Part shown: piece after piece, positions 1 to 64,000 of the stretch
Layout of the letters: the number at the start of each line of letters is the position of its first letter
Position numbering within the stretch: position 1 is the first letter of the stretch
NCBI GenBank assembly: GCA_021228405.1
Contig: JAJQRF010000002.1
Span: 434,001-498,000 of the forward strand
Length of the DNA: 64,000 bases
Origin: Pyrinomonadaceae bacterium
Lineage (GTDB): Bacteria; Acidobacteriota; Blastocatellia; Pyrinomonadales; Pyrinomonadaceae
Direction of reading: 5' to 3'
Made by a program: the position numbers and the translations under genes
The notes under the pieces: generated by a model
Database searches by the model: none
What the model was told of the DNA's origin: nothing
What the model saw: the letters and a program-made list of their open reading frames with translations, nothing else

Positions 1-456
1 TTAAAGGAAACCGTCGATTTCGGAAATGTCGGCGATGTTTTGCAGATAAACGCCGATCTTTTGAAACTCTTACTCGATGCAGAATATCTGCCGGTGGTTT
101 CATCGCTCGGAGCAGATGAAACCGGGCAGGTTTTTAATATCAACGCCGATACGATCGCCACGGAAATTGCCGCTCAACTTCAAGCCGAAAAACTGATCTT
201 AATGTCGGACGTGAACGGCATTTATTTTGACGCAAATGATGAAAATACAAAGCTTTCGCGGCTGACCATGGCAGAAGCCGAAGAAATGATCGAATCGGGA
301 AAAGCTTCGGGCGGAATGATTCCGAAACTGCAAAATTTGATGCAAATCGTCAATCGCGGCGTGAATTCGGCACACGTTATCGGCGGAAACGTGCGAAACG
401 CTTTGCTTTCGGAAGTTTTCACCGATGAAGGCACGGGAACGATGATCGTTCGCTGA
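1..456 (+). CDS. argB: Acetylglutamate kinase, C-terminal part (cut by window edge)
   Basis: Phosphorylates N-acetylglutamate in arginine biosynthesis (cytoplasm). The frame is open from base 1, so the N-terminal part lies outside the window; 151 residues remain. Visible family features are VSSLGADETGQVFNINAD, the nucleotide-binding stretch EKLILMSDVNGIY, the GGMIPKL segment and the usual closing GTMI. The next gene is convergent, with only 4 bases between the stop codons. Assignment is firm for an amino-acid kinase and strong for ArgB. Confidence 0.93.
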   Translation, partial: LKETVDFGNVGDVLQINADLLKLLLDAEYLPVVSSLGADETGQVFNINADTIATEIAAQLQAEKLILMSDVNGIYFDANDENTKLSRLTMAEAEEMIESGKASGGMIPKLQNLMQIVNRGVNSAHVIGGNVRNALLSEVFTDEGTGTMIVR

Positions 457-460
457 GAAT

Positions 461-814
461 CTATTCGTAATTGCAAACGCTCGAATGCGCAAGGCGCAAA
501 TCTTCTTCGATTCTCAAGCGTTTTTCGCCGTCCGTTTCCTTCAAAAGACAAACCACGTTTGCCTGATGTTTTTTCACGCATTTCGCTTTCTGATGTTTTT
601 TGATCTCCTTCAAAACAGAATCCGTCTGACCGATGCAGATGAATCTGTGATGACCTTTGCCGCGTTTGTCGGTTTTGCGTTTTGAGATGACGTAAATTGC
701 CGAGGTGTCTTCAAACTCTGCATTTAGCGGAATTACATCAAAATTGTAGAGAGATTTTTTACCGCGGATGATGGCTTCGCTGATCTTTGGCGACTTTTTT
801 CTTGCTTGTTTCAT
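461..814 (-). CDS. Small GIY-YIG-like protein of unknown function
   Basis: 117 residues. Near residues 37-65 it reads AIYVISKR then FICIGQTD, which resembles the strand-loop-strand core of the GIY-YIG fold with the second motif degenerate. An acidic IEEDL follows near the end, and a C-terminal SVCN recalls the PVCN seen in some of these small proteins. No companion nuclease domain is visible. The start at the internal ATG (814) is preferred over a GTG 27 bases upstream because MKQARKK begins the well-formed part. The fold is an inference; catalytic activity is doubtful. Confidence 0.55.
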   Translation of the reverse strand: MKQARKKSPKISEAIIRGKKSLYNFDVIPLNAEFEDTSAIYVISKRKTDKRGKGHHRFICIGQTDSVLKEIKKHQKAKCVKKHQANVVCLLKETDGEKRLRIEEDLRLAHSSVCNYE

Positions 815-866
815 ACCAGAATTGTATCGTAAATGAAACACTGTTTCAAAGGAAGAATGGAAAATT

Positions 867-1997
867 TCAGACGAAAACCGAAAAAACTTCGTTGGAGTAA
901 AGTTTTCCTTTATTCGATAATTTCAAGACCTTTTCGTTAATCTCGATCAATTCAAAATCCTGCAAACGCGCCAAATCTTCCGCGTATCTTTCCAATAAAT
1001 TTATTCCGAAACGCTTTTCATATTCTGTTAGATCGATTCCTTTTTCAAGCCTCAAGCCCAGAAAAATAAACTCCGAAGCGAGATCGATCCTTTCGCGGTA
1101 AACTTCCGCCGAATCTTTTTTTTCGATCATTTCGACATATTTCGCCGTGTCGCGTTCGTTAACATAACGTGAAATTCCGTCGAATGAATGCGCCGAAACC
1201 CCGAAGCCGTAAACCGGGTCGAGCGTCCAATATTTCGAGTTATGACGCGATTCAAAATTCGGCAAACTAAAATTCGAGATTTCGTATTGCGCGTAGTTTT
1301 CCGCCGAAGTTTTTTCAGTCATCAATTCATACATTTCCGCGCTCAAATCTTCGTCGGGTTGCGGTTGGCGGTGCGAGCGAATCTGTTCGGCGAGCGGCGT
1401 TCCTTCGTGGATTTCGAGCAGATAAAGCGAAAGATGTTCCGGATTTAATTTCAAGGCTTCTTCCAGATTTCGTTCCCAATCCCGAATCGTTTGGCGCGGT
1501 AAACCCGCGATCAGATCGAAAGAAACATTCGTAAATTCTGCTTTTCTGAGAAGTTCGATAGTTTCGCGCACATCGTTTGCGGTGTGTCTGCGCCCTAAAC
1601 GTTTCAGTTCCGTGTCGTCAAAGGTCTGCGCACCGAAACTCGCCCGGTTAACGCCCAAACTCCGATATGCGCGAACCGTTTCAAGCGTCATCGTCGCCGG
1701 GTTCATTTCCATCGTGATCTCGGAATTTTCGGCAGCTTCAAAGGTTTCGTGAACGGCATTCAGAATTTTTTCAAGCTGTTTCGGCGACAAAAGCGAAGGC
1801 GTGCCGCCGCCGAAATAAACGGTATCGATTTTGGATTTTGGATTTTGGATTTTGCATTGAAAAGAATTGATCTCCTTAACTAATGCGTCAACATAGCTAT
1901 CGACAATTTCGTTTGAGCGAAAAACGTCGGTCGCAAAATCGCAGTAAGAACAGCGCGATTTGCAGAATGGAATATGAATATAGACTCCGGCGGACAT
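867..1997 (-). CDS. hemW: Radical SAM heme chaperone HemW
   Basis: HemW binds heme and a 4Fe-4S cluster and is thought to deliver heme to respiratory enzymes; it resembles HemN but is not a coproporphyrinogen dehydrogenase. The 376-residue protein begins GVYIHIPFCKSRCSYC, giving the CxxxCxxC cluster motif. YFGGGTPSLL and GVNRASFGAQTFDD follow, with a HemN-type C-terminal region. The ATG at 1997 is preferred over an upstream ATG at 2129, which would add 44 unrelated residues and overlap the next gene. Odd feature: four tandem GATTTTG heptamers (1827-1854) lie in frame and encode KIQNPKSKI in the variable loop before FGGGTPS. Confidence 0.9.
   Translation of the reverse strand: MSAGVYIHIPFCKSRCSYCDFATDVFRSNEIVDSYVDALVKEINSFQCKIQNPKSKIDTVYFGGGTPSLLSPKQLEKILNAVHETFEAAENSEITMEMNPATMTLETVRAYRSLGVNRASFGAQTFDDTELKRLGRRHTANDVRETIELLRKAEFTNVSFDLIAGLPRQTIRDWERNLEEALKLNPEHLSLYLLEIHEGTPLAEQIRSHRQPQPDEDLSAEMYELMTEKTSAENYAQYEISNFSLPNFESRHNSKYWTLDPVYGFGVSAHSFDGISRYVNERDTAKYVEMIEKKDSAEVYRERIDLASEFIFLGLRLEKGIDLTEYEKRFGINLLERYAEDLARLQDFELIEINEKVLKLSNKGKLYSNEVFSVFV
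1827..1854. repeat. Heptamer tandem repeat (GATTTTG x4) inside hemW
   Basis: Four perfect head-to-tail copies of GATTTTG on the plus strand. 28 nt is not a multiple of three, but the surrounding frame stays open. It has the same 7-nt period as the arrays found between genes elsewhere in the window. Confidence 0.85.
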
Positions 1998-2117
1998 ATA
2001 AAAATTATGGCAAACTGCGGAGGTTTCGCCTAATTCGGACACTTCGGATTTTGCTTCTGATTCGTAAAGCGTGTAATTTATAGAAAGAAAAGATTCACGG
2101 AGATTTTTCAAAATAAA

Positions 2118-2546
2118 ATGAGCAATCAAGCAACAGTCGCGGACATTTTTCGCCGCGCATTAGAAATCAGAGCGGCAAATCCGAACGGCGATTATAAAAG
2201 CGTCAAATCACAGCTTGTCAGCGAATTTTCGGGAAAACCGTTTCCTTCGCCGTCAAAATTGACGATTCCCGAATACGACAACATCGCGCCCGAAGAAGAC
2301 TGGACGGCAGGTTTGCCCGTGGTTTTGCGAGGAATTCAAACGGAAAGCTGGGAAGAGATCGCGCACGGAATCATCATCAGTCTGGAACAAGTGGAAAATT
2401 ATCCGAAAATGTCGGGACGCGAAGACGCGCCTGAAAAAGAATGGCGCAACCGCGACAAAGGCATCGCCGAAGCCGAAGCGAAAAATTTGTCGAAATGGAT
2501 GCCCGAAGAACTGATGGCGATGGCAAAACGCAACGTCAAAAGCTAA
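2118..2546 (+). CDS. Hypothetical protein, 142 aa
   Basis: Not recognised. Soluble and acidic, with no signal peptide or membrane segment. The middle part (EEDWTAGLPVVLRGIQTESWEEIAHGIIISLEQ) is probably helical, and a charged C-terminal part ends SKWMPEELMAMAKRN. It is divergent from hemW across about 120 bases and followed at once by a palindromic repeat that may end transcription. Codon use matches its neighbours, so it is likely a real gene. Confidence 0.6.
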   Translation: MSNQATVADIFRRALEIRAANPNGDYKSVKSQLVSEFSGKPFPSPSKLTIPEYDNIAPEEDWTAGLPVVLRGIQTESWEEIAHGIIISLEQVENYPKMSGREDAPEKEWRNRDKGIAEAEAKNLSKWMPEELMAMAKRNVKS

Positions 2547-2552
2547 TAATTT

Positions 2553-2624
2553 ATAGCCGCAAAAAAGCACAAAAAATAAACTTATGAAGATTTTTTTGTG
2601 CTTTTTGTGCCTTCTTGCGGCTAT
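2553..2624. repeat. Palindromic intergenic element, ATAGCCGCAA sub-family, copy 1
   Basis: Ends are a perfect inverted pair, ATAGCCGCAA and TTGCGGCTAT. Inner arms contain AAGCACAAAAA and TTTTTGTGCTT-type words. It sits between convergent stop codons (2546 and 2627), so it may act as a two-way terminator. Related copies lie at 35010-35092 and 50541-50608. Confidence 0.8.
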
Positions 2625-2626
2625 TT

Positions 2627-3394
2627 TTATATTTCCAATCTTAAACCGTCAAACGCCTTCAAAACTTCACAACGCGGCGAAAATTTGGCGACTTCCTTTT
2701 CAAAATTAACATTGTCCCATTCGGGATAAAGATGCGTTAAAACGGCTTTTTGAGGTTCGGCGTAGCGAATCAGATGAATCGCTTCGGCGAGTTCGATGTG
2801 AAGTGCGACGGGCTTATTTTTCACGAAGGAACATTCCAAAACGAACAGATCGACGCGTCTGGCAAATGCGCCGAGCGTTTTATCGAAACCTGTATCAGCC
2901 GAGTAAACGAGCGTTTTGCCGTGCGCGTCGCGCAGATGAACGGCGCACGATTCGTCGGTGTGCGGCGTGGACATTGCGACGGCTTCCAAATCTTCCAAAA
3001 CCTGAAACGGTTCGAGCGGTTCGATCTCGATTATTTCGAGCGGAAACGGTTGTTTCAGCAAATTATATTCGTTCGCATTATCAAAATTCTCGATGACTTT
3101 CCGCAAACCGTTCGGACCGAAAATCTTCAAAGGCTTCATTCTTTCCTGGGTTTCGTAAGCGTATTTCGTGCCGAATAGATACGGCGCGAGTCCGCCGATG
3201 TGGTCGAGATGAAAATGCGAAATCCAGATCGCATCGAGATTCGCCCAATCGAGTTTTTCCTGCGCCATCCGATGAGCGGCAGATGCCGAACAATCAAGTA
3301 AAACCGAACCTTTATGCGTTTCAACCCAATATCCCGAACTGCTCCTTTCTGCGTGCGGAACGGAAGTTCCCGCGCCGAGAACTATAAATTTCAT
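2627..3394 (-). CDS. MBL-fold metallohydrolase (RNase Z / phosphodiesterase-like)
   Basis: 255 residues, metallo-beta-lactamase fold. N-terminus FIVLGAGTSVPHAERSSSG is typical of the RNase Z/ElaC-like branch. HFHLDHIGG supplies the metal-binding HxHxDH motif, and further ligands are probable in TPHTDES, YSADTGFD and LTHLYPE. It is shorter than RNase Z and lacks an obvious exosite arm, so a small hydrolase of unknown substrate is more likely than tRNA 3' processing. Start chosen at 3394; upstream codons derive from intergenic heptamers. Divergent from the bshB1-like gene. Confidence 0.8.
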   Translation of the reverse strand: MKFIVLGAGTSVPHAERSSSGYWVETHKGSVLLDCSASAAHRMAQEKLDWANLDAIWISHFHLDHIGGLAPYLFGTKYAYETQERMKPLKIFGPNGLRKVIENFDNANEYNLLKQPFPLEIIEIEPLEPFQVLEDLEAVAMSTPHTDESCAVHLRDAHGKTLVYSADTGFDKTLGAFARRVDLFVLECSFVKNKPVALHIELAEAIHLIRYAEPQKAVLTHLYPEWDNVNFEKEVAKFSPRCEVLKAFDGLRLEI

Positions 3395-3402
3395 ATTTTT
3401 TT

Positions 3403-3520
3403 GATTCCAAATTCCAAATTCTGAATTTGATACAATCTTGATTAAAATAAACTTTACCAAATTGATGAGAGAAATTCTTGAAAAGAAAAAATCTGAAATT
3501 TGGAATCTGAAATTTGAAAT
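3403..3520. repeat. Heptamer-type inverted repeat between divergent genes
   Basis: Left part (about 3403-3428) runs ATTCCAA ATTCCAA ATTCTGA ATTT; right part (about 3489-3520) runs in the opposite sense with TTTGGAA and TCTGAAA words. It fills the divergent gap between the MBL hydrolase and the bshB1-like gene, so both promoters must lie within or beside it. A spurious N-terminal extension of the downstream gene would be encoded by this repeat. Confidence 0.7.
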
Positions 3521-3521
3521 T

Positions 3522-4253
3522 ATGGAAATAGAAATTTTGGCGATTTTCGCGCATCCCGACGATATGGAATTGACCGTGGGCGGAACGCTTTTGAAAATGA
3601 AATCACTCGGTTATAAAACGGGTGCGTTGGACGTAACACAGGGCGAAATGGGAACGCGCGGGACGGTCGAAGGACGCGCCGAAGAAGCGGTCGAAGCCGC
3701 GAAAATTTTGAAGTTGGATGTGAGGGAAAATCTTGGGCTTCCCGACGGTCACGTTTTCGCGGATGACGCGTCACGCACGAAATTAGTCCGCGTTTTGCGG
3801 CGTTTGAAGCCGAAAGTCATCCTCACGCATCAGGACGGCGACCCGCATCCCGACCATAATCACATCGTTCAGCTGGTGCGCGAATCGGCGCGGCTCGCCT
3901 CGATGCGGAAATACGACGAAGCTTTCGGACAGGAAAGAATCAACGTGCCGATGGTCGCGCATAATACTTTTTCGAGAAACGTCATTCCGTCGTTTATCGT
4001 CGATATTTCCGAATTTCTCGAAGAAAAAATGAATGCCATCAAAGCGCATCGGTCACAATTCTACGACCCGAATTCGACCGAACCCGAAACACGTCTGACG
4101 AACAAAGCGTTTTTAGACGAACTCGAAAACCGTTCGCGATATTTCGGTTCTCTGATCGGCACAGCGGCGGGCGAACCTTTCTACGTCCGCGAAGCCTTGA
4201 ACGTCGAAGACCCGATTTCACTCTTAACGCGCCCGATGAATTTGTATTCTTAA
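3522..4253 (+). CDS. bshB1: PIG-L family deacetylase, bacillithiol biosynthesis BshB1 type
   Basis: BshB1 removes the acetyl group from GlcNAc-malate in bacillithiol synthesis. The 243-residue protein shows AHPDDMELTVGGTLL (zinc site), QGEMGTRGT, RENLGLPDGH and the PHPDH motif, all typical of the LmbE/PIG-L family and of BshB1 in particular. Start at 3522 because upstream in-frame codons are heptamer repeat. No bshA or bshC is in this window, so the pathway assignment rests on family resemblance; a related GlcNAc-conjugate deacetylase is the alternative. Confidence 0.82.
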   Translation: MEIEILAIFAHPDDMELTVGGTLLKMKSLGYKTGALDVTQGEMGTRGTVEGRAEEAVEAAKILKLDVRENLGLPDGHVFADDASRTKLVRVLRRLKPKVILTHQDGDPHPDHNHIVQLVRESARLASMRKYDEAFGQERINVPMVAHNTFSRNVIPSFIVDISEFLEEKMNAIKAHRSQFYDPNSTEPETRLTNKAFLDELENRSRYFGSLIGTAAGEPFYVREALNVEDPISLLTRPMNLYS

Positions 4254-4258
4254 TTTTT

Positions 4259-4355
4259 GAACGCAGATCGGGCGGATTGGGCAGATGAAAATGGATAAAT
4301 AAGAAAAAATATATTAAATTCGCACCAATCTGCCCAATCCGCCCGATTCGCGTTC
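4259..4355. repeat. Palindromic intergenic element, GCGGATT sub-family, copy 1
   Basis: Starts 6 bases after the bshB1 stop. Left arm from 4259 begins GAACGCAGATCGGGCGGATT; right arm (about 4329-4355) is its near-perfect complement, ending GATTCGCGTTC. The loop is AT-rich. It shares the ACGCRGAT / GGATTGGGC words with elements at 10907 and 51212. Confidence 0.8.
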
Positions 4356-4398
4356 CAATCTTTCCAGTTTTCCGCTTTTACATTAAAATCTAAACCTT

Positions 4399-5211
4399 AT
4401 GAACGCACTTGCGCCCGAAGAGATCGAACTCAATAAAAAAAGAAAAGTTTTAGACCGTCTGAAAGACACGCTCGCCGACCGCGAAGAAGAAATGACCGAT
4501 CTGCGAACCGGGTTGGAACAGTTCGAGGCGCAATACAAGATGGAAGTGGCGCGTTATTACGCCGAATTTGACGAAATAGAGGCGCAAATCGCCGAGGAAG
4601 AAGCAAAATTAGTCCCTGACGATGAAGAAATCAAAAAACGCGCTGAGGAACTCCGTAAACGCGCCGAAGAATCCGCCGCCGATGCCGAAGACGTTCACGG
4701 CTGTTCGCAAAAATGGCGACCGACCGTCGAAGCGAAAAAGGCTTATCACAATCTCGCCCGCATCATTCATCCCGATCTAGCTTTGGACGCTGAAGAAAAG
4801 GAACGCCGTCACGTTTTGATGGCGAAACTCAACGAAGCATATTCCGCCGGCGATCAAAATCGTCTGAATAAATTGGTCGAAGATTTCCGCGATGCGCCCG
4901 AATTAGTGCGCGGCGATTCGGTCGGCGATGAACTCGTTCGCACGATTCGCCAGTTGTGGCAAGTGAAAAACCGCTTAAAAGAATTAAAGATCGAAAAGGA
5001 AAAAACCGAACTTTCCGAACTCTATTCCTTGCGCGAAAAAGCCGAAGCCGAAATGCGCGAAGGTAGAAATCTGCTCAAACAAATGGGCGAACGCGCCAAA
5101 ACGCACATCAAAAAATCGCAAAGACGCTTGGCAAATCTGAAAAATCTGAATGTCGCGCAGGAAGAATATGTAAAAGAAAAATACGGAATGGACATCAACG
5201 AATTCAGGTAA
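4399..5211 (+). CDS. Coiled-coil protein with internal J domain
   Basis: 270 residues. Residues 1-100 are a charged heptad-rich coiled coil. Residues about 112-155 form a DnaJ-like domain with the diagnostic HPD in ARIIHPDLA, followed by KLNEAYSAGD. A second long coiled coil (about 190-260) ends the protein. There is no zinc-finger or DnaJ C-terminal substrate domain, so it probably recruits a DnaK-type chaperone to a specific partner rather than acting as general DnaJ. It is followed within 7 bases by a perfect 28-bp hairpin. Confidence 0.75.
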   Translation: MNALAPEEIELNKKRKVLDRLKDTLADREEEMTDLRTGLEQFEAQYKMEVARYYAEFDEIEAQIAEEEAKLVPDDEEIKKRAEELRKRAEESAADAEDVHGCSQKWRPTVEAKKAYHNLARIIHPDLALDAEEKERRHVLMAKLNEAYSAGDQNRLNKLVEDFRDAPELVRGDSVGDELVRTIRQLWQVKNRLKELKIEKEKTELSELYSLREKAEAEMREGRNLLKQMGERAKTHIKKSQRRLANLKNLNVAQEEYVKEKYGMDINEFR

Positions 5212-5217
5212 GCTATA

Positions 5218-5283
5218 GTTCAGAGTCCCTTCTTCAGAAGGCTTTACCTAAGCGAAAAGCCTTCTGAAGAAGGGACTCTGAAC
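5218..5283. repeat. Perfect 28-bp inverted repeat between convergent genes
   Basis: Arms 5218-5245 and 5256-5283 are exact complements (left arm begins GTTCAGAGTCCCTTCTTC), with a 10-nt loop. It lies between the J-domain gene and the TPR gene, so it is likely to stop transcription from both sides. A diverged, expanded relative lies at 29296-29429. Confidence 0.85.
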
Positions 5284-5300
5284 GCGATTTAGATGTTTAT

Positions 5301-6770
5301 TTAAATCTTTATCGGTTCGACCATCAATTTGCCCGCAGAATTTTTTTCCGAATGACAAACGCCGATGATCTTTCCGAGAATTTCGACCTCGTTTTCTTCA
5401 AACAAAAGCGGTTCAGCGTCGTTCGTTTCCAGACAGACGATGCCGAAATCGGTGTCGTAAAATCCGACGATCACCTCGTCCGTCGATTTTTCGGCAATTG
5501 CGACCAAATCTCCGCGTTTGACCGCGACCGCCGCCGCGATTGCCAGCGAATCTTTCTTTAATCCGAACTTTTCCAGATTGCGATTTTGGATTCTGATCGC
5601 CTGAATGTCGTCAAAATGAGAAAGCTCTGAAGGCAAAACCAATTCGAGATTTTCCGTTTCGTCTTCATTTCCCGCCGATTTTTCTTCGATGACAGGTGCG
5701 TTTTTCAATTGCAGAACCGCTTCAAAATCCCTGATGAGATTTTTCGCCGTTTCCTCGTTGATGTATGTCTTGGCGATCTGCACGGCATCGGTCAGGCACA
5801 TTGTCGCCGAAACAAAATCGTCCAAAAAGATCAAACACTTCACCTTCGTCAGCATCGTTTCGACCAGATACGCCTTATTTTCGCTCTTGGACAAAATCTT
5901 GATGCCTTTTTCGACCGTCTGCAACGCTTCTTTGTATTTTAATTCGGTAAAAAATACCTGCGCCTTCGTATCGAGCGAAAACCCTTCACGCGTCCGATCT
6001 TTGATTTGTTTGAAAGTCTTGGTCGAATAATCAACCATCTGATGCGCTTTCGCAAAATTTCCTTGTAGTTTATAGATTTGCGCGAGATTGTTTTCAATTG
6101 TTCCGAGATAAATTTTATGACGGGCTTTACTGTAATAAAAACGTGCAGACTCCAAACATTTTAGGGCTTCGGTGTGATTTTTAAGTTCATTAAACGCAAT
6201 TCCGAGAGCGTTATAAAAGTCACCATTCAAACAATCATCGCCGTGCGATAGAAACGTCTTTTCTAAGTTTTGGAGATGAACAATGATTTCCGAATATTTA
6301 TTTTCTGCAATAAATATAAGGCACTTGGTAATATGTGAATATAAAACTGCGTAATCTGTTTCAGGAATTTGATGACAAACTAATTCTTCAATCCATGTTT
6401 TTGCTTCATTAAGCTCGCCTGTTCGCCAATAAGCAAGTGCCAGATAATTTTCGCATTCAGCAATTTTTTCTTCCTCATATAGTTCCAAAAAACGCTGTCT
6501 GGCTTCAATTAGCAAATCTCTCGACTTTGTTTGTGCGTTAGGTATTTGTTTGTTATGACCATAAAAACCGATGAGCGAACCGCAACGCAGTAGCATTTCA
6601 GCCGCAACTTTCGCTTCAAGCCCACTAACGTCAGGAAACTTGGAAATATCGTTCCAAATCTCTTTAACTTCCATTAAAGATTCATAATATTTGCCGCATC
6701 TTTCTAATTTAAATAGTCTTTCAGCGAGAACGGCAGGTTGCGTTGCAAGTTGTGTGTGGAGAGTTTTCAT
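5301..6770 (-). CDS. TPR protein with degenerate S24/LexA-like C-terminal domain
   Basis: 489 residues, no signal peptide. Residues about 40-370 are helical repeats of TPR type (for example NALGIAFNELKNHTEALKCL, NNLAQIYKLQGNFAKAHQMV). Residues about 385-489 resemble the S24 signal-peptidase fold of LexA/CI (IQAIRIQNRNLEKFG, VKRGDLVAIAE, EVEILGKIIGVCH). The Ser and Lys of the autocleavage dyad are not where LexA has them, so self-cleavage is unlikely. There is no DNA-binding domain; a separate CI-like HTH gene lies nearby. It is divergent from a secreted peptide gene and has a strong promoter (6795-6823). Confidence 0.72.
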   Translation of the reverse strand: MKTLHTQLATQPAVLAERLFKLERCGKYYESLMEVKEIWNDISKFPDVSGLEAKVAAEMLLRCGSLIGFYGHNKQIPNAQTKSRDLLIEARQRFLELYEEEKIAECENYLALAYWRTGELNEAKTWIEELVCHQIPETDYAVLYSHITKCLIFIAENKYSEIIVHLQNLEKTFLSHGDDCLNGDFYNALGIAFNELKNHTEALKCLESARFYYSKARHKIYLGTIENNLAQIYKLQGNFAKAHQMVDYSTKTFKQIKDRTREGFSLDTKAQVFFTELKYKEALQTVEKGIKILSKSENKAYLVETMLTKVKCLIFLDDFVSATMCLTDAVQIAKTYINEETAKNLIRDFEAVLQLKNAPVIEEKSAGNEDETENLELVLPSELSHFDDIQAIRIQNRNLEKFGLKKDSLAIAAAVAVKRGDLVAIAEKSTDEVIVGFYDTDFGIVCLETNDAEPLLFEENEVEILGKIIGVCHSEKNSAGKLMVEPIKI

Positions 6771-6794
6771 AACTTACCTAACAAATTTTTTGGT

Positions 6795-6823
6795 ATTATA
6801 AGCGCGATACAGAATTGTATCAA
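6795..6823 (-). promoter_or_regulatory. Sigma70-type promoter of the TPR gene
   Basis: On the minus strand: -35 TTGATA (6818-6823), 17-nt spacer, -10 TATAAT (6795-6800), then 24 bases to the ATG. A near-consensus promoter, one of the clearest in the window. Confidence 0.75.
6806..6821. promoter_or_regulatory. Inverted repeat GATACA-N4-TGTATC, candidate operator
   Basis: GATACAGAATTGTATC overlaps the -35 box and spacer of the TPR promoter and lies 31 bases upstream of the divergent peptide gene. A regulator bound here could control both genes. The arms do not match the operator at 7720-7749. Confidence 0.5.
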
Positions 6824-6852
6824 GAGAAAAAACAAACTTTGTTGAGGAAAAT

Positions 6853-7179
6853 ATGAAAAACACATTAAAACTTACTTTGATTATCGCGCTTTTTTGCACA
6901 ACTGCCTTTGCTGATGGAAACATGGGCGGTGGTGGATTTGCACCTACAACTACAGAATCTGGCGGAGTTATGGGCACAGGAACTTTTGCACCTACAACTA
7001 CGGAATCAGGTGGAGTTATGGGAAGTGGCGGATTCGCAGATGGAAATATGGGCGGTGGTGGCTTTACCGACGGAAATATGGGCGGTGGCGGAAAGACCTG
7101 CACCGGGAATTGTGCAATCAATTCTGAAAATTCAGTAATGAAATTTATTCAGAATTATTTATTCTCGATTTTCGGCTAA
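6853..7179 (+). CDS. Small secreted glycine-rich repeat protein
   Basis: 108 residues. Residues 1-21 form a signal peptide (KNTLKLTLIIALFCTTAFA, cleavage likely after AFA). The mature part is built from two GFAPTTTESGGVMG-type units and three DGNMGGGG units, encoded by nearly identical DNA, so it can expand or contract. The tail has a CTGNC pair of cysteines and a hydrophobic end (MKFIQNYLFSIFG). Ribosome-binding site GAGGA is 6 bases from the ATG. It is divergent from the TPR/S24-like gene and convergent with the CI-like gene. Function unknown; an exported signal or surface peptide is one possibility. Confidence 0.7.
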   Translation: MKNTLKLTLIIALFCTTAFADGNMGGGGFAPTTTESGGVMGTGTFAPTTTESGGVMGSGGFADGNMGGGGFTDGNMGGGGKTCTGNCAINSENSVMKFIQNYLFSIFG

Positions 7180-7261
7180 TCAAAAAATCGAAAAACTTGG
7201 AAGAATTTTGCTTGCTCGAAACTTTTCAAAAAAATACGATTGTTTAAAAGTTCGATCTTTA

Positions 7262-7714
7262 TCATTCTTCCGAGTTTTTCGGATCATTTTTTGAAGGCGC
7301 AAGAGATTCGTCGATTTTCTTTTCCGCCTTAATTCGATTTGGAGTTAATTTAACGACCTTTTCTTGAGAGTCTGATTCCTGATTCTCGAAAAGCTCGGTA
7401 AAAACTTCAAGACATTGCTGACGGACAAATGTTTTCATTTGGTCTGACACTATAATTGTGTCTAAATTGTCTTGTTTCAAAACGAATTTGTCGCCTTTGC
7501 CCGTCAAAAGCCAATGAACGGAATAGCCCGTGCGTTCCGCAATTTTCAGCAGAACGTTTGCCTCAGGCAATCTTCCGTTCAGGTAGTTTCGCGCCGCTTG
7601 ATAGGAAATGTCCAGAATCTGCGCCAATTCGTTTGGCTGTTTCGTTCCGCATATTTCCGTCAATCTCTCGACGTAAAACTTTTTTTCTTCAATATCTGTT
7701 TTCTCGCTTGACAT
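7262..7714 (-). CDS. CI-repressor-like helix-turn-helix protein
   Basis: 150 residues. Residues about 12-77 form a phage CI-type HTH: LTEICGTKQPNELAQILDIS, QAARNYLNGRLPEANVLLKIAERTGYSVHWLLTGKG. The rest is charged and shows no S24 peptidase domain, unlike whole CI/LexA repressors; an S24-like domain without an HTH lies 0.5 kb away in the TPR protein. A 30-bp operator-like palindrome sits on its own promoter, which suggests autorepression. It may be a remnant of phage regulation put to host use. Confidence 0.78.
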   Translation of the reverse strand: MSSEKTDIEEKKFYVERLTEICGTKQPNELAQILDISYQAARNYLNGRLPEANVLLKIAERTGYSVHWLLTGKGDKFVLKQDNLDTIIVSDQMKTFVRQQCLEVFTELFENQESDSQEKVVKLTPNRIKAEKKIDESLAPSKNDPKNSEE

Positions 7715-7719
7715 GATAA

Positions 7720-7749
7720 AACAAGTGTGTCATATTTTACACACTTGTT
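7720..7749. promoter_or_regulatory. Operator/promoter of the CI-like gene
   Basis: 11-bp perfect arms AACAAGTGTGT (7720-7730) and ACACACTTGTT (7739-7749) with an 8-nt centre. On the minus strand a promoter reads -35 TTGCTG (7758-7763), 18 nt, -10 TAAAAT (7734-7739), so the -10 box lies in the centre of the palindrome. The start codon is 6 bases away. The geometry is that of an autorepressor site. Confidence 0.72.
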
Positions 7750-7889
7750 CAATCAGTCAGCAACGATTTAACAGTAAAACTGAGAAATACCGCAAGACAA
7801 GCTTGGGTAAATAAAATTTGAATATCTATCATTTTTTTCTTCTTGGATTGGTTTGTTTTGCGGTTTATTTCTCAGGTTGACATCTAAAA

Positions 7890-8161
7890 GTTTCGCGACT
7901 AACTGCGCCTTGCAGTGGACGCGAACCGGGGGAAACGGTGTGGGAGACGTTTCCCTCGTCAAAAAGATTTAGCGGCTATCTGCGCCTTGCAGTAGACGCG
8001 AATCGGGGTAGACGGTGTGGGAGACGTTTATCCCGTCAAAACTTGGCAACGACTGCGCCTTGCAGGAGTTGCAAAACCGGGGGAAACGGTGTGGGAGACG
8101 TTTCCCTCGTCAAATTTTAAAGCTAAAAAATGCCGCAGACTTTAATGTTCGCGGCGTTTTT
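7890..8161 (+). ncRNA. Candidate structured RNA: three tandem two-hairpin modules
   Basis: Copies at about 7892-7960, 7966-8037 and 8043-8111. Each has hairpin 1 with invariant tip CTGCGCCTTGCAG and a variable outer stem (TTCGCG/CGCGAA; GCG/CGC; GCAAC/GTTGC), then hairpin 2 with invariant loop GTGTGGGAGA closed by GGGAAACG/CGTTTCCC in copies 1 and 3 or GGGGTAGACG/CGTTTATCCC in copy 2. Copy 2 pairs fully only if G-U wobbles are allowed on the plus strand; on the minus strand they become A-C mismatches. A terminator-like stem follows. TTGACA occurs at 7877-7882, with only a weak -10. No open frame explains the conservation. Not recognised as a known riboswitch. Confidence 0.6.
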
Positions 8162-8166
8162 TTATT
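8125..8166. terminator. Two-way intrinsic terminator
   Basis: Stem GCCGC (8132-8136) / GCGGC (8151-8155), flanked by an A-run on one side and a T-run on the other, so it reads as a terminator on both strands. It would end the candidate RNA on the plus strand and the receiver-domain gene on the minus strand. Confidence 0.75.
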
Positions 8167-8542
8167 CTTGCTGGATATTTTCGAGCAATGAGATTAATTT
8201 CTCAAAATCGGGCGGTTTCACGAGATGGGAGTTAAATCCTGCCTCTTCAGAGGTTTGAAAATCGGCACGATCCCCGTAACCGCTTAATGCGATCATAAAA
8301 ACGTCGCGCAGGTTTTCATTTTCGCGAATCGCCGCCGCGACATCGTGCCCGGTCATTTTTCCAGGTAAGCCGATGTCGCAAATAATTATTTGGGGCTTGA
8401 AATCGACTGCTTTTTTGATTGCGTTCTCGCCGTCAAACGCAAGTTCGACCTTATATTGGTTCATCTCAAGTAAAATTTGAAGTGCTTCGGCAGAGTCGGC
8501 ATCATCTTCGACAACTAAAATACGGCGCAAAATCTTTTCCAT
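8162..8542 (-). CDS. Single-domain response regulator (receiver only)
   Basis: About 126 residues, a complete REC domain and nothing else. ILVVEDDAD gives the acidic pocket, IIICDIGLPG the phospho-acceptor Asp, MIALSGYG the conserved Ser/Thr position and LVKPP the Lys. No output domain and no neighbouring kinase, so it probably works as a shuttle or a CheY-like partner of a distant hybrid kinase. The start at MEKILRR is preferred to an ATG 24 bases upstream; no good ribosome site separates them. Confidence 0.85.
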   Translation of the reverse strand: MEKILRRILVVEDDADSAEALQILLEMNQYKVELAFDGENAIKKAVDFKPQIIICDIGLPGKMTGHDVAAAIRENENLRDVFMIALSGYGDRADFQTSEEAGFNSHLVKPPDFEKLISLLENIQQE

Positions 8543-8735
8543 ATATAGGTTTGTCTTTGCCCGCAATGATTTTTGCAGACACGCAAATAATCACGTCTTA
8601 GGGGCAAAAGACAGGTAGTTATAAAATATAATTGTGACTTATCTAAAAGTGAACAATGAATATAATAGCAAAAATAACGGAGAATTCAACTGATTTTTAA
8701 CAATGTGAAAATTAAAAGTCTTAATTTTAAACGAT

Positions 8736-9899
8736 TCAAAGCGACTGCGCCGCCGCAAAAGCCGATGCCCAAGCCCATTGGAAATTATATCCTCCGAGCC
8801 AGCCCGTCACATCCGCCACTTCGCCGATGAAATAAAGATTCTTTACGCGCTTGGTTTCCATCGTCTGCGAGGAGAGCTCATTCGTATCAACACCGCCGAG
8901 CGTTACTTCGGCTTTGTGAAAACCTTCGGTTTCGTTAAATTTTACCTGCCAATGATTTAAATTTTCAGCTATTTTTTCGATTTCCTTACGGTTTAATTGG
9001 TAAAGCGGCTTATTTGGAAAATTCAATTCGGTAAAGACTTCGGCAAAACGGTTCGGCAGAAATCTACTTAAAAAATTGTCGAGATTTTGTTTACTTTCAC
9101 GATTTTTTTCGAGTAGTTCAAGGGCATTTTCATTAGGTAAAATATCGAGCGAAACGGCTTTTTCCTTTTGCCAGTAATTCGAGATTTGTAAAATTGCGGG
9201 ACCCGATAAACCGCGATGTGTGAAAAGTATGTTTTCACGAAAGGAACTTTTACCCGATGACACGATCGTGTCGATTGAAACTCCGGCTAATCTTTTATAC
9301 GATTGGTCAATCTTTTCAAAAACAAGCGGGACGAGTGCGGGACGCGTTTCGATAATCTTCAAACCGAATTGACGCGCAATCTTATAACCGAAATCGGTCG
9401 CGCCGATCTTCGGAAAAGAAAGTCCGCCCGTGGCGATCACCAAAGATTCGGAAACGAATTTTCCTTTATTCGTTTCAAGCTCGAAAAATTCGTTCTTCTC
9501 GACGTTTTTAACCGAACAGTTTGTGCGAATTTCGACTTTTCCTGTTCTGCATTCCGCCAGAAGCATTTCGACGATCAGCCTTGAAGATTCCTTGCAGAAA
9601 AGCTGTCCGAGTTTTTTTTCGTAAAACTCGATGCGGTGTTTTTTGACGAGCTCGATGAAATCCTGCGGCGTATAACGCGCCAAGGCGGATTTACAAAAAT
9701 GCGGATTTTTCGAGATGAAATTTTCGGCTTTCGTGCCGGCGTTGGTAAAATTACAGCGACCGCCGCCCGAAATCAGGATTTTTCGCCCGACTTGCGCGTT
9801 GTGTTCGATAACGAGAACTTTACGTCCGTATTTTCCGGCTTCCGCCGCGCAAAAAAGTCCTGCCGCGCCGCCGCCGATGATGATCGCGTCAAATTTCAT
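8736..9899 (-). CDS. HI0933/YhiN-family FAD-dependent oxidoreductase
   Basis: 387 residues. The N-terminal FAD-binding motif is DAIIIGGGAAGLFCAAEAG. GRKILISGGGRCNFTN and the closing WLGGYNFQWAWASA are hallmarks of this flavoprotein family (often called BaiN/RdsA-like). Substrate is unknown for most members; reactions on ene-carbonyl or thiol compounds have been proposed. The start codon overlaps the stop of the DinB gene (TAATG), so the two are translated together. Confidence 0.87.
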   Translation of the reverse strand: MKFDAIIIGGGAAGLFCAAEAGKYGRKVLVIEHNAQVGRKILISGGGRCNFTNAGTKAENFISKNPHFCKSALARYTPQDFIELVKKHRIEFYEKKLGQLFCKESSRLIVEMLLAECRTGKVEIRTNCSVKNVEKNEFFELETNKGKFVSESLVIATGGLSFPKIGATDFGYKIARQFGLKIIETRPALVPLVFEKIDQSYKRLAGVSIDTIVSSGKSSFRENILFTHRGLSGPAILQISNYWQKEKAVSLDILPNENALELLEKNRESKQNLDNFLSRFLPNRFAEVFTELNFPNKPLYQLNRKEIEKIAENLNHWQVKFNETEGFHKAEVTLGGVDTNELSSQTMETKRVKNLYFIGEVADVTGWLGGYNFQWAWASAFAAAQSL

Positions 9900-10426
9900 T
9901 AATTCAAATATCTTTCCCGCAAAATATTCGCGTGATGCGCGGCGTGACCGAACATTATATACGCCAGCGCACGAACGGAAACCGGGAAACCGCTTGCCGT
10001 TCCGCGATAAAGCCAGACATTTTCGGGGAAATTTTTCAAAAGCAAAAGATTGGCGCGGCGCAAAAGAGAAAATTCTTCGAGCATTTCGGCAATCGTCCGT
10101 TCGTTAAAATTGCTGTTAGCGACATATTCGTTTTCGTCAAAACTCTCGAGAGGCGTTTCGTCACGGCGCGAAATACGAAAAATGCGGTAGGCGAAAACTC
10201 TTTCCGCATCGATCATATGACCGAGAACTTCCCTGATCGTCCATTTTCCTTCGGCGTATGCAAACAAGCCTTTTTCCTCGGAAAGCGGCGAAAAAATAGC
10301 ATTTAAAGCCGCGATTTGCGTTTCGAGTTGCGGTAAATTCAGTTCATCTTTAACCTGCGAAACGTAGCCTTGATAAAATTCGTTATATTCATCTTTTTCG
10401 GGACGCGGAACGGTCAAATTTCTCAT
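9899..10426 (-). CDS. DinB-superfamily protein
   Basis: About 175 residues, four-helix DinB/YfiT fold. EGKWTIREVLGHMIDAERVF supplies the first metal-ligand His and FGHAAHHANILRERY the HxxxH-type pair. Family members bind Ni/Zn and include thiol transferases, some using bacillithiol or mycothiol. The bshB1-like gene in this window makes a thiol link conceivable, but that is inference. The start is uncertain among three in-frame ATGs (10426, 10435, 10465). Confidence 0.83.
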   Translation of the reverse strand: MRNLTVPRPEKDEYNEFYQGYVSQVKDELNLPQLETQIAALNAIFSPLSEEKGLFAYAEGKWTIREVLGHMIDAERVFAYRIFRISRRDETPLESFDENEYVANSNFNERTIAEMLEEFSLLRRANLLLLKNFPENVWLYRGTASGFPVSVRALAYIMFGHAAHHANILRERYLN

Positions 10427-10486
10427 AAATTGCATTTTAACAAAAAAGCGGTAAAATCGCGTCAAGTCTTTCGGAGAATGAATTTT

Positions 10487-10888
10487 ATGAAAACAAAATT
10501 AGTTACTATCGCTGCTTTAACGCTTCTTTTTTCGATCAACGCCATTGCCCAGAACGGCGGCAAAGCCGAACCGCAACGCATTCAGTTTGCCAAAGGAAAA
10601 TCGAGCACCGTTTTGACGGGAACGCTCTCGAACGATGAACAAATGGAATACGTTTTCGGCGCGAAGAAAGGACAAACGATAACTTTGAAGGTTACATCAA
10701 ATCCGAAAGGTAAACTTTTCGATTTCGATCTCGCGGGCGACGATTTTGAACTCGAAACCGAACGCGATTATTACGATGATTACGCATTTACCGCACCTGA
10801 AACGGGCGATTATTTAGTTTTCGTCCGCAAACGTCCGACCGAAAAAGTCACCCGCGCCAAATTTTTTCTGACGTTAACAATCAATTAA
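10487..10888 (+). CDS. Secreted protein with PPC-like beta domain
   Basis: 133 residues. Signal peptide KTKLVTIAALTLLFSINAIAQ. The mature part has GTLSNDEQMEYVFGAKKGQTITLKV and ends ETGDYLVFVRKRP...FFLTLTIN, which matches the bacterial pre-peptidase C-terminal (PPC) jelly-roll pattern. Start set by GGAG about 10 bases upstream of this ATG. It stands alone; role unknown. Confidence 0.7.
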   Translation: MKTKLVTIAALTLLFSINAIAQNGGKAEPQRIQFAKGKSSTVLTGTLSNDEQMEYVFGAKKGQTITLKVTSNPKGKLFDFDLAGDDFELETERDYYDDYAFTAPETGDYLVFVRKRPTEKVTRAKFFLTLTIN

Positions 10889-10906
10889 ACAGAAAGGTTT
10901 TCACAA

Positions 10907-10994
10907 TTTAGAACGCGGATTGGGCGAATTAAAGCGGATTTTTATAAAATTTATCCGCGACAATTCGCCAAATCTGCCTAATCCGCGTTCTAAA
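10907..10994. repeat. Palindromic intergenic element, GCGGATT sub-family, copy 2
   Basis: Left arm TTTAGAACGCGGATTGGGCG, right arm ending AATCCGCGTTCTAAA, with extra internal complementary blocks (CGAATT / AATTCG and GCGGAT / ATCCGC). It is followed by one more diverged half-copy up to about 11014. Confidence 0.78.
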
Positions 10995-11064
10995 TCTGCC
11001 CGATTCGCATTCAAAAAAATCCGTTCGATTAACAATTGCCCGCCAAACATTTACAATTGAGTAA

Positions 11065-12615
11065 ATGAAATTAAATCTGAACGACACTTTCAACAAAGAG
11101 CTTCCGGCTGATCCGAACACCGAAAACCGCGTTCGGCAGGTTCCGAACGCCGCTTTTTCTTACGTTTCGCCGACCAAACCGAAAAATCCTTCTATCATCC
11201 ACGTTTCGCCGCAGATGCTCGAAGCAATCGGCTTGAACGAAAAAGACGCGAAATCCGAAGAGTTTTTGAAAATCTTTTCCGGCGCGGAAATCTATCCCGA
11301 CACAAAACCTTTTGCGATGGCTTATGCCGGACATCAATTCGGAAACTGGGCGGGACAATTAGGCGATGGGCGCGCGATCAATCTTTTTGAAGTCGATCAC
11401 AACGCGCAGCAATGGGCTTTACAGCTAAAAGGCGCAGGACGCACACCTTATTCACGCGGCGCGGACGGACTCGCGGTTTTGCGTTCCTCGATTCGTGAAT
11501 ATTTATGTAGCGAAGCGATGTTTCATCTCGGCGTTCCGACGACGCGTGCGCTTTCGCTCGTTTTAACGGGCGACGACGTTTGGCGCGATATTTTATACAA
11601 CGGCAAACCCGATTGGGAAAAAGGCGCGATCGTCTGCCGCGTTGCGCCAAGCTTTATTCGTTTCGGCAATTTTCAAATCTTTATGGTTCAGCAGGATTTG
11701 GAAAACTTGAAAAAACTGACCGATTACACGATTCGCCATTTCTTCCCGCACTTGGGCGAACCGTCGAAAGAAACATACATCGAATTTTTCCGCGAAGTGA
11801 CGGAAAAAACTCTCGAAATGATAATTCACTGGGAACGTGTCGGCTTTGTTCACGGCGTGATGAACACGGATAATATGTCGATTCTCGGCTTGACGATCGA
11901 TTACGGTCCATACGGCTGGCTCGAAGATTACGACCCGAACTGGACACCGAACACGACCGACGCAGGACAAAAACGCTACCGCTTCGGCAACCAGGCATCG
12001 GTCGGCGTTTGGAATTTGATGCAGTTGGGCAACGCGCTCTATCCGCTTATCGAAGACGCGGAACCTTTGGAAGAAATTCTGGAAAATTATCAAAAAAATT
12101 ATCTGCCGAAACACGTCCGAATGATGAGCGACAAATTAGGCTTTAAACAAGCGGCAGACGCGGAATTTATTCTCGGACTCGAAACTCTGCTTTACCGCTC
12201 CGAGATGGATTTAACGCTATTTTTCCGCAATTTGAGTAAATTCAACGAAGATAATCCGGACGAATTCTGGACGCTTTTAGAAGATTCGAGCTATTCCGAA
12301 ACGCTCGAAAATTTCAAGGAAAAATGGACTGACTTTTTAGAAAATTACGCCGAAATCCTGATCGCCGAAAACCGCGAAAAAGCGGAAAAAATTTCGCAAA
12401 TGAATCTTACAAACCCGAAATACGTTTTGCGAAACTATATGGCGCAATTAGCCATCGACGCGGCTGACGAAGGCGATTATTCGCTCGTTGAAGAGCTTTT
12501 CAATTTGCTTCTAAAACCATACGACGAACAACCCGAAACGGAAAAATGGTTTGCTCTGCGTCCCGATTGGGCAAAAACAAAAGTCGGCTGTTCGATGCTT
12601 TCGTGCAGTTCTTAG
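11065..12615 (+). CDS. selO: Protein adenylyltransferase SelO (YdiU family)
   Basis: Pseudokinase-fold enzyme that transfers AMP from ATP to protein hydroxyl groups; linked to redox homeostasis. 516 residues, a little longer than the E. coli protein. AYAGHQFGNWAGQLGDGRA, GAGRTPYSRGADG with SSIREYL, and HGVMNTDNMSILG then DYGP are the family signatures (nucleotide binding and metal Asp/Asn). The end reads GCSMLSCSS: Cys holds the place where eukaryotic members carry selenocysteine. Convergent with the methyltransferase gene, 4 bases apart. Confidence 0.93.
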   Translation: MKLNLNDTFNKELPADPNTENRVRQVPNAAFSYVSPTKPKNPSIIHVSPQMLEAIGLNEKDAKSEEFLKIFSGAEIYPDTKPFAMAYAGHQFGNWAGQLGDGRAINLFEVDHNAQQWALQLKGAGRTPYSRGADGLAVLRSSIREYLCSEAMFHLGVPTTRALSLVLTGDDVWRDILYNGKPDWEKGAIVCRVAPSFIRFGNFQIFMVQQDLENLKKLTDYTIRHFFPHLGEPSKETYIEFFREVTEKTLEMIIHWERVGFVHGVMNTDNMSILGLTIDYGPYGWLEDYDPNWTPNTTDAGQKRYRFGNQASVGVWNLMQLGNALYPLIEDAEPLEEILENYQKNYLPKHVRMMSDKLGFKQAADAEFILGLETLLYRSEMDLTLFFRNLSKFNEDNPDEFWTLLEDSSYSETLENFKEKWTDFLENYAEILIAENREKAEKISQMNLTNPKYVLRNYMAQLAIDAADEGDYSLVEELFNLLLKPYDEQPETEKWFALRPDWAKTKVGCSMLSCSS

Positions 12616-12619
12616 ACAT

Positions 12620-13420
12620 TTAATTTATATAGTTTGAAATAAAAAGTTCTTTGCCTTTTTGATTTGAGTTTTCGGTAACGTTTCTCATCCCGTAAACCAA
12701 TTCCCAAGTTGTGATGTGGGCAAAGGAAAATAGATTTCTGACATAATCGCTGTCGTCATAAGTTATCAGCCATTTGTGTTTGCAATTTTTCATCGTGTCG
12801 GCAAATTTTACGTGGTCGAATGATTTATGAAGATGTCCGTTTTTGCCGTAAAGGGCGGATTTTTTGGCTGAATAATATGGCGGATCGAGAAAAAGAAAGA
12901 CGTTTTCGCCGTCGCGCCGGACTAGTTCTTCGTAATCGAAATTTGTAATTTTCGTGCCGTTGATAACGTTTGCAAATTCGTTGAGTCTTTGAATACTGCT
13001 TTCCGTAAATCTTCCGGCGAATGCACCTTGGCTGAAACCGCCGCTCAAGCTTGTGCCTGAAAATGTGATTCGATTGTAAATAAAAAACGCGGCGGCTCTT
13101 TCCAGATCATCAAAACCGTCGAGATTTTCGTTCAAAAATTTATGCAGTTCTTTCCCGACCGGAAATCGATTTCGCCATTCGTAGATTTTTTCGATGAGCG
13201 CGTCTACGTCTTTCTGCGTCATTTCCCAAAATTTATAAAGCTCGAAATATAAGTCGTTTACCCAAAACTTCTTATTCGGAAAACGCTGTTTTGTATGAAT
13301 AAAAACCGAACCGCCGCCCACGAAAGGCTCTCTGAATTCATCAAATTCGGGAATTAATTCGGCGATGATTTTGACCGAACGGCTTTTTCCGCCGGGATAA
13401 CGTAACGGGCTTTTTATCAT
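12620..13420 (-). CDS. Dam-type (D12 class) DNA adenine-N6 methyltransferase
   Basis: 266 residues. N-terminus SPLRYPGGKSR, AdoMet motif EPFVGGGSVF and catalytic DPPYYS identify the D12 (alpha-class) adenine methyltransferases, which include Dam and M.DpnII. Its ATG overlaps the stop of the upstream putative endonuclease gene by 4 bases (ATGA), so the pair is one transcription unit. It most likely protects host DNA against that endonuclease. The recognition sequence cannot be read from the protein by eye. Confidence 0.9.
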   Translation of the reverse strand: MIKSPLRYPGGKSRSVKIIAELIPEFDEFREPFVGGGSVFIHTKQRFPNKKFWVNDLYFELYKFWEMTQKDVDALIEKIYEWRNRFPVGKELHKFLNENLDGFDDLERAAAFFIYNRITFSGTSLSGGFSQGAFAGRFTESSIQRLNEFANVINGTKITNFDYEELVRRDGENVFLFLDPPYYSAKKSALYGKNGHLHKSFDHVKFADTMKNCKHKWLITYDDSDYVRNLFSFAHITTWELVYGMRNVTENSNQKGKELFISNYIN

Positions 13421-14508
13421 TTTGAAAAATTCAGTTTAACCGCGAAATTATTTTGTCTGGCTTCGGCAATAACTGTTTCGATCAAACGTTTCTGCAACGC
13501 TGAAAATTTGTTTTCAGCGAGAAACTCAGCTATCTCGTTTTCAAGACTCGCTGAACTAATTGCACCTTTAAGTTTCGATGAAGTCAAACACAAAACGGCT
13601 TCGCTCGACAATTCTTTTCCATTAACGGTAACTTCGGCAAGATTTGAATACAAAATCATTTTCAGCAAACCATCCTTGATGTCGCCTTTGCTCGGCAAAA
13701 GTGCATTTTTCGTGTGTTTTCCTTCGATCAAACTCACTTTTTCTTCCGACAACAAAATTTCGTCAACGGTCAGAAAATATTTTCCGCCCAGATAATTAGT
13801 GATCGTTACTTTAGCTTTTGAAACGGTCGCCAAACTTTCTTTTGGCTGTGAAGTCACGAATTCTCTCAACTGGGCTTTTTCCGCTTTTCCTCTCGAAAAT
13901 TCCATAAATAAAGAAATATCTTTGCCGATCTTTTCTTTGAAATTGTCCAAACCGTTCAAATTATGCAGTTTAATTCCGGTGGATAACTCTATATTTTCAT
14001 AAGAAGTTTTTGCTTTATCAAGAATGTTGTGAAGATTTGTGTTCAATTCATTTAAATTCCAGTGCAATGCCGAACTATGATACTGCTCGATTTTCTTAAT
14101 TTTTGAAATAACATATTCGTTGTTAAATTGCTGATTGCTGATCTTTTTGCCTTTTTTTTCGGCTTTGTCGTAATAAGCAAAAATCACGAACACGTCAAGC
14201 AAAGACATTAAAGAAACCGTATCCCATTGGATAAAATCTCTGTCCCCTTGTGCGCCTTCATCTTTTACAGCCGGAATGACCGTAATCTTTTTAGAAAAAT
14301 GCAGAGTATTGAAAACACGTTCAAAGGGATATGAGCGGGTTCTTTTCGGCGACACCCATTTTGAGATAGCAAAAATATGATTTCCGTCTAAAATTGAACA
14401 CGCGGATGGAGATTCGTTGATATTAAAATCCGTCAGATTCAATTCTTTTAATTCTTCCGCAAGAAGAATTTTGTATTTTATCCCTGTGATTTTTCCTACA
14501 ATATTCAT
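13417..14508 (-). CDS. Putative type II restriction endonuclease partner
   Basis: 363 residues, not recognised by name. Context (4-base overlap with a D12 methyltransferase) and a possible PD-(D/E)XK core (TVDEILL, then SLIEGKHTK about 12 residues on) suggest a restriction enzyme. The N-terminal half has KWVSPKRTRSYPFERVFNTL and GDRDFIQWDTVSLMSLLDVFV. The unit is more AT-rich than its neighbours and is bordered upstream by AT-rich sequence, fitting lateral transfer. Nuclease function is inferred. Confidence 0.68.
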   Translation of the reverse strand: MNIVGKITGIKYKILLAEELKELNLTDFNINESPSACSILDGNHIFAISKWVSPKRTRSYPFERVFNTLHFSKKITVIPAVKDEGAQGDRDFIQWDTVSLMSLLDVFVIFAYYDKAEKKGKKISNQQFNNEYVISKIKKIEQYHSSALHWNLNELNTNLHNILDKAKTSYENIELSTGIKLHNLNGLDNFKEKIGKDISLFMEFSRGKAEKAQLREFVTSQPKESLATVSKAKVTITNYLGGKYFLTVDEILLSEEKVSLIEGKHTKNALLPSKGDIKDGLLKMILYSNLAEVTVNGKELSSEAVLCLTSSKLKGAISSASLENEIAEFLAENKFSALQKRLIETVIAEARQNNFAVKLNFSK

Positions 14509-14695
14509 CTATTTGCACTCGTGAGAGTTTCATTTTAGTTAAGAGCAGAATTATAAGTCATTGATTTATATTCACATCTTACACAAAAACGTTTTCTTAA
14601 ATACTCTATTGACATTCCGGCGGAAAATTGCGGTGAAGACTATTTATTTTGAGCAATGAAAACTTTATCGTCAGGCAAATTTGCCTGATTCAGGA

Positions 14696-15619
14696 TTAAT
14701 TTAATTCTTTTGTTTCGCGTCTGTTTGCAACGGGAATTTTTTCCAGTTCGCGGTTTTTTCTCCATTCCGTGTCAAGCAGATTTGTGGTTCCCTCGGTAAC
14801 AGAGGCGTGATTTATAGGCGGCGGAAGCTGTGCAAACTCGCCTGTTTCGAGTTTTTCCGGGAAGGTTTCAGGGATATATTGCGAAAGATTTTTGTGTGGG
14901 TCGGACGGTTTTTCCAAAGCGCGGTTGGTGCGGTTCCATACAAAGACGGTCATCAAAATTGAAAGCAGAGCGGTTATGCCGCCAAAGATCAGAAGGGTAA
15001 AGAAAGCTTTCGGGTTTTCGAGCAATCCGACGGATTTCAGGATGATAACCGCAAACAGCAGAATCGTCGAAGCGGTTGTTAGAACGGTTGATGTCACGAC
15101 CGAAGTTTTTCCGGCGCGGACTTCCGCCATCATTCGCAGGATTTCGAGTTCGGATTGTTCGGAAGTCAAGGGCGTTCCGCAACGGCGGCAAAATTTTGAA
15201 TCGTCGGTCGATTCGGTTTCACAACCCGGGCACCATTTTTCAATCGACGGTTTTTTGGAAATCGACGCGATTGTTTTCGCTTCGTGGGCGACGAGAGCTT
15301 TCTCGCCGCGGTTTAACATCGGATGTTTTATCAGGTAATCGAAAGTTGCCTGCGTCGAATTTCGGCTGATCGGTTTGAGGCGCACCGTCAGCGTCATCGG
15401 GTAATCGAAAACGTCCGCCGAACCGAGCCAAACGCCCCAACCTTTCGCGCCGCGCCGTCCGATGATGTGCGGTTCCTCTTCGATCACGTCATAGCCCAGC
15501 GTTTCGAGCGAAACGATGATTCGCCGCCGCACTTCGCCGACATTTCCCGCCAAAATCCTTTTGACATAAACTTCCGTAATCTGCTCCATCGAACCGGTAC
15601 TGCTATTGAAAGTTGCCAT
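14696..15619 (-). CDS. Zinc-ribbon protein with two membrane segments
   Basis: 307 residues. Residues 1-120 form a soluble domain (ITEVYVKRILAGNVGEVRRR, RRGAKGWGVWLGSADVFDYP). Residues about 128-148 are a zinc ribbon (CPGC...CRRCG). Two hydrophobic helices lie at about 175-197 and 203-226, followed by a polar tail of 80 residues. No enzymatic motif. Not recognised; the layout suggests a membrane-anchored regulator or scaffold. Confidence 0.68.
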   Translation of the reverse strand: MATFNSSTGSMEQITEVYVKRILAGNVGEVRRRIIVSLETLGYDVIEEEPHIIGRRGAKGWGVWLGSADVFDYPMTLTVRLKPISRNSTQATFDYLIKHPMLNRGEKALVAHEAKTIASISKKPSIEKWCPGCETESTDDSKFCRRCGTPLTSEQSELEILRMMAEVRAGKTSVVTSTVLTTASTILLFAVIILKSVGLLENPKAFFTLLIFGGITALLSILMTVFVWNRTNRALEKPSDPHKNLSQYIPETFPEKLETGEFAQLPPPINHASVTEGTTNLLDTEWRKNRELEKIPVANRRETKELN

Positions 15620-15731
15620 AGTTTTTATGATCGATTGTTTTTTATACGACTGATTTTAGCACAGAGTTCCGATTTTAGATCGTAAGCGGCAAACGCCCGG
15701 GCGTTAAAATTTTTAGCCGGATCGGACCTTT

Positions 15732-16547
15732 TTACTCTTTATACGGAAAGAGTTTCTTAAACGCTTCGTTGATGCTTTGATGCAGGATAGTTGCGTGATT
15801 TTCGTCTTTCAGCAATAGAAAGTCCGTCTTCAAATCCTTCTTTGTTTGCAGAGTTTCGGCGAGTTCCCTCGCGTCTTTCTGCATCACCGGATGCTCGCCG
15901 CCGCCGACTGCGATGTAAACGTAATTTTTCATCTCCGTTTGCTTTTCGAGCAAATTTTTCGCGTCCTTCAAAAGGCTTTCATCGTCCCACCAGAGGCTCG
16001 GGCTGACGATCAGATAATGCGTGAACATTTTCGGTTTCTTGAGCAAAATTTCCGTTGCCAGCAGACCGCCGAGCGATTGCCCGATGAGATATTTCGTGCC
16101 GTCGGTTTTGTAAGTTTTCTCGATAAAAGGGTGTAATTCGGTTTCGAGAAAACGGATGAATTTTTCGGAGTGCCCTGTCGTCGGGTAATCTTTTTTCAGT
16201 TCCGCAACTTTTGTCGGAAACGTAAAATCGCGTTTACGGTCAACGTTAGCGATGCCGACGACGATAAAATCGGGCATTTTAAAGGGCATTTTGAAAAACT
16301 GCACAAGCCCCGCAATATGCAGAAAATCCTCATCGATCGAACCGTCGAGCAGATAGATCACGGGATAGGATTTCGTTTTATCGAATTGGTGCGGCAGATA
16401 TACGTTCAGCGTTCTTTCTTCCCCCAAAACCGCAGATTTCAAAGTCCGAATCTCGCCGATGTTCAAGGGTTTGATCTCGTTTTTATTTTGCGAAAACGCC
16501 GTCAGAGCCGAAAAAAGCATCAGGACGCAAAGAATTAAATTTTTCAT
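15732..16547 (-). CDS. Secreted alpha/beta-hydrolase, esterase D / enterochelin-esterase family
   Basis: 271 residues. Signal peptide KNLILCVLMLFSALTAFSQ. YPVIYLLDGS begins the hydrolase core, the nucleophile elbow is GQSLGG, and a late His lies in DENHATIL, completing a likely triad. Family members cleave siderophore esters, S-formylglutathione or carbohydrate esters; the substrate here is unknown. Start at 16547 because the signal peptide begins there; an ATG 30 bases upstream is less likely. Confidence 0.85.
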   Translation of the reverse strand: MKNLILCVLMLFSALTAFSQNKNEIKPLNIGEIRTLKSAVLGEERTLNVYLPHQFDKTKSYPVIYLLDGSIDEDFLHIAGLVQFFKMPFKMPDFIVVGIANVDRKRDFTFPTKVAELKKDYPTTGHSEKFIRFLETELHPFIEKTYKTDGTKYLIGQSLGGLLATEILLKKPKMFTHYLIVSPSLWWDDESLLKDAKNLLEKQTEMKNYVYIAVGGGEHPVMQKDARELAETLQTKKDLKTDFLLLKDENHATILHQSINEAFKKLFPYKE

Positions 16548-16577
16548 ACCCGGCAATGTGAACACTTTACCAAACAA

Positions 16578-16836
16578 AGTAAAAATGATGAAGTTTCGGT
16601 TTTATTCCTTATCCGCTTCCGAAAATAATTTGATTGAGAAAATTATTTATTTCTTATATTTAACTTTTCAAAGCTGAATCATTCAGGGATTTCGGTTTGA
16701 TTGTTCGCAAAATTTAAATATTTCCGAGTCGAATAATTGCTTCAAAACAATCTGAAATTTAACTGTTTTATCAAATTTTCATAAGTTTAACGGAATAAGA
16801 AGCAAAATCTAAATTTAACCCGAGAGAATAAAAAAA
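16578..16836. other. AT-rich intergenic stretch
   Basis: About 260 bases between divergent genes. Rich in A/T with no convincing open frame or strong repeat; presumably holds the two promoters. Confidence 0.4.
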
Positions 16837-17328
16837 ATGAAAAATATCATTCGATCCCGCTTTTCCGAAACTGATGTAACAAAAATAGACGGTATCATTA
16901 CCGATCTGGAAAACGAAATTGCGGGTAAAACCGAAACGCTTGATGAAAGCGAACGCGTCCGCTACGGTTCGATCAATGAACAAAACAAGCTCGTCGTCAA
17001 CAAAGCGTGGCAATACCGTCAAAACCAACCCGCGCTGAGTGCGCCGAATGTCGATTGGGAAGAATTTGAAAGAGATTTCAAAGCCCGCAATTTCATCGAA
17101 AATTGGATCAATCGGCTCGACGCGCTCCGCCATTCGCTCGAAAGCACGAAGATCAAACACGATTACGACAATTTTCAAGACGCTTTAAAAGATTACGGCT
17201 ATTCGCAATACCAAAAAGACGCGGGCGAAGACGGCTACGATGCCAAAGTAGCCGAACTCAAACAGTTTTTCGGCAGATCGTCCAGAAATCAACCGCCCGA
17301 AGACGGAGAAGACGGAAATACCCCGTAA
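16837..17328 (+). CDS. Hypothetical acidic protein, 163 aa
   Basis: Not recognised. Soluble, helical and highly charged: DVTKIDGIITDLENEIAGKTETLDE, then DWEEFERDFKARNFIENWINRLDALRHSLES, ending with the acidic tail PPEDGEDGNTP. No signal peptide. Codon use is like the surrounding genes. It stands alone and is followed directly by a long array of about 21-nt period. Confidence 0.6.
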   Translation: MKNIIRSRFSETDVTKIDGIITDLENEIAGKTETLDESERVRYGSINEQNKLVVNKAWQYRQNQPALSAPNVDWEEFERDFKARNFIENWINRLDALRHSLESTKIKHDYDNFQDALKDYGYSQYQKDAGEDGYDAKVAELKQFFGRSSRNQPPEDGEDGNTP

Positions 17329-17329
17329 A

Positions 17330-17785
17330 CCACCCCGTAAACTACATAAAACCAGCCGTCGGACACGTTGCCAAACGTATCCGACGCATCTTTAAACGTA
17401 TAAACATACGTCAAAAACCCCATCGGCCACGCCTCAAACCCATATTTATACGTCAAATCCCTCGTCAGATACTTCCGTCAGCCTATATTTATACGTCAGA
17501 TCATCCGTCAGATACGTTGCAGACGTATAAATATACGTGTCGGGACGTATATTTTTATGTCCCGAACCCCAAAATATGCGTCCGCCAACGTATCCGAACA
17601 CGTCGCGGACGTATAAATATAGGTTGGTTAACCCCAAAATATACGTCCATCAACCTATCCGACGGGCGATCCGACCTATAAATACAGGTCGCCAACGTAT
17701 AAATATACGTCCCGAAACGTATCCGACGGGTGAGTAGAGCTGTATTTATACGTCTGCCGGCGATCTGACGGGTGATTGAATGTAT
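17330..17785. repeat. Degenerate array of about 21-nt period (ACGTATA family)
   Basis: Fills the gap after the 163-aa gene. Two motifs tend to alternate: a palindrome like ACGTATAAATATACGT and a block like ACGTATCCGACGGG. Near the right end consecutive units are exactly 21 nt; farther left, indels give 21-22 nt steps. Short open frames inside are by-products of the repeat. Confidence 0.75.
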
Positions 17786-17817
17786 CTGATGAGTTTGTCA
17801 GAGAGAAGAGAAAAGTT

Positions 17818-17845
17818 TTGTCGCAAATTGAAATTAAGCTAAAAT
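17818..17845 (+). promoter_or_regulatory. Promoter of the 80-aa gene
   Basis: -35-like TTGTCG (17818-17823), 16-nt spacer, -10 TAAAAT (17840-17845), 16 bases before the start codon, with GAGG as ribosome site in between. Confidence 0.5.
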
Positions 17846-17861
17846 ACATTCGAGGCAATAA

Positions 17862-18104
17862 ATGATGGAAAATACGGAAAAGAGCAACGAACTTAAAACC
17901 GTCAGCGTTAAAAAAGACACTTGGATTTTGGAAGTGCCGAACGAAGTTTGCGAAAACGAAGGTTTTCCCGAAGGCACGATGATCAGCCTGACGCTCAAAA
18001 ACGATTCGATTTCCGGCAGTTATCTCAAACCGTCCAAAGAAATCGATGATTTCGTTAATAAAATAATCGAAGAAGAAAGCGAATGTTTCTCGAACAAAAC
18101 GTGA
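17862..18104 (+). CDS. Small hypothetical protein, 80 aa, possibly AbrB-like
   Basis: ELKTVSVKKDTWILEVPNEV, PEGTMISLTLKNDSI and an acidic helical tail (KEIDDFVNKIIEEES). The short strand-turn-strand pattern with PEGT resembles swapped-hairpin AbrB/SpoVT antitoxin-type domains, but no toxin gene is adjacent and the match is weak. Ribosome site GAGG 6 bases upstream of the first ATG; a second ATG follows at once. Confidence 0.55.
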   Translation: MMENTEKSNELKTVSVKKDTWILEVPNEVCENEGFPEGTMISLTLKNDSISGSYLKPSKEIDDFVNKIIEEESECFSNKT

Positions 18105-18191
18105 ATAAAAAATAACGAAGCCGAAACTTAGTCCTTTATTTTTGTTACTAAGACACACGAATTTTATGAAAACCTGAAATTATTTATTGAA

Positions 18192-19472
18192 TTATTTTTT
18201 AGTTTTTGTTTCAAGTTTTGTAATTAGAAAAGTTACTTCGTTTATATTTGCAGAGATGATTCTATTTTCGTAAGTTTCACCATTAACAGTTAATTTTGTT
18301 GAATAACCGATTTCTTTGCGAACAAATTTAAGTGATTTTTTTCCAACTTCTGCTATTTCTCCAGTAATTTTGTATCCTAAACTGCCGCTTGATGTTTTTT
18401 CAAAAGAGATTCCAATTAAACTAATAATTACTTTTTTCTCAATAACTTTTTTGCTTTCTCCTTCTTTTATTATGATTTCTTCTTGCTCCTTTTTTTCTGA
18501 TAGATTGTTATTTTTTGAATCAAGAATTGGCATATTTGAAGATTGTAAAGATGTATGATTTACTGCAATCTTAGAGTTTTGCATATCTTTATTGCCCGAA
18601 AAATTTTGTTCATTATATATTGAGTCTTTTACTTTTAGTAAATTTGCTACAAATGCAAAAATCACAATTACTGCGAAAATTAATACTATAAAGCCAATGA
18701 TTTTACCTGTTTTTATGCCAGTGTAATTTGATATTTTTCTCGAAGTGTTTCTCCAAAAATTTTTACTCCATTCATCAGGAGTAGTGGGTAACTTTAAAGT
18801 TATTTCCTCTTTAAGTTGATTTAACTTAGCTCTTTTATCAGGAAATTCTGTCCCAAAAAGTTTAACTGCATCATTAATCTTTTCAATATCTTCAAGAAGC
18901 AAAGTTTCATTTTCTCTAACTTTTATGAATTCATTTGAAAGGGGATATTTACCTACAATTTCGTTGTAAAGAAGAGTTGCTTTATCAATGTTGTCATCTA
19001 AAACTTTATTACTTGCAGAATCGAGAACTACTATTTCTTCGATAGGGGAAGAAATCAATCCTTCGGCGAGAAGATTTTGAATTAAAGTAATTAACCACTC
19101 GTTTTTTGCAAAATTTATTTGATCTTCTAACGAATTAAATATCTTCGTTTCGATTCCGTAATCTACTCCAAATGAAAACTTAGACATCCATTTTTTATCA
19201 AATCGATCAAATGTAATAAAAGCTAAGGTAGTTTGATAAGTCAATTTAGACACTTTTTGAGTAGTATTTTCATATTTGATTTGGTAAGAATATCTTAATT
19301 CCATTGAGTGTTTATTAGCAATCCTTGATTTTGGAAATAATTTAACTCTTTCCTTAAAGTCTTCACTTTTATGATTTTCCCAAGCGAAATCAGATAAATT
19401 TAGGTTGTTTAAAATAATGAAATTTTCAATTTCTTTACGTTTTGCTGGTGTAAGTAAACGATTTTCTTCCAT
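18192..19472 (-). CDS. Hypothetical single-pass membrane protein, AT-rich
   Basis: 426 residues, not recognised. The N-terminal 250 residues are soluble and charged. One strong membrane helix at about 255-277 (GFIVLIFAVIVIFAFVANLL) is followed by a 150-residue polar domain ending in beta-rich sequence (GSLGYKITGEIAEVGKKSLKFV, LTVNGETYENRIIS). Without a signal peptide, the N-terminal part is probably cytoplasmic. Base composition is clearly more AT-rich than the flanking genes, which suggests recent acquisition. Confidence 0.65.
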   Translation of the reverse strand: MEENRLLTPAKRKEIENFIILNNLNLSDFAWENHKSEDFKERVKLFPKSRIANKHSMELRYSYQIKYENTTQKVSKLTYQTTLAFITFDRFDKKWMSKFSFGVDYGIETKIFNSLEDQINFAKNEWLITLIQNLLAEGLISSPIEEIVVLDSASNKVLDDNIDKATLLYNEIVGKYPLSNEFIKVRENETLLLEDIEKINDAVKLFGTEFPDKRAKLNQLKEEITLKLPTTPDEWSKNFWRNTSRKISNYTGIKTGKIIGFIVLIFAVIVIFAFVANLLKVKDSIYNEQNFSGNKDMQNSKIAVNHTSLQSSNMPILDSKNNNLSEKKEQEEIIIKEGESKKVIEKKVIISLIGISFEKTSSGSLGYKITGEIAEVGKKSLKFVRKEIGYSTKLTVNGETYENRIISANINEVTFLITKLETKTKK

Positions 19473-19537
19473 AAATTATTTTTTTAAATTACCGCTATTT
19501 TAGCGCATAAAATAAAAAGAAATAAACTTAGTGGTTT

Positions 19538-19795
19538 TTACATTTTTATAAGTTCGACATAATCCATAAAGTTTTCAAGAATTTCCTGCTGTTGTTCGGG
19601 TTCGGCTTGGAAGCGATACATCATATTTTGTCCGTTTTCGATGACGAACAAAGATAAGCCCGAATGATACGGGACGAAATTAGTGCCTTCAAAAATAGAA
19701 GTTTTGCCGACTCGGTGAATGATTTTGTCGTAGTCGGCAAATTCTTTGACGACGCGGTAAGTTTCGCCTTTTTTGAGTTTGGGAATGTCTTTCAT
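19538..19795 (-). CDS. DUF3601-like small protein
   Basis: 85 residues. LKKGETYRVVKEFADYDKIIHRVG, GTNFVPYHSGLSLFV and FQAEPEQQQEILENFMDYVELI match the pattern of the DUF3601 family, a small soluble beta-rich domain of unknown role. Stand-alone gene. Confidence 0.68.
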   Translation of the reverse strand: MKDIPKLKKGETYRVVKEFADYDKIIHRVGKTSIFEGTNFVPYHSGLSLFVIENGQNMMYRFQAEPEQQQEILENFMDYVELIKM

Positions 19796-19899
19796 AACTC
19801 GTGTTTTCTTTGACCTCGTGTTTTGAATATATGATATTTGAATTATAAAACACGAATATTTTTAGATTGTAATTTACGTTTTGACTCAAAGAGGCTTAA

Positions 19900-22197
<2,298 letters not shown>

Positions 22198-22242
22198 TAC
22201 TACGGTGATCTTATTGCTTCTCAGAGCTTCGATTACGTAATT

Positions 22243-22282
22243 AAAACCGTCTCAAAAGCCAAGTGTGTTTGAGACGGTTTTT
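22243..22282 (+). terminator. Intrinsic terminator after icd
   Basis: 14-bp stem AAAACCGTCTCAAA (22243-22256) / TTTGAGACGGTTTT (22268-22281), 11-nt loop, followed by T residues. The rest of the gap to 22378 holds nothing recognisable. Confidence 0.85.
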
Positions 22283-22378
22283 GACAAGAAGCCGCATTAA
22301 GAATTTAACCGATTTAATTCCAAACAGGTGATTAGCACCGCGCAACCCAGTTTTGCTGACAGCGTTGCAATCAAATAA

Positions 22379-22729
22379 TTACTCGTCAGCTAATCTGATA
22401 TTTAACGCATTAATCTTTGAACCGTTAGAGATAAAGTGATAATCCATCAGAAACGGGTCAGGCAGTCCAGTCTTGTCGAAATCGCCGTCCACCTTGAACG
22501 TGACAATGAATTTGCCGTCACGATTTACCGCATTAATCGGCTCAAGAGTGACTTTTGCGCCGATATATTTCTCGTCGCTCCAATTTTTAATCGCTGAAAT
22601 TCCGCGATAGTCTTGGCTCTCGTCGGTGATAACCGCATCGTCGGTCATCGTCGCTAGAAATTCGTCGGTGTTATGTTTGTTGGTTGCCTGAATGAAAGCC
22701 TCAATTGATTTGGGTAAATTATTAGTCAT
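22379..22729 (-). CDS. SnoaL/NTF2-like small protein
   Basis: 116 residues, cone-shaped NTF2 fold: SIEAFIQATNKHNTDEFLATMTDDAVITDES, then YRGISAIKNWSDEKYIGAKVTLEPIN. Members are enzymes or small-ligand binders. A strong ribosome site AAGGAGG 8 bases upstream decides the start at 22729. Lies 34 bases downstream of the SDR gene and is probably co-transcribed with it. Confidence 0.8.
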   Translation of the reverse strand: MTNNLPKSIEAFIQATNKHNTDEFLATMTDDAVITDESQDYRGISAIKNWSDEKYIGAKVTLEPINAVNRDGKFIVTFKVDGDFDKTGLPDPFLMDYHFISNGSKINALNIRLADE

Positions 22730-22763
22730 TATGTAATCCTCCTTATATTTTTCAGTAAATTCT

Positions 22764-23555
22764 TCACACGGTCGGAATAGTTCCGCCATCAATAACGTAT
22801 TCAGTGCCGGTGATATACGAAGCGCGGTCGGAAACCAGAAATGCCACCAGTTCGGCGATTTCTTCGGGGTTTCCCGGTCGCCCCACCGGGATGCCGCCGA
22901 GCGATTTAATCAATCCCTGACGAGCGGTTTCCGTATCTGTTCCGGCAGTTTCAGCCAAATTTTCGATCATTCGCGCCGCCGCATCGGTTTCGATAAAACC
23001 GGGCGAAACGGTAACTACTCGCACTCCTTTCGGCGAAACCTCGTTTGAAAGATTTTTGCTGTAGTTGACGAGCGCGGCTTTCGCCGCAGCGTAGGCAATG
23101 GTCGATTCATAGAGCGGAAGCATTCGCTGGATGGAGCCGATGTGAATGATAACACCCGATCTTTGTTCGATCATTTGCGGCAGAAATGCCCGGTCGAGAC
23201 GCACGGCGGGAAACAGATTCAGATCGAAAGCCTTTTGCCAATGATCGTCATTCAAAGCCAGAAACCCGCCGTTTGGCGCGTCCGACCCGCCGACGTTATT
23301 GACCAGAATATCGATGCCGCCGAAACGCTCTTTGATTTCACCGACTGCCTTTTCCACGCCGCCGGGCGTACTGATGTCAGACTCGATGATGAATGCCGGT
23401 GAGGAAGATTGTTCTTTATTTGTGCGAGCGATTGTGACAACAGCCGCGCCGTCTTGTGCCAAACGTTTAACGATTGCTTCACCCATTCCACTCGTTCCTC
23501 CAGTCACCAAAACCGTTTTACCGGATAATTCACCCGAAACTATTTGTGTATTCAT
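22764..23555 (-). CDS. SDR-family oxidoreductase
   Basis: About 263 residues, classical short-chain dehydrogenase. TVLVTGGTSGMGEAI (cofactor loop TGxxxGxG), NNVGG, a Ser in IIHIGSIQ, and YAAAKAAL giving Tyr-x-x-x-Lys; the end TGTEYVIDGGTIPTV is typical. An acidic Asp after IIESD and an Arg in TIARTN leave NAD or NADP open. The start is ambiguous (23555, 23582 or 23636); none has a good ribosome site. Divergent from an HxlR regulator across a 26-bp near-palindrome, so it is likely regulated by it. Confidence 0.85.
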   Translation of the reverse strand: MNTQIVSGELSGKTVLVTGGTSGMGEAIVKRLAQDGAAVVTIARTNKEQSSSPAFIIESDISTPGGVEKAVGEIKERFGGIDILVNNVGGSDAPNGGFLALNDDHWQKAFDLNLFPAVRLDRAFLPQMIEQRSGVIIHIGSIQRMLPLYESTIAYAAAKAALVNYSKNLSNEVSPKGVRVVTVSPGFIETDAAARMIENLAETAGTDTETARQGLIKSLGGIPVGRPGNPEEIAELVAFLVSDRASYITGTEYVIDGGTIPTV

Positions 23556-23679
23556 ATTTTGTAAATCTATATTTCTACTCATAATATTTTTTATCGGCGT
23601 TCTAAAAAAATCCGCCGATCTTTCTCCTATTTCCATTATCGTGGAGTAGAAACCCGATTAAAATACGGATAATGCAACC

Positions 23680-23705
23680 GAATAGTGATAAAATTATCCC
23701 TATTC
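23680..23705. promoter_or_regulatory. 26-bp near-perfect palindrome, candidate HxlR operator
   Basis: GAATAGTGATAA and TTATCCCTATTC around an AA centre; one mismatched pair. It sits between the SDR gene and the HxlR gene, 36 bases before the regulator's start. A further GGATAAT half-like word lies just upstream. Confidence 0.6.
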
Positions 23706-23741
23706 CCGAATTCTGATAAAATGAATTTTTAAGATTGGATA

Positions 23742-24110
23742 ATGACGGTAAAATACACAAAAAAGATTCCCCTTGACCTTAATTGCGGACTTGATCTCGT
23801 TAAGGAGGTATTATACGGCAAGTGGAAAATACACCTTTTGTATTTCATTTCTCAGGGCGCAAAACGACCCGGCGAACTGCAAAGAAAAATTCCGGCAGCG
23901 ACACGCAGAGTTTTGAACGTCCAGCTAAATCAGCTTGAAGATCACGGATTGATCGCAAAAAAAATTTACGCCGAACTGCCCCCAAAGGTCGAATACTCTC
24001 TAACCGAACTGGGGCAAAGCGTGTTGCCGATGATTACCGCTCTGGGAAAATGGGGCGACGATCATCAAGAACATTTGCGTCGTGTGATTGAACGAAGCTG
24101 GTCAGAATAA
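23742..24110 (+). CDS. HxlR-family transcriptional regulator
   Basis: 122 residues, winged helix. NCGLDLVKEVLYGKWKIHLLYFIS, RPGELQRKIPAATRRVLNVQLNQLEDHGLI and VEYSLTELGQSVLPMI are the full HxlR pattern; Cys15 is the position used as redox sensor in some members. Probably controls the divergent SDR/NTF2 operon in response to an oxidant or reactive aldehyde; the signal is inference. Confidence 0.9.
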   Translation: MTVKYTKKIPLDLNCGLDLVKEVLYGKWKIHLLYFISQGAKRPGELQRKIPAATRRVLNVQLNQLEDHGLIAKKIYAELPPKVEYSLTELGQSVLPMITALGKWGDDHQEHLRRVIERSWSE

Positions 24111-24141
24111 AAAACATATTGCAATGAATCAGGCTTAAACC

Positions 24142-24546
24142 TCATTCCTCAACCGCAGTTTTGTTCTTTTGAATCATCTCGTTTATCGTGTCGGTTTCGC
24201 CGATTTCGTAGAGAAAAATTAAACCGTCTTCGATGGTGAAGATTTGGCGGACTTCCGTATCTACAAGCACATTGCCGTCTAAATCTTTGACGATTTGGTG
24301 AACGGTGACGATGTTTCGACCGCTTTCGTCGGTTTCAAAATTTAAGGTTTCGAGTTCGGGTAGGATCGCTTTGAATTGATTCGTCCAATATTCGCGCACT
24401 GCGTCGTGACCGTGCACAAAACCGCCTTCCAAGCCGTTTGCCCATTTCACGTCCGGGTGCATTTTGGCGATGATCGTTTCGATCTCGCGTCTGTTAAAGG
24501 CATCGTATAAATTTTGCAGAAACTCCTGATTTGCGCTCATAATCAT
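24142..24546 (-). CDS. SnoaL-like NTF2-fold protein
   Basis: 134 residues. FLQNLYDAFNRREIETIIAKMHPDVKWANGLEGG, HGHDAVREYWTNQF and VDTEVRQIFTIEDGLI form the SnoaL-like pattern. The start is either of two ATGs 6 bases apart. A second NTF2-fold gene lies 1.4 kb away beyond the SDR gene; the two are not close paralogues. Confidence 0.82.
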   Translation of the reverse strand: MIMSANQEFLQNLYDAFNRREIETIIAKMHPDVKWANGLEGGFVHGHDAVREYWTNQFKAILPELETLNFETDESGRNIVTVHQIVKDLDGNVLVDTEVRQIFTIEDGLIFLYEIGETDTINEMIQKNKTAVEE

Positions 24547-24623
24547 TCACTTTGCCCGATCTGCGAAAACCTTCAAAGCAGTTCATAAAATCTTAAAAAT
24601 TTCCGCCGAGCCGGAAAAATTGA

Positions 24624-24905
24624 CTAGATTTTCCCGATTTCTTTGGCGACGGCGAAATCGAAATCGGTGATGCCGCCGCGGTCGTGCGTGGTGAGGTTTA
24701 TCTCGGCGTAGCCCCAACCGAAATGAATGTCGGGGTGATGATCGTGCCGTTCGGCGATTTCGCCGACTTTATTGACAAATTCGAGGGCTTCGGCAAAGTT
24801 TTTGAACTCGAATCTTTTCGATAAGATGTCGTTTTCCGCCTTCCAATCTTCGATTCCCGCCAAAGCGGTCGAAATTTCCTTCGTATCGAGCTTTTTTCGT
24901 TCCAT
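24624..24905 (-). CDS. phhB: Pterin-4a-carbinolamine dehydratase
   Basis: Dehydrates 4a-hydroxytetrahydrobiopterin during pterin recycling for aromatic amino-acid hydroxylases. 93 residues, the usual length. The active-site signature ERHDHHPDIHFGWGYAEINLTTHDRGGITDFDF contains the catalytic His cluster. No hydroxylase gene is adjacent. Divergent from a lipoprotein gene across an inverted repeat. Confidence 0.92.
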   Translation of the reverse strand: MERKKLDTKEISTALAGIEDWKAENDILSKRFEFKNFAEALEFVNKVGEIAERHDHHPDIHFGWGYAEINLTTHDRGGITDFDFAVAKEIGKI

Positions 24906-24930
24906 TGTTTTTTCGCGCTCCTTGTTTTGA

Positions 24931-24957
24931 GTTATACTTTATCCTTTTAAGTATAAC
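24931..24957. promoter_or_regulatory. 9-bp inverted repeat in divergent promoter region
   Basis: GTTATACTT (24931-24939) and AAGTATAAC (24949-24957) with a 9-nt spacer, between phhB and the lipoprotein gene. Each arm contains a -10-like TATACT or TATAAC word, so the symmetry may reflect two facing promoters or an operator. Confidence 0.45.
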
Positions 24958-24980
24958 GATTTATTAAAGGTTTATTCAAA

Positions 24981-25433
24981 ATGCGTTTTTTATCAGGACT
25001 TATTATTTTTACGATTTTAATGCTTTCGCTTGCGTGTGCCGAATCGCGTCCGGCAACTCCGGTTGAAACTTTCAAGGCTTACACGAAAGCCATCAAGGAA
25101 AAAGACACGACCACGATGAAGCTTCTTCTTTCACAGGAAACGATCAAGATGCACGAACAGGAAGCCAAAGCCCAGGGCGTAACTTTGGATGAAGTCGTCA
25201 AACGCGAAACGCTTTTTAAGCAGGATCAGAAAACGGTCAAGTTTCGTAACGAAAAGATCGATGGCGACAAAGCGACACTCGAAGTCGAAAATTCCTTCGG
25301 TTCCTGGGAAACGGTTCCGTTCGTCAAGGAAGACGGAAATTGGCGCATCGACAAAAAAGGCTACGCCAACCAGATGATCCAGGAGATCGAACAAAGACAG
25401 AACGACGTTTTTAATCAGGGAAGAATACAATAA
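24981..25433 (+). CDS. Lipoprotein with NTF2-like domain, paralogue 1
   Basis: 150 residues. Lipoprotein signal FLSGLIIFTILMLSLAC with lipobox LSLAC. The mature part (TPVETFKAYTKAIKEKDTTTMKLLLSQETI, GDKATLEVENSFGSWETVPFVKEDGNWRID) matches the small DUF4878-like domain of envelope lipoproteins. The next gene encodes a paralogue with the same VPFVKEDGxWRI ending. Confidence 0.72.
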   Translation: MRFLSGLIIFTILMLSLACAESRPATPVETFKAYTKAIKEKDTTTMKLLLSQETIKMHEQEAKAQGVTLDEVVKRETLFKQDQKTVKFRNEKIDGDKATLEVENSFGSWETVPFVKEDGNWRIDKKGYANQMIQEIEQRQNDVFNQGRIQ

Positions 25434-25519
25434 ATTTTGGTCTTTGGTTTTGGGTTTTCGGTCTTGGTCGGAAATATGCTCTGCAAAGACCAAAGACCCA
25501 AAGACCGAAGATCAATTTT
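25434..25519. repeat. Heptamer array facing its inverted copy
   Basis: GGTCTTT GGTTTTG GGTTTTC GGTCTTG (about 25439-25466) faces AAAGACC AAAGACC C AAAGACC (about 25485-25506). It lies between the two paralogous lipoprotein genes. The same words recur at 41347-41438. Confidence 0.8.
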
Positions 25520-25533
25520 ACAAGGGGCAATTT

Positions 25534-26127
25534 ATGAAAATTTACAGCATTACATTTTTAACGACGGCATTATTTTTTACGGCTTGCAGTTCGTCGCAAC
25601 CGGCGAATACGGCGACGAATTCAACCGTCAACCCGACCGCTAATTCGACAACTTCGACCAACGCGGCAACCGTCAACACGGGTCAGACCGCACCGCCGAA
25701 AGTCGCCGCGCAGAGTCCGACAGATGCGATGAAGGCTTTGAACGAAGCCTCGAAAACGAATGATGTCGCCGCGATCAAAGGGCTTATTTCAAAAGGCACC
25801 ATAGCTTTGCTGGAAGAAAGCGCGAAGGAAAAACAAACGACGGTTGACGAACTTTTACAGCGCGACGACAGTATGCCGTTTGAAGATATTCCTGAAATGC
25901 GGAATGAAAAGATCACGGGCGATAAAGCCACGCTCGAAATCAAAAATACTCTCAGCGGAGAATATTCGACCGTTCCGTTCGTTAAGGAAGACGGCTCCTG
26001 GCGCATCGCTTTCGACATTTATCTGAAGGAAATCGAAGAAAAAATGCGGAAACAGATGGGCAATCAGGGTCATTCCGACGAGGATGGTCACGACCATTCC
26101 GCCGACGCGCCGAAAGGCAAAAAATAA
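25534..26127 (+). CDS. Lipoprotein with NTF2-like domain, paralogue 2
   Basis: 197 residues. Signal KIYSITFLTTALFFTAC with lipobox FTAC, then a Thr/Asn/Ala linker, then the same domain as its neighbour (DAMKALNEASKTNDVAAIKGLIS, GDKATLEIKNTLSGEYSTVPFVKEDGSWRI). The C-terminal tail HSDEDGHDHSADAPKGKK is His/Asp-rich and could bind metal. Ribosome site AGGGG upstream of this ATG decides the start. Arose by tandem duplication. Confidence 0.75.
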   Translation: MKIYSITFLTTALFFTACSSSQPANTATNSTVNPTANSTTSTNAATVNTGQTAPPKVAAQSPTDAMKALNEASKTNDVAAIKGLISKGTIALLEESAKEKQTTVDELLQRDDSMPFEDIPEMRNEKITGDKATLEIKNTLSGEYSTVPFVKEDGSWRIAFDIYLKEIEEKMRKQMGNQGHSDEDGHDHSADAPKGKK

Positions 26128-26151
26128 TTGAGATTGAGGAGAAAATTTTAA

Positions 26152-27393
26152 GTGTCAAAGATCAAACCTTTTCGCGCCTTGCGTCCGCAGGAAGAGTTAG
26201 CCAAACAAGTTTCGAGCGTTCCGTATGACGTTTTGAATACGCCCGAAGCCCGCGAAATAACGAAGAACAACCCGCTCAGTTTCCTGCACGTTTCGCGTTC
26301 GGAGATAGATTTGCCCGACGAAACCGATCATTATTCAACGGAAGTTTACGCCAAAGCAAAGGAAAATTTTGAAAAATTGCAAACAAGCGGCGTTTTGGAG
26401 TTGGAAAGCGAGCCGTGTCTTTACGTTTACCGTTTGCAGATGGGCGAACAGGTTCAGACCAGCGTTGTCGCTTGCTGTTCGATTGACGAATACGATAACG
26501 ATCTCATCAAAAAGCACGAAAAAACGCGTCCCGACAAAGAGAACGACCGCACGCGTCATATGATCGAACTTTCGGCGCAGACGGGTTTGATATTTTTGTG
26601 CTATCGCGGAACCGACGAAATAAATTCGTTGGTCGAAGAAGCGGTGAAAACGGAGCCGCTTTACGATTTTGAAGCCGAAGATGTCAATAAAAATCTGATC
26701 GTCAACACGATCTGGAAAATTTCCGCACCTGCCGCGCTCGTTTCCGCGTTTGAAAAAGTTCCCGCGATCTACATCGCCGACGGGCATCACCGCGCCGCTT
26801 CGAGTTCACGCGCCCGCACCGCGATGCGCGATAAAAATCCGAATCATACCGGCGAAGAAGAATATAATTTCGTCATCGCCGCGCTTTTTCCTGCCGAACA
26901 ATTAAAGATTCTGGCGTATAACCGCGTCGTCAGGGATTTGAACGGATTGAGCACCGGTGAATTTCTGCAAAAGGTCGGCGAATCGGGCTACAACGTGACC
27001 GAAACGAACAGTTCAATTCCTGAAAATCCCGGCGAAATCTGTCTTTACACGGACGGCAAATGGCACAAATTGATGTTCAATGTCGCTTATTTCGCCGCGC
27101 CGCCCGTGATCGAATCTCTGGATGTGAGCCGGTTGGAAGATTTCATTCTGCGCCCGATTCTCGGCATTGAAGACGTGCGAACCGACAAACGAATTGATTT
27201 TGTCGGCGGCATTCGCGGCACGGAAGAGCTGGAAAAACTGGTCGATTCGGGCAAATGGCAAGCCGCGTTTTCGATGTTCCCGACCACTGTCGAAGACCTG
27301 CTCCGGGTTTCCGACGAAAACCAGATTATGCCGCCGAAATCGACGTGGTTTGAACCGAAACTGCGCGACGGCTTACTAATTCACTTGATTTAG
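26152..27393 (+). CDS. DUF1015 family protein
   Basis: 413 residues, GTG start with GAGGAG ribosome site. IKPFRALRP, SSVPYDVLNTPEAREI, NPLSFLHVSRSEIDLP and IADGHHRAAS are the DUF1015 signatures. The family is widespread and often lies near serine-synthesis genes; biochemical role not established. Here it follows two lipoprotein genes with only 24 bases between, possibly in one transcript. Confidence 0.88.
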   Translation: MSKIKPFRALRPQEELAKQVSSVPYDVLNTPEAREITKNNPLSFLHVSRSEIDLPDETDHYSTEVYAKAKENFEKLQTSGVLELESEPCLYVYRLQMGEQVQTSVVACCSIDEYDNDLIKKHEKTRPDKENDRTRHMIELSAQTGLIFLCYRGTDEINSLVEEAVKTEPLYDFEAEDVNKNLIVNTIWKISAPAALVSAFEKVPAIYIADGHHRAASSSRARTAMRDKNPNHTGEEEYNFVIAALFPAEQLKILAYNRVVRDLNGLSTGEFLQKVGESGYNVTETNSSIPENPGEICLYTDGKWHKLMFNVAYFAAPPVIESLDVSRLEDFILRPILGIEDVRTDKRIDFVGGIRGTEELEKLVDSGKWQAAFSMFPTTVEDLLRVSDENQIMPPKSTWFEPKLRDGLLIHLI

Positions 27394-27397
27394 ATTT

Positions 27398-27507
27398 TTT
27401 GCCTGCGAAAGAAACGAAAAATACGAAAAATTAGTGCTTTAAAGACATTAATTTCAGTGTTCTTTTCTTTACTAAATTTCGTTCTTTTCGTTTCTTTCGC
27501 AGGCAAA
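27398..27507. repeat. Palindromic intergenic element, CGAAA sub-family, copy 1
   Basis: Perfect 23-bp arms (27398-27420 and 27485-27507), left arm starting TTTGCCTGCGAAAGAAACG. Begins 5 bases after the DUF1015 stop. Related elements at 31708 and 58260 share the TTTGCCCxCGAA start. Confidence 0.82.
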
Positions 27508-27606
27508 TATCTTACTCAAACAAACATTCCTGCGGCTTTTGAGTTTTCGGGAAACTCTTTCGGTTTTCTTCCAAGTTTTCCGCAAATAACTTAAACTTTC
27601 TTTTTT

Positions 27607-28149
27607 ATGCTCGAAACAGACAGACTTTTCTTGCGACGAATGACCGCCGCCGATGTCGAATATGTTTACGCGATGCGTTCCGACAAAGACGTTATGCGCT
27701 TTATTCGTTCGGCTGAAACATCGCTTGAGGCAACGGAAAGCTGGATCGGAATGATTTCGAGCCGTTGGGAAACGGATCGGATCGGTTTTTGTGCGATCAT
27801 CGAAAAATCGTCCGGGCGTTTTGCAGGCTGGTGCGGACTCTGGCGGCTGATGGAAACGGGCGAAATCGAAGTCGGCTACGCGCTTTTCAAGGAATTCTGG
27901 GGAAAAGGCTTTGCCGTCGAAGCGTCGGAAGCCTTTCTCGATTACGGATTTAAAGAGTTGAATGTCGAAAAGATCGTTGCCGTGACCGATCCTGAAAACC
28001 AAAATTCACGGCGCGTAATGGAAAAACTCGGTATGACCTTTGACGGCAGCGGACATTATTACGAACGCGAGTTGGTTCATTACTCGATCGCACGAAAAGA
28101 TTATTTTGATAAAAAAATGCGGAAAACCGCAGGTGCAAAGCCTGTTTGA
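27607..28149 (+). CDS. GNAT N-acetyltransferase (RimJ/RimL type) 1
   Basis: 180 residues. LETDRLFLRRMTAADVEYVYA start, GEIEVGYALFKEFWGKGFAVEA acetyl-CoA loop and VAVTDPENQNSRRVMEKLGM end are typical of the RimJ/RimL branch that acetylates N-termini or small amines. Substrate unknown. A second GNAT of the same branch follows after about 37 bases; they look like an old duplication. Confidence 0.86.
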   Translation: MLETDRLFLRRMTAADVEYVYAMRSDKDVMRFIRSAETSLEATESWIGMISSRWETDRIGFCAIIEKSSGRFAGWCGLWRLMETGEIEVGYALFKEFWGKGFAVEASEAFLDYGFKELNVEKIVAVTDPENQNSRRVMEKLGMTFDGSGHYYERELVHYSIARKDYFDKKMRKTAGAKPV

Positions 28150-28186
28150 CCTGACGTTTTTGTCTTAGAAAATTAAATAATTGAAA

Positions 28187-28699
28187 ATGTTTGAAACCGA
28201 AAGATTAATTATCAGAAAATTCACCCGCGGAGATTTGCCGTGGCTGATCGAAACGCGGACACAACCCGCGATCAATAAATATCTCGGCGGCGCGGCTCTG
28301 CAAAATCCTGAAATGATTACGAAACGCCTCGACTTTTACCTTGATTGTTACGAAAAACACGGCTTCGGGCTGTGTGCGATGCACTGGAAGGAAACGGGCG
28401 AACTGTTCGGTTGGAGCGGGATTCAGCCGCTCGACGGAACCGACGAAATCGAGGTCGGTTACGGAATGATTCCGGAATTTTGGGGCAAAGGAATCGGTTT
28501 TGAATGCGCGAAAGCGTGGCTCGATTTCGGATTCAAGGAAAAAAACCTCGAAAGAATCGTCGCCGTCGCTGCACCCGAAAACGTCGGCTCGTGGCGAATT
28601 ATGGAAAAGCTCGGAATGACCCGCGAAAAATACGGCGAACATTACGGAATGTATTGTGTTTTCTACGCTGTTTCCAAAAAAGATTATCTGAACTCATAA
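28187..28699 (+). CDS. GNAT N-acetyltransferase (RimJ/RimL type) 2
   Basis: 170 residues. FETERLIIRKFTRGDLPWLIE, EIEVGYGMIPEFWGKGIGFECA and VAVAAPENVGSWRIMEKLGMTRE show the same fold and branch as the preceding gene. Start set at the ATG (28187), 6 bases inside a TTG alternative. Probably in one operon with the first GNAT. Followed by a long 21-nt-period array. Confidence 0.86.
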   Translation: MFETERLIIRKFTRGDLPWLIETRTQPAINKYLGGAALQNPEMITKRLDFYLDCYEKHGFGLCAMHWKETGELFGWSGIQPLDGTDEIEVGYGMIPEFWGKGIGFECAKAWLDFGFKEKNLERIVAVAAPENVGSWRIMEKLGMTREKYGEHYGMYCVFYAVSKKDYLNS

Positions 28700-28780
28700 G
28701 AAAAGAGTTTTCCATTAAAAAAAAACGAAAATTCTAATTGCAGAATTTAGATTTATACTAACGGAATCGCAATTTTCGGT

Positions 28781-29220
28781 GACGTAATTATAAATTGCAG
28801 GCGCGGAATCGCAAGTTTCAGTGACGGAATCGGGATTTACAGTCGCGGAATTGTTTCTTCCAGCGGCGGAATTACCTTTTCAGGTTGCGGAATCGGGATT
28901 TACAATGAAGAAATTGGCATTTACATCAAAGAAATTGGCATTTCCAGTCAAGAAATTGGCATTTACATCAAAGAAATGCACATTGTCATCGAAGAAATGC
29001 ACATTGTCATTGAAGAAATGCACATTGTCATCGAAGAAATTGTAATTTGCACTCAAGAAATCGGCATTTCCAGTAAAGAAATTGAGCGTAACAACGAAGA
29101 AATGCACATTTCCAGTAAAGAAATTGAGCGTAACAGCGAAGAAATGCGCATTTCCAGTAAAGAAATTAATTGAAACAGCAAAGAAACAGACAATTGTGTT
29201 GAAGAAATTGTCTGAAACAG
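28781..29220. repeat. 21-nt-period array (GAAGAAATGCACATTGTCATC family)
   Basis: At least 18 units. Around 28929-29033 the AAGAAAT core recurs at exactly 21-nt steps (28929, 28950, 28971, 28992, 29013, 29034). The left third has GCGGAATCGGGATTTACAGTC-like units. Because 21 is divisible by three, several frames on both strands stay open and would encode 7-residue repeats; none has a convincing ribosome site, so these are treated as by-products. Confidence 0.85.
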
Positions 29221-29295
29221 CTTTCTGCCGGGCTTGCCGCGCCGATAAATTTTTCACAAAACTTCCCGTATTTACGATAAAATAAAATAGTCGGC

Positions 29296-29429
29296 GTTCA
29301 GAGTCCCGTCTTTAGGCGGCAACCGCTGAAACTTTAACCTTCCAAAGAAATAATTCTGAATGCGTTCAGAGGATACTCTTCAGGCGGCTTTACGCCAAAC
29401 AACAGCCTTCTGAGGAAGGGACTTCAAAC
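29296..29429. repeat. Diverged relative of the 5218-5283 hairpin
   Basis: Begins GTTCAGAGTCCC and ends GCCTTCTGAGGAAGGGACTT, matching the two arms of the element at 5218, with a longer, rearranged centre containing a second GCGTTCAGAG and a GGCGGC/GCCGCC-like pair. It directly precedes the HETGH membrane-protein gene. Confidence 0.6.
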
Positions 29430-29457
29430 TTTTCTTTTCCACGTCCGATCTAAAATT

Positions 29458-30015
29458 ATGCAAGTCAATTATCCGAAGCTCGTTTTTGCCGTTTTGATGT
29501 GTCTTTATTTTTTGTGGATCGCGTATGATCCGCTCGCGGGATGCTTTTTGGATATTGTCGATCTGCCGATTCACGAAACGGGACATCTCTTGTTTCGACC
29601 GTTCGGCGAATTTGTGACGGTCGCGGGCGGAACGCTTTTCCAATTGATAATGCCTGCCGTCTTCGTCGGTTATTTTATCTGGAACGAAAAGTATTATTCG
29701 GCTTCGATCGTGCTTTTCTGGCTTGGGCAAAGTTTTATCAACGTTTTTATTTATGCGGGCGATGCGGTCGTGATGCGGCTCGTTTTAACGAGCGGATTGA
29801 CGGGCAGTGAAGGCGGTTTTCACGATTGGAATTATATGCTCACCGAACTCGGATTAATAAATTCGACCAACGGAGTTGCAGGAATGATTAGACTTTTGGG
29901 AACATTAACTATTATCATTGCAGGAATTTTGTCGATCAAATTTTCATTTGACCCTGCAAAGGAAAAAGTTTATGAAAGTAACGCTCATCACCGGCGCGTC
30001 GAGCGGAATCGGTGA
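29458..30015 (+). CDS. Membrane protein with HETGH motif
   Basis: 185 residues with four or five hydrophobic helices. His39-Glu-Thr-Gly-His43 (DLPIHETGHLLF) fits the HExxH zinc-protease motif, inside a membrane-protein context like M50-type intramembrane proteases; a second ligand could be Asp in YAGDAVVM. Family not recognised. The last 44 bases overlap the next gene in another frame, so the two are probably coupled. Confidence 0.62.
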   Translation: MQVNYPKLVFAVLMCLYFLWIAYDPLAGCFLDIVDLPIHETGHLLFRPFGEFVTVAGGTLFQLIMPAVFVGYFIWNEKYYSASIVLFWLGQSFINVFIYAGDAVVMRLVLTSGLTGSEGGFHDWNYMLTELGLINSTNGVAGMIRLLGTLTIIIAGILSIKFSFDPAKEKVYESNAHHRRVERNR

Positions 30016-30751
30016 AGCATTTGCCCAAAGGCTCGCGGCGGAAAAACATAATCTCGTTTTGGTCGCGCGTTCCGAAAAAAAACTGCACGAGCTGTGCGAC
30101 GAATTAATGCTCAAACACAAGATCATCGCGCATTATGTCGCGATGGACTTAAACGATTTTGAAGCGGACAAAAGGCTTTTTGAAGAAACCGAGCGTCACG
30201 GAATGCAGGTCGATTGGCTGATAAACAACGCCGGATTCGGTTCGATGGGCGATTTTGCCGCGCTCGATCTGGAAAAAGAACTCGAAATGCTGAATCTCAA
30301 CATTTCGGTTCTCGTCGCGCTGACGCATCGCTACCTGCAAAGAATGCGCGAACAAAAAAGCGGCGTAATCATCAATGTTTCTTCGACGGCAAGCTTTCAG
30401 CCCGTCCCGTTTATGGCAGCTTACGCGGCAACCAAAGCTTTCGTCACGTCGTTCAGCGAAGCAATCGCGGAAGAAAACCGGCCTTACGGCATCAAAGTTT
30501 CCGCGCTCTGCCCGGGACCGACCGACACCAATTTTTTCGCCGCCGCAAACGCGGTTCCGTTTTCGGCAAAAGGGATGCAGACGGCGGAAGATGTCGTCGA
30601 AGCCGCGCTGAACGGCGTGAGAAAAGGAAAATCGACGACCGTTTCGGGCTGGACAAACTATATCGGCTCGGTTTTCGGCACGCTCGTGCCCGATTCGCTC
30701 GTCGCCCGCGCGATCGGCAGTTATCTGCGCCCGAAAATGAAGAAGAAATAA
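29972..30751 (+). CDS. SDR-family oxidoreductase (DltE/YqjQ-like)
   Basis: 259 residues. VTLITGASSGIGEAF (cofactor), NNAGFG, NVSSTASF (catalytic Ser), YAATKAF (Tyr-x-x-x-Lys) and CPGPTDTNF. The Arg in VARSEKKL favours NADP. The C-terminal part with RKGKSTTVSGWTNY resembles acyl-ketone reductase-like members. Ribosome site AAGGAA precedes this ATG; the start lies within the previous gene. Confidence 0.88.
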   Translation: MKVTLITGASSGIGEAFAQRLAAEKHNLVLVARSEKKLHELCDELMLKHKIIAHYVAMDLNDFEADKRLFEETERHGMQVDWLINNAGFGSMGDFAALDLEKELEMLNLNISVLVALTHRYLQRMREQKSGVIINVSSTASFQPVPFMAAYAATKAFVTSFSEAIAEENRPYGIKVSALCPGPTDTNFFAAANAVPFSAKGMQTAEDVVEAALNGVRKGKSTTVSGWTNYIGSVFGTLVPDSLVARAIGSYLRPKMKKK

Positions 30752-30760
30752 AAGTCCGAT

Positions 30761-30840
30761 AAACTTTAGTTTGTCGCCGGCGTATAAAATTAATAGTTTT
30801 CAGCTTGTGCTAATCTTGAAAATTGAACAAACTAAAGTTT
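30761..30840. repeat. Inverted repeat with palindromic arms
   Basis: AAACTTTAGTTTGT (30761-30774) and ACAAACTAAAGTTT (30827-30840), perfect 14-bp arms that are themselves partly palindromic. It lies between the SDR and the yycJ-like gene. Confidence 0.65.
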
Positions 30841-30864
30841 GTTTTACTTTTCGCTTCAAATTAA

Positions 30865-31695
30865 ATGAAAATATCGGTTCTCGGCAGCGGTTCGACGGGT
30901 AACGCCGTTTTGATTTCTACCGAAAAAACAAATGTTCTGGTCGATGTCGGCTTGAGCGCAAAGGAAACTCTGCGCCGTCTGTCCGTGATGGGCATTGAGC
31001 CGCACGAGCTTGACGCGATTCTCATCACGCACGAACATTCCGACCACGCGGGCGGTCTGCGCGTTTTGCTCAAATCCGTCGCGTGTCCCGTTTTCATTTC
31101 CGAAGCGACTGAGGATTCCTATTATTCGACCCGAAAGGGCGCGGGAAATGCCGAAAGCGAAGCCGTCAAACGCCGCGACGCGATGAAAAACCGCGCCGAA
31201 AAGATCGAATCGAGCAAGGATTTCCGCATCGGCGACATCGATTTCGAGCCGTTTTCGGTTCCGCACGATGCCGCCGACAATTTCGGTTTCATTGCACGCT
31301 TCGAGGGAATCCGCATCGCAACCTTGATGGATTTCGGCTGTATGACGACGCTCATCAAAGACAAACTGCGCAGTTGCGACGCGATCGTGATCGAATCCAA
31401 TCATTCGCGCGATATGCTCCGCGCCTGTCCGATCTACAGCTGGGATTTGAAGCAAAGAATCCTCTCGCGCAACGGTCATCTTTCAAACGAAGATTTGTCC
31501 GAATGGCTGACCAACGATTTCGACGGCGCGGCGCGTCACATCGTTCTGGCGCATCTTTCCCAACGCGCCAACGAACCGCACCTTGCGCGCCTGATGGCGG
31601 AAACCGCTTTGCAAATGCGTCCGAATCTATTCAAAGCCGAAACAAAAATCTCGATCTCGCATCATAAAGAACCGACCGAATGGATCACATTTTAG
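30865..31695 (+). CDS. MBL-fold hydrolase of the YycJ/WalJ type
   Basis: 276 residues. ISVLGSGSTGNAVLIST start, ITHEHSDHAGGLRVL (HxHxDH), SVPHDAADNFGF and VIESNHSRDML are characteristic of YycJ-like putative exonucleases, which have been linked to DNA repair and replication. It lacks the WalRK operon context of Firmicutes. Single gene flanked by palindromic elements. Confidence 0.83.
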   Translation: MKISVLGSGSTGNAVLISTEKTNVLVDVGLSAKETLRRLSVMGIEPHELDAILITHEHSDHAGGLRVLLKSVACPVFISEATEDSYYSTRKGAGNAESEAVKRRDAMKNRAEKIESSKDFRIGDIDFEPFSVPHDAADNFGFIARFEGIRIATLMDFGCMTTLIKDKLRSCDAIVIESNHSRDMLRACPIYSWDLKQRILSRNGHLSNEDLSEWLTNDFDGAARHIVLAHLSQRANEPHLARLMAETALQMRPNLFKAETKISISHHKEPTEWITF

Positions 31696-31707
31696 AATAA
31701 GAATATT

Positions 31708-31802
31708 TGCCCGCGAATTTACGCGAATCTTCACGAATAATTTTAAAGAAATATCATCAAAATTGTTTTTTATTCGAGTTTATTCGCGCAAATTCGCGGG
31801 CA
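31708..31802. repeat. Palindromic intergenic element, CGAAA sub-family, copy 2
   Basis: Arms 31708-31728 (TGCCCGCGAATTTACGCG...) and 31782-31802 pair with one mismatch; 12 bases after the yycJ-like stop. It shares the TTTGCCCxCGAA word with copies 1 and 3. Confidence 0.78.
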
Positions 31803-31855
31803 GTTGTTCTTTGTTCTTACCAATTTAACAAAGATTTAAGCTATAATTCGTTGCT

Positions 31856-32911
31856 ATGATCTCGCGGAAATTCTTTTCTCTTTTAATCTGTTTTGCGATC
31901 TTGGCGCAATCCGCTTTTGCGTTTGAAACCGATCAATACAACCTTTCGCCCGTTCCGCTTGCCGACATCGGCGACGAAGTTTCGGAATATGCGGAACAAA
32001 ATATTAAAGAAGCGATCGAAAAAGTGAACGCGAAGATCGCAAAAAGTCAGGCGTGTCTGGAAAAACAAGCGGGCAAAAACAACTGCGATTCCGACGCGGA
32101 AGAACGCGCAAAGTTAAATGAACTCCGCGCAGAAAACACGATCATCAAAGAAGTTTTCAAACCGCTCGGCGGCGGAATTCCGCCTTATACGAATTCGGGA
32201 ACGTGGATGGAAAAACACAAATTCCGCAATGAACCCGCGCGCTTCAGAACTTCCTTCAAAAAATCAATTTATTACACCGCGCCCGTCAATTACCTGACGA
32301 TCAGCGATACCGTTCGGCTTTACGGAATCGAATTCGGCACGGACAAGATCGCGCATATCTTTCAGCAAGGCTTTACTTATTACAAAAGTTTTCAGAAAAA
32401 CCGCGCCAAAGGTTTATCGGAAAAAGAAGCCGTAAAGAAAGCCGTTAACTGGGGAAAATTTACCGAGAACACTTATTACGGAATGCTCGTCGGCGGCGTT
32501 TATTCAAATGCTGATCTGGTGGCGAACTTTGCCGGGATGAAGTTTTACGAAAACCTGACGCACGAAATAAAGATTGGAAACGAAACGAAACCGCCTATCC
32601 TGATTTTGAAAAACGGCTTCTGGGCATTTAACGAAAACATTAACGTCCGCGATGCGATTCTCAAACCATTTATCACCAAACACCTCAACGAAGCCTACAA
32701 TCCGTCGGTTTATTTCAACGTTTTCAGCTTTCGCAACATCATTCGCCGAAACGTTCGCCGGCAGGCTTGCCCGCAATGGAAGGCAAATTTTCCGAACCTG
32801 ACACAAAGCGATTTCAAAGCCGAAACCGATTCATTAAATCTTTGGAACGGCGAAGATTACGGCGCAAACCTAAGCAAAAAACGAATCACCATCGCCGAAA
32901 CTTGCTTCTGA
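31856..32911 (+). CDS. Secreted protein of unknown function, 351 aa
   Basis: Signal peptide SRKFFSLLICFAILAQSAFA. A charged helical region (40-100) is followed by a domain with YGIEFGTDKIAHIFQQGFTYYKSF, KAVNWGKFTENTYYGMLVGGVYSNADLVANFAG, then NVFSFRNIIRRNVRRQACPQW. The DKxxH motif with a surrounding helix recalls DUF2279-like periplasmic proteins, but I cannot assign it. Three or four Cys may form disulfides. Confidence 0.65.
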   Translation: MISRKFFSLLICFAILAQSAFAFETDQYNLSPVPLADIGDEVSEYAEQNIKEAIEKVNAKIAKSQACLEKQAGKNNCDSDAEERAKLNELRAENTIIKEVFKPLGGGIPPYTNSGTWMEKHKFRNEPARFRTSFKKSIYYTAPVNYLTISDTVRLYGIEFGTDKIAHIFQQGFTYYKSFQKNRAKGLSEKEAVKKAVNWGKFTENTYYGMLVGGVYSNADLVANFAGMKFYENLTHEIKIGNETKPPILILKNGFWAFNENINVRDAILKPFITKHLNEAYNPSVYFNVFSFRNIIRRNVRRQACPQWKANFPNLTQSDFKAETDSLNLWNGEDYGANLSKKRITIAETCF

Positions 32912-33071
32912 CTGGAGCGTGGGGCATCCCTGCTTGCGTATATTTGCAGAGAAAAAACTACAGGGATAACAGGATAGACAGGGATAATGCTATTTGCTTT
33001 TATCTCATTTATCTTGTCATCCCTATTAATTCAAAATTTCATCCGCAAGCAAGGATGCCCCACGCTCCGGT
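32911..33071. repeat. Long 28-bp inverted repeat with repeat-rich loop
   Basis: Arms 32911-32938 (ACTGGAGCGTGGGGCATCCC...) and 33044-33071 pair with two mismatches. The loop carries two CAGGGATAA words and a near-complementary GTCATCCCTA. It starts on the stop codon of the secreted-protein gene. Confidence 0.78.
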
Positions 33072-33119
33072 CAATAAAAAACGCGCTCAAAATTTGAACG
33101 CGTTTCGTGTATTCATTCT

Positions 33120-33376
33120 CTAAAAATAGTGGTCGCGCAGTGCGCCGTCGTATTTACCTTTTCGCAGACAACAGTTTTTGAAATCTGCGGCTCGAACCGC
33201 ACGGGCAAAGGTCGTTTCTGCCGAGTTTTTCCGTCAACTCTTTATCGTTATGCACGATGCGAACGCCTTTCTTAACGCTCGTTTCCGACGGGAAACCCTT
33301 GCGGCGTTTGCTCGAAACCTCAAAAGGAAGATTGCTCCTCGAAATTATTTTGCGTGTTTTTATTATACTTTGACAT
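33120..33376 (-). pseudogene. SEC-C motif protein gene with two frameshifts
   Basis: A strong ribosome site AGGAGG 8 bases upstream leads into [17 protein letters not shown] and then a TGA stop. Moving one base forward within TTTT continues [19 protein letters not shown]... to [13 protein letters not shown] second one-base shift at ATTTC gives [20 protein letters not shown] and a stop. The CPCGS...FKNCC zinc motif is that of SecA-type SEC-C domains, so all three pieces belong to one gene. Total length fits a 255-nt gene plus two inserted bases. Decay, sequencing error or recoding (first site TTT TGA G) are all possible. Confidence 0.75.
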
Positions 33377-33455
33377 TGCTTTGTCCTCCTGAAAATTTAG
33401 TTTTTTCCGCACAAACGGAAAACGGATTATAAAACACTTCGCACAAAATAGCCAC

Positions 33456-33775
33456 AATCTATCGGCAAACGATCTCCACTCATCGGCAATTCATCCGCAC
33501 ACGTTGGCAACTCGTCTGCACCAATCGGCAAGTCATCTCAACACATCGGCAAACTGTCTTACATCGTCGGCAAATGGTCTTACATCGTCGGCAAGTCCTC
33601 TTCACTCATCGGCAAGTCATCTTCATTCGTCGGCAAATGATTTGAACACATCGGCAAATTGCCTGCACACATCGGCAAATATTCTTCACTAATCGGCAGA
33701 CACTCTGCACATATCGGCGAAAACTCTGCACTCGTCGGTTAAGACTTTGAACGCATCGGTTAAGACTAGACACTA
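33456..33775. repeat. 21-nt-period array (ATCGGCAA family)
   Basis: About 15 units of 21 nt, each with a TCGGCAA core followed by a variable 14-nt part. The core recurs at 33484, 33505 and 33526 and so on in exact 21-nt steps. It lies just 3' of the minus-strand 166-aa gene and upstream of the SEC-C gene. Confidence 0.85.
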
Positions 33776-33822
33776 AAAATTACTCAACTTGAACACGCCT
33801 CTTTGCCGCCCTAGTTTCTACC

Positions 33823-34323
33823 TTAATTTTTGATTATCTCGTAATAATGTCTTACCCAACGATTATTGAAATCGGCTTCGCGTTCGATCTTCGATTGCCA
33901 GTCGCTCAAACCGATCGTGCGGGCGAGTTTTGCATATTGACGAAATTCTCTTGGAAGATAACCAGTGCAAAGCATTTCGGCAACGCGCTTTCTGATTCGT
34001 TCTTTTTGCATCTCGGTAAGCGATGCCGAAACGCGGCGCAAGGCGCGGGCGGTATTGTATTTTAAAATCTTACCGAAAGGAAAAGAACGGCTTTCCTCGA
34101 TAAATTCGATCCCGATTTCGATACAAGCCGAATCATTTTTTTCAATGCCTTCGATTACTTTTTCCATCGCGGGATAAATTCTGCGTATTTCGCCTTCCGT
34201 ATGTATGGAAGGCTGAATATCAACGGGCGACGAAATCTTAAAACGCTTGGTATAAGATTCACAGCGTTTCAACACCGCCTCAACACTCCAAAAATCGCTT
34301 CCGTTATAATCGAGAATTTTCAT
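33823..34323 (-). CDS. Hypothetical protein, 166 aa
   Basis: Not recognised. All-alpha, basic, soluble: DFWSVEAVLKRCESYTKRFKIS, IYPAMEKVIEGIEKNDSACIEIGIEFIEESRSFPFGKILKYNTARALRR, MQKERIRKRVAEMLCTGYLPREF, ADFNNRWVRHYYEIIKN. It resembles HEAT-like helical proteins but no family can be named. Stands alone beside a 21-nt array. Confidence 0.6.
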   Translation of the reverse strand: MKILDYNGSDFWSVEAVLKRCESYTKRFKISSPVDIQPSIHTEGEIRRIYPAMEKVIEGIEKNDSACIEIGIEFIEESRSFPFGKILKYNTARALRRVSASLTEMQKERIRKRVAEMLCTGYLPREFRQYAKLARTIGLSDWQSKIEREADFNNRWVRHYYEIIKN

Positions 34324-34373
34324 CTATTACGCAATTTAAACACGCTTCCTTAAGATCACGTTTCCGCCTGTTT

Positions 34374-35000
34374 TTAGAACAAAGTATCGGGCAAAACGCC
34401 TTTGAAGGATTTGCGGTGGATGTCGCACGCGCCGTGCTGTTTGATGGCTTCAAAATGCGCTTTCGTGCCGTAGCCGACGTGTTTGGAAAAGCCGTATGCG
34501 GGATAGATTTTGCACATTTCCTGCATCAGATTGTCGCGGTAGGTTTTGGCGATGATCGATGCGGCGGCGATCGATGCGCTGATCGCGTCGCCTTTGATAA
34601 TGCCTTTTTGCGGCAGTTTTATTTCTTTGAGTTGGAGCGCGTCGATCAATAAAAAATCGGCGTTCGGCTGTAATTTTTCGATAGCGAAACGCATCGCTTT
34701 TTTCGTCGCTTGCAGAATATTAATTTTGTCGATCTCGTCGGCTTGAACTTCGCCGATGGCGTAGCAAATGGCGGTTTCACGAATCTCTTCATTGAGCTTG
34801 AGGCGTTTTTTTTCGGAGATTTTTTTGGAATCGTTCAAACCTTCGGGCAAAGGCTTCGACAAATCGAGGATGCAAGCGGCGGCAACGACCGGACCGGCAA
34901 GACAGCCGCGCCCGACCTCATCGACTCCGGCAATCAGACGGAAACCTTCGGAAATTGCCTGATTTTCAAACTCGATTCCGATCTTTAATTGTTTTTCCAT
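34374..35000 (-). CDS. rnhB: Ribonuclease HII
   Basis: Cleaves RNA in RNA-DNA hybrids and removes misinserted ribonucleotides. 208 residues. AGVDEVGRGCLAGPVVAAA supplies the first Asp-Glu pair; LLIDAL, GDAISASIAAASIIAKTYRD and YGFSKHVGYGTKAHFEAI are typical. Start set at ATG 35000. Last gene of the ffh-rplS operon, the usual position. Confidence 0.95.
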   Translation of the reverse strand: MEKQLKIGIEFENQAISEGFRLIAGVDEVGRGCLAGPVVAAACILDLSKPLPEGLNDSKKISEKKRLKLNEEIRETAICYAIGEVQADEIDKINILQATKKAMRFAIEKLQPNADFLLIDALQLKEIKLPQKGIIKGDAISASIAAASIIAKTYRDNLMQEMCKIYPAYGFSKHVGYGTKAHFEAIKQHGACDIHRKSFKGVLPDTLF

Positions 35001-35009
35001 AAAAACTGA

Positions 35010-35092
35010 AATAGCCGCAAAGAAGCACAAAAAACGCAAAAAGATTAAATATAAAAATCTCTTTGTGAGTTTTGCGCCTATTTGCGGCTATT
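35010..35092. repeat. Palindromic intergenic element, ATAGCCGCAA sub-family, copy 2
   Basis: AATAGCCGCAA and TTGCGGCTATT ends, with internal AAGCACAAAAAACGC and a looser GCG/TTTTG partner. It lies inside the operon between rplS and rnhB, where it could alter RNA stability. Confidence 0.8.
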
Positions 35093-35110
35093 CTCTTAAA
35101 CTTCAAATAA

Positions 35111-35485
35111 TTATTTCTTCGCTTTTGCCGCGTCTTTGTTGCGTGTATCGAGTTCTTTGATACGTGCCGCTTTACCGCGCAAGTTACGCAAATAATAAAG
35201 TTTTGCGCGGCGGACACGTCCGCGGCGAACTACGTCGATATGATCGATAACGGTCGCGTGAAGCGGAAAAATACGTTCAACGCCGACCCCGAAACTAACT
35301 TTGCGGATCGTGACGGTTTCACGGATTCCGCCGTGTTTGCGGGCGATGCAAAGCCCTTCAAAAACCTGTAAACGCTCTTTGTTGCCTTCTTTGATGCGCA
35401 CGTGAACTTTGACCGTGTCGCCCGATTTAAAGGCGGGAATATTTTCTCTTATTTGTAATCCTTCAATACTGTCTAAACGATTCAT
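35111..35485 (-). CDS. rplS: Large ribosomal subunit protein bL19
   Basis: 124 residues; [38 protein letters not shown] and [42 protein letters not shown] are the complete L19 signature. Start at 35485 (NRLDSIEG); an ATG 42 bases upstream adds residues not seen in the family. Follows trmD as in most bacteria. Confidence 0.97.
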
Positions 35486-35545
35486 TTTATTTTTCAGCGA
35501 GAGGTGAACTGCCCAAGTCATTTTCATAACCTTTGCCTAATCACT

Positions 35546-36253
35546 TCAGCTTTCTCCTATATTTAATAAGTCTTTTCTAAATTTCAGCGTCTTTTCCAAC
35601 GCTTTTTGCTGCCGCCATTTTTCAATTTCGGCGTGATTGCCGTTCAGCAAAACTTCCGGCACTTTCATTCCGCGAAACTCCGCCGGACGCGTGTAATGCG
35701 GATAATCGAGCAAACCGCTCGAAAAAGAATCATTGACGGCGGACGTTTCGCTTCCGAGAGCATTCGGCAGTAGTCTGACGATGGCATCGACCACAACTAT
35801 CGCTGCCGGCTCGCCGCCCGAAAGCACGTAATCGCCGATGGAAATTTCGTCCGTCACGAGTGCTTCATTAACCCGCTCGTCAACGCCTTCGTAGCGTCCG
35901 CAGATCAAAATTAAATTTTCAATCTCGTCGGCAAATTCTTTTGCGACTTCCTGCTTGAAAACCCGTCCCTGCGGAGTTAAAAGCACGACTTTCGTTTTCG
36001 GCGGATAATTTTCCCGTTCGCACGTTCCCAGAAGATGCTCGACTGCATTAAAGATCGGTTCCGCCTTGAAAACCATTCCGTCGCCGCCGCCGAAGGGTCG
36101 GTCGTCCGTCATCCGGTGTTTGTCGGTCGTAAATTCGCGGATGTCGAAAATGTTTATTTCGACGATCTCCGCGAGCTTTGCACGGCGGATTATTCCAAAA
36201 TCAAAGACCTCACGAAAGAATTCGGGAAAGATTGTTAAGACATCAACTTTCAT
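35546..36253 (-). CDS. trmD: tRNA (guanine-N1)-methyltransferase
   Basis: Methylates G37 of tRNA next to the anticodon, preventing frameshifts. 235 residues, SPOUT fold. [52 protein letters not shown] and [26 protein letters not shown] are diagnostic. The upstream gap to rimM is a heptamer array that reaches the start codon. Confidence 0.97.
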
Positions 36254-36320
36254 TCAAGATTCAAGATTCAAGATTCAAGATTTTTCCAATTTTAAATCCA
36301 AAATCTAAAATCTAAAATTC
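36252..36320. repeat. Heptamer arrays between rimM and trmD
   Basis: Four perfect ATTCAAG units (36252-36279), then a short AT spacer, then AAATCCA AAATCTA AAATCTA (36294-36314). The first array touches the trmD start codon and the second supplies the rimM stop codon. Confidence 0.88.
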
Positions 36321-36827
36321 TAAGAGTCCTTCCGGCGGATCGACCTTTATCAATTTGTTTTCAACATCAACGTGCGGACAGATCGTTTCGGCAAAAGGAA
36401 TCAGATATTCTTTTGTTTTGCCCTGCACGACGAGAATTTCCGTCCCGCCCGTCCGCATCAATTCTTTGACCGTTCCGAGCTTTTCGCCTGCGATGGTTTC
36501 AACTGTGCAGTTTTCAAGCTCCCAATCGAAAAATTCGTCTTCTTCAAGTTTGACCGCTTCATCTTCGGGAATGCAGATTTCCGCATTTCGCAGGTTTTCC
36601 GCTTTTTCGAGCGAATTGTAACTATCAAATTGCAGAAGAATTCTGCCTTTTTGAAAACGAAACTCTTCAATTTTCAATTCAAGCCGTTCGCCGTTCGGTA
36701 AAACCGCGATGACGTTTTCGGTTTCTTCAAAACGTTCGGGAAAATCCGTCAGAATATCCGCGACCGCTTCTCCGCGAAGACCGCGCGTTTTCACGATTTT
36801 GGCGATAGCGACTAAATTCTGATCCAT
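36312..36827 (-). CDS. rimM: Ribosome maturation factor RimM
   Basis: Assists 16S rRNA 3' domain and S19 assembly. 171 residues: N-terminal RimM domain (VAIAKIVKTRGLRGEAVADILTDFPERF) and C-terminal PRC-barrel (EDEFFDWELENCTVETIAGEKLGTV, EILVVQGKTKEYLIPFAETIC). The stop codon lies within a heptamer unit. Confidence 0.94.
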   Translation of the reverse strand: MDQNLVAIAKIVKTRGLRGEAVADILTDFPERFEETENVIAVLPNGERLELKIEEFRFQKGRILLQFDSYNSLEKAENLRNAEICIPEDEAVKLEEDEFFDWELENCTVETIAGEKLGTVKELMRTGGTEILVVQGKTKEYLIPFAETICPHVDVENKLIKVDPPEGLLEF

Positions 36828-36851
36828 AATCGCAGTTTCAAAAGCCGTGAA

Positions 36852-37082
36852 TTACTCGACAATATCGAGCTGAAAACGCTTTCCGTGTTTTTGACCGGCG
36901 TAGTAAAGCAAACTGCGAACGGCTTTGATCGTGCGACCTTCGCGCCCGATCAATCTGCCCATATCGCCTTCGCCGACCCTCACTTCGATCTTCACGTTCT
37001 TGCCTTCGGCAAATTCCGAAACCTCGACCGCATCGGCATTGCCGACAAGCGATTTAACGATTTTTTCGACCGCTTTCTTCAT
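36852..37082 (-). CDS. khpA: KH-domain RNA-binding protein KhpA
   Basis: 76 residues, a single KH domain with VRVGEGDMGRLIGREGRTIKAVRSLL (GxxG loop as IGREG). Small KH proteins at this operon position (YlqC/KhpA) bind RNA and affect division and ribosome function. Between rpsP and rimM, as is usual. Confidence 0.92.
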   Translation of the reverse strand: MKKAVEKIVKSLVGNADAVEVSEFAEGKNVKIEVRVGEGDMGRLIGREGRTIKAVRSLLYYAGQKHGKRFQLDIVE

Positions 37083-37083
37083 A

Positions 37084-37166
37084 AATCTGGAGAGTCTGGA
37101 AAGTCTTTTGAAGCTTGGAAAGTTTAGAAAGTCAAAAATCTTTCTTTACTTCCCGGACTTCCCAGG
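37084..37166. repeat. Loose heptamer-like repeat between rpsP and khpA
   Basis: Contains GTCTGGA, GTCTGGAAA and CTTGGAAAGT words on the left and CTTCCCGGACTTCCC on the right, partly complementary. More decayed than the other arrays but the same layout. Confidence 0.5.
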
Positions 37167-37171
37167 CTGAA

Positions 37172-37417
37172 TTACTCACTCGCCGCCGGATTGTTTTTAA
37201 TCAAGCTTGCCACGGTTTCGGTCGGCTGTGCACCGACTGAAATCCAATACTGCACACGATCGTGCTTCAGATTGACCTCAGCCGGATTTGTCATCGGGTT
37301 ATAAGTGCCGACGTTTTCCAAATATTTACCGTCACGCTTACTGCGTTTTTCTTTTACTACTACGCGGTAGAAAGGCTTACCTTTCGTCCCCATTCTCATT
37401 AAACTGATTGCTAACAT
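37172..37417 (-). CDS. rpsP: Small ribosomal subunit protein bS16
   Basis: 81 residues; AISLMRMGTKGKPFYRVVVKEKRSKRDGKYLENVGTYNP is the full S16 signature, with the typical DRVQYWISVGAQPTETVASLI. Start at 37417; an upstream ATG would add residues encoded only by the heptamer array. Confidence 0.97.
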   Translation of the reverse strand: MLAISLMRMGTKGKPFYRVVVKEKRSKRDGKYLENVGTYNPMTNPAEVNLKHDRVQYWISVGAQPTETVASLIKNNPAASE

Positions 37418-37424
37418 AAATTTA

Positions 37425-37496
37425 GTGGAAAGCGGAAAGTGGAAAGTGGAAAGTGGAAAACAAATTTTCAACTATCAACTATCAACTATCAACTTT
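37425..37496. repeat. Two heptamer arrays between ffh and rpsP
   Basis: Five GTGGAAA-type units (37425-37459, the second GCGGAAA), then CAACTAT x3 plus CAACTTT (37469-37496). The two arrays differ in sequence. The second overlaps the first bases of the ffh stop codon. Confidence 0.9.
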
Positions 37497-38997
37497 ATTT
37501 CCTTTTCTTGTGTCTTTTCTTTTTCTTTAATTTCTTAGCTAAAGAATCTTTAGCTTCGTCGTAATTGTTATCAAATTCTTCGTCCGAACCGCCGCCGCCG
37601 AACATTCCGCCTAATCCGCCGCCGCCGAGAAGTCCGCCAAGACCACCGCCGAGTCCGCCCATCGCTTTTCCGGCAAGTTTCGAGAAAAGTCCGCCGCGAT
37701 TCATCTGCTGCATCATTTTCTTCATTTGCTCGTATTGGCGGATAAGCTGATTGACATCGGAAATCGTCGAACCGGAACCTTTGGCAATGCGTGTTTTACG
37801 GCTCGCGTCAATAATTTTGTGATTATTGCGCTCCTGTTTTGTCATCGAATCGATGATCGCTTCGGTGCGTTTCATCTGAACTTCGACCTCTGCCGACTGT
37901 TCATCCGAAAGCTGAATGCCGCCCGTTAATTGTTCGGGGAGCATCTTCATCAATTTCGACATCGAACCGAGTTTTTTAAATTGTCCGAGCTGTGCGCGAA
38001 AATCTTCGAGCGTAAACTGATTGCTCGTCATTTTCTGCAATTGCTTCTGCGCTTCGTCTTCGTCGATCTTGCCCTGAACTTCCTCGATCAGCGACAAAAC
38101 ATCGCCCATACCGAGAATTCTCTGAGCGATTCGGTCAGGATAAAACGGCTCGATCGCGTCGTATTTTTCTCCGATGCCGACAAATTTTACAGGCTGACCG
38201 ATGACCTGTTTGATGGACAAAGCCGCGCCGCCGCGCGCATCGCCGTCCATTTTCGTCAAAATTACGCCCGTAATTCCGACGCGTTTATGAAATTCTTCGG
38301 CAGAACGAACCGCATCTTGTCCGGTCATCGCGTCTGCAACGAAAAGAACTTCGACGGGTTTCGTTTCGGCTTTGATCTGTTCGAGTTCGACCATCAGTTC
38401 GTCGTCAATATGCAGACGACCTGCCGTGTCGATCATCAAGGTATCAAAACCCATTTCCTGCGCGTGCTTTACTGCACCGCGCACGAGTGTCATCGGATCG
38501 TTCGTTTCTCTGTCCTGAAAAACCGGAATTCCGACTGCACCACCGACAACTCTCAATTGCTCACGCGCCGCCGGACGGTAAACGTCAACCGAAACCAAAA
38601 GCGGCTTGCGTTCCTGATTGTCTTTCAGCCAACGCGAAATCTTACCTGTCGAAGTGGTTTTACCCGAACCTTGCAGACCGACGATCATTACAACATTCGG
38701 TGCTTTCTGCGTAAAAACCAATCTTGACGAAGTTCCGCCAAAAAGTTCGACAAGCTCGTCGTAAACGATCTTAACAACCTGTTCGTGCGGTTTAAGGTCT
38801 TGCCAGACCGCCTGACCTTCCGCTTTGGCGCGAACCGATTCGACGAAATCTTTCGCAACCTTATAGTTTACGTCGGCTTCGAGCAAAGCCATCCGAATTT
38901 CTCGTAAAGCAACATCGACGTGTTCAGGCGTTAAAGTGCCTTCGCCACGCAGATTTTTGAGAGTAGATTTTAATTTGTCGGACAGCGACTCAAACAT
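37495..38997 (-). CDS. ffh: Signal recognition particle protein Ffh
   Basis: GTPase that binds signal sequences and 4.5S RNA, targeting nascent proteins to the membrane. 500 residues. G domain: GLQGSGKTTSTGKI, DVYRPAAREQL, DTAGRLHIDDELM, TKMDGDARGGAALS. The Met-rich M domain follows. An unusual Gly-rich stretch (about 445-475) and a Lys/Arg-rich tail (KKLKKKKRHKKRK) end it. First gene of the rpsP-rnhB operon. Confidence 0.97.
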   Translation of the reverse strand: MFESLSDKLKSTLKNLRGEGTLTPEHVDVALREIRMALLEADVNYKVAKDFVESVRAKAEGQAVWQDLKPHEQVVKIVYDELVELFGGTSSRLVFTQKAPNVVMIVGLQGSGKTTSTGKISRWLKDNQERKPLLVSVDVYRPAAREQLRVVGGAVGIPVFQDRETNDPMTLVRGAVKHAQEMGFDTLMIDTAGRLHIDDELMVELEQIKAETKPVEVLFVADAMTGQDAVRSAEEFHKRVGITGVILTKMDGDARGGAALSIKQVIGQPVKFVGIGEKYDAIEPFYPDRIAQRILGMGDVLSLIEEVQGKIDEDEAQKQLQKMTSNQFTLEDFRAQLGQFKKLGSMSKLMKMLPEQLTGGIQLSDEQSAEVEVQMKRTEAIIDSMTKQERNNHKIIDASRKTRIAKGSGSTISDVNQLIRQYEQMKKMMQQMNRGGLFSKLAGKAMGGLGGGLGGLLGGGGLGGMFGGGGSDEEFDNNYDEAKDSLAKKLKKKKRHKKRK

Positions 38998-39108
38998 ATA
39001 GATACACTTCAGGCTTTAGAGCCGAAACTATAAATACTAATTGTTAAGCGGAAAAGTGTCAAGAAACATAAGGAAAAACTGTGCTCTAAGAAGAATTTTT
39101 GCGACAAA

Positions 39109-39681
39109 TTATTTAGACAAGCCGTCTATTTGTAAAATTATCGGGTCTGCGCCGCCAATTTTTACGGCATCGATGACTTTTACGACATTTTCATATTTTT
39201 CCGAACTCGAAGTTTTAACGATAACATCTTTAACTACATTATTTGTATTTTCATCAAAAACATTCATTTCCTCGCGTTCTCTGAAAAATTCGCTTAATTT
39301 ATTGGAAAGTTGGTCGGTATTTTCCAAATTTCCGAAACTTTGATCGTTTATTTTCAAACTTCCATCTTTTTCAAGAGAAACATATAAAAATCTGTCGTAG
39401 TTCGGAATTCCTAAATTTCGCTTCTTAAATTCATCAATCGGAATTTCATTTCCGCTTTCGACATATTCCCATAATTCTTCATCGCTGTAATTTGCGTTAA
39501 ATGCTTTAGGAATATTTACTTTGAAAACATAAACAGACGGTTTTTTATTGACAATGTTCCAAGCAACAAAACAAATGAGGAATAAGAATGTCATTAGCAA
39601 AGCTGAAAATCTGCGAAAATTTTGAAGCTTTATCTTAGATTTAGACACCGCATTTACGAAAAAGTTCCGAATATTTCGCAA
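39109..39681 (-). CDS. ExbD/TolR-like membrane protein
   Basis: 190 residues. One membrane helix near residues 26-46 (FSALLMTFLFLICFVAWNIV). The periplasmic part has FLYVSLEKDGSLKIND and DVIVKTSSSEKYENVVKVIDAVKIGGADPIILQI, the ExbD/TolR pattern. The usual Asp in the membrane helix is not obvious and no exbB/tolQ partner is adjacent, so energy coupling is doubtful. AT-rich. Confidence 0.68.
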   Translation of the reverse strand: MRNIRNFFVNAVSKSKIKLQNFRRFSALLMTFLFLICFVAWNIVNKKPSVYVFKVNIPKAFNANYSDEELWEYVESGNEIPIDEFKKRNLGIPNYDRFLYVSLEKDGSLKINDQSFGNLENTDQLSNKLSEFFREREEMNVFDENTNNVVKDVIVKTSSSEKYENVVKVIDAVKIGGADPIILQIDGLSK

Positions 39682-39689
39682 TTTTTGCT

Positions 39690-40076
39690 TTATGGATAAG
39701 GCAGAAGTTTTAAGCCGTTGATGAATCTGAAATCTTTCTGATTTTTCGTGATAAATTCTTCGTTATGTTCGATCGCGGTTGCGGCAATTAAAGCGTCGGG
39801 AATTAATAAGCCGTGACTCAAGCGATATTGAGTTAAAAGTTCGACGGCTTTTTCCGAAATTGATTTATTCAGTTCGAGAATTTGAAATTGATTGAAAAAA
39901 CTTTGCAAACTTTGCAGTTCTTTTTTGTCGCGGCAACCGACGATCAATTCCATTTGCGTAATGATGCTGATCGCTAAAACGGAAGTTTGTGCATAAGTTT
40001 GAAAACAATTTATTGCTTCCGTATCGCCGCGACCGATATTTATTAAAATATCCGTGTCGAAAATCGTGAGAGCCAT
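39690..40076 (-). CDS. vapC: PIN-domain toxin VapC
   Basis: 128 residues. IFDTDILINIGRG (first Asp), IITQMELIVGC (Glu), LIPDALIAATAIEHNEEFITKNQKDF (last acidic residues) form the PIN ribonuclease active site. VapC toxins cleave specific RNAs, often initiator tRNA. It starts immediately after the antitoxin stop. Confidence 0.92.
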   Translation of the reverse strand: MALTIFDTDILINIGRGDTEAINCFQTYAQTSVLAISIITQMELIVGCRDKKELQSLQSFFNQFQILELNKSISEKAVELLTQYRLSHGLLIPDALIAATAIEHNEEFITKNQKDFRFINGLKLLPYP

Positions 40077-40307
40077 TTATTTGCCCCATTCGTTTTGACG
40101 AAGTTCTCGTACAAAAACCGCGCCGTCCTGCAAATCTTCGCGGTCTTTCCACATTCCGACAAAACTTTCGTCAGCAATGTTTTGCGCTTTTTCAATTTCA
40201 CTTTTTTTATTGTAACGCTCACGCAAAAACGCAATGAAATCAACTACTTCGCGTTTGGCTTCAGAAGGAAGCGCGGAAAACTCACGGATGATTTCTTCGT
40301 TTGTCAT
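40077..40307 (-). CDS. vapB: VapB-type antitoxin (DUF2281-like)
   Basis: 76 residues. FSALPSEAKREVVDFIAFLRERYNKK is the DUF2281-type helical start; the rest (FVGMWKDREDLQDGAVFVRELRQNEWG) is the toxin-binding tail. It directly precedes vapC with no gap. Confidence 0.85.
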   Translation of the reverse strand: MTNEEIIREFSALPSEAKREVVDFIAFLRERYNKKSEIEKAQNIADESFVGMWKDREDLQDGAVFVRELRQNEWGK

Positions 40308-40339
40308 AGATACAAAATAGCAAAATTAAAGACGAAATT

Positions 40340-41344
40340 CTAACTTTTTTTTCGCGCCTGCGATTGAACCGCCGTGATCGCAACCGCGTCAACGATGTCT
40401 TCGGCTTTACAGCCGCGTGAAAGGTCGTTGCAGGGTTTGTCCAGACCTTGCAGGATCGGACCGATTGCGGTTCCGCCCGTTAACCTTTCGGTTAATTTGT
40501 AAGCGATATTTCCGGCGTTCAGATCGGGAAAGATCAGGACGTTAGCTTTTCCCGCGACGCTCGAACCTTGCGCTTTTGAAGCGGCGACGGACGGAATCAA
40601 TGCCGCGTCTGCTTGTAATTCGCCGTCAACTTCCAAATCGGGCATTCGCACCTTAACGGTTTTCGTCGCTTCGATAACTTTGTCGATCAACTGATGTTTC
40701 GCGCTTCCTTTGGTTGAAAATGAAAGCATCGCAACACGCGGTTCGACATTTAAAAGCGCGCGGCACGAATCTGCCGAAGCGATGGCGATTTCGGCAAGTT
40801 CGGTCGCGTTCGGATCGATCACGACACCGCAATCCGCATAGATCATCGCGCCGTCCGCACCGAATTTTTTGTCGGGAACGACCATTAAAAAGAACGACGA
40901 AACGATCTTAAAACCTGCGCGAACGCCGATACAGCGAAGCGCGGCGGCGACCGTGTGCGCGGTCGTATTTGTCGCGCCCGCCACCGAACCGTCGGCTTTT
41001 CCTAATTTGACGAGCAGATTTCCGAAATAAAGCGGGTCTTTGACGGTTTGTTCGGCTTCTTCCAGCGTGACACCTTTGGCGCGGCGCAGTTCGTGATAAA
41101 ACTGCGCGATCTTGCCGAAATCGGCGGATTTTTTATGGTCGAGAATCTCAACACCGTTCAGATTTGAATTTGTTTCACGCGCCGATTCGCGGATTTTTTC
41201 TTCGTTGCCGAGAATCGTGATCTTGGCGATTCTGTCACGCGCACACATCGCGGCGGCTTGCACGGTTCGCGCATCTTCGCCTTCGGGCAAAATGATATGC
41301 TGTGGATCGGCGGCGGCTTTTTGTCGGATTTGTTCTAAAATCAT
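40340..41344 (-). CDS. pta: Phosphate acetyltransferase
   Basis: Interconverts acetyl-CoA and acetyl phosphate. 334 residues, the short form without regulatory domain. [97 protein letters not shown]. No ackA is adjacent. Start at 41344; the upstream extension is heptamer repeat. Confidence 0.94.
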
Positions 41345-41346
41345 AA

Positions 41347-41438
41347 ATTTGGTCTTTGGTTTTTGGCTTTTGGTCTTTGATGTGAAAAATATCAATTAAA
41401 ATTTCAAAGACCAAAGACCGAAGACCAAAGACCAAATT
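41347..41438. repeat. Heptamer array facing its inverted copy, between divergent genes
   Basis: Left: GGTCTTT GGTTTTT GGCTTTT GGTCTTT (about 41351-41378). Right: AAAGACC AAAGACC GAAGACC AAAGACC (about 41407-41434). The loop is AT-rich. It occupies the divergent promoter region of pta and the YkvA gene. Same words as 25434-25519. Confidence 0.88.
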
Positions 41439-41525
41439 TACCATACAACTTTTTCAGATAAAACTTGCTCAAATGTGTGCTATTTTTTAGACTTAAGAAA
41501 CGAAGGAAAAGGAATTACAAATTTA

Positions 41526-42047
41526 ATGGCAAAAGCGCAGACTGCAAAAACAATTAAACCAACCAGAAAAGAGAAATCGGAACTGAAAAGCCGGATGAGT
41601 AATTTTCTGATGTTCATTCCGAATTTTCTCAAGCTTCTCGGCAAACTTTTGGCAGACAGCCGTGTTCCGTTAGCGGAAAAAGCTTTGTTCGCGGGCGCGA
41701 TCTTTTACGTGATTATGCCGCTCGATTTTATTCCCGACGTTTTGCCGTTTATCGGACAGGTTGACGACGTTTATTTAGTGGCTTTGACGCTTTTGCGTTT
41801 GATAAACCGCACGGATGAAACGGTCGTTCGCGAAAATTGGGCAGGTGGCGGCGATATTGTCAGTCTGGCAAATTCGATCGCCAATATTGCGCCGATGCTT
41901 TTGCCGAAACGCGTCACGAAAGTTTTGACTTCCGAGGTCGAACTCGCTTCGGCGGGCAAAGCGATCAAGGCTTTGACAAAGAAAAAGGAAGTTTTAGTAA
42001 AGGAAATTCCGCAGGAAGAAATGCTTAAAATAGATTCGCGTCCTTAG
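41526..42047 (+). CDS. YkvA-family DUF1232 membrane protein
   Basis: 173 residues. LADSRVPLAEKALFAGAIFYVIMPLDFIPDVLPFIGQVDDVYLVALTLLRLINR is the DUF1232 core with the DFIPDxxPxxGxxDD motif, usually in a short membrane hairpin. Basic N-terminus. Function of the family is unknown. A terminator follows. Confidence 0.85.
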   Translation: MAKAQTAKTIKPTRKEKSELKSRMSNFLMFIPNFLKLLGKLLADSRVPLAEKALFAGAIFYVIMPLDFIPDVLPFIGQVDDVYLVALTLLRLINRTDETVVRENWAGGGDIVSLANSIANIAPMLLPKRVTKVLTSEVELASAGKAIKALTKKKEVLVKEIPQEEMLKIDSRP

Positions 42048-42090
42048 CGATGAGCACCGGGTTTCATAATTAAATTTTCAAATTTTGCTT

Positions 42091-42124
42091 CGGAAGTTGA
42101 GTTTGCTCAACTTCCGTTTTTCTT
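42091..42124 (+). terminator. Intrinsic terminator after the YkvA gene
   Basis: 11-bp stem CGGAAGTTGAG / CTCAACTTCCG with loop TTTG, then TTTTTCTTT. The remaining gap to clpC has a -10-like TATACT at 42281. Confidence 0.88.
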
Positions 42125-42319
42125 TACATTTGCGGACGGTTTTTACGAAATCCGCGGAATCATAATTTTTTTTCGGTTTTGGAAAGATTCTTGTGGAGTT
42201 TTCGGTCATTTAAAACTATAGTTAAGCATCTCGGAATTTTTTATTGTTGAAAAAAATAGCAACTCGGTTCAGACTTTGGGTATACTAAGGTAAATCAGGG
42301 AAGTTGAAGTAAAAAAATT

Positions 42320-44713
42320 ATGTTTGAACGCTACACGGAAAGAGCGCGTCGAGTCATCTTTTTTGCCCGTTACGAGGCATTGCAATACGGTTCTCAGGTT
42401 ATTTCACCCGAACATATTTTGTTGGGCTTGATGCGCGAAGACAAAACCATCTCTGCACGGTTTTTCCCCTTTCGGCACAGCCTGACGGTCGATGCCGTGC
42501 GGCGCGAGGTCGAAGAAAGAATTGTTTTGCGCGAACGTATTCCGCAATCGGCAGAACTGCATCTCGCGCCCGAAACCAAGAAAATTCTCTTTTTTGCCAA
42601 TGACGAAAGCAAATTATTGAAAACGCGGCATATCGGTCCGGAACATCTTCTGCTCGGACTCGTCAGGCAGGAAAGCTCCATCGCGGCGGAAATTTTGTTT
42701 TCATACGGTTTGCGCATTCAGGACATACGCGAAGAAATTGCGCGTCAGAACGGTGTTCCGAACTTTTTTGCGGCAACGAAGGAAACTTCAAAAACGCCGA
42801 ATTTGTTTGAATTTACGCGTGATCTGACCGCCGAAGCCGCCCAGGGAAAACTCGATCCGCTCGTCGGACGCGAAGAAGAGATCGAACGCCTGATCGAAAT
42901 TCTCTGCCGCCGCACGAAAAATAATCCGGTTCTGATCGGTGAAGCCGGAGTCGGGAAAACCGCGATCATCGAAGGTTTGGCGCAGAAAATAGTTGACCGG
43001 CAGGTTCCGACATTTCTGGAAAACAAACGTTTGCTTTCATTGGATTTATCCTTGATCGTGGCGGGAACGAAGTATCGCGGACAATTTGAGGAAAGGCTTA
43101 AGAAAATTATGACCGAACTCAAGGAAAATCCCGAAAATATTATTTTTATCGACGAAGTTCACACGCTCGTCGGTGCAGGTTCGGCAGAAGGAACGCTGGA
43201 TGCGGCAAATATCTTAAAACCCGCACTTTCACGCGGCGAAATTCAATGTATCGGCGCATCGACCCCGAATGAGTTTCGCAAATCCATCGAAAAAGATCGT
43301 GCTCTCGAACGCCGTTTTCAAGCCGTTAAAGTGTTGCCGCCGAACGAAGAAGACGCTCTGAAAATTATTCAGGGCGTAGTCGAAAGATACGAAGCTTTTC
43401 ACCAGATTCGCTACTCAAAAGAAGCACTCGAAGCGGCAGTTCATCAATCGAATCGTTACATTCCCGACCGTTTTCTGCCTGATAAAGCGATCGACGTGCT
43501 GGACGAAGCCGGAGCACGTGCGAAACTGCACTATAAACAGGAAAATACATCCGATCTTTCGTGGAAGGAAACCGTCAACAATTGGAAACGCGCGACCGCC
43601 AACGAAGAACAGTTAATCAACTTTGAACTCGAAACAATGGACGATTCTTTTTTCTCGGTCGAAGTTACGAAACAAGACGTTGAAGAAGTTATTGCGCGTT
43701 GGACGGGAATTCCCGTGACTTCGATCAAACAGGAAGAAGCGAAAAAACTGCTGAACATCGAAACCGAACTGCACCGCCGCATCATTTCACAGCGCACGGC
43801 GATTTCGGCACTCGCAAGAGCGATTCGGCGTTCACGTGCCGGACTCAAAAATCCGAATAAACCTGTCGGTTCATTTTTGTTTTTAGGTCCGACCGGCGTT
43901 GGAAAAACGGAAGTTGCGCGCGGTTTGTCGGAATTTCTTTTCGGTTCGGAACGTTCGCTCGTGCGTTTCGATATGTCCGAATTTATGGAAAAACACACGG
44001 TTGCGAAATTTATCGGTTCGCCGCCGGGATATGTCGGACACGAAGAAGGCGGTCAATTGACCGAAAAACTTCGCCGTTCGCCTTATTCGGTCGTGCTTTT
44101 CGATGAAGTCGAAAAAGCGCATCCCGATCTATTTAACGTGCTTTTGCAGGTTTTCGAGGACGGAATTTTGACCGACGCGCAGGGAAATACGGTCGATTGC
44201 AAAAATGCGATCTTCATTATGACCTCGAACATCGGCGCGAGATTCATCCAGAAACGTGCGACGCTCGGTTTTCAGGCAAACTCCGACGCTTCGCGTGAAA
44301 AAATGGAAGATCAGGTGATGAGCGAAGTCAAAAAGACCTTCGCGCCCGAATTTATTAATCGTTTGGATGAGATAATTATTTTCGACGAATTGGCGAACGA
44401 AGATTTAATGCAGATCGTCGATTTACAGATAAACAAGCTGAACGAACTGGTCGAAAAACGTCATTTGCAGGTTCGTCTGACTGAGGAAGCGAAACTGTGG
44501 CTCATCGAAAAGACCTGCGGCGACAGAAGTTACGGCGCGCGACCGCTGAAACGCGCTTTGCAGAAATACGTCGAGGATGAGATTTCCGAAGCGTTGATTC
44601 AAGGCGTGATAAGCAATGAAAGCATCGTCGAAGTTTATTGCGAAAAAGACAAATTAAACTTCCGTTCGGTTGCGACAACCGAAACCGAAGAGCTTTTTTT
44701 GCAGGAATTATAA
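42320..44713 (+). CDS. clpC: Clp protease ATP-binding subunit, ClpC type
   Basis: AAA+ unfoldase that feeds ClpP. 797 residues. Clp N-terminal repeats at about 1-145 ([33 protein letters not shown]). D1 Walker A GEAGVGKT near 207; D2 Walker A GPTGVGKT near 523 with [11 protein letters not shown] possible ClpP-binding loop is ATLGFQ near 650. The middle segment between D1 and D2 is short and lacks a clear UVR motif. No clpP or mcs genes nearby. Confidence 0.93.
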
Positions 44714-45019
44714 ATTTTTCGGACAAATAAAAAAGTAAAAATAACCCGAAACAAGCGTGAAAGCATTATTTAAGGCTTTTGCGCTTTTTCTTTTTTGTGA
44801 TTTTGCCTGTATAATTCGTAAGTTTGTTGGACAGTTAGCAAAGGCAACCTGAGAGAGTTTCGCAGAATCATAGTCCGCGTATATATTCCAACATTTTTGA
44901 AGCCGCTAGAGGTCGAAAATTATAAAATTAAATATTTCTATTTTGAGCGTTTGACAAGCGGCATCAAAGGCTTTTTAACGAAGCCTAAAAAATTGCAATT
45001 ATAAGGATAAATCGGTTTT
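44714..45019. other. Intergenic region before bamA
   Basis: About 306 bases, AT-rich. A TATAAT lies at 44810-44815 without a good -35. A TTGACA at about 44951-44956 has only a weak -10. A short AAGGCTT/AAGCCT hairpin lies about 30 bases before bamA. No open frame or tRNA-like fold seen. Confidence 0.45.
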
Positions 45020-48000
45020 ATGCAAAAACTTCGCGCATTGGGTCTTTTTTTGTTGAGTTTCGGTTTGTTGGTCGTTCCGACATTTGCCGAAAACAACGAA
45101 AATGCGAACGATAACCCGAAGCCTGCAACGGTTAAACAACAACAATTGGTCGAAACGGTTGACATTCAAGGCAACCGCCGTCTGCGCGACGAAGACCTGC
45201 TCTACTACATCAAAACCCGTCCGGGCGACGTTTACAATCAAGCCGCTCTCGAACGCGACCTGAAAGAGCTTTTATCGCTCAATTTCTTCGACAAGACCGC
45301 AACCCGCGTTTTGACGGAAGAAGGCGTGCGCGGCGGCGTAAACGTGATTTTTGAAGTCCGCGAACTTCCGATCATTCGTGATCTGACGTTTGAAGGATTA
45401 AAAGCCGTTCCTGAATCGGACATTTTGAAGGCTTTCCGCGAACAACGCGCCGGAATCTCGAAAGAAGCGATCTACGATCCCGTCAAATCGCGCAACGCGA
45501 TCAGAATCTTACGCGAATTACTCGCTTCCAAAGGTTATCCGAACGCCAAGATCGAAGTTAAGGAAGAAGAAGTTTCCGCCACGTCGATCGCGATCACGTT
45601 CGTCGTCGATCAGGGAAACCGTTCGCGCATTATCGACATCGATTTTGAAGGAAATCAGGTTTTCAAAGACGGCGAACTGCGCGGTGCATTGACGCTCGTC
45701 AAAGAAACCGGATTGCTTTCGCGCGTTAAAGGTCAGGACATTCTCGACATCAGAAAACTGCAATACGATCTGCAAAAAAATGTCCGCTCGTATATGTGGT
45801 CGAAAGGCTATTTCCAAGCGAGAATCGGTGAACCGCAGGTCGTCGGGCTCGGTGTCAAACGAACCGATTTTATCCCGCTCATCACACTTCCCTTGCCGCT
45901 TATTTCTTCAAAAGACGACACTTTGAAAATCATCGTTCCGGTCACGGAAGGCAAACCTTTCCGCGTCGGTGAATTGAAGGTTGAAGGAAACTCGATCTTC
46001 TCACAGGAACAGATTTTGGCTTATGTCGGTTTGAAAAAGGGCGAGATCGCTGATGGTAAACGCTTGCAGGATGCGGTTTACGAAGATTTGAAAAAAGTTT
46101 ACGGTTCGCAGGGCTTTGTCCAATACAATGCCGAATTCGAGCCGGACTTCAAAGACAATCCGACCAATCCCGAAGAAGGAATCGTCGACATTACGATCAC
46201 GATTGAAGAAGGAAAGCAGTTTCGTCTGCGCCGCCTCGAATTTACCGGGAACACATTTACCCGCGACCGTGTTTTGCGCCGCGAATTTCTGATTAATGAA
46301 GGCGACGTTTATAACCAGATCGGGCTTGAAAATTCGGTTATCCGCGTCAACCAAACACAGTATTTCGATCCTATCGATAAAGATCAGGACGTTGAGATCA
46401 GAACAGACGAAGAACAGGGCGACGTTGATCTGATCGTTAAAGTCAAGGAAAAAGGTCGTCAGCAGATTTCATTCAACGGCGGCGTTTCCGGCATCGGCGG
46501 TTCGTTCTTCGGTTTGGAATATTCGACGAATAACCTGCTCGGAAAAGGTGAAGTTCTTTCACTTGCGTTCGGTGCGGGAAACCGTCAGCAAAGCTTTCAG
46601 TTGTCCTTTCAGGAACCGTATTTCCGCAATCGTCCGATCTCGGTCGGGTTTTCTCTTTTCGCTTCGCGTTACAAATTCTTCGGCGAAGGAACATTTCTTT
46701 CGCAAAATACGGATTTGATTACCGACATTTTGACCGATGCGAACGCGCAATTGACAACGGACGAAAACAATCTGTTCACGCAAACGACATACGGCGGAAC
46801 TGTTTTTGCGACTGCGCCGCTTTCCGAACTTTTCTTCAAAAAACGCAGATTCACCGCATTTTCGCGCATCGGGCTGACGTATCAGTTTTCGGCAACCACG
46901 ATCAGCGATCCGCCGGTCAATCAATCAGCCGATCTGACGCAGAGAGTTCCGGTTATCTATGCACAGCCGAATATTATTACGAGCCGCATTACCGGAACTT
47001 TTGTTTACGATACGCGTCAACCTTCGCCGAACGGCGTTGATACTTTGCGCGGCAGACAGGTTTCGGCTTCGGTAGCTCTGGCAGGTTTGGGCGGCGATGT
47101 GCGCACTTATCAGCCGAACATCAGCTATTCGGAATTCATTCCGGTCAGAAACAGACGAAAGAAAAATCCCGACGTTTTCGCTTTCCGTATTCAGGCGGGA
47201 ACGATCGGCAGTTTTTCATTGAGCGACAAGATCAGAAACGCCAATTCGCTGGCATTCGTCGGTGGTGTTCCGCTCTATGAAAGATATTTTCTCGGAAGCG
47301 AATACGACATTCGCGGTTATGATTCGCGTTCGGTCGGACCGATTGCGACTTACGATACATATGTAACGACCAGAAATGTCGTGGTTGCCACGAATCCTTC
47401 GGGAACGCCTGTTCAGACAACTGCGATCAATTCGGAAACGTTGCAGGAAATCGCCAATCTCGGTCTGTTAACGGGCGCGGGCGGTTCAAACTCGGCATTC
47501 CTGAACAAAAATTACCGTTTCATCGGCGGCGATACACAGCTTCTCGGAAATTTTGAATACCGTATTCCGGTTTTCGGTCCGATCACAATGGCGGCTTTTG
47601 CGGACATCGGTTCGGTTTTCAATCTTCGGAAAACCGGAACACAGGTAATCGACAGCGAATTTTTGCAGGATGATACCTTTATCGGTGCAGGAACGGTCAC
47701 GGCTTTGACGATCAGGAACAATCCGGCTTTGAACGCCGGTGTCGGGGCACTATTTTTTCAAAACAATCGTATCTTAACGGCTTCGGATTTCCGCAGACTT
47801 TGCGCGCAAACGCCGGGCTGTCCGTTTATCCGTTTTCCTGAAAATCTGACTGCGCTTTATCTGCGCGGCGAAGTTCAGCAAAATTCGCTTTTGCGGGTCG
47901 ATGAAAGTGCATTTAACAAGCTTGGCGATTTTCGTTCGAGCCTCGGGTTGGAATTGCGTGTGCAGGTTCCGGTCGTTAACGTGCCGTTTCGTTTGATCTA

Positions 48001-48106
48001 TTATTACAACCCGAACGGAAAATTCGGATTTACCGAAGAAGTTCCGGGATTGTTTTTCCAGGGTAAAAGAAACGGCTTCAGATTTACGATCGGCAGAACT
48101 TTCTAA
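45020..48106 (+). CDS. bamA: Outer membrane assembly factor BamA
   Basis: Inserts beta-barrel proteins into the outer membrane. 1028 residues, longer than the about 800 of E. coli. Signal peptide 1-24 (LGLFLLSFGLLVVPTFA). POTRA domains from about 40 to 480 (VDIQGNRRLRDEDLLYYIKT, LTFEGLKAVPESDIL, IDFEGNQVFKDGELRG, LEFTGNTFTRDRVLRREF). The barrel (about 490-1028) has GGVSGIGGSFFGLEYSTNNLLGKGE, the RGYDSRSVGP motif and the terminal aromatic GRTF. Extra length lies in barrel loops. It begins the envelope cluster. Confidence 0.95.
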   Translation: MQKLRALGLFLLSFGLLVVPTFAENNENANDNPKPATVKQQQLVETVDIQGNRRLRDEDLLYYIKTRPGDVYNQAALERDLKELLSLNFFDKTATRVLTEEGVRGGVNVIFEVRELPIIRDLTFEGLKAVPESDILKAFREQRAGISKEAIYDPVKSRNAIRILRELLASKGYPNAKIEVKEEEVSATSIAITFVVDQGNRSRIIDIDFEGNQVFKDGELRGALTLVKETGLLSRVKGQDILDIRKLQYDLQKNVRSYMWSKGYFQARIGEPQVVGLGVKRTDFIPLITLPLPLISSKDDTLKIIVPVTEGKPFRVGELKVEGNSIFSQEQILAYVGLKKGEIADGKRLQDAVYEDLKKVYGSQGFVQYNAEFEPDFKDNPTNPEEGIVDITITIEEGKQFRLRRLEFTGNTFTRDRVLRREFLINEGDVYNQIGLENSVIRVNQTQYFDPIDKDQDVEIRTDEEQGDVDLIVKVKEKGRQQISFNGGVSGIGGSFFGLEYSTNNLLGKGEVLSLAFGAGNRQQSFQLSFQEPYFRNRPISVGFSLFASRYKFFGEGTFLSQNTDLITDILTDANAQLTTDENNLFTQTTYGGTVFATAPLSELFFKKRRFTAFSRIGLTYQFSATTISDPPVNQSADLTQRVPVIYAQPNIITSRITGTFVYDTRQPSPNGVDTLRGRQVSASVALAGLGGDVRTYQPNISYSEFIPVRNRRKKNPDVFAFRIQAGTIGSFSLSDKIRNANSLAFVGGVPLYERYFLGSEYDIRGYDSRSVGPIATYDTYVTTRNVVVATNPSGTPVQTTAINSETLQEIANLGLLTGAGGSNSAFLNKNYRFIGGDTQLLGNFEYRIPVFGPITMAAFADIGSVFNLRKTGTQVIDSEFLQDDTFIGAGTVTALTIRNNPALNAGVGALFFQNNRILTASDFRRLCAQTPGCPFIRFPENLTALYLRGEVQQNSLLRVDESAFNKLGDFRSSLGLELRVQVPVVNVPFRLIYYYNPNGKFGFTEEVPGLFFQGKRNGFRFTIGRTF

Positions 48107-48272
48107 GGATTTGAATTGCTGAGAAATTGACAATGATTTATTGATAAATTAACATTGCTTTTCTTTCGTCATTCGTAAATAGCAAGCAACAATATTAAGA
48201 AAAAAAGTTTCAAAAGGAATGTCATAAAAAATGATTAACCCTTTTTCTAAGTTTAAGGAGTATTACAAAAAG

Positions 48273-48890
48273 ATGAAAACAGTTCGTTTAGTTGCCGTTA
48301 GTTTTATTTTTGCGGCTGTCTTTGCAATTTCGGCTTTCGCACAAGCAGGTTCGACGATTAAGATCGTCGTGATCGACACCGGAGCATTTGCAGGTGATGA
48401 AAAAGGTGTCGGCGGCATTACCAAATATGTTAATGCGATGAATGCGCTCGATACAGAGTTTCAGCCCGCGCAGAAAGAATTGCAAACTATTGCCAATAAA
48501 ATTCAAGCTTTGCAAACGGAAATTCAAAAATTGCAGACACCTGCAAATCCGAATGTTCCGATCGCTGACACAGCGCAGAAAACACTGCAAACGAAAGCTG
48601 AGGAAGCACAGAATTTGCAAATCGAATTTAAACGCAAGCAGGAAGATGCGAAAGTCAAATTTGAACGCCGCCAGCAAGTTGTGATGGGACCTGTAATGCA
48701 GGATATTTTCAAGAGTTTGCAGGATTTCTCAAAACAAAAAGGTTATGACCTCATTCTTGATGCGGCTAAATTAGACGCACAACAGATGATTTTAGGCTAT
48801 AATCCTGAAAAGGTTGACGTTACGAAGGAATTTATCACTTTCTATAACCAACGTCCGGCAGGAGCGGCAACCGCAGCTGCGCCTAAGTAA
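48273..48890 (+). CDS. OmpH/Skp-like periplasmic chaperone
   Basis: 205 residues. Signal peptide KTVRLVAVSFIFAAVFAISAFAQ; the mature protein starts VVIDTGAF, continues through a long coiled coil (LQTIANKIQALQTEIQKLQT, AEEAQNLQIEFKRKQEDAKVKFERRQQ) and ends YDLILDAAKLDAQQMILG...VDVTKEFITFYNQ, the OmpH pattern. Placement after bamA supports a Skp role. An upstream ATG (48231) is possible; this one starts the signal peptide. A terminator follows. Confidence 0.88.
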   Translation: MKTVRLVAVSFIFAAVFAISAFAQAGSTIKIVVIDTGAFAGDEKGVGGITKYVNAMNALDTEFQPAQKELQTIANKIQALQTEIQKLQTPANPNVPIADTAQKTLQTKAEEAQNLQIEFKRKQEDAKVKFERRQQVVMGPVMQDIFKSLQDFSKQKGYDLILDAAKLDAQQMILGYNPEKVDVTKEFITFYNQRPAGAATAAAPK

Positions 48891-48922
48891 TTCAATTTTT
48901 AATTAAGAAGCAAAGACCTTTC

Positions 48923-48956
48923 AGCCGGCGAAAATTTTGTTTTTGCCGGCTTTTGG
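48923..48956 (+). terminator. Intrinsic terminator after the ompH-like gene
   Basis: Stem AGCCGGCGAAAA / TTTTTGCCGGCT (12 bp with one G-T wobble), then T residues. It separates bamA-ompH from fabZ, unless it is read through. Confidence 0.8.
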
Positions 48957-48978
48957 TTTATATTTGAACTTCTTTCTT

Positions 48979-49428
48979 ATGAGTATTTACGATTCGATTG
49001 CTATTCAGGCGATTCTGCCTCATCGTTACCCGTTCCTGTTGGTTGACAAGATCATCGAACTCGTTCCGCGTGAACGAATTGTCGGGATCAAACAAGTAAC
49101 CGTCAACGAACAGTTTTTCCAAGGACATTTTCCCGGCGCACCCGTGATGCCCGGCGTTTTGCAGATCGAGGCACTGGCACAGGTCGGCGCGATTCTGGCT
49201 TTACGCGAGTTTGAAGACCGCGAATCCAAAATTCCGTTTTTCAGCGGGATCGATAAAGCGCGGTTTCGCCGCCCTGTCGTGCCGGGCGACACGCTGACGC
49301 TCGAAGTGACCGCCCTCCGTATCGGAAGCAAAGTTCAAAAAATGCAAGGCGTTGCGAAAGTCGACGGGCAAATTACCGCCGAAGCCGAAATTATGTGTAT
49401 GTTAGGCGACCGCGAGATGAAAGGATAA
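48979..49428 (+). CDS. fabZ: 3-hydroxyacyl-ACP dehydratase FabZ
   Basis: Dehydrates 3-hydroxyacyl-ACP in fatty-acid elongation. 149 residues, hot-dog fold. AILPHRYPFLLVDKI, the catalytic His in QGHFPGAPVMPGVLQIEALAQ with its Glu, and FRRPVVPGDTL. Clustering with lpxA is the common arrangement that balances lipid A and phospholipid precursors. Confidence 0.96.
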   Translation: MSIYDSIAIQAILPHRYPFLLVDKIIELVPRERIVGIKQVTVNEQFFQGHFPGAPVMPGVLQIEALAQVGAILALREFEDRESKIPFFSGIDKARFRRPVVPGDTLTLEVTALRIGSKVQKMQGVAKVDGQITAEAEIMCMLGDREMKG

Positions 49429-49432
49429 AATT

Positions 49433-49741
49433 ATGGAATCTGGAATTGAACCACTTAAAGTATCTTATTATCAAATTGCTCTTCTGGGCGCGGGATTAGG
49501 TTTTATCCTCGGCTTAATTCCGTTAGTTTTCGGGTTTATAAAAGGAAAGTTAAAAATCGGAATCTTAGGTTTGTTAGGCTCAACGATCGGCGGAGCAATT
49601 TTAGGGATTTTCCTTTCTATTCCCGTGATCGGCGTTTGTCTTTGGCTAATCTTGAAAGGTTCCAAAAAAAGCTCGCAGGAAGAAGTTGTTGTCAATGAAA
49701 ATCCAATCGAAGTTTCGACCGACAACTTCGATAAAAATTAA
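49433..49741 (+). CDS. Small membrane protein between fabZ and lpxA
   Basis: 102 residues, two or three Gly-rich hydrophobic helices (IALLGAGLGFILGLIPLVFGFI, IGILGLLGSTIGGAILGIFLSIPVIGVCLWLIL) and an acidic tail. Begins 4 bases after fabZ and ends 10 bases before lpxA, so it is co-transcribed. Not recognised; an envelope role is inferred from position only. Confidence 0.68.
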   Translation: MESGIEPLKVSYYQIALLGAGLGFILGLIPLVFGFIKGKLKIGILGLLGSTIGGAILGIFLSIPVIGVCLWLILKGSKKSSQEEVVVNENPIEVSTDNFDKN

Positions 49742-49751
49742 TTCAGTTTTT

Positions 49752-50531
49752 ATGGCAACATTTATTCACGAAACGGCAATCGTCAGCCCGCAAGCGAAGA
49801 TCGGCGCGGATTGCCACATCGGGGCATTTTCAATAATCGGCGATGAAGTCGTTTTAGGCGACAAAGTCCGGCTCGATTCGCACGTCGTCGTCGAAGGAAA
49901 TACGAAGATCGGTGACGAAACTCACGTTTACCCGTTCGTTTCAATCGGTCTTGCGCCGCAGGATTTGAAGTATAACGGCGAACCGACCGCGACCGCGATC
50001 GGCAAAAGAAATCATATCCGCGAATTCGTCACGATTCATCGAGGCACGCAGGGCGGCGGCGGATTAACCAGGATCGGCGACGGAAATCTTCTGATGGCGC
50101 AAGCGCACGTCGCACACGATTGCCGGCTCGGAAACGACATAATTATGGCAAATGCCGCCACGCTTGCCGGACACGTCGAAATTGCCGACCGCGCCAATGT
50201 CGGTGCATACTCGGGCGTTCACCAGTTTTGCAGAGTCGGTCTGGAAGCTTTCGTCGGCGGTTATTCGGTCGTCGTCAAAGATGCGCCGCCGTTTGCGATC
50301 ATCCAGGGAAATCACGCGAAATGCTACGGTTTGAACAAAGTCGGGATGAAACGGCGCGGATATTCGAGGGAAACCATCGAAAAAATTCAACACGCTTATC
50401 GCCTTCTGCTCTCATCAAAACTTAATACGACGCAAGCCGTCGAAAAAATCCGTGAAGAAATTTCCGATTGTAGAGAAGTCGAAATTTTACTAAATTTCAT
50501 CGAAACATCAAAACGCGGAATCGTTAAATAA
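49752..50531 (+). CDS. lpxA: Acyl-ACP--UDP-GlcNAc O-acyltransferase LpxA
   Basis: First step of lipid A synthesis. 259 residues, left-handed beta-helix of hexapeptide repeats (IHETAIVSPQAKIGADCHIGAFSIIGDEV...). FVTIHRGTQGGGGLTRIGDGNLLMAQAHVAHDCRLGN holds the catalytic His, and the C-terminal helical part (NKVGMKRRGYSRETIEKIQHAYRLL) is diagnostic. Start at 49752; upstream in-frame codons lie inside the previous gene. Confidence 0.96.
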   Translation: MATFIHETAIVSPQAKIGADCHIGAFSIIGDEVVLGDKVRLDSHVVVEGNTKIGDETHVYPFVSIGLAPQDLKYNGEPTATAIGKRNHIREFVTIHRGTQGGGGLTRIGDGNLLMAQAHVAHDCRLGNDIIMANAATLAGHVEIADRANVGAYSGVHQFCRVGLEAFVGGYSVVVKDAPPFAIIQGNHAKCYGLNKVGMKRRGYSRETIEKIQHAYRLLLSSKLNTTQAVEKIREEISDCREVEILLNFIETSKRGIVK

Positions 50532-50540
50532 AATCAAGAA

Positions 50541-50608
50541 ATAGCCGCAAAAAGGCACAAAAAACTCAAAGAAAACTTCTTGATAATTTTTGTGTTTTTT
50601 GCGGCTAT
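50541..50608. repeat. Palindromic intergenic element, ATAGCCGCAA sub-family, copy 3
   Basis: ATAGCCGCAA (50541-50550) and TTGCGGCTAT (50599-50608), inner AAAGGCACAAAAAA and TTTTTGTG words. Between the convergent lpxA and hisIE genes; overlaps the last bases of hisIE. Confidence 0.82.
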
Positions 50609-51198
50609 TTTCTTCTTTCTTTCAAAACCTCCAAAACTTCGTCCAATTTGACATTTTTAGCCGCCAGTAAGATCAACAAATGAAACAGCAGATCGGCGGC
50701 TTCATTTTTGAAAAGCTCGTCGTTTTCGTCCTTTGCCTCGATCACGGTTTCGACCGCTTCTTCGCCGACCTTTTGCGCGATCTTATTGATTCCTTTTGCG
50801 AAAAGTTTCGAGGTGTAAGAATCTTCCGAGGGATTATTTTTTCTGTCTAAGATCACTTTTTCCAGTTTAGAAAGAAAATTCCCGGATTCGTTTTTCTCGT
50901 TAAAACACGTGTCCGCGCCAGTATGACAAACCGCGCCGTAAGGTTTTACCCTAACTAAAATCGTGTCGGAATCGCAATCGAGGAAAACCTCCTTAACTTC
51001 AAGAAAATTCCCGCTCGTTTCGCCTTTCGTCCAAAGTTTCCGTCGCGAACGCGAGAAAAATGTGGCTTTTCCGCTTTCCTGCGTGATCTCAAACGATTCG
51101 GCATTCATAAACCCGAGCATCAAAACTTTCTGCGTTTCCGCATCTTGCACGATTGCCGGAACCAAGCCGTCAGGATATTTTTCAAAATCAATTTTCAT
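50605..51198 (-). CDS. hisI: Bifunctional HisI-HisE (phosphoribosyl-AMP cyclohydrolase / -ATP pyrophosphatase)
   Basis: Steps 3 and 2 of histidine synthesis in one chain, 197 residues. HisI part 1-105: GLVPAIVQDAETQKVLMLGFMN, SRRKLWTKGETSGN, DCDSDTILVRVKPYGAVCHTG with zinc Cys. HisE part from about 112: KGINKIAQKVGEEAVETVIEAK...FKNEAADLLFHLLILL. Last gene of the his operon. Confidence 0.95.
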   Translation of the reverse strand: MKIDFEKYPDGLVPAIVQDAETQKVLMLGFMNAESFEITQESGKATFFSRSRRKLWTKGETSGNFLEVKEVFLDCDSDTILVRVKPYGAVCHTGADTCFNEKNESGNFLSKLEKVILDRKNNPSEDSYTSKLFAKGINKIAQKVGEEAVETVIEAKDENDELFKNEAADLLFHLLILLAAKNVKLDEVLEVLKERRK

Positions 51199-51211
51199 TA
51201 GTTTTTGGAAA

Positions 51212-51275
51212 AACGATTAACGCGGATTCTTACGGATTAATTAATTAAAATCTGCGAAAATCCGCCTTAATCGTT
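51212..51275. repeat. Palindromic intergenic element, GCGGATT sub-family, copy 3
   Basis: AACGATTAACGCGGATT... on the left pairs with AATCCGC...TTAATCGTT on the right, interrupted by a few mismatches. Between hisF and hisIE inside the operon. Confidence 0.68.
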
Positions 51276-51285
51276 GTGTCGATTT

Positions 51286-52041
51286 CTATATTCTTACCTC
51301 GATATTTTGCGATCTCAAATAATTTTTCAAAGTCGAAATCTCGATTTCCCGAAAATGAAAAATGCTTGCGGCAAGCGCGGCATCGGCTTTGCCTTTTTCA
51401 AAAACTTCCTTGAAATGTTCGATCTTTCCCGCACCTCCCGACGCAATGACAGGAACGTTGACGCTTTCGGAAACGCGCTTTGTCAACCCGATCTCAAACC
51501 CGTTTTTCGTGCCGTCGGCGTTCATCGAAGTCAGCAAAATTTCACCTGCCCCGAGTTCAACGCCGCGCTTTGCCCATTCGACCGCATCCAGATCGGTTTC
51601 AATCCGTCCGCCGTTCAAAAAAACCTTCCAGCCTGTTTCGGTATTTTTTGCGTCAATCGCCAAAACAACGCATTGCGAGCCGAAATTTTTTGCCGCTTCA
51701 GCCAGAATCGGCGGATTTTTAACTGCCGAAGTATTGATCGAAACTTTGTCCGCGCCCGATGCAAGCAAAACTTCAATATCTTCGACCGTATTGATTCCGC
51801 CGCCGACCGTAAACGGGATATTTATCTCACGCGCAACTTTTTTGACGAGTGCCGACAAGGTTCTGCGCTTTTCGACCGTCGCCGTAATATCTAGAAAAAC
51901 AAGTTCGTCCGCGCCGTCTGCCGAGTAAATTTTTCCCAGTTCGACCGCATCGCCCGCATCGCGCAGATTCACAAAATTTGTCCCCTTCACCGTTCTCCCG
52001 TCTTTCACGTCAAGACACGGAATTATTCTTTTCGCTAACAT
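51286..52041 (-). CDS. hisF: Imidazole glycerol phosphate synthase, cyclase subunit HisF
   Basis: Works with HisH to make IGP and AICAR. 251 residues, TIM barrel. [18 protein letters not shown] holds the first catalytic Asp; VVLAIDAKN the second; [28 protein letters not shown] and [12 protein letters not shown] are phosphate-binding loops. Confidence 0.97.
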
Positions 52042-52094
52042 TTGTTTAAGTGAAAAACGAAAATCGGAAAATAGATAATTTAATTCTCAAAGTT

Positions 52095-52829
52095 CTAACT
52101 TTCCGTTTTCCGTTTTCCGTTTTCCAGTTCCTCCAATTGTATTCTCCCTTCGTAAATGGCTTTGCCGATTATCACGCCCGAACAGCCGATCTTTTCCAGT
52201 TCGTAAACGTCCTCGATCTTTGAAACACCGCCCGAAGCGATCAATTTTATTTTGGGAATTTCGCGCAAAATCTCTTCGTAAAGTTCGTTTGAGGAACCCT
52301 GCAAAAGCCCGTCTTTGGAAATATCCGTCACGAAAGTTTGCGTTATGCCTTTGGCAAAATATTCGCGCAAAAACGGCAAAATCTGAATTTTCGTTGCTGT
52401 TTGCCAACCGTTTATCGCCAGTCTTTTTTCTTTTACGTCCGCGCCGAGCAAGATACGTTCGCCGCCGAACTTTTCGAGCCATCCGAAGAATTTTTCGCTG
52501 TTTTTCACAGCAATGCTTCCGATGCTCGCCAGCTTTGCGCCGGCATTGAAAACAGAATTTATATCTTCATCCGCTTTGATGCCGCCGCCGAAATCGATTA
52601 GCAAATTCGTATTCTTAGCAACAGTTTCCAAAACTCTCAAATTCGTGACTTTGCCGTTTTTCGCCCCGTCAAGATCGACAATATGAAGCCGTTTCAGACC
52701 GTAACTTTCAAACTTTTTCGCCACTTCCAGAGGATTTTCATTGTAAATTTTCTTCTGTGCGAAATCGCCCTGACTAAGCCGCACGCATTTGCCGTCGATC
52801 AGATCGATGGCAGGAATTATTTCGATCAT
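52095..52829 (-). CDS. hisA: ProFAR isomerase HisA
   Basis: 244 residues, TIM barrel. EIIPAIDLIDGKCVRLSQGDF (catalytic Asp), DFGGGIKADEDI, FVTDISKDGLLQGSS (second Asp) and LIASGGVSKIEDVYEL. The start overlaps the hisH stop by 4 bases. Odd feature: the last residues (ENGKRKTES) and the approach to the stop are encoded by TTCCGTT heptamers (plus-strand reading, 52101-52121), so the C-terminus has been rewritten by a repeat. Confidence 0.95.
   Translation of the reverse strand: MIEIIPAIDLIDGKCVRLSQGDFAQKKIYNENPLEVAKKFESYGLKRLHIVDLDGAKNGKVTNLRVLETVAKNTNLLIDFGGGIKADEDINSVFNAGAKLASIGSIAVKNSEKFFGWLEKFGGERILLGADVKEKRLAINGWQTATKIQILPFLREYFAKGITQTFVTDISKDGLLQGSSNELYEEILREIPKIKLIASGGVSKIEDVYELEKIGCSGVIIGKAIYEGRIQLEELENGKRKTES
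52101..52126. repeat. Heptamer array at the 3' end of hisA
   Basis: TTCCGTT x3 plus TTCCA on the plus strand, within the last codons of hisA. Short words of the opposite sense (CGGAAAA) occur at about 52060-52070 in the adjacent gap. Confidence 0.85.
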
Positions 52830-53410
52830 ATTTTTAAGAAGTTCTCCAAAATTCGTTCACCGACCACACCCGATTTTTCCGTGTGAAACTGGACTGCATA
52901 AAAATTATTGTGTTTCACCGCCGCCGAAAATTTTACGCCGTAAGCGCACGTCGCAATCGTTTCCTTACCCGCTTCGACGTAAAAACTATGCACAAAGTAG
53001 ACATAAGAATTTTCCTGCAAACCGTCGAATAAATCGCTCTTCAGACCGAAAATGTTGTTCCAGCCCATCTGCGGAATTTTCAGTTTTTCCGAATCGAATC
53101 TACGGACGCGATAAGGCAAAATTCCCAGACATTCGGTTCCGCGTTCTTCTGAAAAATCGCACAAAAGTTGCATTCCGAGACAAATTCCCAACACCGGCTG
53201 TTTCAGATTTTTGATAATCGAATCCAGATTTCTCTCTTTCAGATAATTCATCGCCGCCCGCGCTTCGCCGACACCGGGAAAGATCACTTTGTCAGCCGCA
53301 TTCAGTTCTTCCGCGTCGTCCGTCAAGAGCGGTTCGATGTTTAGTCGATTCAAGGCATTTTTTACCGATTCGACGTTTCCGGCGTTGTATTTTATGATCG
53401 CTATTTTCAT
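52826..53410 (-). CDS. hisH: Imidazole glycerol phosphate synthase, glutaminase subunit HisH
   Basis: 194 residues, class I glutaminase. [42 protein letters not shown] (nucleophile Cys), [11 protein letters not shown] and VQFHTEKSG (His, Glu). Overlaps hisB and hisA by 4 bases each, indicating tight coupling; partner of HisF. Confidence 0.96.
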
Positions 53411-54510
53411 AAACTTCCTTTCGTGCTCGGAAGCGAATCACTCGAAATATCGCGCTTGACCGCCATTTTTACCGCTTTCGCAAATGCCTTGAAAATCGCT
53501 TCGATCTTGTGATGTTCGTTCTTGCCTTCCGCTTTGATATTCAGATTGCATAAAGCTTTATCGGAAAAAGACTTGAAGAAATGAAAAAACATTTCGGTCG
53601 GCATTTTCCCGACGTTTTCGCGTCTGAATTCGGCTTCCCAAACGCACCAGTTTCGCCCGCCGAAATCAATCGCAACCTGCGCCAGGCAATCATCCATCGG
53701 CAAGCAAAAACCGTATCGTTCCATTCCGCGTTTGTCGGTTAAAGCAAGCGAAAATGCTTCACCCAGAGTTATCGCCACATCTTCGATCGTGTGATGTTCG
53801 TCAATGTGCAGATCGCCTTTTGCTTCAATTTTCAGATCGATATTTCCGTGCCGTGAAAGCTGTTCGAGCATATGATCGAAAAACGAAATTCCCGTCGAAA
53901 TTTCCGACTTTCCGCTTCCGTCCAGGTTCAGTTCGACCAAAATATCCGTTTCTTTCGTCGTTCGCCGATGGAAAACCTGACGCGGCGGAAGTTTCAGGAA
54001 TTCATAAATTTTCTCCCAGTTTTCGGCAATAAAAATCTCTTCGCTCTCGGAAATTTCAAAATGTGAATTTTTAATAAAAATCGCTTTTGCCCCGAGATTT
54101 CGCGCAAGTTGAATATCGGTTTCGCGGTCGCCGATGACGAACGAACTTTGCAGATCGTATTCATCGAAAAAATATTTCTCCAAAAGTCCCGTATTCGGTT
54201 TTCGCGTCGGCAGATTTTCGTGTGCGAAAGAACGGTCAATAAACATTCCCGTAAACACAATCCCTTCATTCTCAAGTGTTTCAAGTATAAAATCGTGAAT
54301 GGGGTGAAAGGTTTCTTCAGGAAAACTTTCCGTGCCGAGTCCGTCCTGATTTGAAATCATTACGAGTTCGTAATCCAATTCGCGGGCGATCTTTCCGAGA
54401 TTTGTAATCATTCCCGGCAGGAATTTGAGCTTTTCAAAAGCATCGATCTGGAAATCTTCAGGCTCTAAAATCAAAGTTCCGTCACGGTCGATAAATAAAA
54501 CTTTTTTCAT
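53407..54510 (-). CDS. hisB: Bifunctional histidinol-phosphatase / IGP dehydratase HisB
   Basis: 367 residues. N-terminal HAD phosphatase: [61 protein letters not shown]-terminal IGP dehydratase: [54 protein letters not shown] with metal His/Glu. The fused form is known from enterobacteria and Bacteroidota. Ribosome site GAGGAAATT decides the start; it overlaps the hisC stop by 4 bases. Confidence 0.95.
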
Positions 54511-55550
54511 AATTTCCTCAGCGATTTCAATAAACTTTCGTTTTCTTCGGCGGTTCCAATCGTGATTCGCAAACAGCCTTCGCACAGTTCGACGTTGTTT
54601 CGATTTCTGACGACGATCTTTTCACCGAGCAGAAATTCATAGATCGAATTCGCATCGGAAGTTTTTACCAGAACGAAATTTGCATCGGTCGGAAATATCT
54701 TTTTCACGAATGAAAGCTCACGCAAATTTCCGATCAATTTTTCGCGTTCGGAAATGACTTCCGCAATTGTTTTCTCAACATTTTCCGTATTTTCAAAAGC
54801 CTCTAAGATCGCGTGTTGAGCAATTTCCGAAACGTTATACGGCGGTTTTACTTTATTGAAAAGTGTAATTATTTCTTCATTTGCAAATGCCGAACCGACG
54901 CGTAAGCCAGCCAAACCCCAAGCTTTTGAAAACGTTTGAAGCACCACCAGATTTGGAAAATTCTTTATTTCCGAAAGCAAAGATTCTTTGTTTGAAAAGT
55001 GGATGTATGCTTCGTCCACGACGACAATTCCTTTGAAATTTTCCGTAAGCTTCAAAATTTCTTCATTCTTAAACGAATTTCCCGTCGGGTTATTCGGCGA
55101 ACAAATGAAAAGAAGTTTTGTGTTCTCGTCCGTCGCCAATTCGATCTTCGATAAATCCAACCGAAAATCTTCCGTCAGATTTGCGCGTTTTATCCCGACA
55201 TCGTTGATATTTGCCGAAACTTCATACATTCCATATGTCGGCGGACAAATCAAAATATTGTCCTTTTGCGGCTCGCAAAAAATCCTGAAAAGCAGATCGA
55301 TCGCTTCGTCGGAACCGTTTCCGATAAAAATTTCGTTCGGTTTAATCGAATGAATTACGGCGATTTTTTCCTTGATTTTCCATTGAAGCGGATCGGGATA
55401 ACGATTGTAATTTACGGGCAAAGGCGACCCGAAACTGTTTTCGTTCGCATCGAGAAAAATCTGCGCCGCACCGCTAAATTCTTTCCTTGCCGAAGAATAC
55501 GGCGTTAAGCGTTTGATGTTTTCACGAACTGTATTTTCTAAATTAAACAT
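54507..55550 (-). CDS. hisC: Histidinol-phosphate aminotransferase HisC
   Basis: 347 residues, PLP aminotransferase fold [72 protein letters not shown] (Lys binding PLP), [11 protein letters not shown]. Start at 55550; an ATG 84 bases upstream would overlap hisD and adds unrelated residues. Confidence 0.95.
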
Positions 55551-55620
55551 ATATTTTTTATCCGCAGATGAACACGGACGGAAACAGATAATTTTGGCTT
55601 CGTCATAAAAAAATCCGAGT

Positions 55621-56919
55621 TTACCTGTGTGCATTTGCGGATAATTGATTTAACCTTACCGTGATCGCGTTTTTGTGCGCCTGCAATTCTTCGGCTTCAG
55701 CCATACATTCGATGGCGCGACCGAGATTTTTTATGCCGTCGGCGGTCAGTTTTTGAAACGTGATCTTTCGCACGAAAGAATCGAGCGAAACGCCGCTGTA
55801 GCTTTTGGCATAACCGTTCGTCGGCAACGTGTGATTCGTTCCCGAAGCGTAATCGCCCGCCGATTCGCACGAATAATTTCCGATAAAAACCGAACCCGCA
55901 TTGATAACTTTTTCGGCAACTTCTTCGGCGTTTTCGACCGCCAGGATCAGGTGTTCGGCGGCGTATTCGTTCAAAAGTTCGAGCGCGATTTCAAAATCGT
56001 CAAAGAAAATCGCCTTTGAATTTTCGATCGCTCTTTGCGCGATTGCTTTGCGCGGCAGAACTTCCAATTGCTTTTCCAATTCCGCCAAAGATTCTTCGAT
56101 CACTTTTTCGCTGGTCGAAACCAACAAAACCTGAGAATCAACGCCGTGTTCGGCTTGCGAAAGCAGATCGGCGGCAACAAACGCGGGAACGGAGCTTTCG
56201 TCGGCAAAAACCGCAACTTCCGAAGGTCCGGCGGGCATATCTATCGAAACGCCGAATTTGGTGATCTGCTGTTTCGCTTCGGTAACGAACTGATTTCCGG
56301 GACCGAAAATTTTAGAAACTTTCGGCACCGAAGACGTTCCGAACCCGAGCGCGCCGACGGCTTGCGCGCCGCCGATCTTGAAAAACTTTGTCGCGCCGCA
56401 AAGTTTCGCGGCATATAAAGTTACAGGATTAATTTTGCCGTTCGTATCGGGCGGCGAACAGACGACAATCTCCTTACAACCCGCAATTTTTGCAGGAATC
56501 GCAAGCATCAGAACGGTCGAAAAAAGCGGCGCGGTTCCGGCAGGAACATAAAGCCCGACTTTTTCGATGGCAACCGATTTTCGCCAGCAAAAAACGCCTT
56601 CGGTCGTTTCTATGATCTGCGGTTCTTCGATCTGAGCCGTGTGAAATTTTTCGATATTTGCTTTGGCAACTGCAATCGCGTTCTTCAACTCCTGCGAAAC
56701 CTGCGCTTCGGCTTCGGCAAATTCTTCTTCGGAAACCAAAAACTCGTCGAGTTCGACTCGGTCGAATTGACGCGCACAATGTTTCAAGGCTTCGTCGCCG
56801 TGATTTTTCACGTCTTTCAAGATATTTGCGACCGTTCTTTCAAGAAAAGTATTATCAATCGCCGGACGCGTCAAAATTTCGTTCCAAGTGTATTTTTTCG
56901 GATTCTTTAATATTTTCAT
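55621..56919 (-). CDS. hisD: Histidinol dehydrogenase HisD
   Basis: Last two steps, histidinol to histidine, with NAD and zinc. 432 residues. KVGLYVPAGTAPLFSTVLMLAIPA, GPGNQFVTEAKQQI, DMPAGPSEVAVFADESS, DLLSQAEHGVDSQVLLV and NHTLPTNGYAKSYSGVSLDSFVR are the canonical blocks. 13 bases after hisG. Confidence 0.97.
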   Translation of the reverse strand: MKILKNPKKYTWNEILTRPAIDNTFLERTVANILKDVKNHGDEALKHCARQFDRVELDEFLVSEEEFAEAEAQVSQELKNAIAVAKANIEKFHTAQIEEPQIIETTEGVFCWRKSVAIEKVGLYVPAGTAPLFSTVLMLAIPAKIAGCKEIVVCSPPDTNGKINPVTLYAAKLCGATKFFKIGGAQAVGALGFGTSSVPKVSKIFGPGNQFVTEAKQQITKFGVSIDMPAGPSEVAVFADESSVPAFVAADLLSQAEHGVDSQVLLVSTSEKVIEESLAELEKQLEVLPRKAIAQRAIENSKAIFFDDFEIALELLNEYAAEHLILAVENAEEVAEKVINAGSVFIGNYSCESAGDYASGTNHTLPTNGYAKSYSGVSLDSFVRKITFQKLTADGIKNLGRAIECMAEAEELQAHKNAITVRLNQLSANAHR

Positions 56920-56932
56920 AAAACTTCGTTTT

Positions 56933-57799
56933 TTACTGAATCATCTGGTCTATCGAAAGCACCAGAATTCCTTCCGCACCCTTTTTTTTCAGACTTTCGA
57001 CGACTTCCCAAAAATCGTTTTCGTTAATTACCGAATGCACCGAACTCCAGCCTTTTTCCGCCAAAGGCATTACGGTCGGACTTTTCATTCCGGGCAGAAT
57101 TTCGGTAATTTCATTTAATTTTTCGTTCGGGGCGTTTAATAAAATATATTTGTTTTGCTTCGCCGCGTTGACGGCTTTGATACGAAACAGGAGTTTTTCG
57201 AGAAGTTTTTGCGCGGTTTCATCAAGATTGTTATTGGCGATCAGAACCGCTTCCGAATTCAACACGATTTCGACCTCGCGAAGACCGTTCGTAAAAAGTG
57301 TGCTGCCCGAACTCACCAGATCGCAAACCGCGTCAGCCAAACCGATTGACGGTGCGATCTCGACCGAACCTGAAATAGTGTGAATGTCGGTATTGACATT
57401 CTTTTTCGCAAAAAACGTCCTTAAAATATTCGGATAAGTCGTCGCGATCCTTTTTCCTTCAAAATTCTGAACCGTTTCATAGTCGAAATTTTTCGGAACG
57501 GCAAGCGACAGGCGGCATTTCCCGAAACCCAGTTTTTCGATGGTTTCGACATTTCTTTCATCTTCAAAAATGATATTTTCGCCGACGATTCCGACATCTG
57601 CTACGCCGTCCGCGACATATTCGGGAATATCGTCGTCGCGCAAAAAGAAGATTTCGAGCGGAAAATTTGTCGCTTCCGTGCGGAGTTTGCCAAGTCCGTT
57701 GCTGAATGAAATTCCGCACTTTTTCAATAGTTTGTGCGATTCTTCGCTTAATCTTCCCGATTTCTGCAATGCAATTTTTAATTTTTTCGTATTCATCAT
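56933..57799 (-). CDS. hisG: ATP phosphoribosyltransferase HisG, long form
   Basis: First, feedback-controlled step of histidine synthesis. 288 residues: catalytic domain (LKIALQKSGRLSEESHKLLKKCGI, GVADVGIVGENIIFE, RIATTYPNILRTFF, EIAPSIGLADAVCDLVSSGSTL) plus the C-terminal regulatory domain (LNAPNEKLNEITEILPGMKSPTVMPLAEKGW) that binds histidine, so no HisZ is needed. Start at either of two adjacent ATGs. Preceded by a leader peptide and terminator. Confidence 0.96.
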   Translation of the reverse strand: MMNTKKLKIALQKSGRLSEESHKLLKKCGISFSNGLGKLRTEATNFPLEIFFLRDDDIPEYVADGVADVGIVGENIIFEDERNVETIEKLGFGKCRLSLAVPKNFDYETVQNFEGKRIATTYPNILRTFFAKKNVNTDIHTISGSVEIAPSIGLADAVCDLVSSGSTLFTNGLREVEIVLNSEAVLIANNNLDETAQKLLEKLLFRIKAVNAAKQNKYILLNAPNEKLNEITEILPGMKSPTVMPLAEKGWSSVHSVINENDFWEVVESLKKKGAEGILVLSIDQMIQ

Positions 57800-57800
57800 A

Positions 57801-57835
57801 AAAACAAAAAGAACCCTGAAATTTTCTCAAGGTTC
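57801..57835 (-). terminator. Attenuator terminator upstream of hisG
   Basis: On the minus strand: GAACCTTGA, loop, TCAGGGTTC (9 bp with one G-U pair), then TTTTTGTTTTT just before the hisG start. A competing pairing joins CGCGTGAACTAAT at the end of the leader frame with ATTAGT...ACGCG next to the terminator (57835-57853 with 57878-57890), but it overlaps the terminator by one base only. Confidence 0.78.
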
Positions 57836-57878
57836 GCGTTAATTAAAACTAATTTTTTCGGATTTCTATAAACGGAGA

Positions 57879-57941
57879 TTAGTTCACGCGATGTTCGGCG
57901 TGATGATGATGATGAATTTGGTTTCCTGCGAAAAACTTCAT
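57879..57941 (-). CDS. hisL: Histidine leader peptide
   Basis: A 20-codon frame reading KFFAGNQI, five consecutive His codons (CAT x4, CAC), then AEH and RVN before TAA. It lies 79 bases upstream of hisG and is followed by an intrinsic terminator with a U-tract. This is the classic layout of translation-coupled attenuation: stalling at His codons when charged tRNA-His is scarce would favour read-through. No good ribosome site is seen; a promoter with TTGCAA (57975-57980) and TGTAAA (57952-57957) would make the transcript nearly leaderless. Confidence 0.85.
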   Translation of the reverse strand: MKFFAGNQIHHHHHAEHRVN

Positions 57942-58023
57942 CTTGTTTATATTTACAACATATCGAAAAAGATTTTGCAAGCGAAGCCCAAAAAAGTTTA
58001 TGCTAAAAACCGGGTTTCAAGTA

Positions 58024-58251
58024 ATGGAAAATATTCAAACCGAAGAAGTTTTAAAAGAATTCGGCAAGCGCATTCAGCGTTGCTACGGCTGTTTTGTGGC
58101 GTATCATTTGAAAGATATGTATCTCGGCGAAGACGTGACATTTTTTTGCGATTACTGCAAGGATGACACGATGTTTCACTTTGACGATTTCTCGAAAATG
58201 CTCGACGTTACGAAATTGAAAGAGGTTTCCGAAGACGATCATCATCACTAG
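58024..58251 (+). CDS. Small zinc-finger-like protein, 75 aa
   Basis: Divergent from hisL. IQTEEVLKEFGKRIQRCYGCFVAYHL then FFCDYCKDDTMFHFDDFSKML: CYGC and CDYC could hold zinc. It ends EDDHHH. Not recognised. ATG at 58024 chosen (ENIQTEEV); upstream ATGs at 58000 or 57943 are possible. Confidence 0.6.
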   Translation: MENIQTEEVLKEFGKRIQRCYGCFVAYHLKDMYLGEDVTFFCDYCKDDTMFHFDDFSKMLDVTKLKEVSEDDHHH

Positions 58252-58259
58252 AAAAAAGA

Positions 58260-58354
58260 TTTGCCCACGAAATACACGAAAGAAACGAAATAAGAAAGAG
58301 AATAGATAAATATTTGCTTTATTTTTAGTGTATTTCGTGTATTTCGTGGGCAAA
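58260..58354. repeat. Palindromic intergenic element, CGAAA sub-family, copy 3
   Basis: Perfect 22-bp arms 58260-58281 (TTTGCCCACGAAATACACG...) and 58333-58354; starts 9 bases after the stop of the small gene and ends 20 bases before the FHA gene. Related to 27398 and 31708. Confidence 0.82.
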
Positions 58355-58373
58355 ATGTCTTAAAATTTTCGCA

Positions 58374-59927
58374 ATGCAGAAAGTTACGCTGACAATCGAA
58401 AATTCGTTTGATTCGCAGGTCGTGCGGCTCGAAGAAGAACTGAGCATCGGTCGCACGAGTGCGGCGGATATTGTTCTGAACGATAGCGGGCTTTCGCGTA
58501 AAAATACGACTTTTTTCCGTGACGGCGAAGACGTTTTGATCGTGGACGAAGGCTCGACGAACGGGACTTTTCTCAACGGCGAAAGACTTTCGACCGCGCC
58601 GCGCATTATCAAAGACGGCGACCGCGTCAAGATCGGAAGCGAAACGCGGATTTTGGTCGAGATCGGCGAAACCTTCACGCTCGAAGTCGAACGCCACCGT
58701 GAAATTCCTAAGGCTGACGCACCGAAATTAGGCGTTTACGACATCCGACTCGGCAAATACCGCAACGAAGACCAAACCTTCGTTACCCCGCAGACAAACG
58801 CCAAAAAGCCCGTAAAAGACAGGTCAAATCTCATTCTGGGAGCGGCTGCCGGTTCGACGTTTGCGATCATTATTTTGGCGGGCATCGCATATCTGATCGC
58901 GTCGAAATACGAATCCACGCAATACCGCAACACGCCGCGCCCGACACCGCAGATTTCGACGTTGGCGGTCATTCCCGTGCGCGTGATCGATCCGCTCGGC
59001 GGCGAAGACGAAGACGATCTGGACGATCTGATCGCCTCGTGGGAAGTTCAGGAAGAAGAAATTAACGCGGCAAATGTCGCGGACGTGTCCGTTGCTTCGG
59101 ACGCGGCGGCGGAAGAAAAGGAATTGAACGTGACGGCGGCATTTCTTGCCGAACAACAGCAGAAGGCGTTTGCGCCGCGTTCGGGCGACACGGGAATTCG
59201 TCCTGCCGGTTTGAACGTCCCGAAGGAGCTTTTCGGCGACGGCGTAATCAAACAAAAGGCGAAACTGCGCGAGATGAACACATTGCTCGGTTATAAACAG
59301 CCGATGGATTTTGCCGACCTCGCGCAGAAACGCTTGAGCAAAGAACTTATCGAAATGCCGATGGCGACGACGAGTTTTTATCTCGATGTCGGCGGAAGCG
59401 CAAAGGATTCGCCGTTTACGTCATTCAGTTTTCAGGGCGGAAATGCCGAAATCGCGCCCGGTTCACCGAAATATCAAACGCTTTTACAGCTTGCGAATAA
59501 TTTTGCGGGCACGAAATACGACCTGAACAATCCCGCGCACCGCAAGCAGATGCGGATGCGTCTGTTGCGTATGTTCAACCAGCGCGCGAAACCTATCTTA
59601 AAAGAGCTTGCCGACGCATATCATCAAAAATTCAATCGTCCTCTGCGCGTCACTTCGCTGACGCGTTCGATGGATTATCAGATCGGCTTGAACGCGACCA
59701 ACGCCAATTCGTTCAAGGTCCGCGGCGAAGGCAGTTTGCCACCGCACACATCGGGCTGTGCATTCGACCTTGCGCGCAAACATATGAACGCCGAAGAACA
59801 AAATTTCGTGATGAACAAGCTCGCCGAAATGGAAAATCGCGGGGTGCTCGACGCGCTCATAGAATACGGCACAAACGCCTGTTTCCACGTCTTCATCTAC
59901 GCCGACGGCGTTCCGCCGAAAATGTAG
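58374..59927 (+). CDS. FHA domain - membrane helix - M15-like (DUF5715-type) protein
   Basis: 517 residues. Residues about 5-98 are an FHA domain (SIGRTSAADIVLNDSGLSRKN, DEGSTNGTFLNGERL), a phosphothreonine reader, in the cytoplasm. A membrane helix lies at about 151-175 (LILGAAAGSTFAIIILAGIAYLIAS). The long extracytoplasmic part ends in an M15/DUF5715-like domain: RVTSLTRSMDYQ, PHTSGCAFDLA near 457 (His and Asp metal ligands) and CFHVFIYAD near 503. It may link phospho-signalling inside to peptidoglycan binding or cleavage outside; that is inference. Confidence 0.78.
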   Translation: MQKVTLTIENSFDSQVVRLEEELSIGRTSAADIVLNDSGLSRKNTTFFRDGEDVLIVDEGSTNGTFLNGERLSTAPRIIKDGDRVKIGSETRILVEIGETFTLEVERHREIPKADAPKLGVYDIRLGKYRNEDQTFVTPQTNAKKPVKDRSNLILGAAAGSTFAIIILAGIAYLIASKYESTQYRNTPRPTPQISTLAVIPVRVIDPLGGEDEDDLDDLIASWEVQEEEINAANVADVSVASDAAAEEKELNVTAAFLAEQQQKAFAPRSGDTGIRPAGLNVPKELFGDGVIKQKAKLREMNTLLGYKQPMDFADLAQKRLSKELIEMPMATTSFYLDVGGSAKDSPFTSFSFQGGNAEIAPGSPKYQTLLQLANNFAGTKYDLNNPAHRKQMRMRLLRMFNQRAKPILKELADAYHQKFNRPLRVTSLTRSMDYQIGLNATNANSFKVRGEGSLPPHTSGCAFDLARKHMNAEEQNFVMNKLAEMENRGVLDALIEYGTNACFHVFIYADGVPPKM

Positions 59928-59939
59928 CGTTTTTTCTTT

Positions 59940-60190
59940 CAAACCGAATGTATCAGCCTTTCAGACATCTGAACCGCGTTCTAATTCAGATGGATCAGAC
60001 TTCCATTCATCTGAACCGTGTTCCGAACCGGATGGATCAACTCTCGATCCATCTGAACCGCGTTCCAATTTAGATGGATCAGGCTTCCATCCATCTGAAC
60101 TGCGGTTCAATTCAGATGTATCAACTCTTTGTCCACCCGAATGAAACTTTCAGCTATGTGAACGAACCTTTCAAACGCCCGTTTGGACAA
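59940..60190. repeat. About 21/42-nt-period array (CATCTGAACCG / GATGGATCA)
   Basis: Alternating half-units GATGGATCAxxCTTCCATC and CATCTGAACCGCGTTCxAATT, giving a 42-nt double period over four to five cycles. The half-units are partly complementary (GATGGAT with ATCCATC), so hairpins are possible. Starts 12 bases after the FHA gene. From 60190 to 60327 nothing recognisable. Confidence 0.75.
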
Positions 60191-60327
60191 TTAGTTCAGA
60201 AAGATCACAGCCTGCGGTGCGTGGTTGGAAAGTGCATCTGCCTGAAGGATTGATTCATTCGGAACACGGAAGATTCCGGTTACTCGAAGAGATTATTAAG
60301 TTAAATTTACAGGTCGAGTATTTGTTC

Positions 60328-61014
60328 TTAGTTTTTCAGTATCGGCACGCCTTTCGGGATGCGGACGGCGAATTTGTCTGCGTTGATGGCGGAATTTTTC
60401 GTAAAATCGTTCAAAACAATCGTCGTCGAAACGCCTGTGTTGTCGAGCATTTTCGACTGTATCGGCATTCCGTTACTGTCTATCCAAATGTCCAACTTTT
60501 TAATTTGACTATTTGTTTTCGGTTTCAGAAAAAGATGCCAAGCAAGTGTTCCATTGACGGTTTTTTCTTCTCCTGTATAAACAATGTCGTAATTAGTTCT
60601 TAATTCTTTTCTCGAGAAATTTTGGAGCAGAGAAAAGAGGATAAATGTGTTTTTTTGAGAATTAGTGATCTTTCCGCTGTATGCCGCCGCTTTATCATCG
60701 AGAAAGATCGGGCTCGGATTTGTTTGATAAAAAACATACTCGTTTTTATACATCGAAAAAATTTCCTTTATCGGCTTGGCGATGTCGATGCTCAATGCGT
60801 AAGTCTGTGAAGGCAGAAAATAGAAAGTTCCCCGTTTATAAAAAACTTCGGGTTGTCCCTCGAAAGATTTCGTGATGGAAATTTCACCTTGCAAACTTTT
60901 AAGGAGTTTAGAATGTTGTTCCTGACGTTTTAAGATTTCATTAAGAATATTTTGAGAAAAAACCGAAACCGCTGAAAAAGCGAAAATAAGAAAAAATAGA
61001 ATAATTTTCTTCAT
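60328..61014 (-). CDS. LolA-like outer-membrane lipoprotein carrier
   Basis: 228 residues. Signal peptide KKIILFFLIFAFSAVSVFSQ. ILNEILKRQEQHSKLLKSLQGEISITK, YKRGTFYFLPSQTYALSIDIAKP, YDIVYTGEEKTVNGTLAWHLFLKPK and KKLDIWIDSNGMPIQSKMLDNTG match the LolA/LppX-like half-barrel. It would carry lipoproteins through the periplasm, fitting the lipoprotein genes here. Start at 61014 where the signal peptide begins. Confidence 0.8.
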   Translation of the reverse strand: MKKIILFFLIFAFSAVSVFSQNILNEILKRQEQHSKLLKSLQGEISITKSFEGQPEVFYKRGTFYFLPSQTYALSIDIAKPIKEIFSMYKNEYVFYQTNPSPIFLDDKAAAYSGKITNSQKNTFILFSLLQNFSRKELRTNYDIVYTGEEKTVNGTLAWHLFLKPKTNSQIKKLDIWIDSNGMPIQSKMLDNTGVSTTIVLNDFTKNSAINADKFAVRIPKGVPILKN

Positions 61015-61078
61015 AGTTTTATGACAAAGATTTGATGAGTTTGCAGGCGAACCCGCAAAAGATTTTCGTGCGGAGAAA

Positions 61079-61531
61079 CTATTTTTTATAGCTTGCTGCA
61101 AAGAGATTATCGCGTTTCGGAAAATGCAGGATTATTCCCAAAATGCCGAGCGCGAACCACGCGAAAAAGTATCGATAGGAAAACGCAAAGACCGTCACCA
61201 AACCCAAAAGCGACGTTGCTTCGCACAAAGCACAACTGACGATCAATGCGGTTTGGACTAATTCGGGCTTTTGCCGTTCGACGGCTTCGTTGAGAAATTT
61301 GCTTTCTAAAACGAATGAGATGAGAAAAGTTGTCAGTCCCAGAACGGCGAAAACGATTATCAGAATGCTGTTTTCACCGCCAAGCAAGGGCGCGGAAAAG
61401 TCGAATTTGAAAACTTCGGGTCTGGCAAAAAAGATCACAAGTAAAAGCATAAACTGTGACATCAAAAGTCCCGCCCAAAGCGTGACCAGAGTTTTATATT
61501 GTGCGTTTGCGTTCGGGGTTTGGTTTTGCAT
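61079..61531 (-). CDS. Four-helix membrane protein, 150 aa
   Basis: Four hydrophobic helices: LWAGLLMSQFMLLLVIFFA, ILIIVFAVLGLTTFLISFVL, TALIVSCALCEATSLLGLVTVFA, FFAWFALGILGIILHF. QTALIVSCALCEATSLLG recalls helix pairs of ATP synthase c-like proteins, but the protein is larger. Not recognised. Upstream of the LolA-like gene with 64 bases between, possibly one unit. Confidence 0.65.
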   Translation of the reverse strand: MQNQTPNANAQYKTLVTLWAGLLMSQFMLLLVIFFARPEVFKFDFSAPLLGGENSILIIVFAVLGLTTFLISFVLESKFLNEAVERQKPELVQTALIVSCALCEATSLLGLVTVFAFSYRYFFAWFALGILGIILHFPKRDNLFAASYKK

Positions 61532-61590
61532 TTTCAGATGATCGGATAAATCTATGACAAACTTTTAACTGCTTCTATAAATTAATTGAG

Positions 61591-61618
61591 GGATGAAAAA
61601 ATTAACTTTTTCATCCCC
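61591..61618. terminator. Hairpin after the PBP1A gene
   Basis: GGGATGAAAAA (61591-61601) and TTTTTCATCCC (61608-61618). The A/T runs are within the stem, so it is a weaker terminator candidate. Confidence 0.55.
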
Positions 61619-61642
61619 CGTTTTCATACTTCCGGCAGGAAA

Positions 61643-64000
61643 TTAACCGTCACCCTTTTTGCCTTTGCGCTTTGTCCCTTCCGGCTGTTTTTCAGCGGGC
61701 GGATCGGGTTTGCGCGGAGGCGGGTTATCAGGTTTCGGAGGCGTTTTCGGCGCGTCGTTGTTCGTCGTCGGATTAGACGGTTTCGGATTATCGCCGCCGG
61801 GATTGGTCGTCGTTACGGTGGTTGTGTCAGTTGTGGTAACGCTGTCGGTTCCTGCGCCTGTTTTCGTACGGCGCGGACTCGGCGTGAAGACAATTCCCGT
61901 TCTGCGTCCCGCTTCGTCGGCTTTTTCCAGTTTTTCGAGTTCTTCGCGTTTTTGCTGTTCGACTAAAGATTTGATCTCGCTCGGCATCGGCGGAGCGTTC
62001 GGGAAAACTTCCTTCGGCTTGTCCTTCATAAACGGAATCATAAACGCGTTGAAATATGGAAGCGCGCCGTGTCCGCCCGTCATTCCTGCGCCGAGAGATT
62101 CTTTCCGCTCGGGATTGCCCATCCAAACTCCGGTCGTATAGGTCGGCGTGTAGCCGATAAACCAAACGTCCGTATGATCGTTCACGGTTCCGGTTTTCCC
62201 CGCGATCTGACTACCGCCGCCGCTGGCACCTGCCGCCGTCCCGCCGCCGCTCGTAACGGCGCGCATCATTTCAACCATTGTCAGCGCGGCATATTCGCTC
62301 GTTACTTTTGAAGAAGTTCCCTGCCATTCTTCCAACAATGTTCCGTCGCGGCTGTAAACCTTACGAATCAAATGCGGCTGAACGCGGATGCCTTTATTCG
62401 GGAACGACGAATAAGCCGAGGTCATTTCCAGCAAAGACGCTTCCGACGCGCCGAGTGCCGACGGCAGGCTCGGAGCCATCGGATTCGTGATTCCGAAACG
62501 GCGAACCATTTGCGCCCCGGCTTGGATTCCGACCTGATCGAGCAGATGAACTGCCGCAATGTTGTAGGATTTCGCGAGAGCCGTTTTCATCGGCACGTTG
62601 CCGTGACTCAGGCTTCCGTCATAGTTATGCGGAGTCCAACCGCCGCGTTTGATCGGCGCACCGCTGACGGTCGATTCGGGTGTCATCCCGTCTTCGACTG
62701 CCGCCGTGTAAATAAAAGGCTTGTAGCACGATCCCGTCTGCCGCAGACCTTGCGTGACGTTGTTGAATTTATTCGTGTGATAATCGTAACCGCCGACCAT
62801 CGAAACGACCTCGCCTGTTTTGGCATTGATCGTGACCATCGCGGCTTGCACGCCGGGAACCTGTGCCAGCGTGACATCCAGAGTTTTTTTGTCGTTATCG
62901 ACTTTATCGACCTGAAATTCGGCGAGCAACCCGGGTTTGAACTCGGAAGCGGGTTTCTTGCCGCTTCTGCCCATATTTTTTGCCGTCACGGTCGCCGTGT
63001 ATTTGCCGAAACGAACTTCTGCCGTGTCGCTTCCGGCATTTACGTTCATTATCAAACCTTTGATATATTCGCCCTGTTCATATTCGTCGCCATACCAGTC
63101 GGCGTGTTTGAATGATTTCAGTTTCCCGTCAATGTCTTTGCGGTCGGTCAAAGGCTGATTGTTTTCATCGACCAGAATATCCTGATAATCCGAACGCCAC
63201 GCTTTGCCTCGGTCATAGTTTCGCAAGCCTTCACGCACTACTTTCGTCGCCAGCTTCTGGGCTTCGACATTGATCGTCGTGTAAACCTTCAAACCGCCTT
63301 GCGCAACACGGGTCGTATATTTCTCTTCGAGATACTTGCGGACTTCTTCGACCGGATAATCCCAAGCCGTCGATTTCGGAAGCGATTGATAATATGCCGT
63401 ATCGGCAAGTTTGATCTCGGTATTTTTCGCTCTTTCGGCTTCGGCTTCGGTGATATAGCCGTATTTAGCCATCTGGTCGAGCACGATATTGCGCCGCGTT
63501 TTCGCCTTTTCACGATTGCGCGTCGGCGAATATTCGGGCGATTTCGGAATTGCCGCAAGCAGAGCCGCTTCTTCCAGATTCAATTCCTTGAGCGATTTGC
63601 CGAAATACGTCCGCGCCCCTGCTTCAAAACCGTAAGCTCCCGCGCCGAGAAAGACGTAATTCATATACATCTCAAGAATCTGGCGTTTTGTGTAGAGTCT
63701 TTCGATCTGCAAGGCGACCGCCCATTCATTGACTTTGCGCGTAATCGTTTGATCCCGGTAAAGAAACAGGTTTTTGGCAAGCTGTTGCGTAATCGTCGAA
63801 GCACCTTCCATTCTGCCGCTCGTGATGTTTCGGAAAGCCGCGCCCGCGATACGATACGGGTCAACCCCGATATGATCGTAAAAGCGGTAATCTTCGATTG
63901 CGAGAAGCGCGTTTTCGACATTTTTCGGAATATCCTGTTCCTTGATCGGGATACGTTTTTCAATTGCGAATTCGGCTAGGATAGTTTCGCCATCGTCCGC
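61643..64000 (-). CDS. Penicillin-binding protein 1A (bifunctional), N-terminus outside window
   Basis: Polymerises glycan chains and cross-links peptides. 785 residues visible; the frame is open to the window edge. GT51 domain: EDYRFYDHIGVDPYRI and EGASTITQQLAKNLFL with catalytic Glu. Transpeptidase: GSCYKPFIYTAAVEDG (Ser-x-x-Lys), AKSYNIAAVHLL (SxN), IAGKTGTVNDHTDVWFIGYTP (KTG). A Pro/Thr/Asp-rich tail and a basic end (KRKGKKGDG) close the protein. Extra C-terminal linker sequence is longer than in E. coli. Confidence 0.94.
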   Translation of the reverse strand, partial: ADDGETILAEFAIEKRIPIKEQDIPKNVENALLAIEDYRFYDHIGVDPYRIAGAAFRNITSGRMEGASTITQQLAKNLFLYRDQTITRKVNEWAVALQIERLYTKRQILEMYMNYVFLGAGAYGFEAGARTYFGKSLKELNLEEAALLAAIPKSPEYSPTRNREKAKTRRNIVLDQMAKYGYITEAEAERAKNTEIKLADTAYYQSLPKSTAWDYPVEEVRKYLEEKYTTRVAQGGLKVYTTINVEAQKLATKVVREGLRNYDRGKAWRSDYQDILVDENNQPLTDRKDIDGKLKSFKHADWYGDEYEQGEYIKGLIMNVNAGSDTAEVRFGKYTATVTAKNMGRSGKKPASEFKPGLLAEFQVDKVDNDKKTLDVTLAQVPGVQAAMVTINAKTGEVVSMVGGYDYHTNKFNNVTQGLRQTGSCYKPFIYTAAVEDGMTPESTVSGAPIKRGGWTPHNYDGSLSHGNVPMKTALAKSYNIAAVHLLDQVGIQAGAQMVRRFGITNPMAPSLPSALGASEASLLEMTSAYSSFPNKGIRVQPHLIRKVYSRDGTLLEEWQGTSSKVTSEYAALTMVEMMRAVTSGGGTAAGASGGGSQIAGKTGTVNDHTDVWFIGYTPTYTTGVWMGNPERKESLGAGMTGGHGALPYFNAFMIPFMKDKPKEVFPNAPPMPSEIKSLVEQQKREELEKLEKADEAGRRTGIVFTPSPRRTKTGAGTDSVTTTDTTTVTTTNPGGDNPKPSNPTTNNDAPKTPPKPDNPPPRKPDPPAEKQPEGTKRKGKKGDG

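Follow-up and report, generated by a model that had tools for sequence, protein, structure and literature searches.

The window analysed here, a stretch of 64,000 nt from the genome of a Pyrinomonadaceae bacterium, carries at 7886-8113 three tandem copies, of 75-77 nt each, of a two-hairpin RNA module. Copy 1 occupies 7886-7962 on the plus strand, as delimited by repeat comparison, loop alignment and fold; its first hairpin (about 7892-7925) has the loop GCCUU and its second (about 7927-7958) the loop GUGUGGGAGA at 7938-7947. Copy 2 follows at 7963-8038, with CTGCGCCTTGCAG at 7980-7992 and a tip loop from 8015, and copy 3 at 8039-8113, with CTGCGCCTTGCAG at 8053-8065 and a tip loop from 8089, both again on the plus strand. 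The copy starts lie 77 and 74 nt apart and the first loops, as the original prediction for this DNA had it, 77 and 73 nt apart. Copies 2 and 3 are 84% and 69% identical to copy 1, and CTGCGCCTTGCAG and GTGTGGGAGA are unchanged in all three, which bears out the invariant loop and tip sequences that had been claimed. The statement that copy 2 keeps its pairing only through G-U wobbles on the plus strand was slightly overstated: one pair of stem 2 changes in both partners, from G-C to U-A, the other differences being G-U or G-C. The plus-strand fold of 7876-8168 has a z-score of -5.2, equalled by none of 200 shuffles. The tandem arrangement is confirmed. The minus strand of the same piece folds less strongly (z -3.97; 0/200 shuffles equal), and for the shorter piece 7886-8021 the z-score is just -1.85, with 7/200 shuffles equal.

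Copy 3 is followed by TTTTAAA, as are many of the related RNAs described below, and the terminator stem that had been predicted is present in the fold as a hairpin with a U run at 8125-8162 on the plus strand, between the RNA and a convergent receiver gene; a simple terminator scan did not have this stem among its listed sites. Upstream, a consensus scan finds a predicted sigma-70 promoter at 7708-7736 on the plus strand (TTGACA, 17 nt, CATATT). By itself the scan gave four sites, compared with 1.7 in shuffles. Because this promoter, conserved among relatives, sits upstream of the modules, the transcript is likely to start near 7743, with a 5' leader placed at 7743-7885 (plus strand) from the promoter position, and to be about 420 nt long rather than the 250-280 nt guessed earlier.

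The gene divergent from the RNA, at 7262-7714 on the minus strand, encodes a CI-like helix-turn-helix (HTH) repressor (PF07022, 39.2 bits against a cut-off of 22). The six Pfam families listed for it at E <= 0.1 do not include a C-terminal peptidase domain of the CI/LexA-type cleavable repressors, and PADLOC lists nothing for it. At the start of the repressor gene, and overlapping the promoter, lies a palindrome at 7714-7755 (arms 7714-7730 and 7739-7755, 88% complementary; p 0.005 against shuffles), which is a candidate operator. A small open reading frame at 6853-7179 on the plus strand, with a signal-peptide-like start and Gly-rich repeats, has no Pfam match. In the receiver protein, the SduA match given by PADLOC is restricted to the receiver part.

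The RNA had been described as unmatched to any known family, and comparison with Rfam 15 agrees: no match in the window reaches the gathering threshold, the best being His_leader at 28.5 of 49 bits (E 0.014). The exact two-loop pattern is rare. In its own genome it matches three times, each time at the window locus, and among the 97 genomes searched, its own included, it occurs in one other. A covariance model built from the three window copies (R1) reaches much further: it matches 61 of the family's 119 genomes, the window's own included, and two main RNAs make up its matches. The window's kind, type A, has a module of about 78 nt present in one to three copies per locus. Type B, about 100 nt long, has three hairpins, the last of which has the tip GGUGUGGGAGAC in common with type A; likeness between the two is limited to this 3' hairpin tip and a C-rich 5' loop. 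Type B, too, is without a counterpart in Rfam 15, there being no match at threshold in six loci that carry type B RNAs or RNAs resembling them and, for three type B loci searched up to E 1, no match overlapping the RNA. The original proposal to model the three copies and search related genomes has thus yielded homologues, and these carry compensatory changes.

A model of type B (R3) matches 98 of the 119 family genomes, in 20 of 29 genera, at E <= 0.001, and 90 genomes in 17 genera at E <= 1e-20 (a hand count from the table); the eight genomes beyond the 90 are matched weakly or through RNAs of type A or of a third group, type C, discussed below. These counts come from a model trained on rows from the same family as the genomes in which it was searched. 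In a sample of 396 genomes from the phylum, the same model matched 30, of which 27 were same-family and three weak outsiders, and the type A model matched 27, 24 of them same-family. The six weak matches outside the family (G273, G337 and G495 with the type A model; G244, G389 and G483 with the type B model) were considered as signs of a wider spread, and all were taken as chance: G495 and G273, the two of them that were examined, have no tip loop. The exact tip-hairpin pattern found 57 stretches in the GTDB contig collection, 56 with Acidobacteriota-type titles, many of these Pyrinomonadaceae, and one titled just 'bacterium'. Type B is also carried by a MAG titled Aridibacter famidurans (L109). 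Judged from sequence matches and contig titles, the strong matches are confined to one Acidobacteriota family, the Pyrinomonadaceae. A phage or plasmid element was rejected as an explanation after searches of viral contigs (with one exact pattern), phages and plasmids gave no match.

Both alignments show conserved hairpins with covariation. In the 38 modules of the type A alignment (A2, from which L087 was omitted as a type C RNA and L088 as truncated by a contig end), 12 of 15 pairs show double, compensatory changes and 97.5% of cells are paired. For type B (alignment A3, 34 of 36 candidates, L047 and L103 being excluded as having other bodies), double changes occur at 11 of 26 pairs and 98.8% of cells are paired. 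None of 500 shuffles reached the covariation score in either alignment, and with structures slid along the alignments as a control, pairing drops to 33-52% for the two types. The original reading of a structured plus-strand RNA with no Rfam match is supported, and its homologues show compensatory changes.

The stems vary, but the tip is near-constant, with GGTGTGGGAGAC in 33/38 type A and 33/34 type B rows; in distant type B members the core GUGGGAG is kept and its surroundings have changed. The loop of the 5' hairpin is C-rich and unpaired, in the manner of anti-Shine-Dalgarno small RNAs, and follows C-N-CC-N-Y-G, a motif drawn up after the sequences had been seen, in 36/38 type A rows (two misfits) and 25/34 type B rows (nine misfits). 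Type A shows 12 different sequences for this loop in its 38 rows. In type B the loop is mostly CUCCCC, on a stem that is nearly invariant in closer relatives and variable in distant ones. In type B (L035:2038-2130, minus strand, and relatives) the middle hairpin keeps the loop GGGGUGAGGAC in many members, and this loop changes together with the first in some lineages. In 63 of 76 type A and type B loci the tip stem is followed by TTTT, against a background of 0.24. A TTTAAA or TTTTA lies 9-45 nt past the tip stem in 51 of the 76; the window shows this too, besides its separate terminator.

Types A and B have both loops, the C-rich one and the G-rich tip, in an identical order, as do several type C RNAs, and the CC and GGG of these loops are nearly constant. 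This pattern might arise if the two loops dock on one another within a single RNA, in a fixed fold to which a ligand or protein binds, no antisense pairing being involved. This we consider improbable: loop 1 varies among type A rows while the tip hardly does, and in type B a third hairpin stands between the two loops.

The loci in both alignments derive from searches that already favoured the stem or the tip, and a pattern for the tip loop alone is therefore a less biased test of the tip. It gave 48 matches in 12 genomes compared with five for the reversed pattern. Some of the matches sit on other RNA bodies, which we call type C, several of them with a C-rich loop. In five of these (L156, L184, L243, L249 and L250) a U run follows on from the tip hairpin. 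At L168, L173, L178 and L193 the tip loop stands on stems of zero to four pairs and looks like chance, and at L171 and L192 no clean tip hairpin appears in the minimum-energy fold (z -1.7 and -1.6). The fold of L156 has the GCCUU loop closed by C-G, as in the window, and its stretch 2025-2150 has a z-score of -4.8. This RNA (L156:2022-2114, minus strand) comes from contig C18 of the window's own genome and has the same CTGCGCCTTG loop and the same tip as the window RNA. L249 and L250, both from genome G032, carry two tandem tip loops and a CUCCCC loop. At least one type C loop agrees with the type A loop of its genome in four of seven comparable genomes (G000, G038, G008 and G110) and none does in G126, G139 and G037, so that agreement within genomes is suggestive only.

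Promoters and the repressor were compared across the relatives. All but one of 35 loci, a set that includes two repeats of one sequence, carry TTGACA or TTGACT 60-205 nt upstream of the first module, where 0.035 TTGACA per 140 nt would be expected; the one locus without it is L087, a type C RNA. At type A loci a TGTGTAAAAT-like -10 region often lies downstream of this element. Type B has a promoter-like site of its own, TTGCAA...TGCATAAT. The repressor family has 18 matches at E <= 1e-20, in 17 of the 119 genomes, and a divergent type A RNA adjoins 16 of them, which supports a link between the RNA and the CI-like repressor beside which it had been noted. The matches with no adjoining type A RNA are a paralogue in the window's own genome (L228; G000:C7:944667-945104) and a weaker match in G007. 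Viewed from the RNA, a detectable HTH neighbour is present at only 13 of the 28 type A loci fetched from relatives, some of which are cut by contig ends. Where a CI-like repressor gene adjoins, a palindrome often overlaps the type A promoter. Palindrome scores are higher, at 8.9 of 12, at loci with the HTH gene than the 7.4 at HTH-less loci (n = 17 and 17; p 0.002), with p <= 0.05 against shuffles reached at just 7/17 of the former and also at 2/17 of the latter. Taken with the divergent arrangement in the window, these patterns suggest that the window RNA is probably controlled by the neighbouring repressor.

The remaining neighbourhood is less regular. A HI0933-like flavoprotein gene on the other strand is a neighbour in 24 of the 28 relatives' type A loci, and all four loci without it keep the HTH gene. 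The receiver gene, which had also been noted beside the RNA, adjoins it only in the window's own genome among the loci compared, and a part for this gene is not supported. Type B has a protease gene upstream in 18 of 20 loci, the copy in the window's own genome being a matrixin by Pfam, and downstream a gene for a protein of about 670 amino acids in 16 of 20, with another gene or nothing in the other four. This protein has no Pfam match and is, in our reading, a membrane protein. Neither RNA is thus followed by one kind of same-strand gene throughout, as a riboswitch or leader would be: the next gene is opposite in type A, and the usual downstream gene of type B is missing in 4/20.

Type III toxin-antitoxin systems consist of tandem RNA repeats, a terminator and a toxin gene, and the tandem structured repeats of the window, with a terminator after them, resemble such an RNA. 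A cis-regulatory leader or an RNA antitoxin of this kind is nevertheless disfavoured and has very little chance of being correct. No toxin gene follows on the same strand, the next gene being convergent both in the window, where it is the receiver gene, and at 24 of the 28 relatives' loci, where it is the flavoprotein gene; and 25 of those 28 loci hold a single module, the exceptions being L017 and L024 with two and L014 with three. A ligand-binding leader, as one form of the earlier guess of a ligand-binding RNA, is unlikely because the next gene lies on the other strand. What the sequences do contain is, for each type, a promoter of its own, a terminator, covariation and no fixed flanking gene. 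The own promoters, U-rich tails and changing neighbourhood point to stand-alone small RNAs.

Drawing these lines together, we give about an even chance to the reading that the family consists of stand-alone small RNAs in which a C-rich loop serves for recognition and the 3' handle is shared, the window copy being repressor-controlled. On this reading the repressor would leave the palindrome and the RNA would be made from the TTGACA promoter. The C-rich loop of the 5' hairpin, mostly C-N-CC-N-Y-G, would pair with a G-rich partner RNA, most likely an mRNA, and tandem copies would offer more sites per transcript. The 3' hairpin with its GUGGGAG loop would act as a handle throughout the family, with a protein as its most likely partner; it may double as the terminator in several members. 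A protein handle fits a tip that is more constant than any other part and that different RNAs have in common.

A search for a target, made in five genomes with the 9-nt complement of the type B loop, found none: there were ten matches, with no gene shared among them. Five were the RNA gene itself, three lay in long open reading frames, one sat at the end of a contig and one a short way upstream of an ATG. In the window, SD-like motifs precede only 9 of 50 long open reading frames when the first ATG is taken as the start (control 6.4%), and GGGAG is near the start of none of the 50.

The partner RNA could also lie within the family. The first loop of type B, CUCCC, is complementary to the tip GGGAG, three tips per locus are present in the window and in L014, and in Listeria the UCCC sites of LhrC bind a 5'-GGGAG site of lapB, according to the sections of PMC4132741 drawn on here. 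Type A, with as many as three G-rich tips on one transcript, might accordingly use these tips to mimic a target and titrate type B through CUCCC/GGGAG pairing. Such an RNA sponge is unlikely, however. The pairing is just 5 bp, type B itself carries the same tip, and six type B rows with CCACCCCGG or CCCCCCAAAAGG loops retain the usual tip, so that no compensatory change accompanies the altered loop.

As regards the protein that would hold the handle, Hfq is uninformative, since 55 of 60 genomes, RNA-bearing or not, encode it. CsrB and RsmZ are protein sponges with repeated GGA-containing hairpin loops, and the window RNA resembles them in its tandem repetition and in the GGA within its hairpin loops; a csrA gene is present in the same genome. 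The tip GGGAGA would then be a CsrA-like site and the tandem copies a source of multivalency. The distribution does not fit: CsrA was detected in 8 of the 60 genomes, including G022 and G042, which lack any match to R1 or R3, and 15 of the 21 R1-bearing genomes among the 60 are without a CsrA match, bearing in mind that incomplete assemblies may hide genes. As CsrA and the RNA do not co-occur, unlike what a CsrB/RsmZ-like role would require, this explanation was rejected and we regard it as highly improbable.

A more specific proposal, which we put forward as possible but tentative, is that an RNA-binding protein of the Pyrinomonadaceae, yet to be discovered, recognises the near-invariant 3' hairpin GGUGUGGGAGAC as its handle. 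This hairpin would mark a number of small RNAs per genome that are otherwise unrelated and in many cases have a C-rich loop, and the tandem copy of the window would be a branch switched by a dedicated repressor. If this were true, the handle hairpin would define a small RNA network, and a nearly invariant hairpin of this kind could act as bait for the new protein. The wider interest of the family lies in its phylum. Few small RNAs are annotated in Acidobacteriota, and four distinct ones were counted in the sections consulted of a 2022 review (PMC9029176). The family described here, found in most of the 119 genomes searched, is supported by covariation and comes with a predicted promoter and a candidate regulator. 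Three forms of the tip sequence were not found in any paper searched, and among the titles listed from a literature search none concerned RNAs of this type. We conclude that this is an RNA family absent from the Rfam library searched and known from one Acidobacteriota family, and that its members are probable small regulatory RNAs.

Among known systems, LhrC1-5 of Listeria monocytogenes is a multicopy small RNA whose UCCC loop motifs provide several redundant target sites, each copy having its own promoter (PMC4132741, as far as the sections drawn on here go). The window RNA is likewise multicopy, with a C-rich loop motif and several redundant sites, but its copies seem to share one promoter, and the invariant GUGGGAG tip has no mention for LhrC in those sections; the sequence relation of the two was compared through Rfam alone. 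In the same sections the UCCC motif of LhrC, RNAIII and RsaE binds ribosome-binding sites (PMC4132741), and B11 of Mycobacterium abscessus has C-rich loops in the part of its description used here (PMC10470900). On these partial accounts, RNAIII, RsaE and B11 share with the present family a C-rich hairpin-loop motif and a stand-alone gene. The family differs from them in that SD-like motifs are sparse here, pairing with a target is a candidate mechanism, and conservation is strongest in a second loop, which is G-rich. Seen through its sequences, the outline is that of the known small RNAs with C-rich loops, and what is new is the near-invariant shared 3' hairpin and the divergent repressor.
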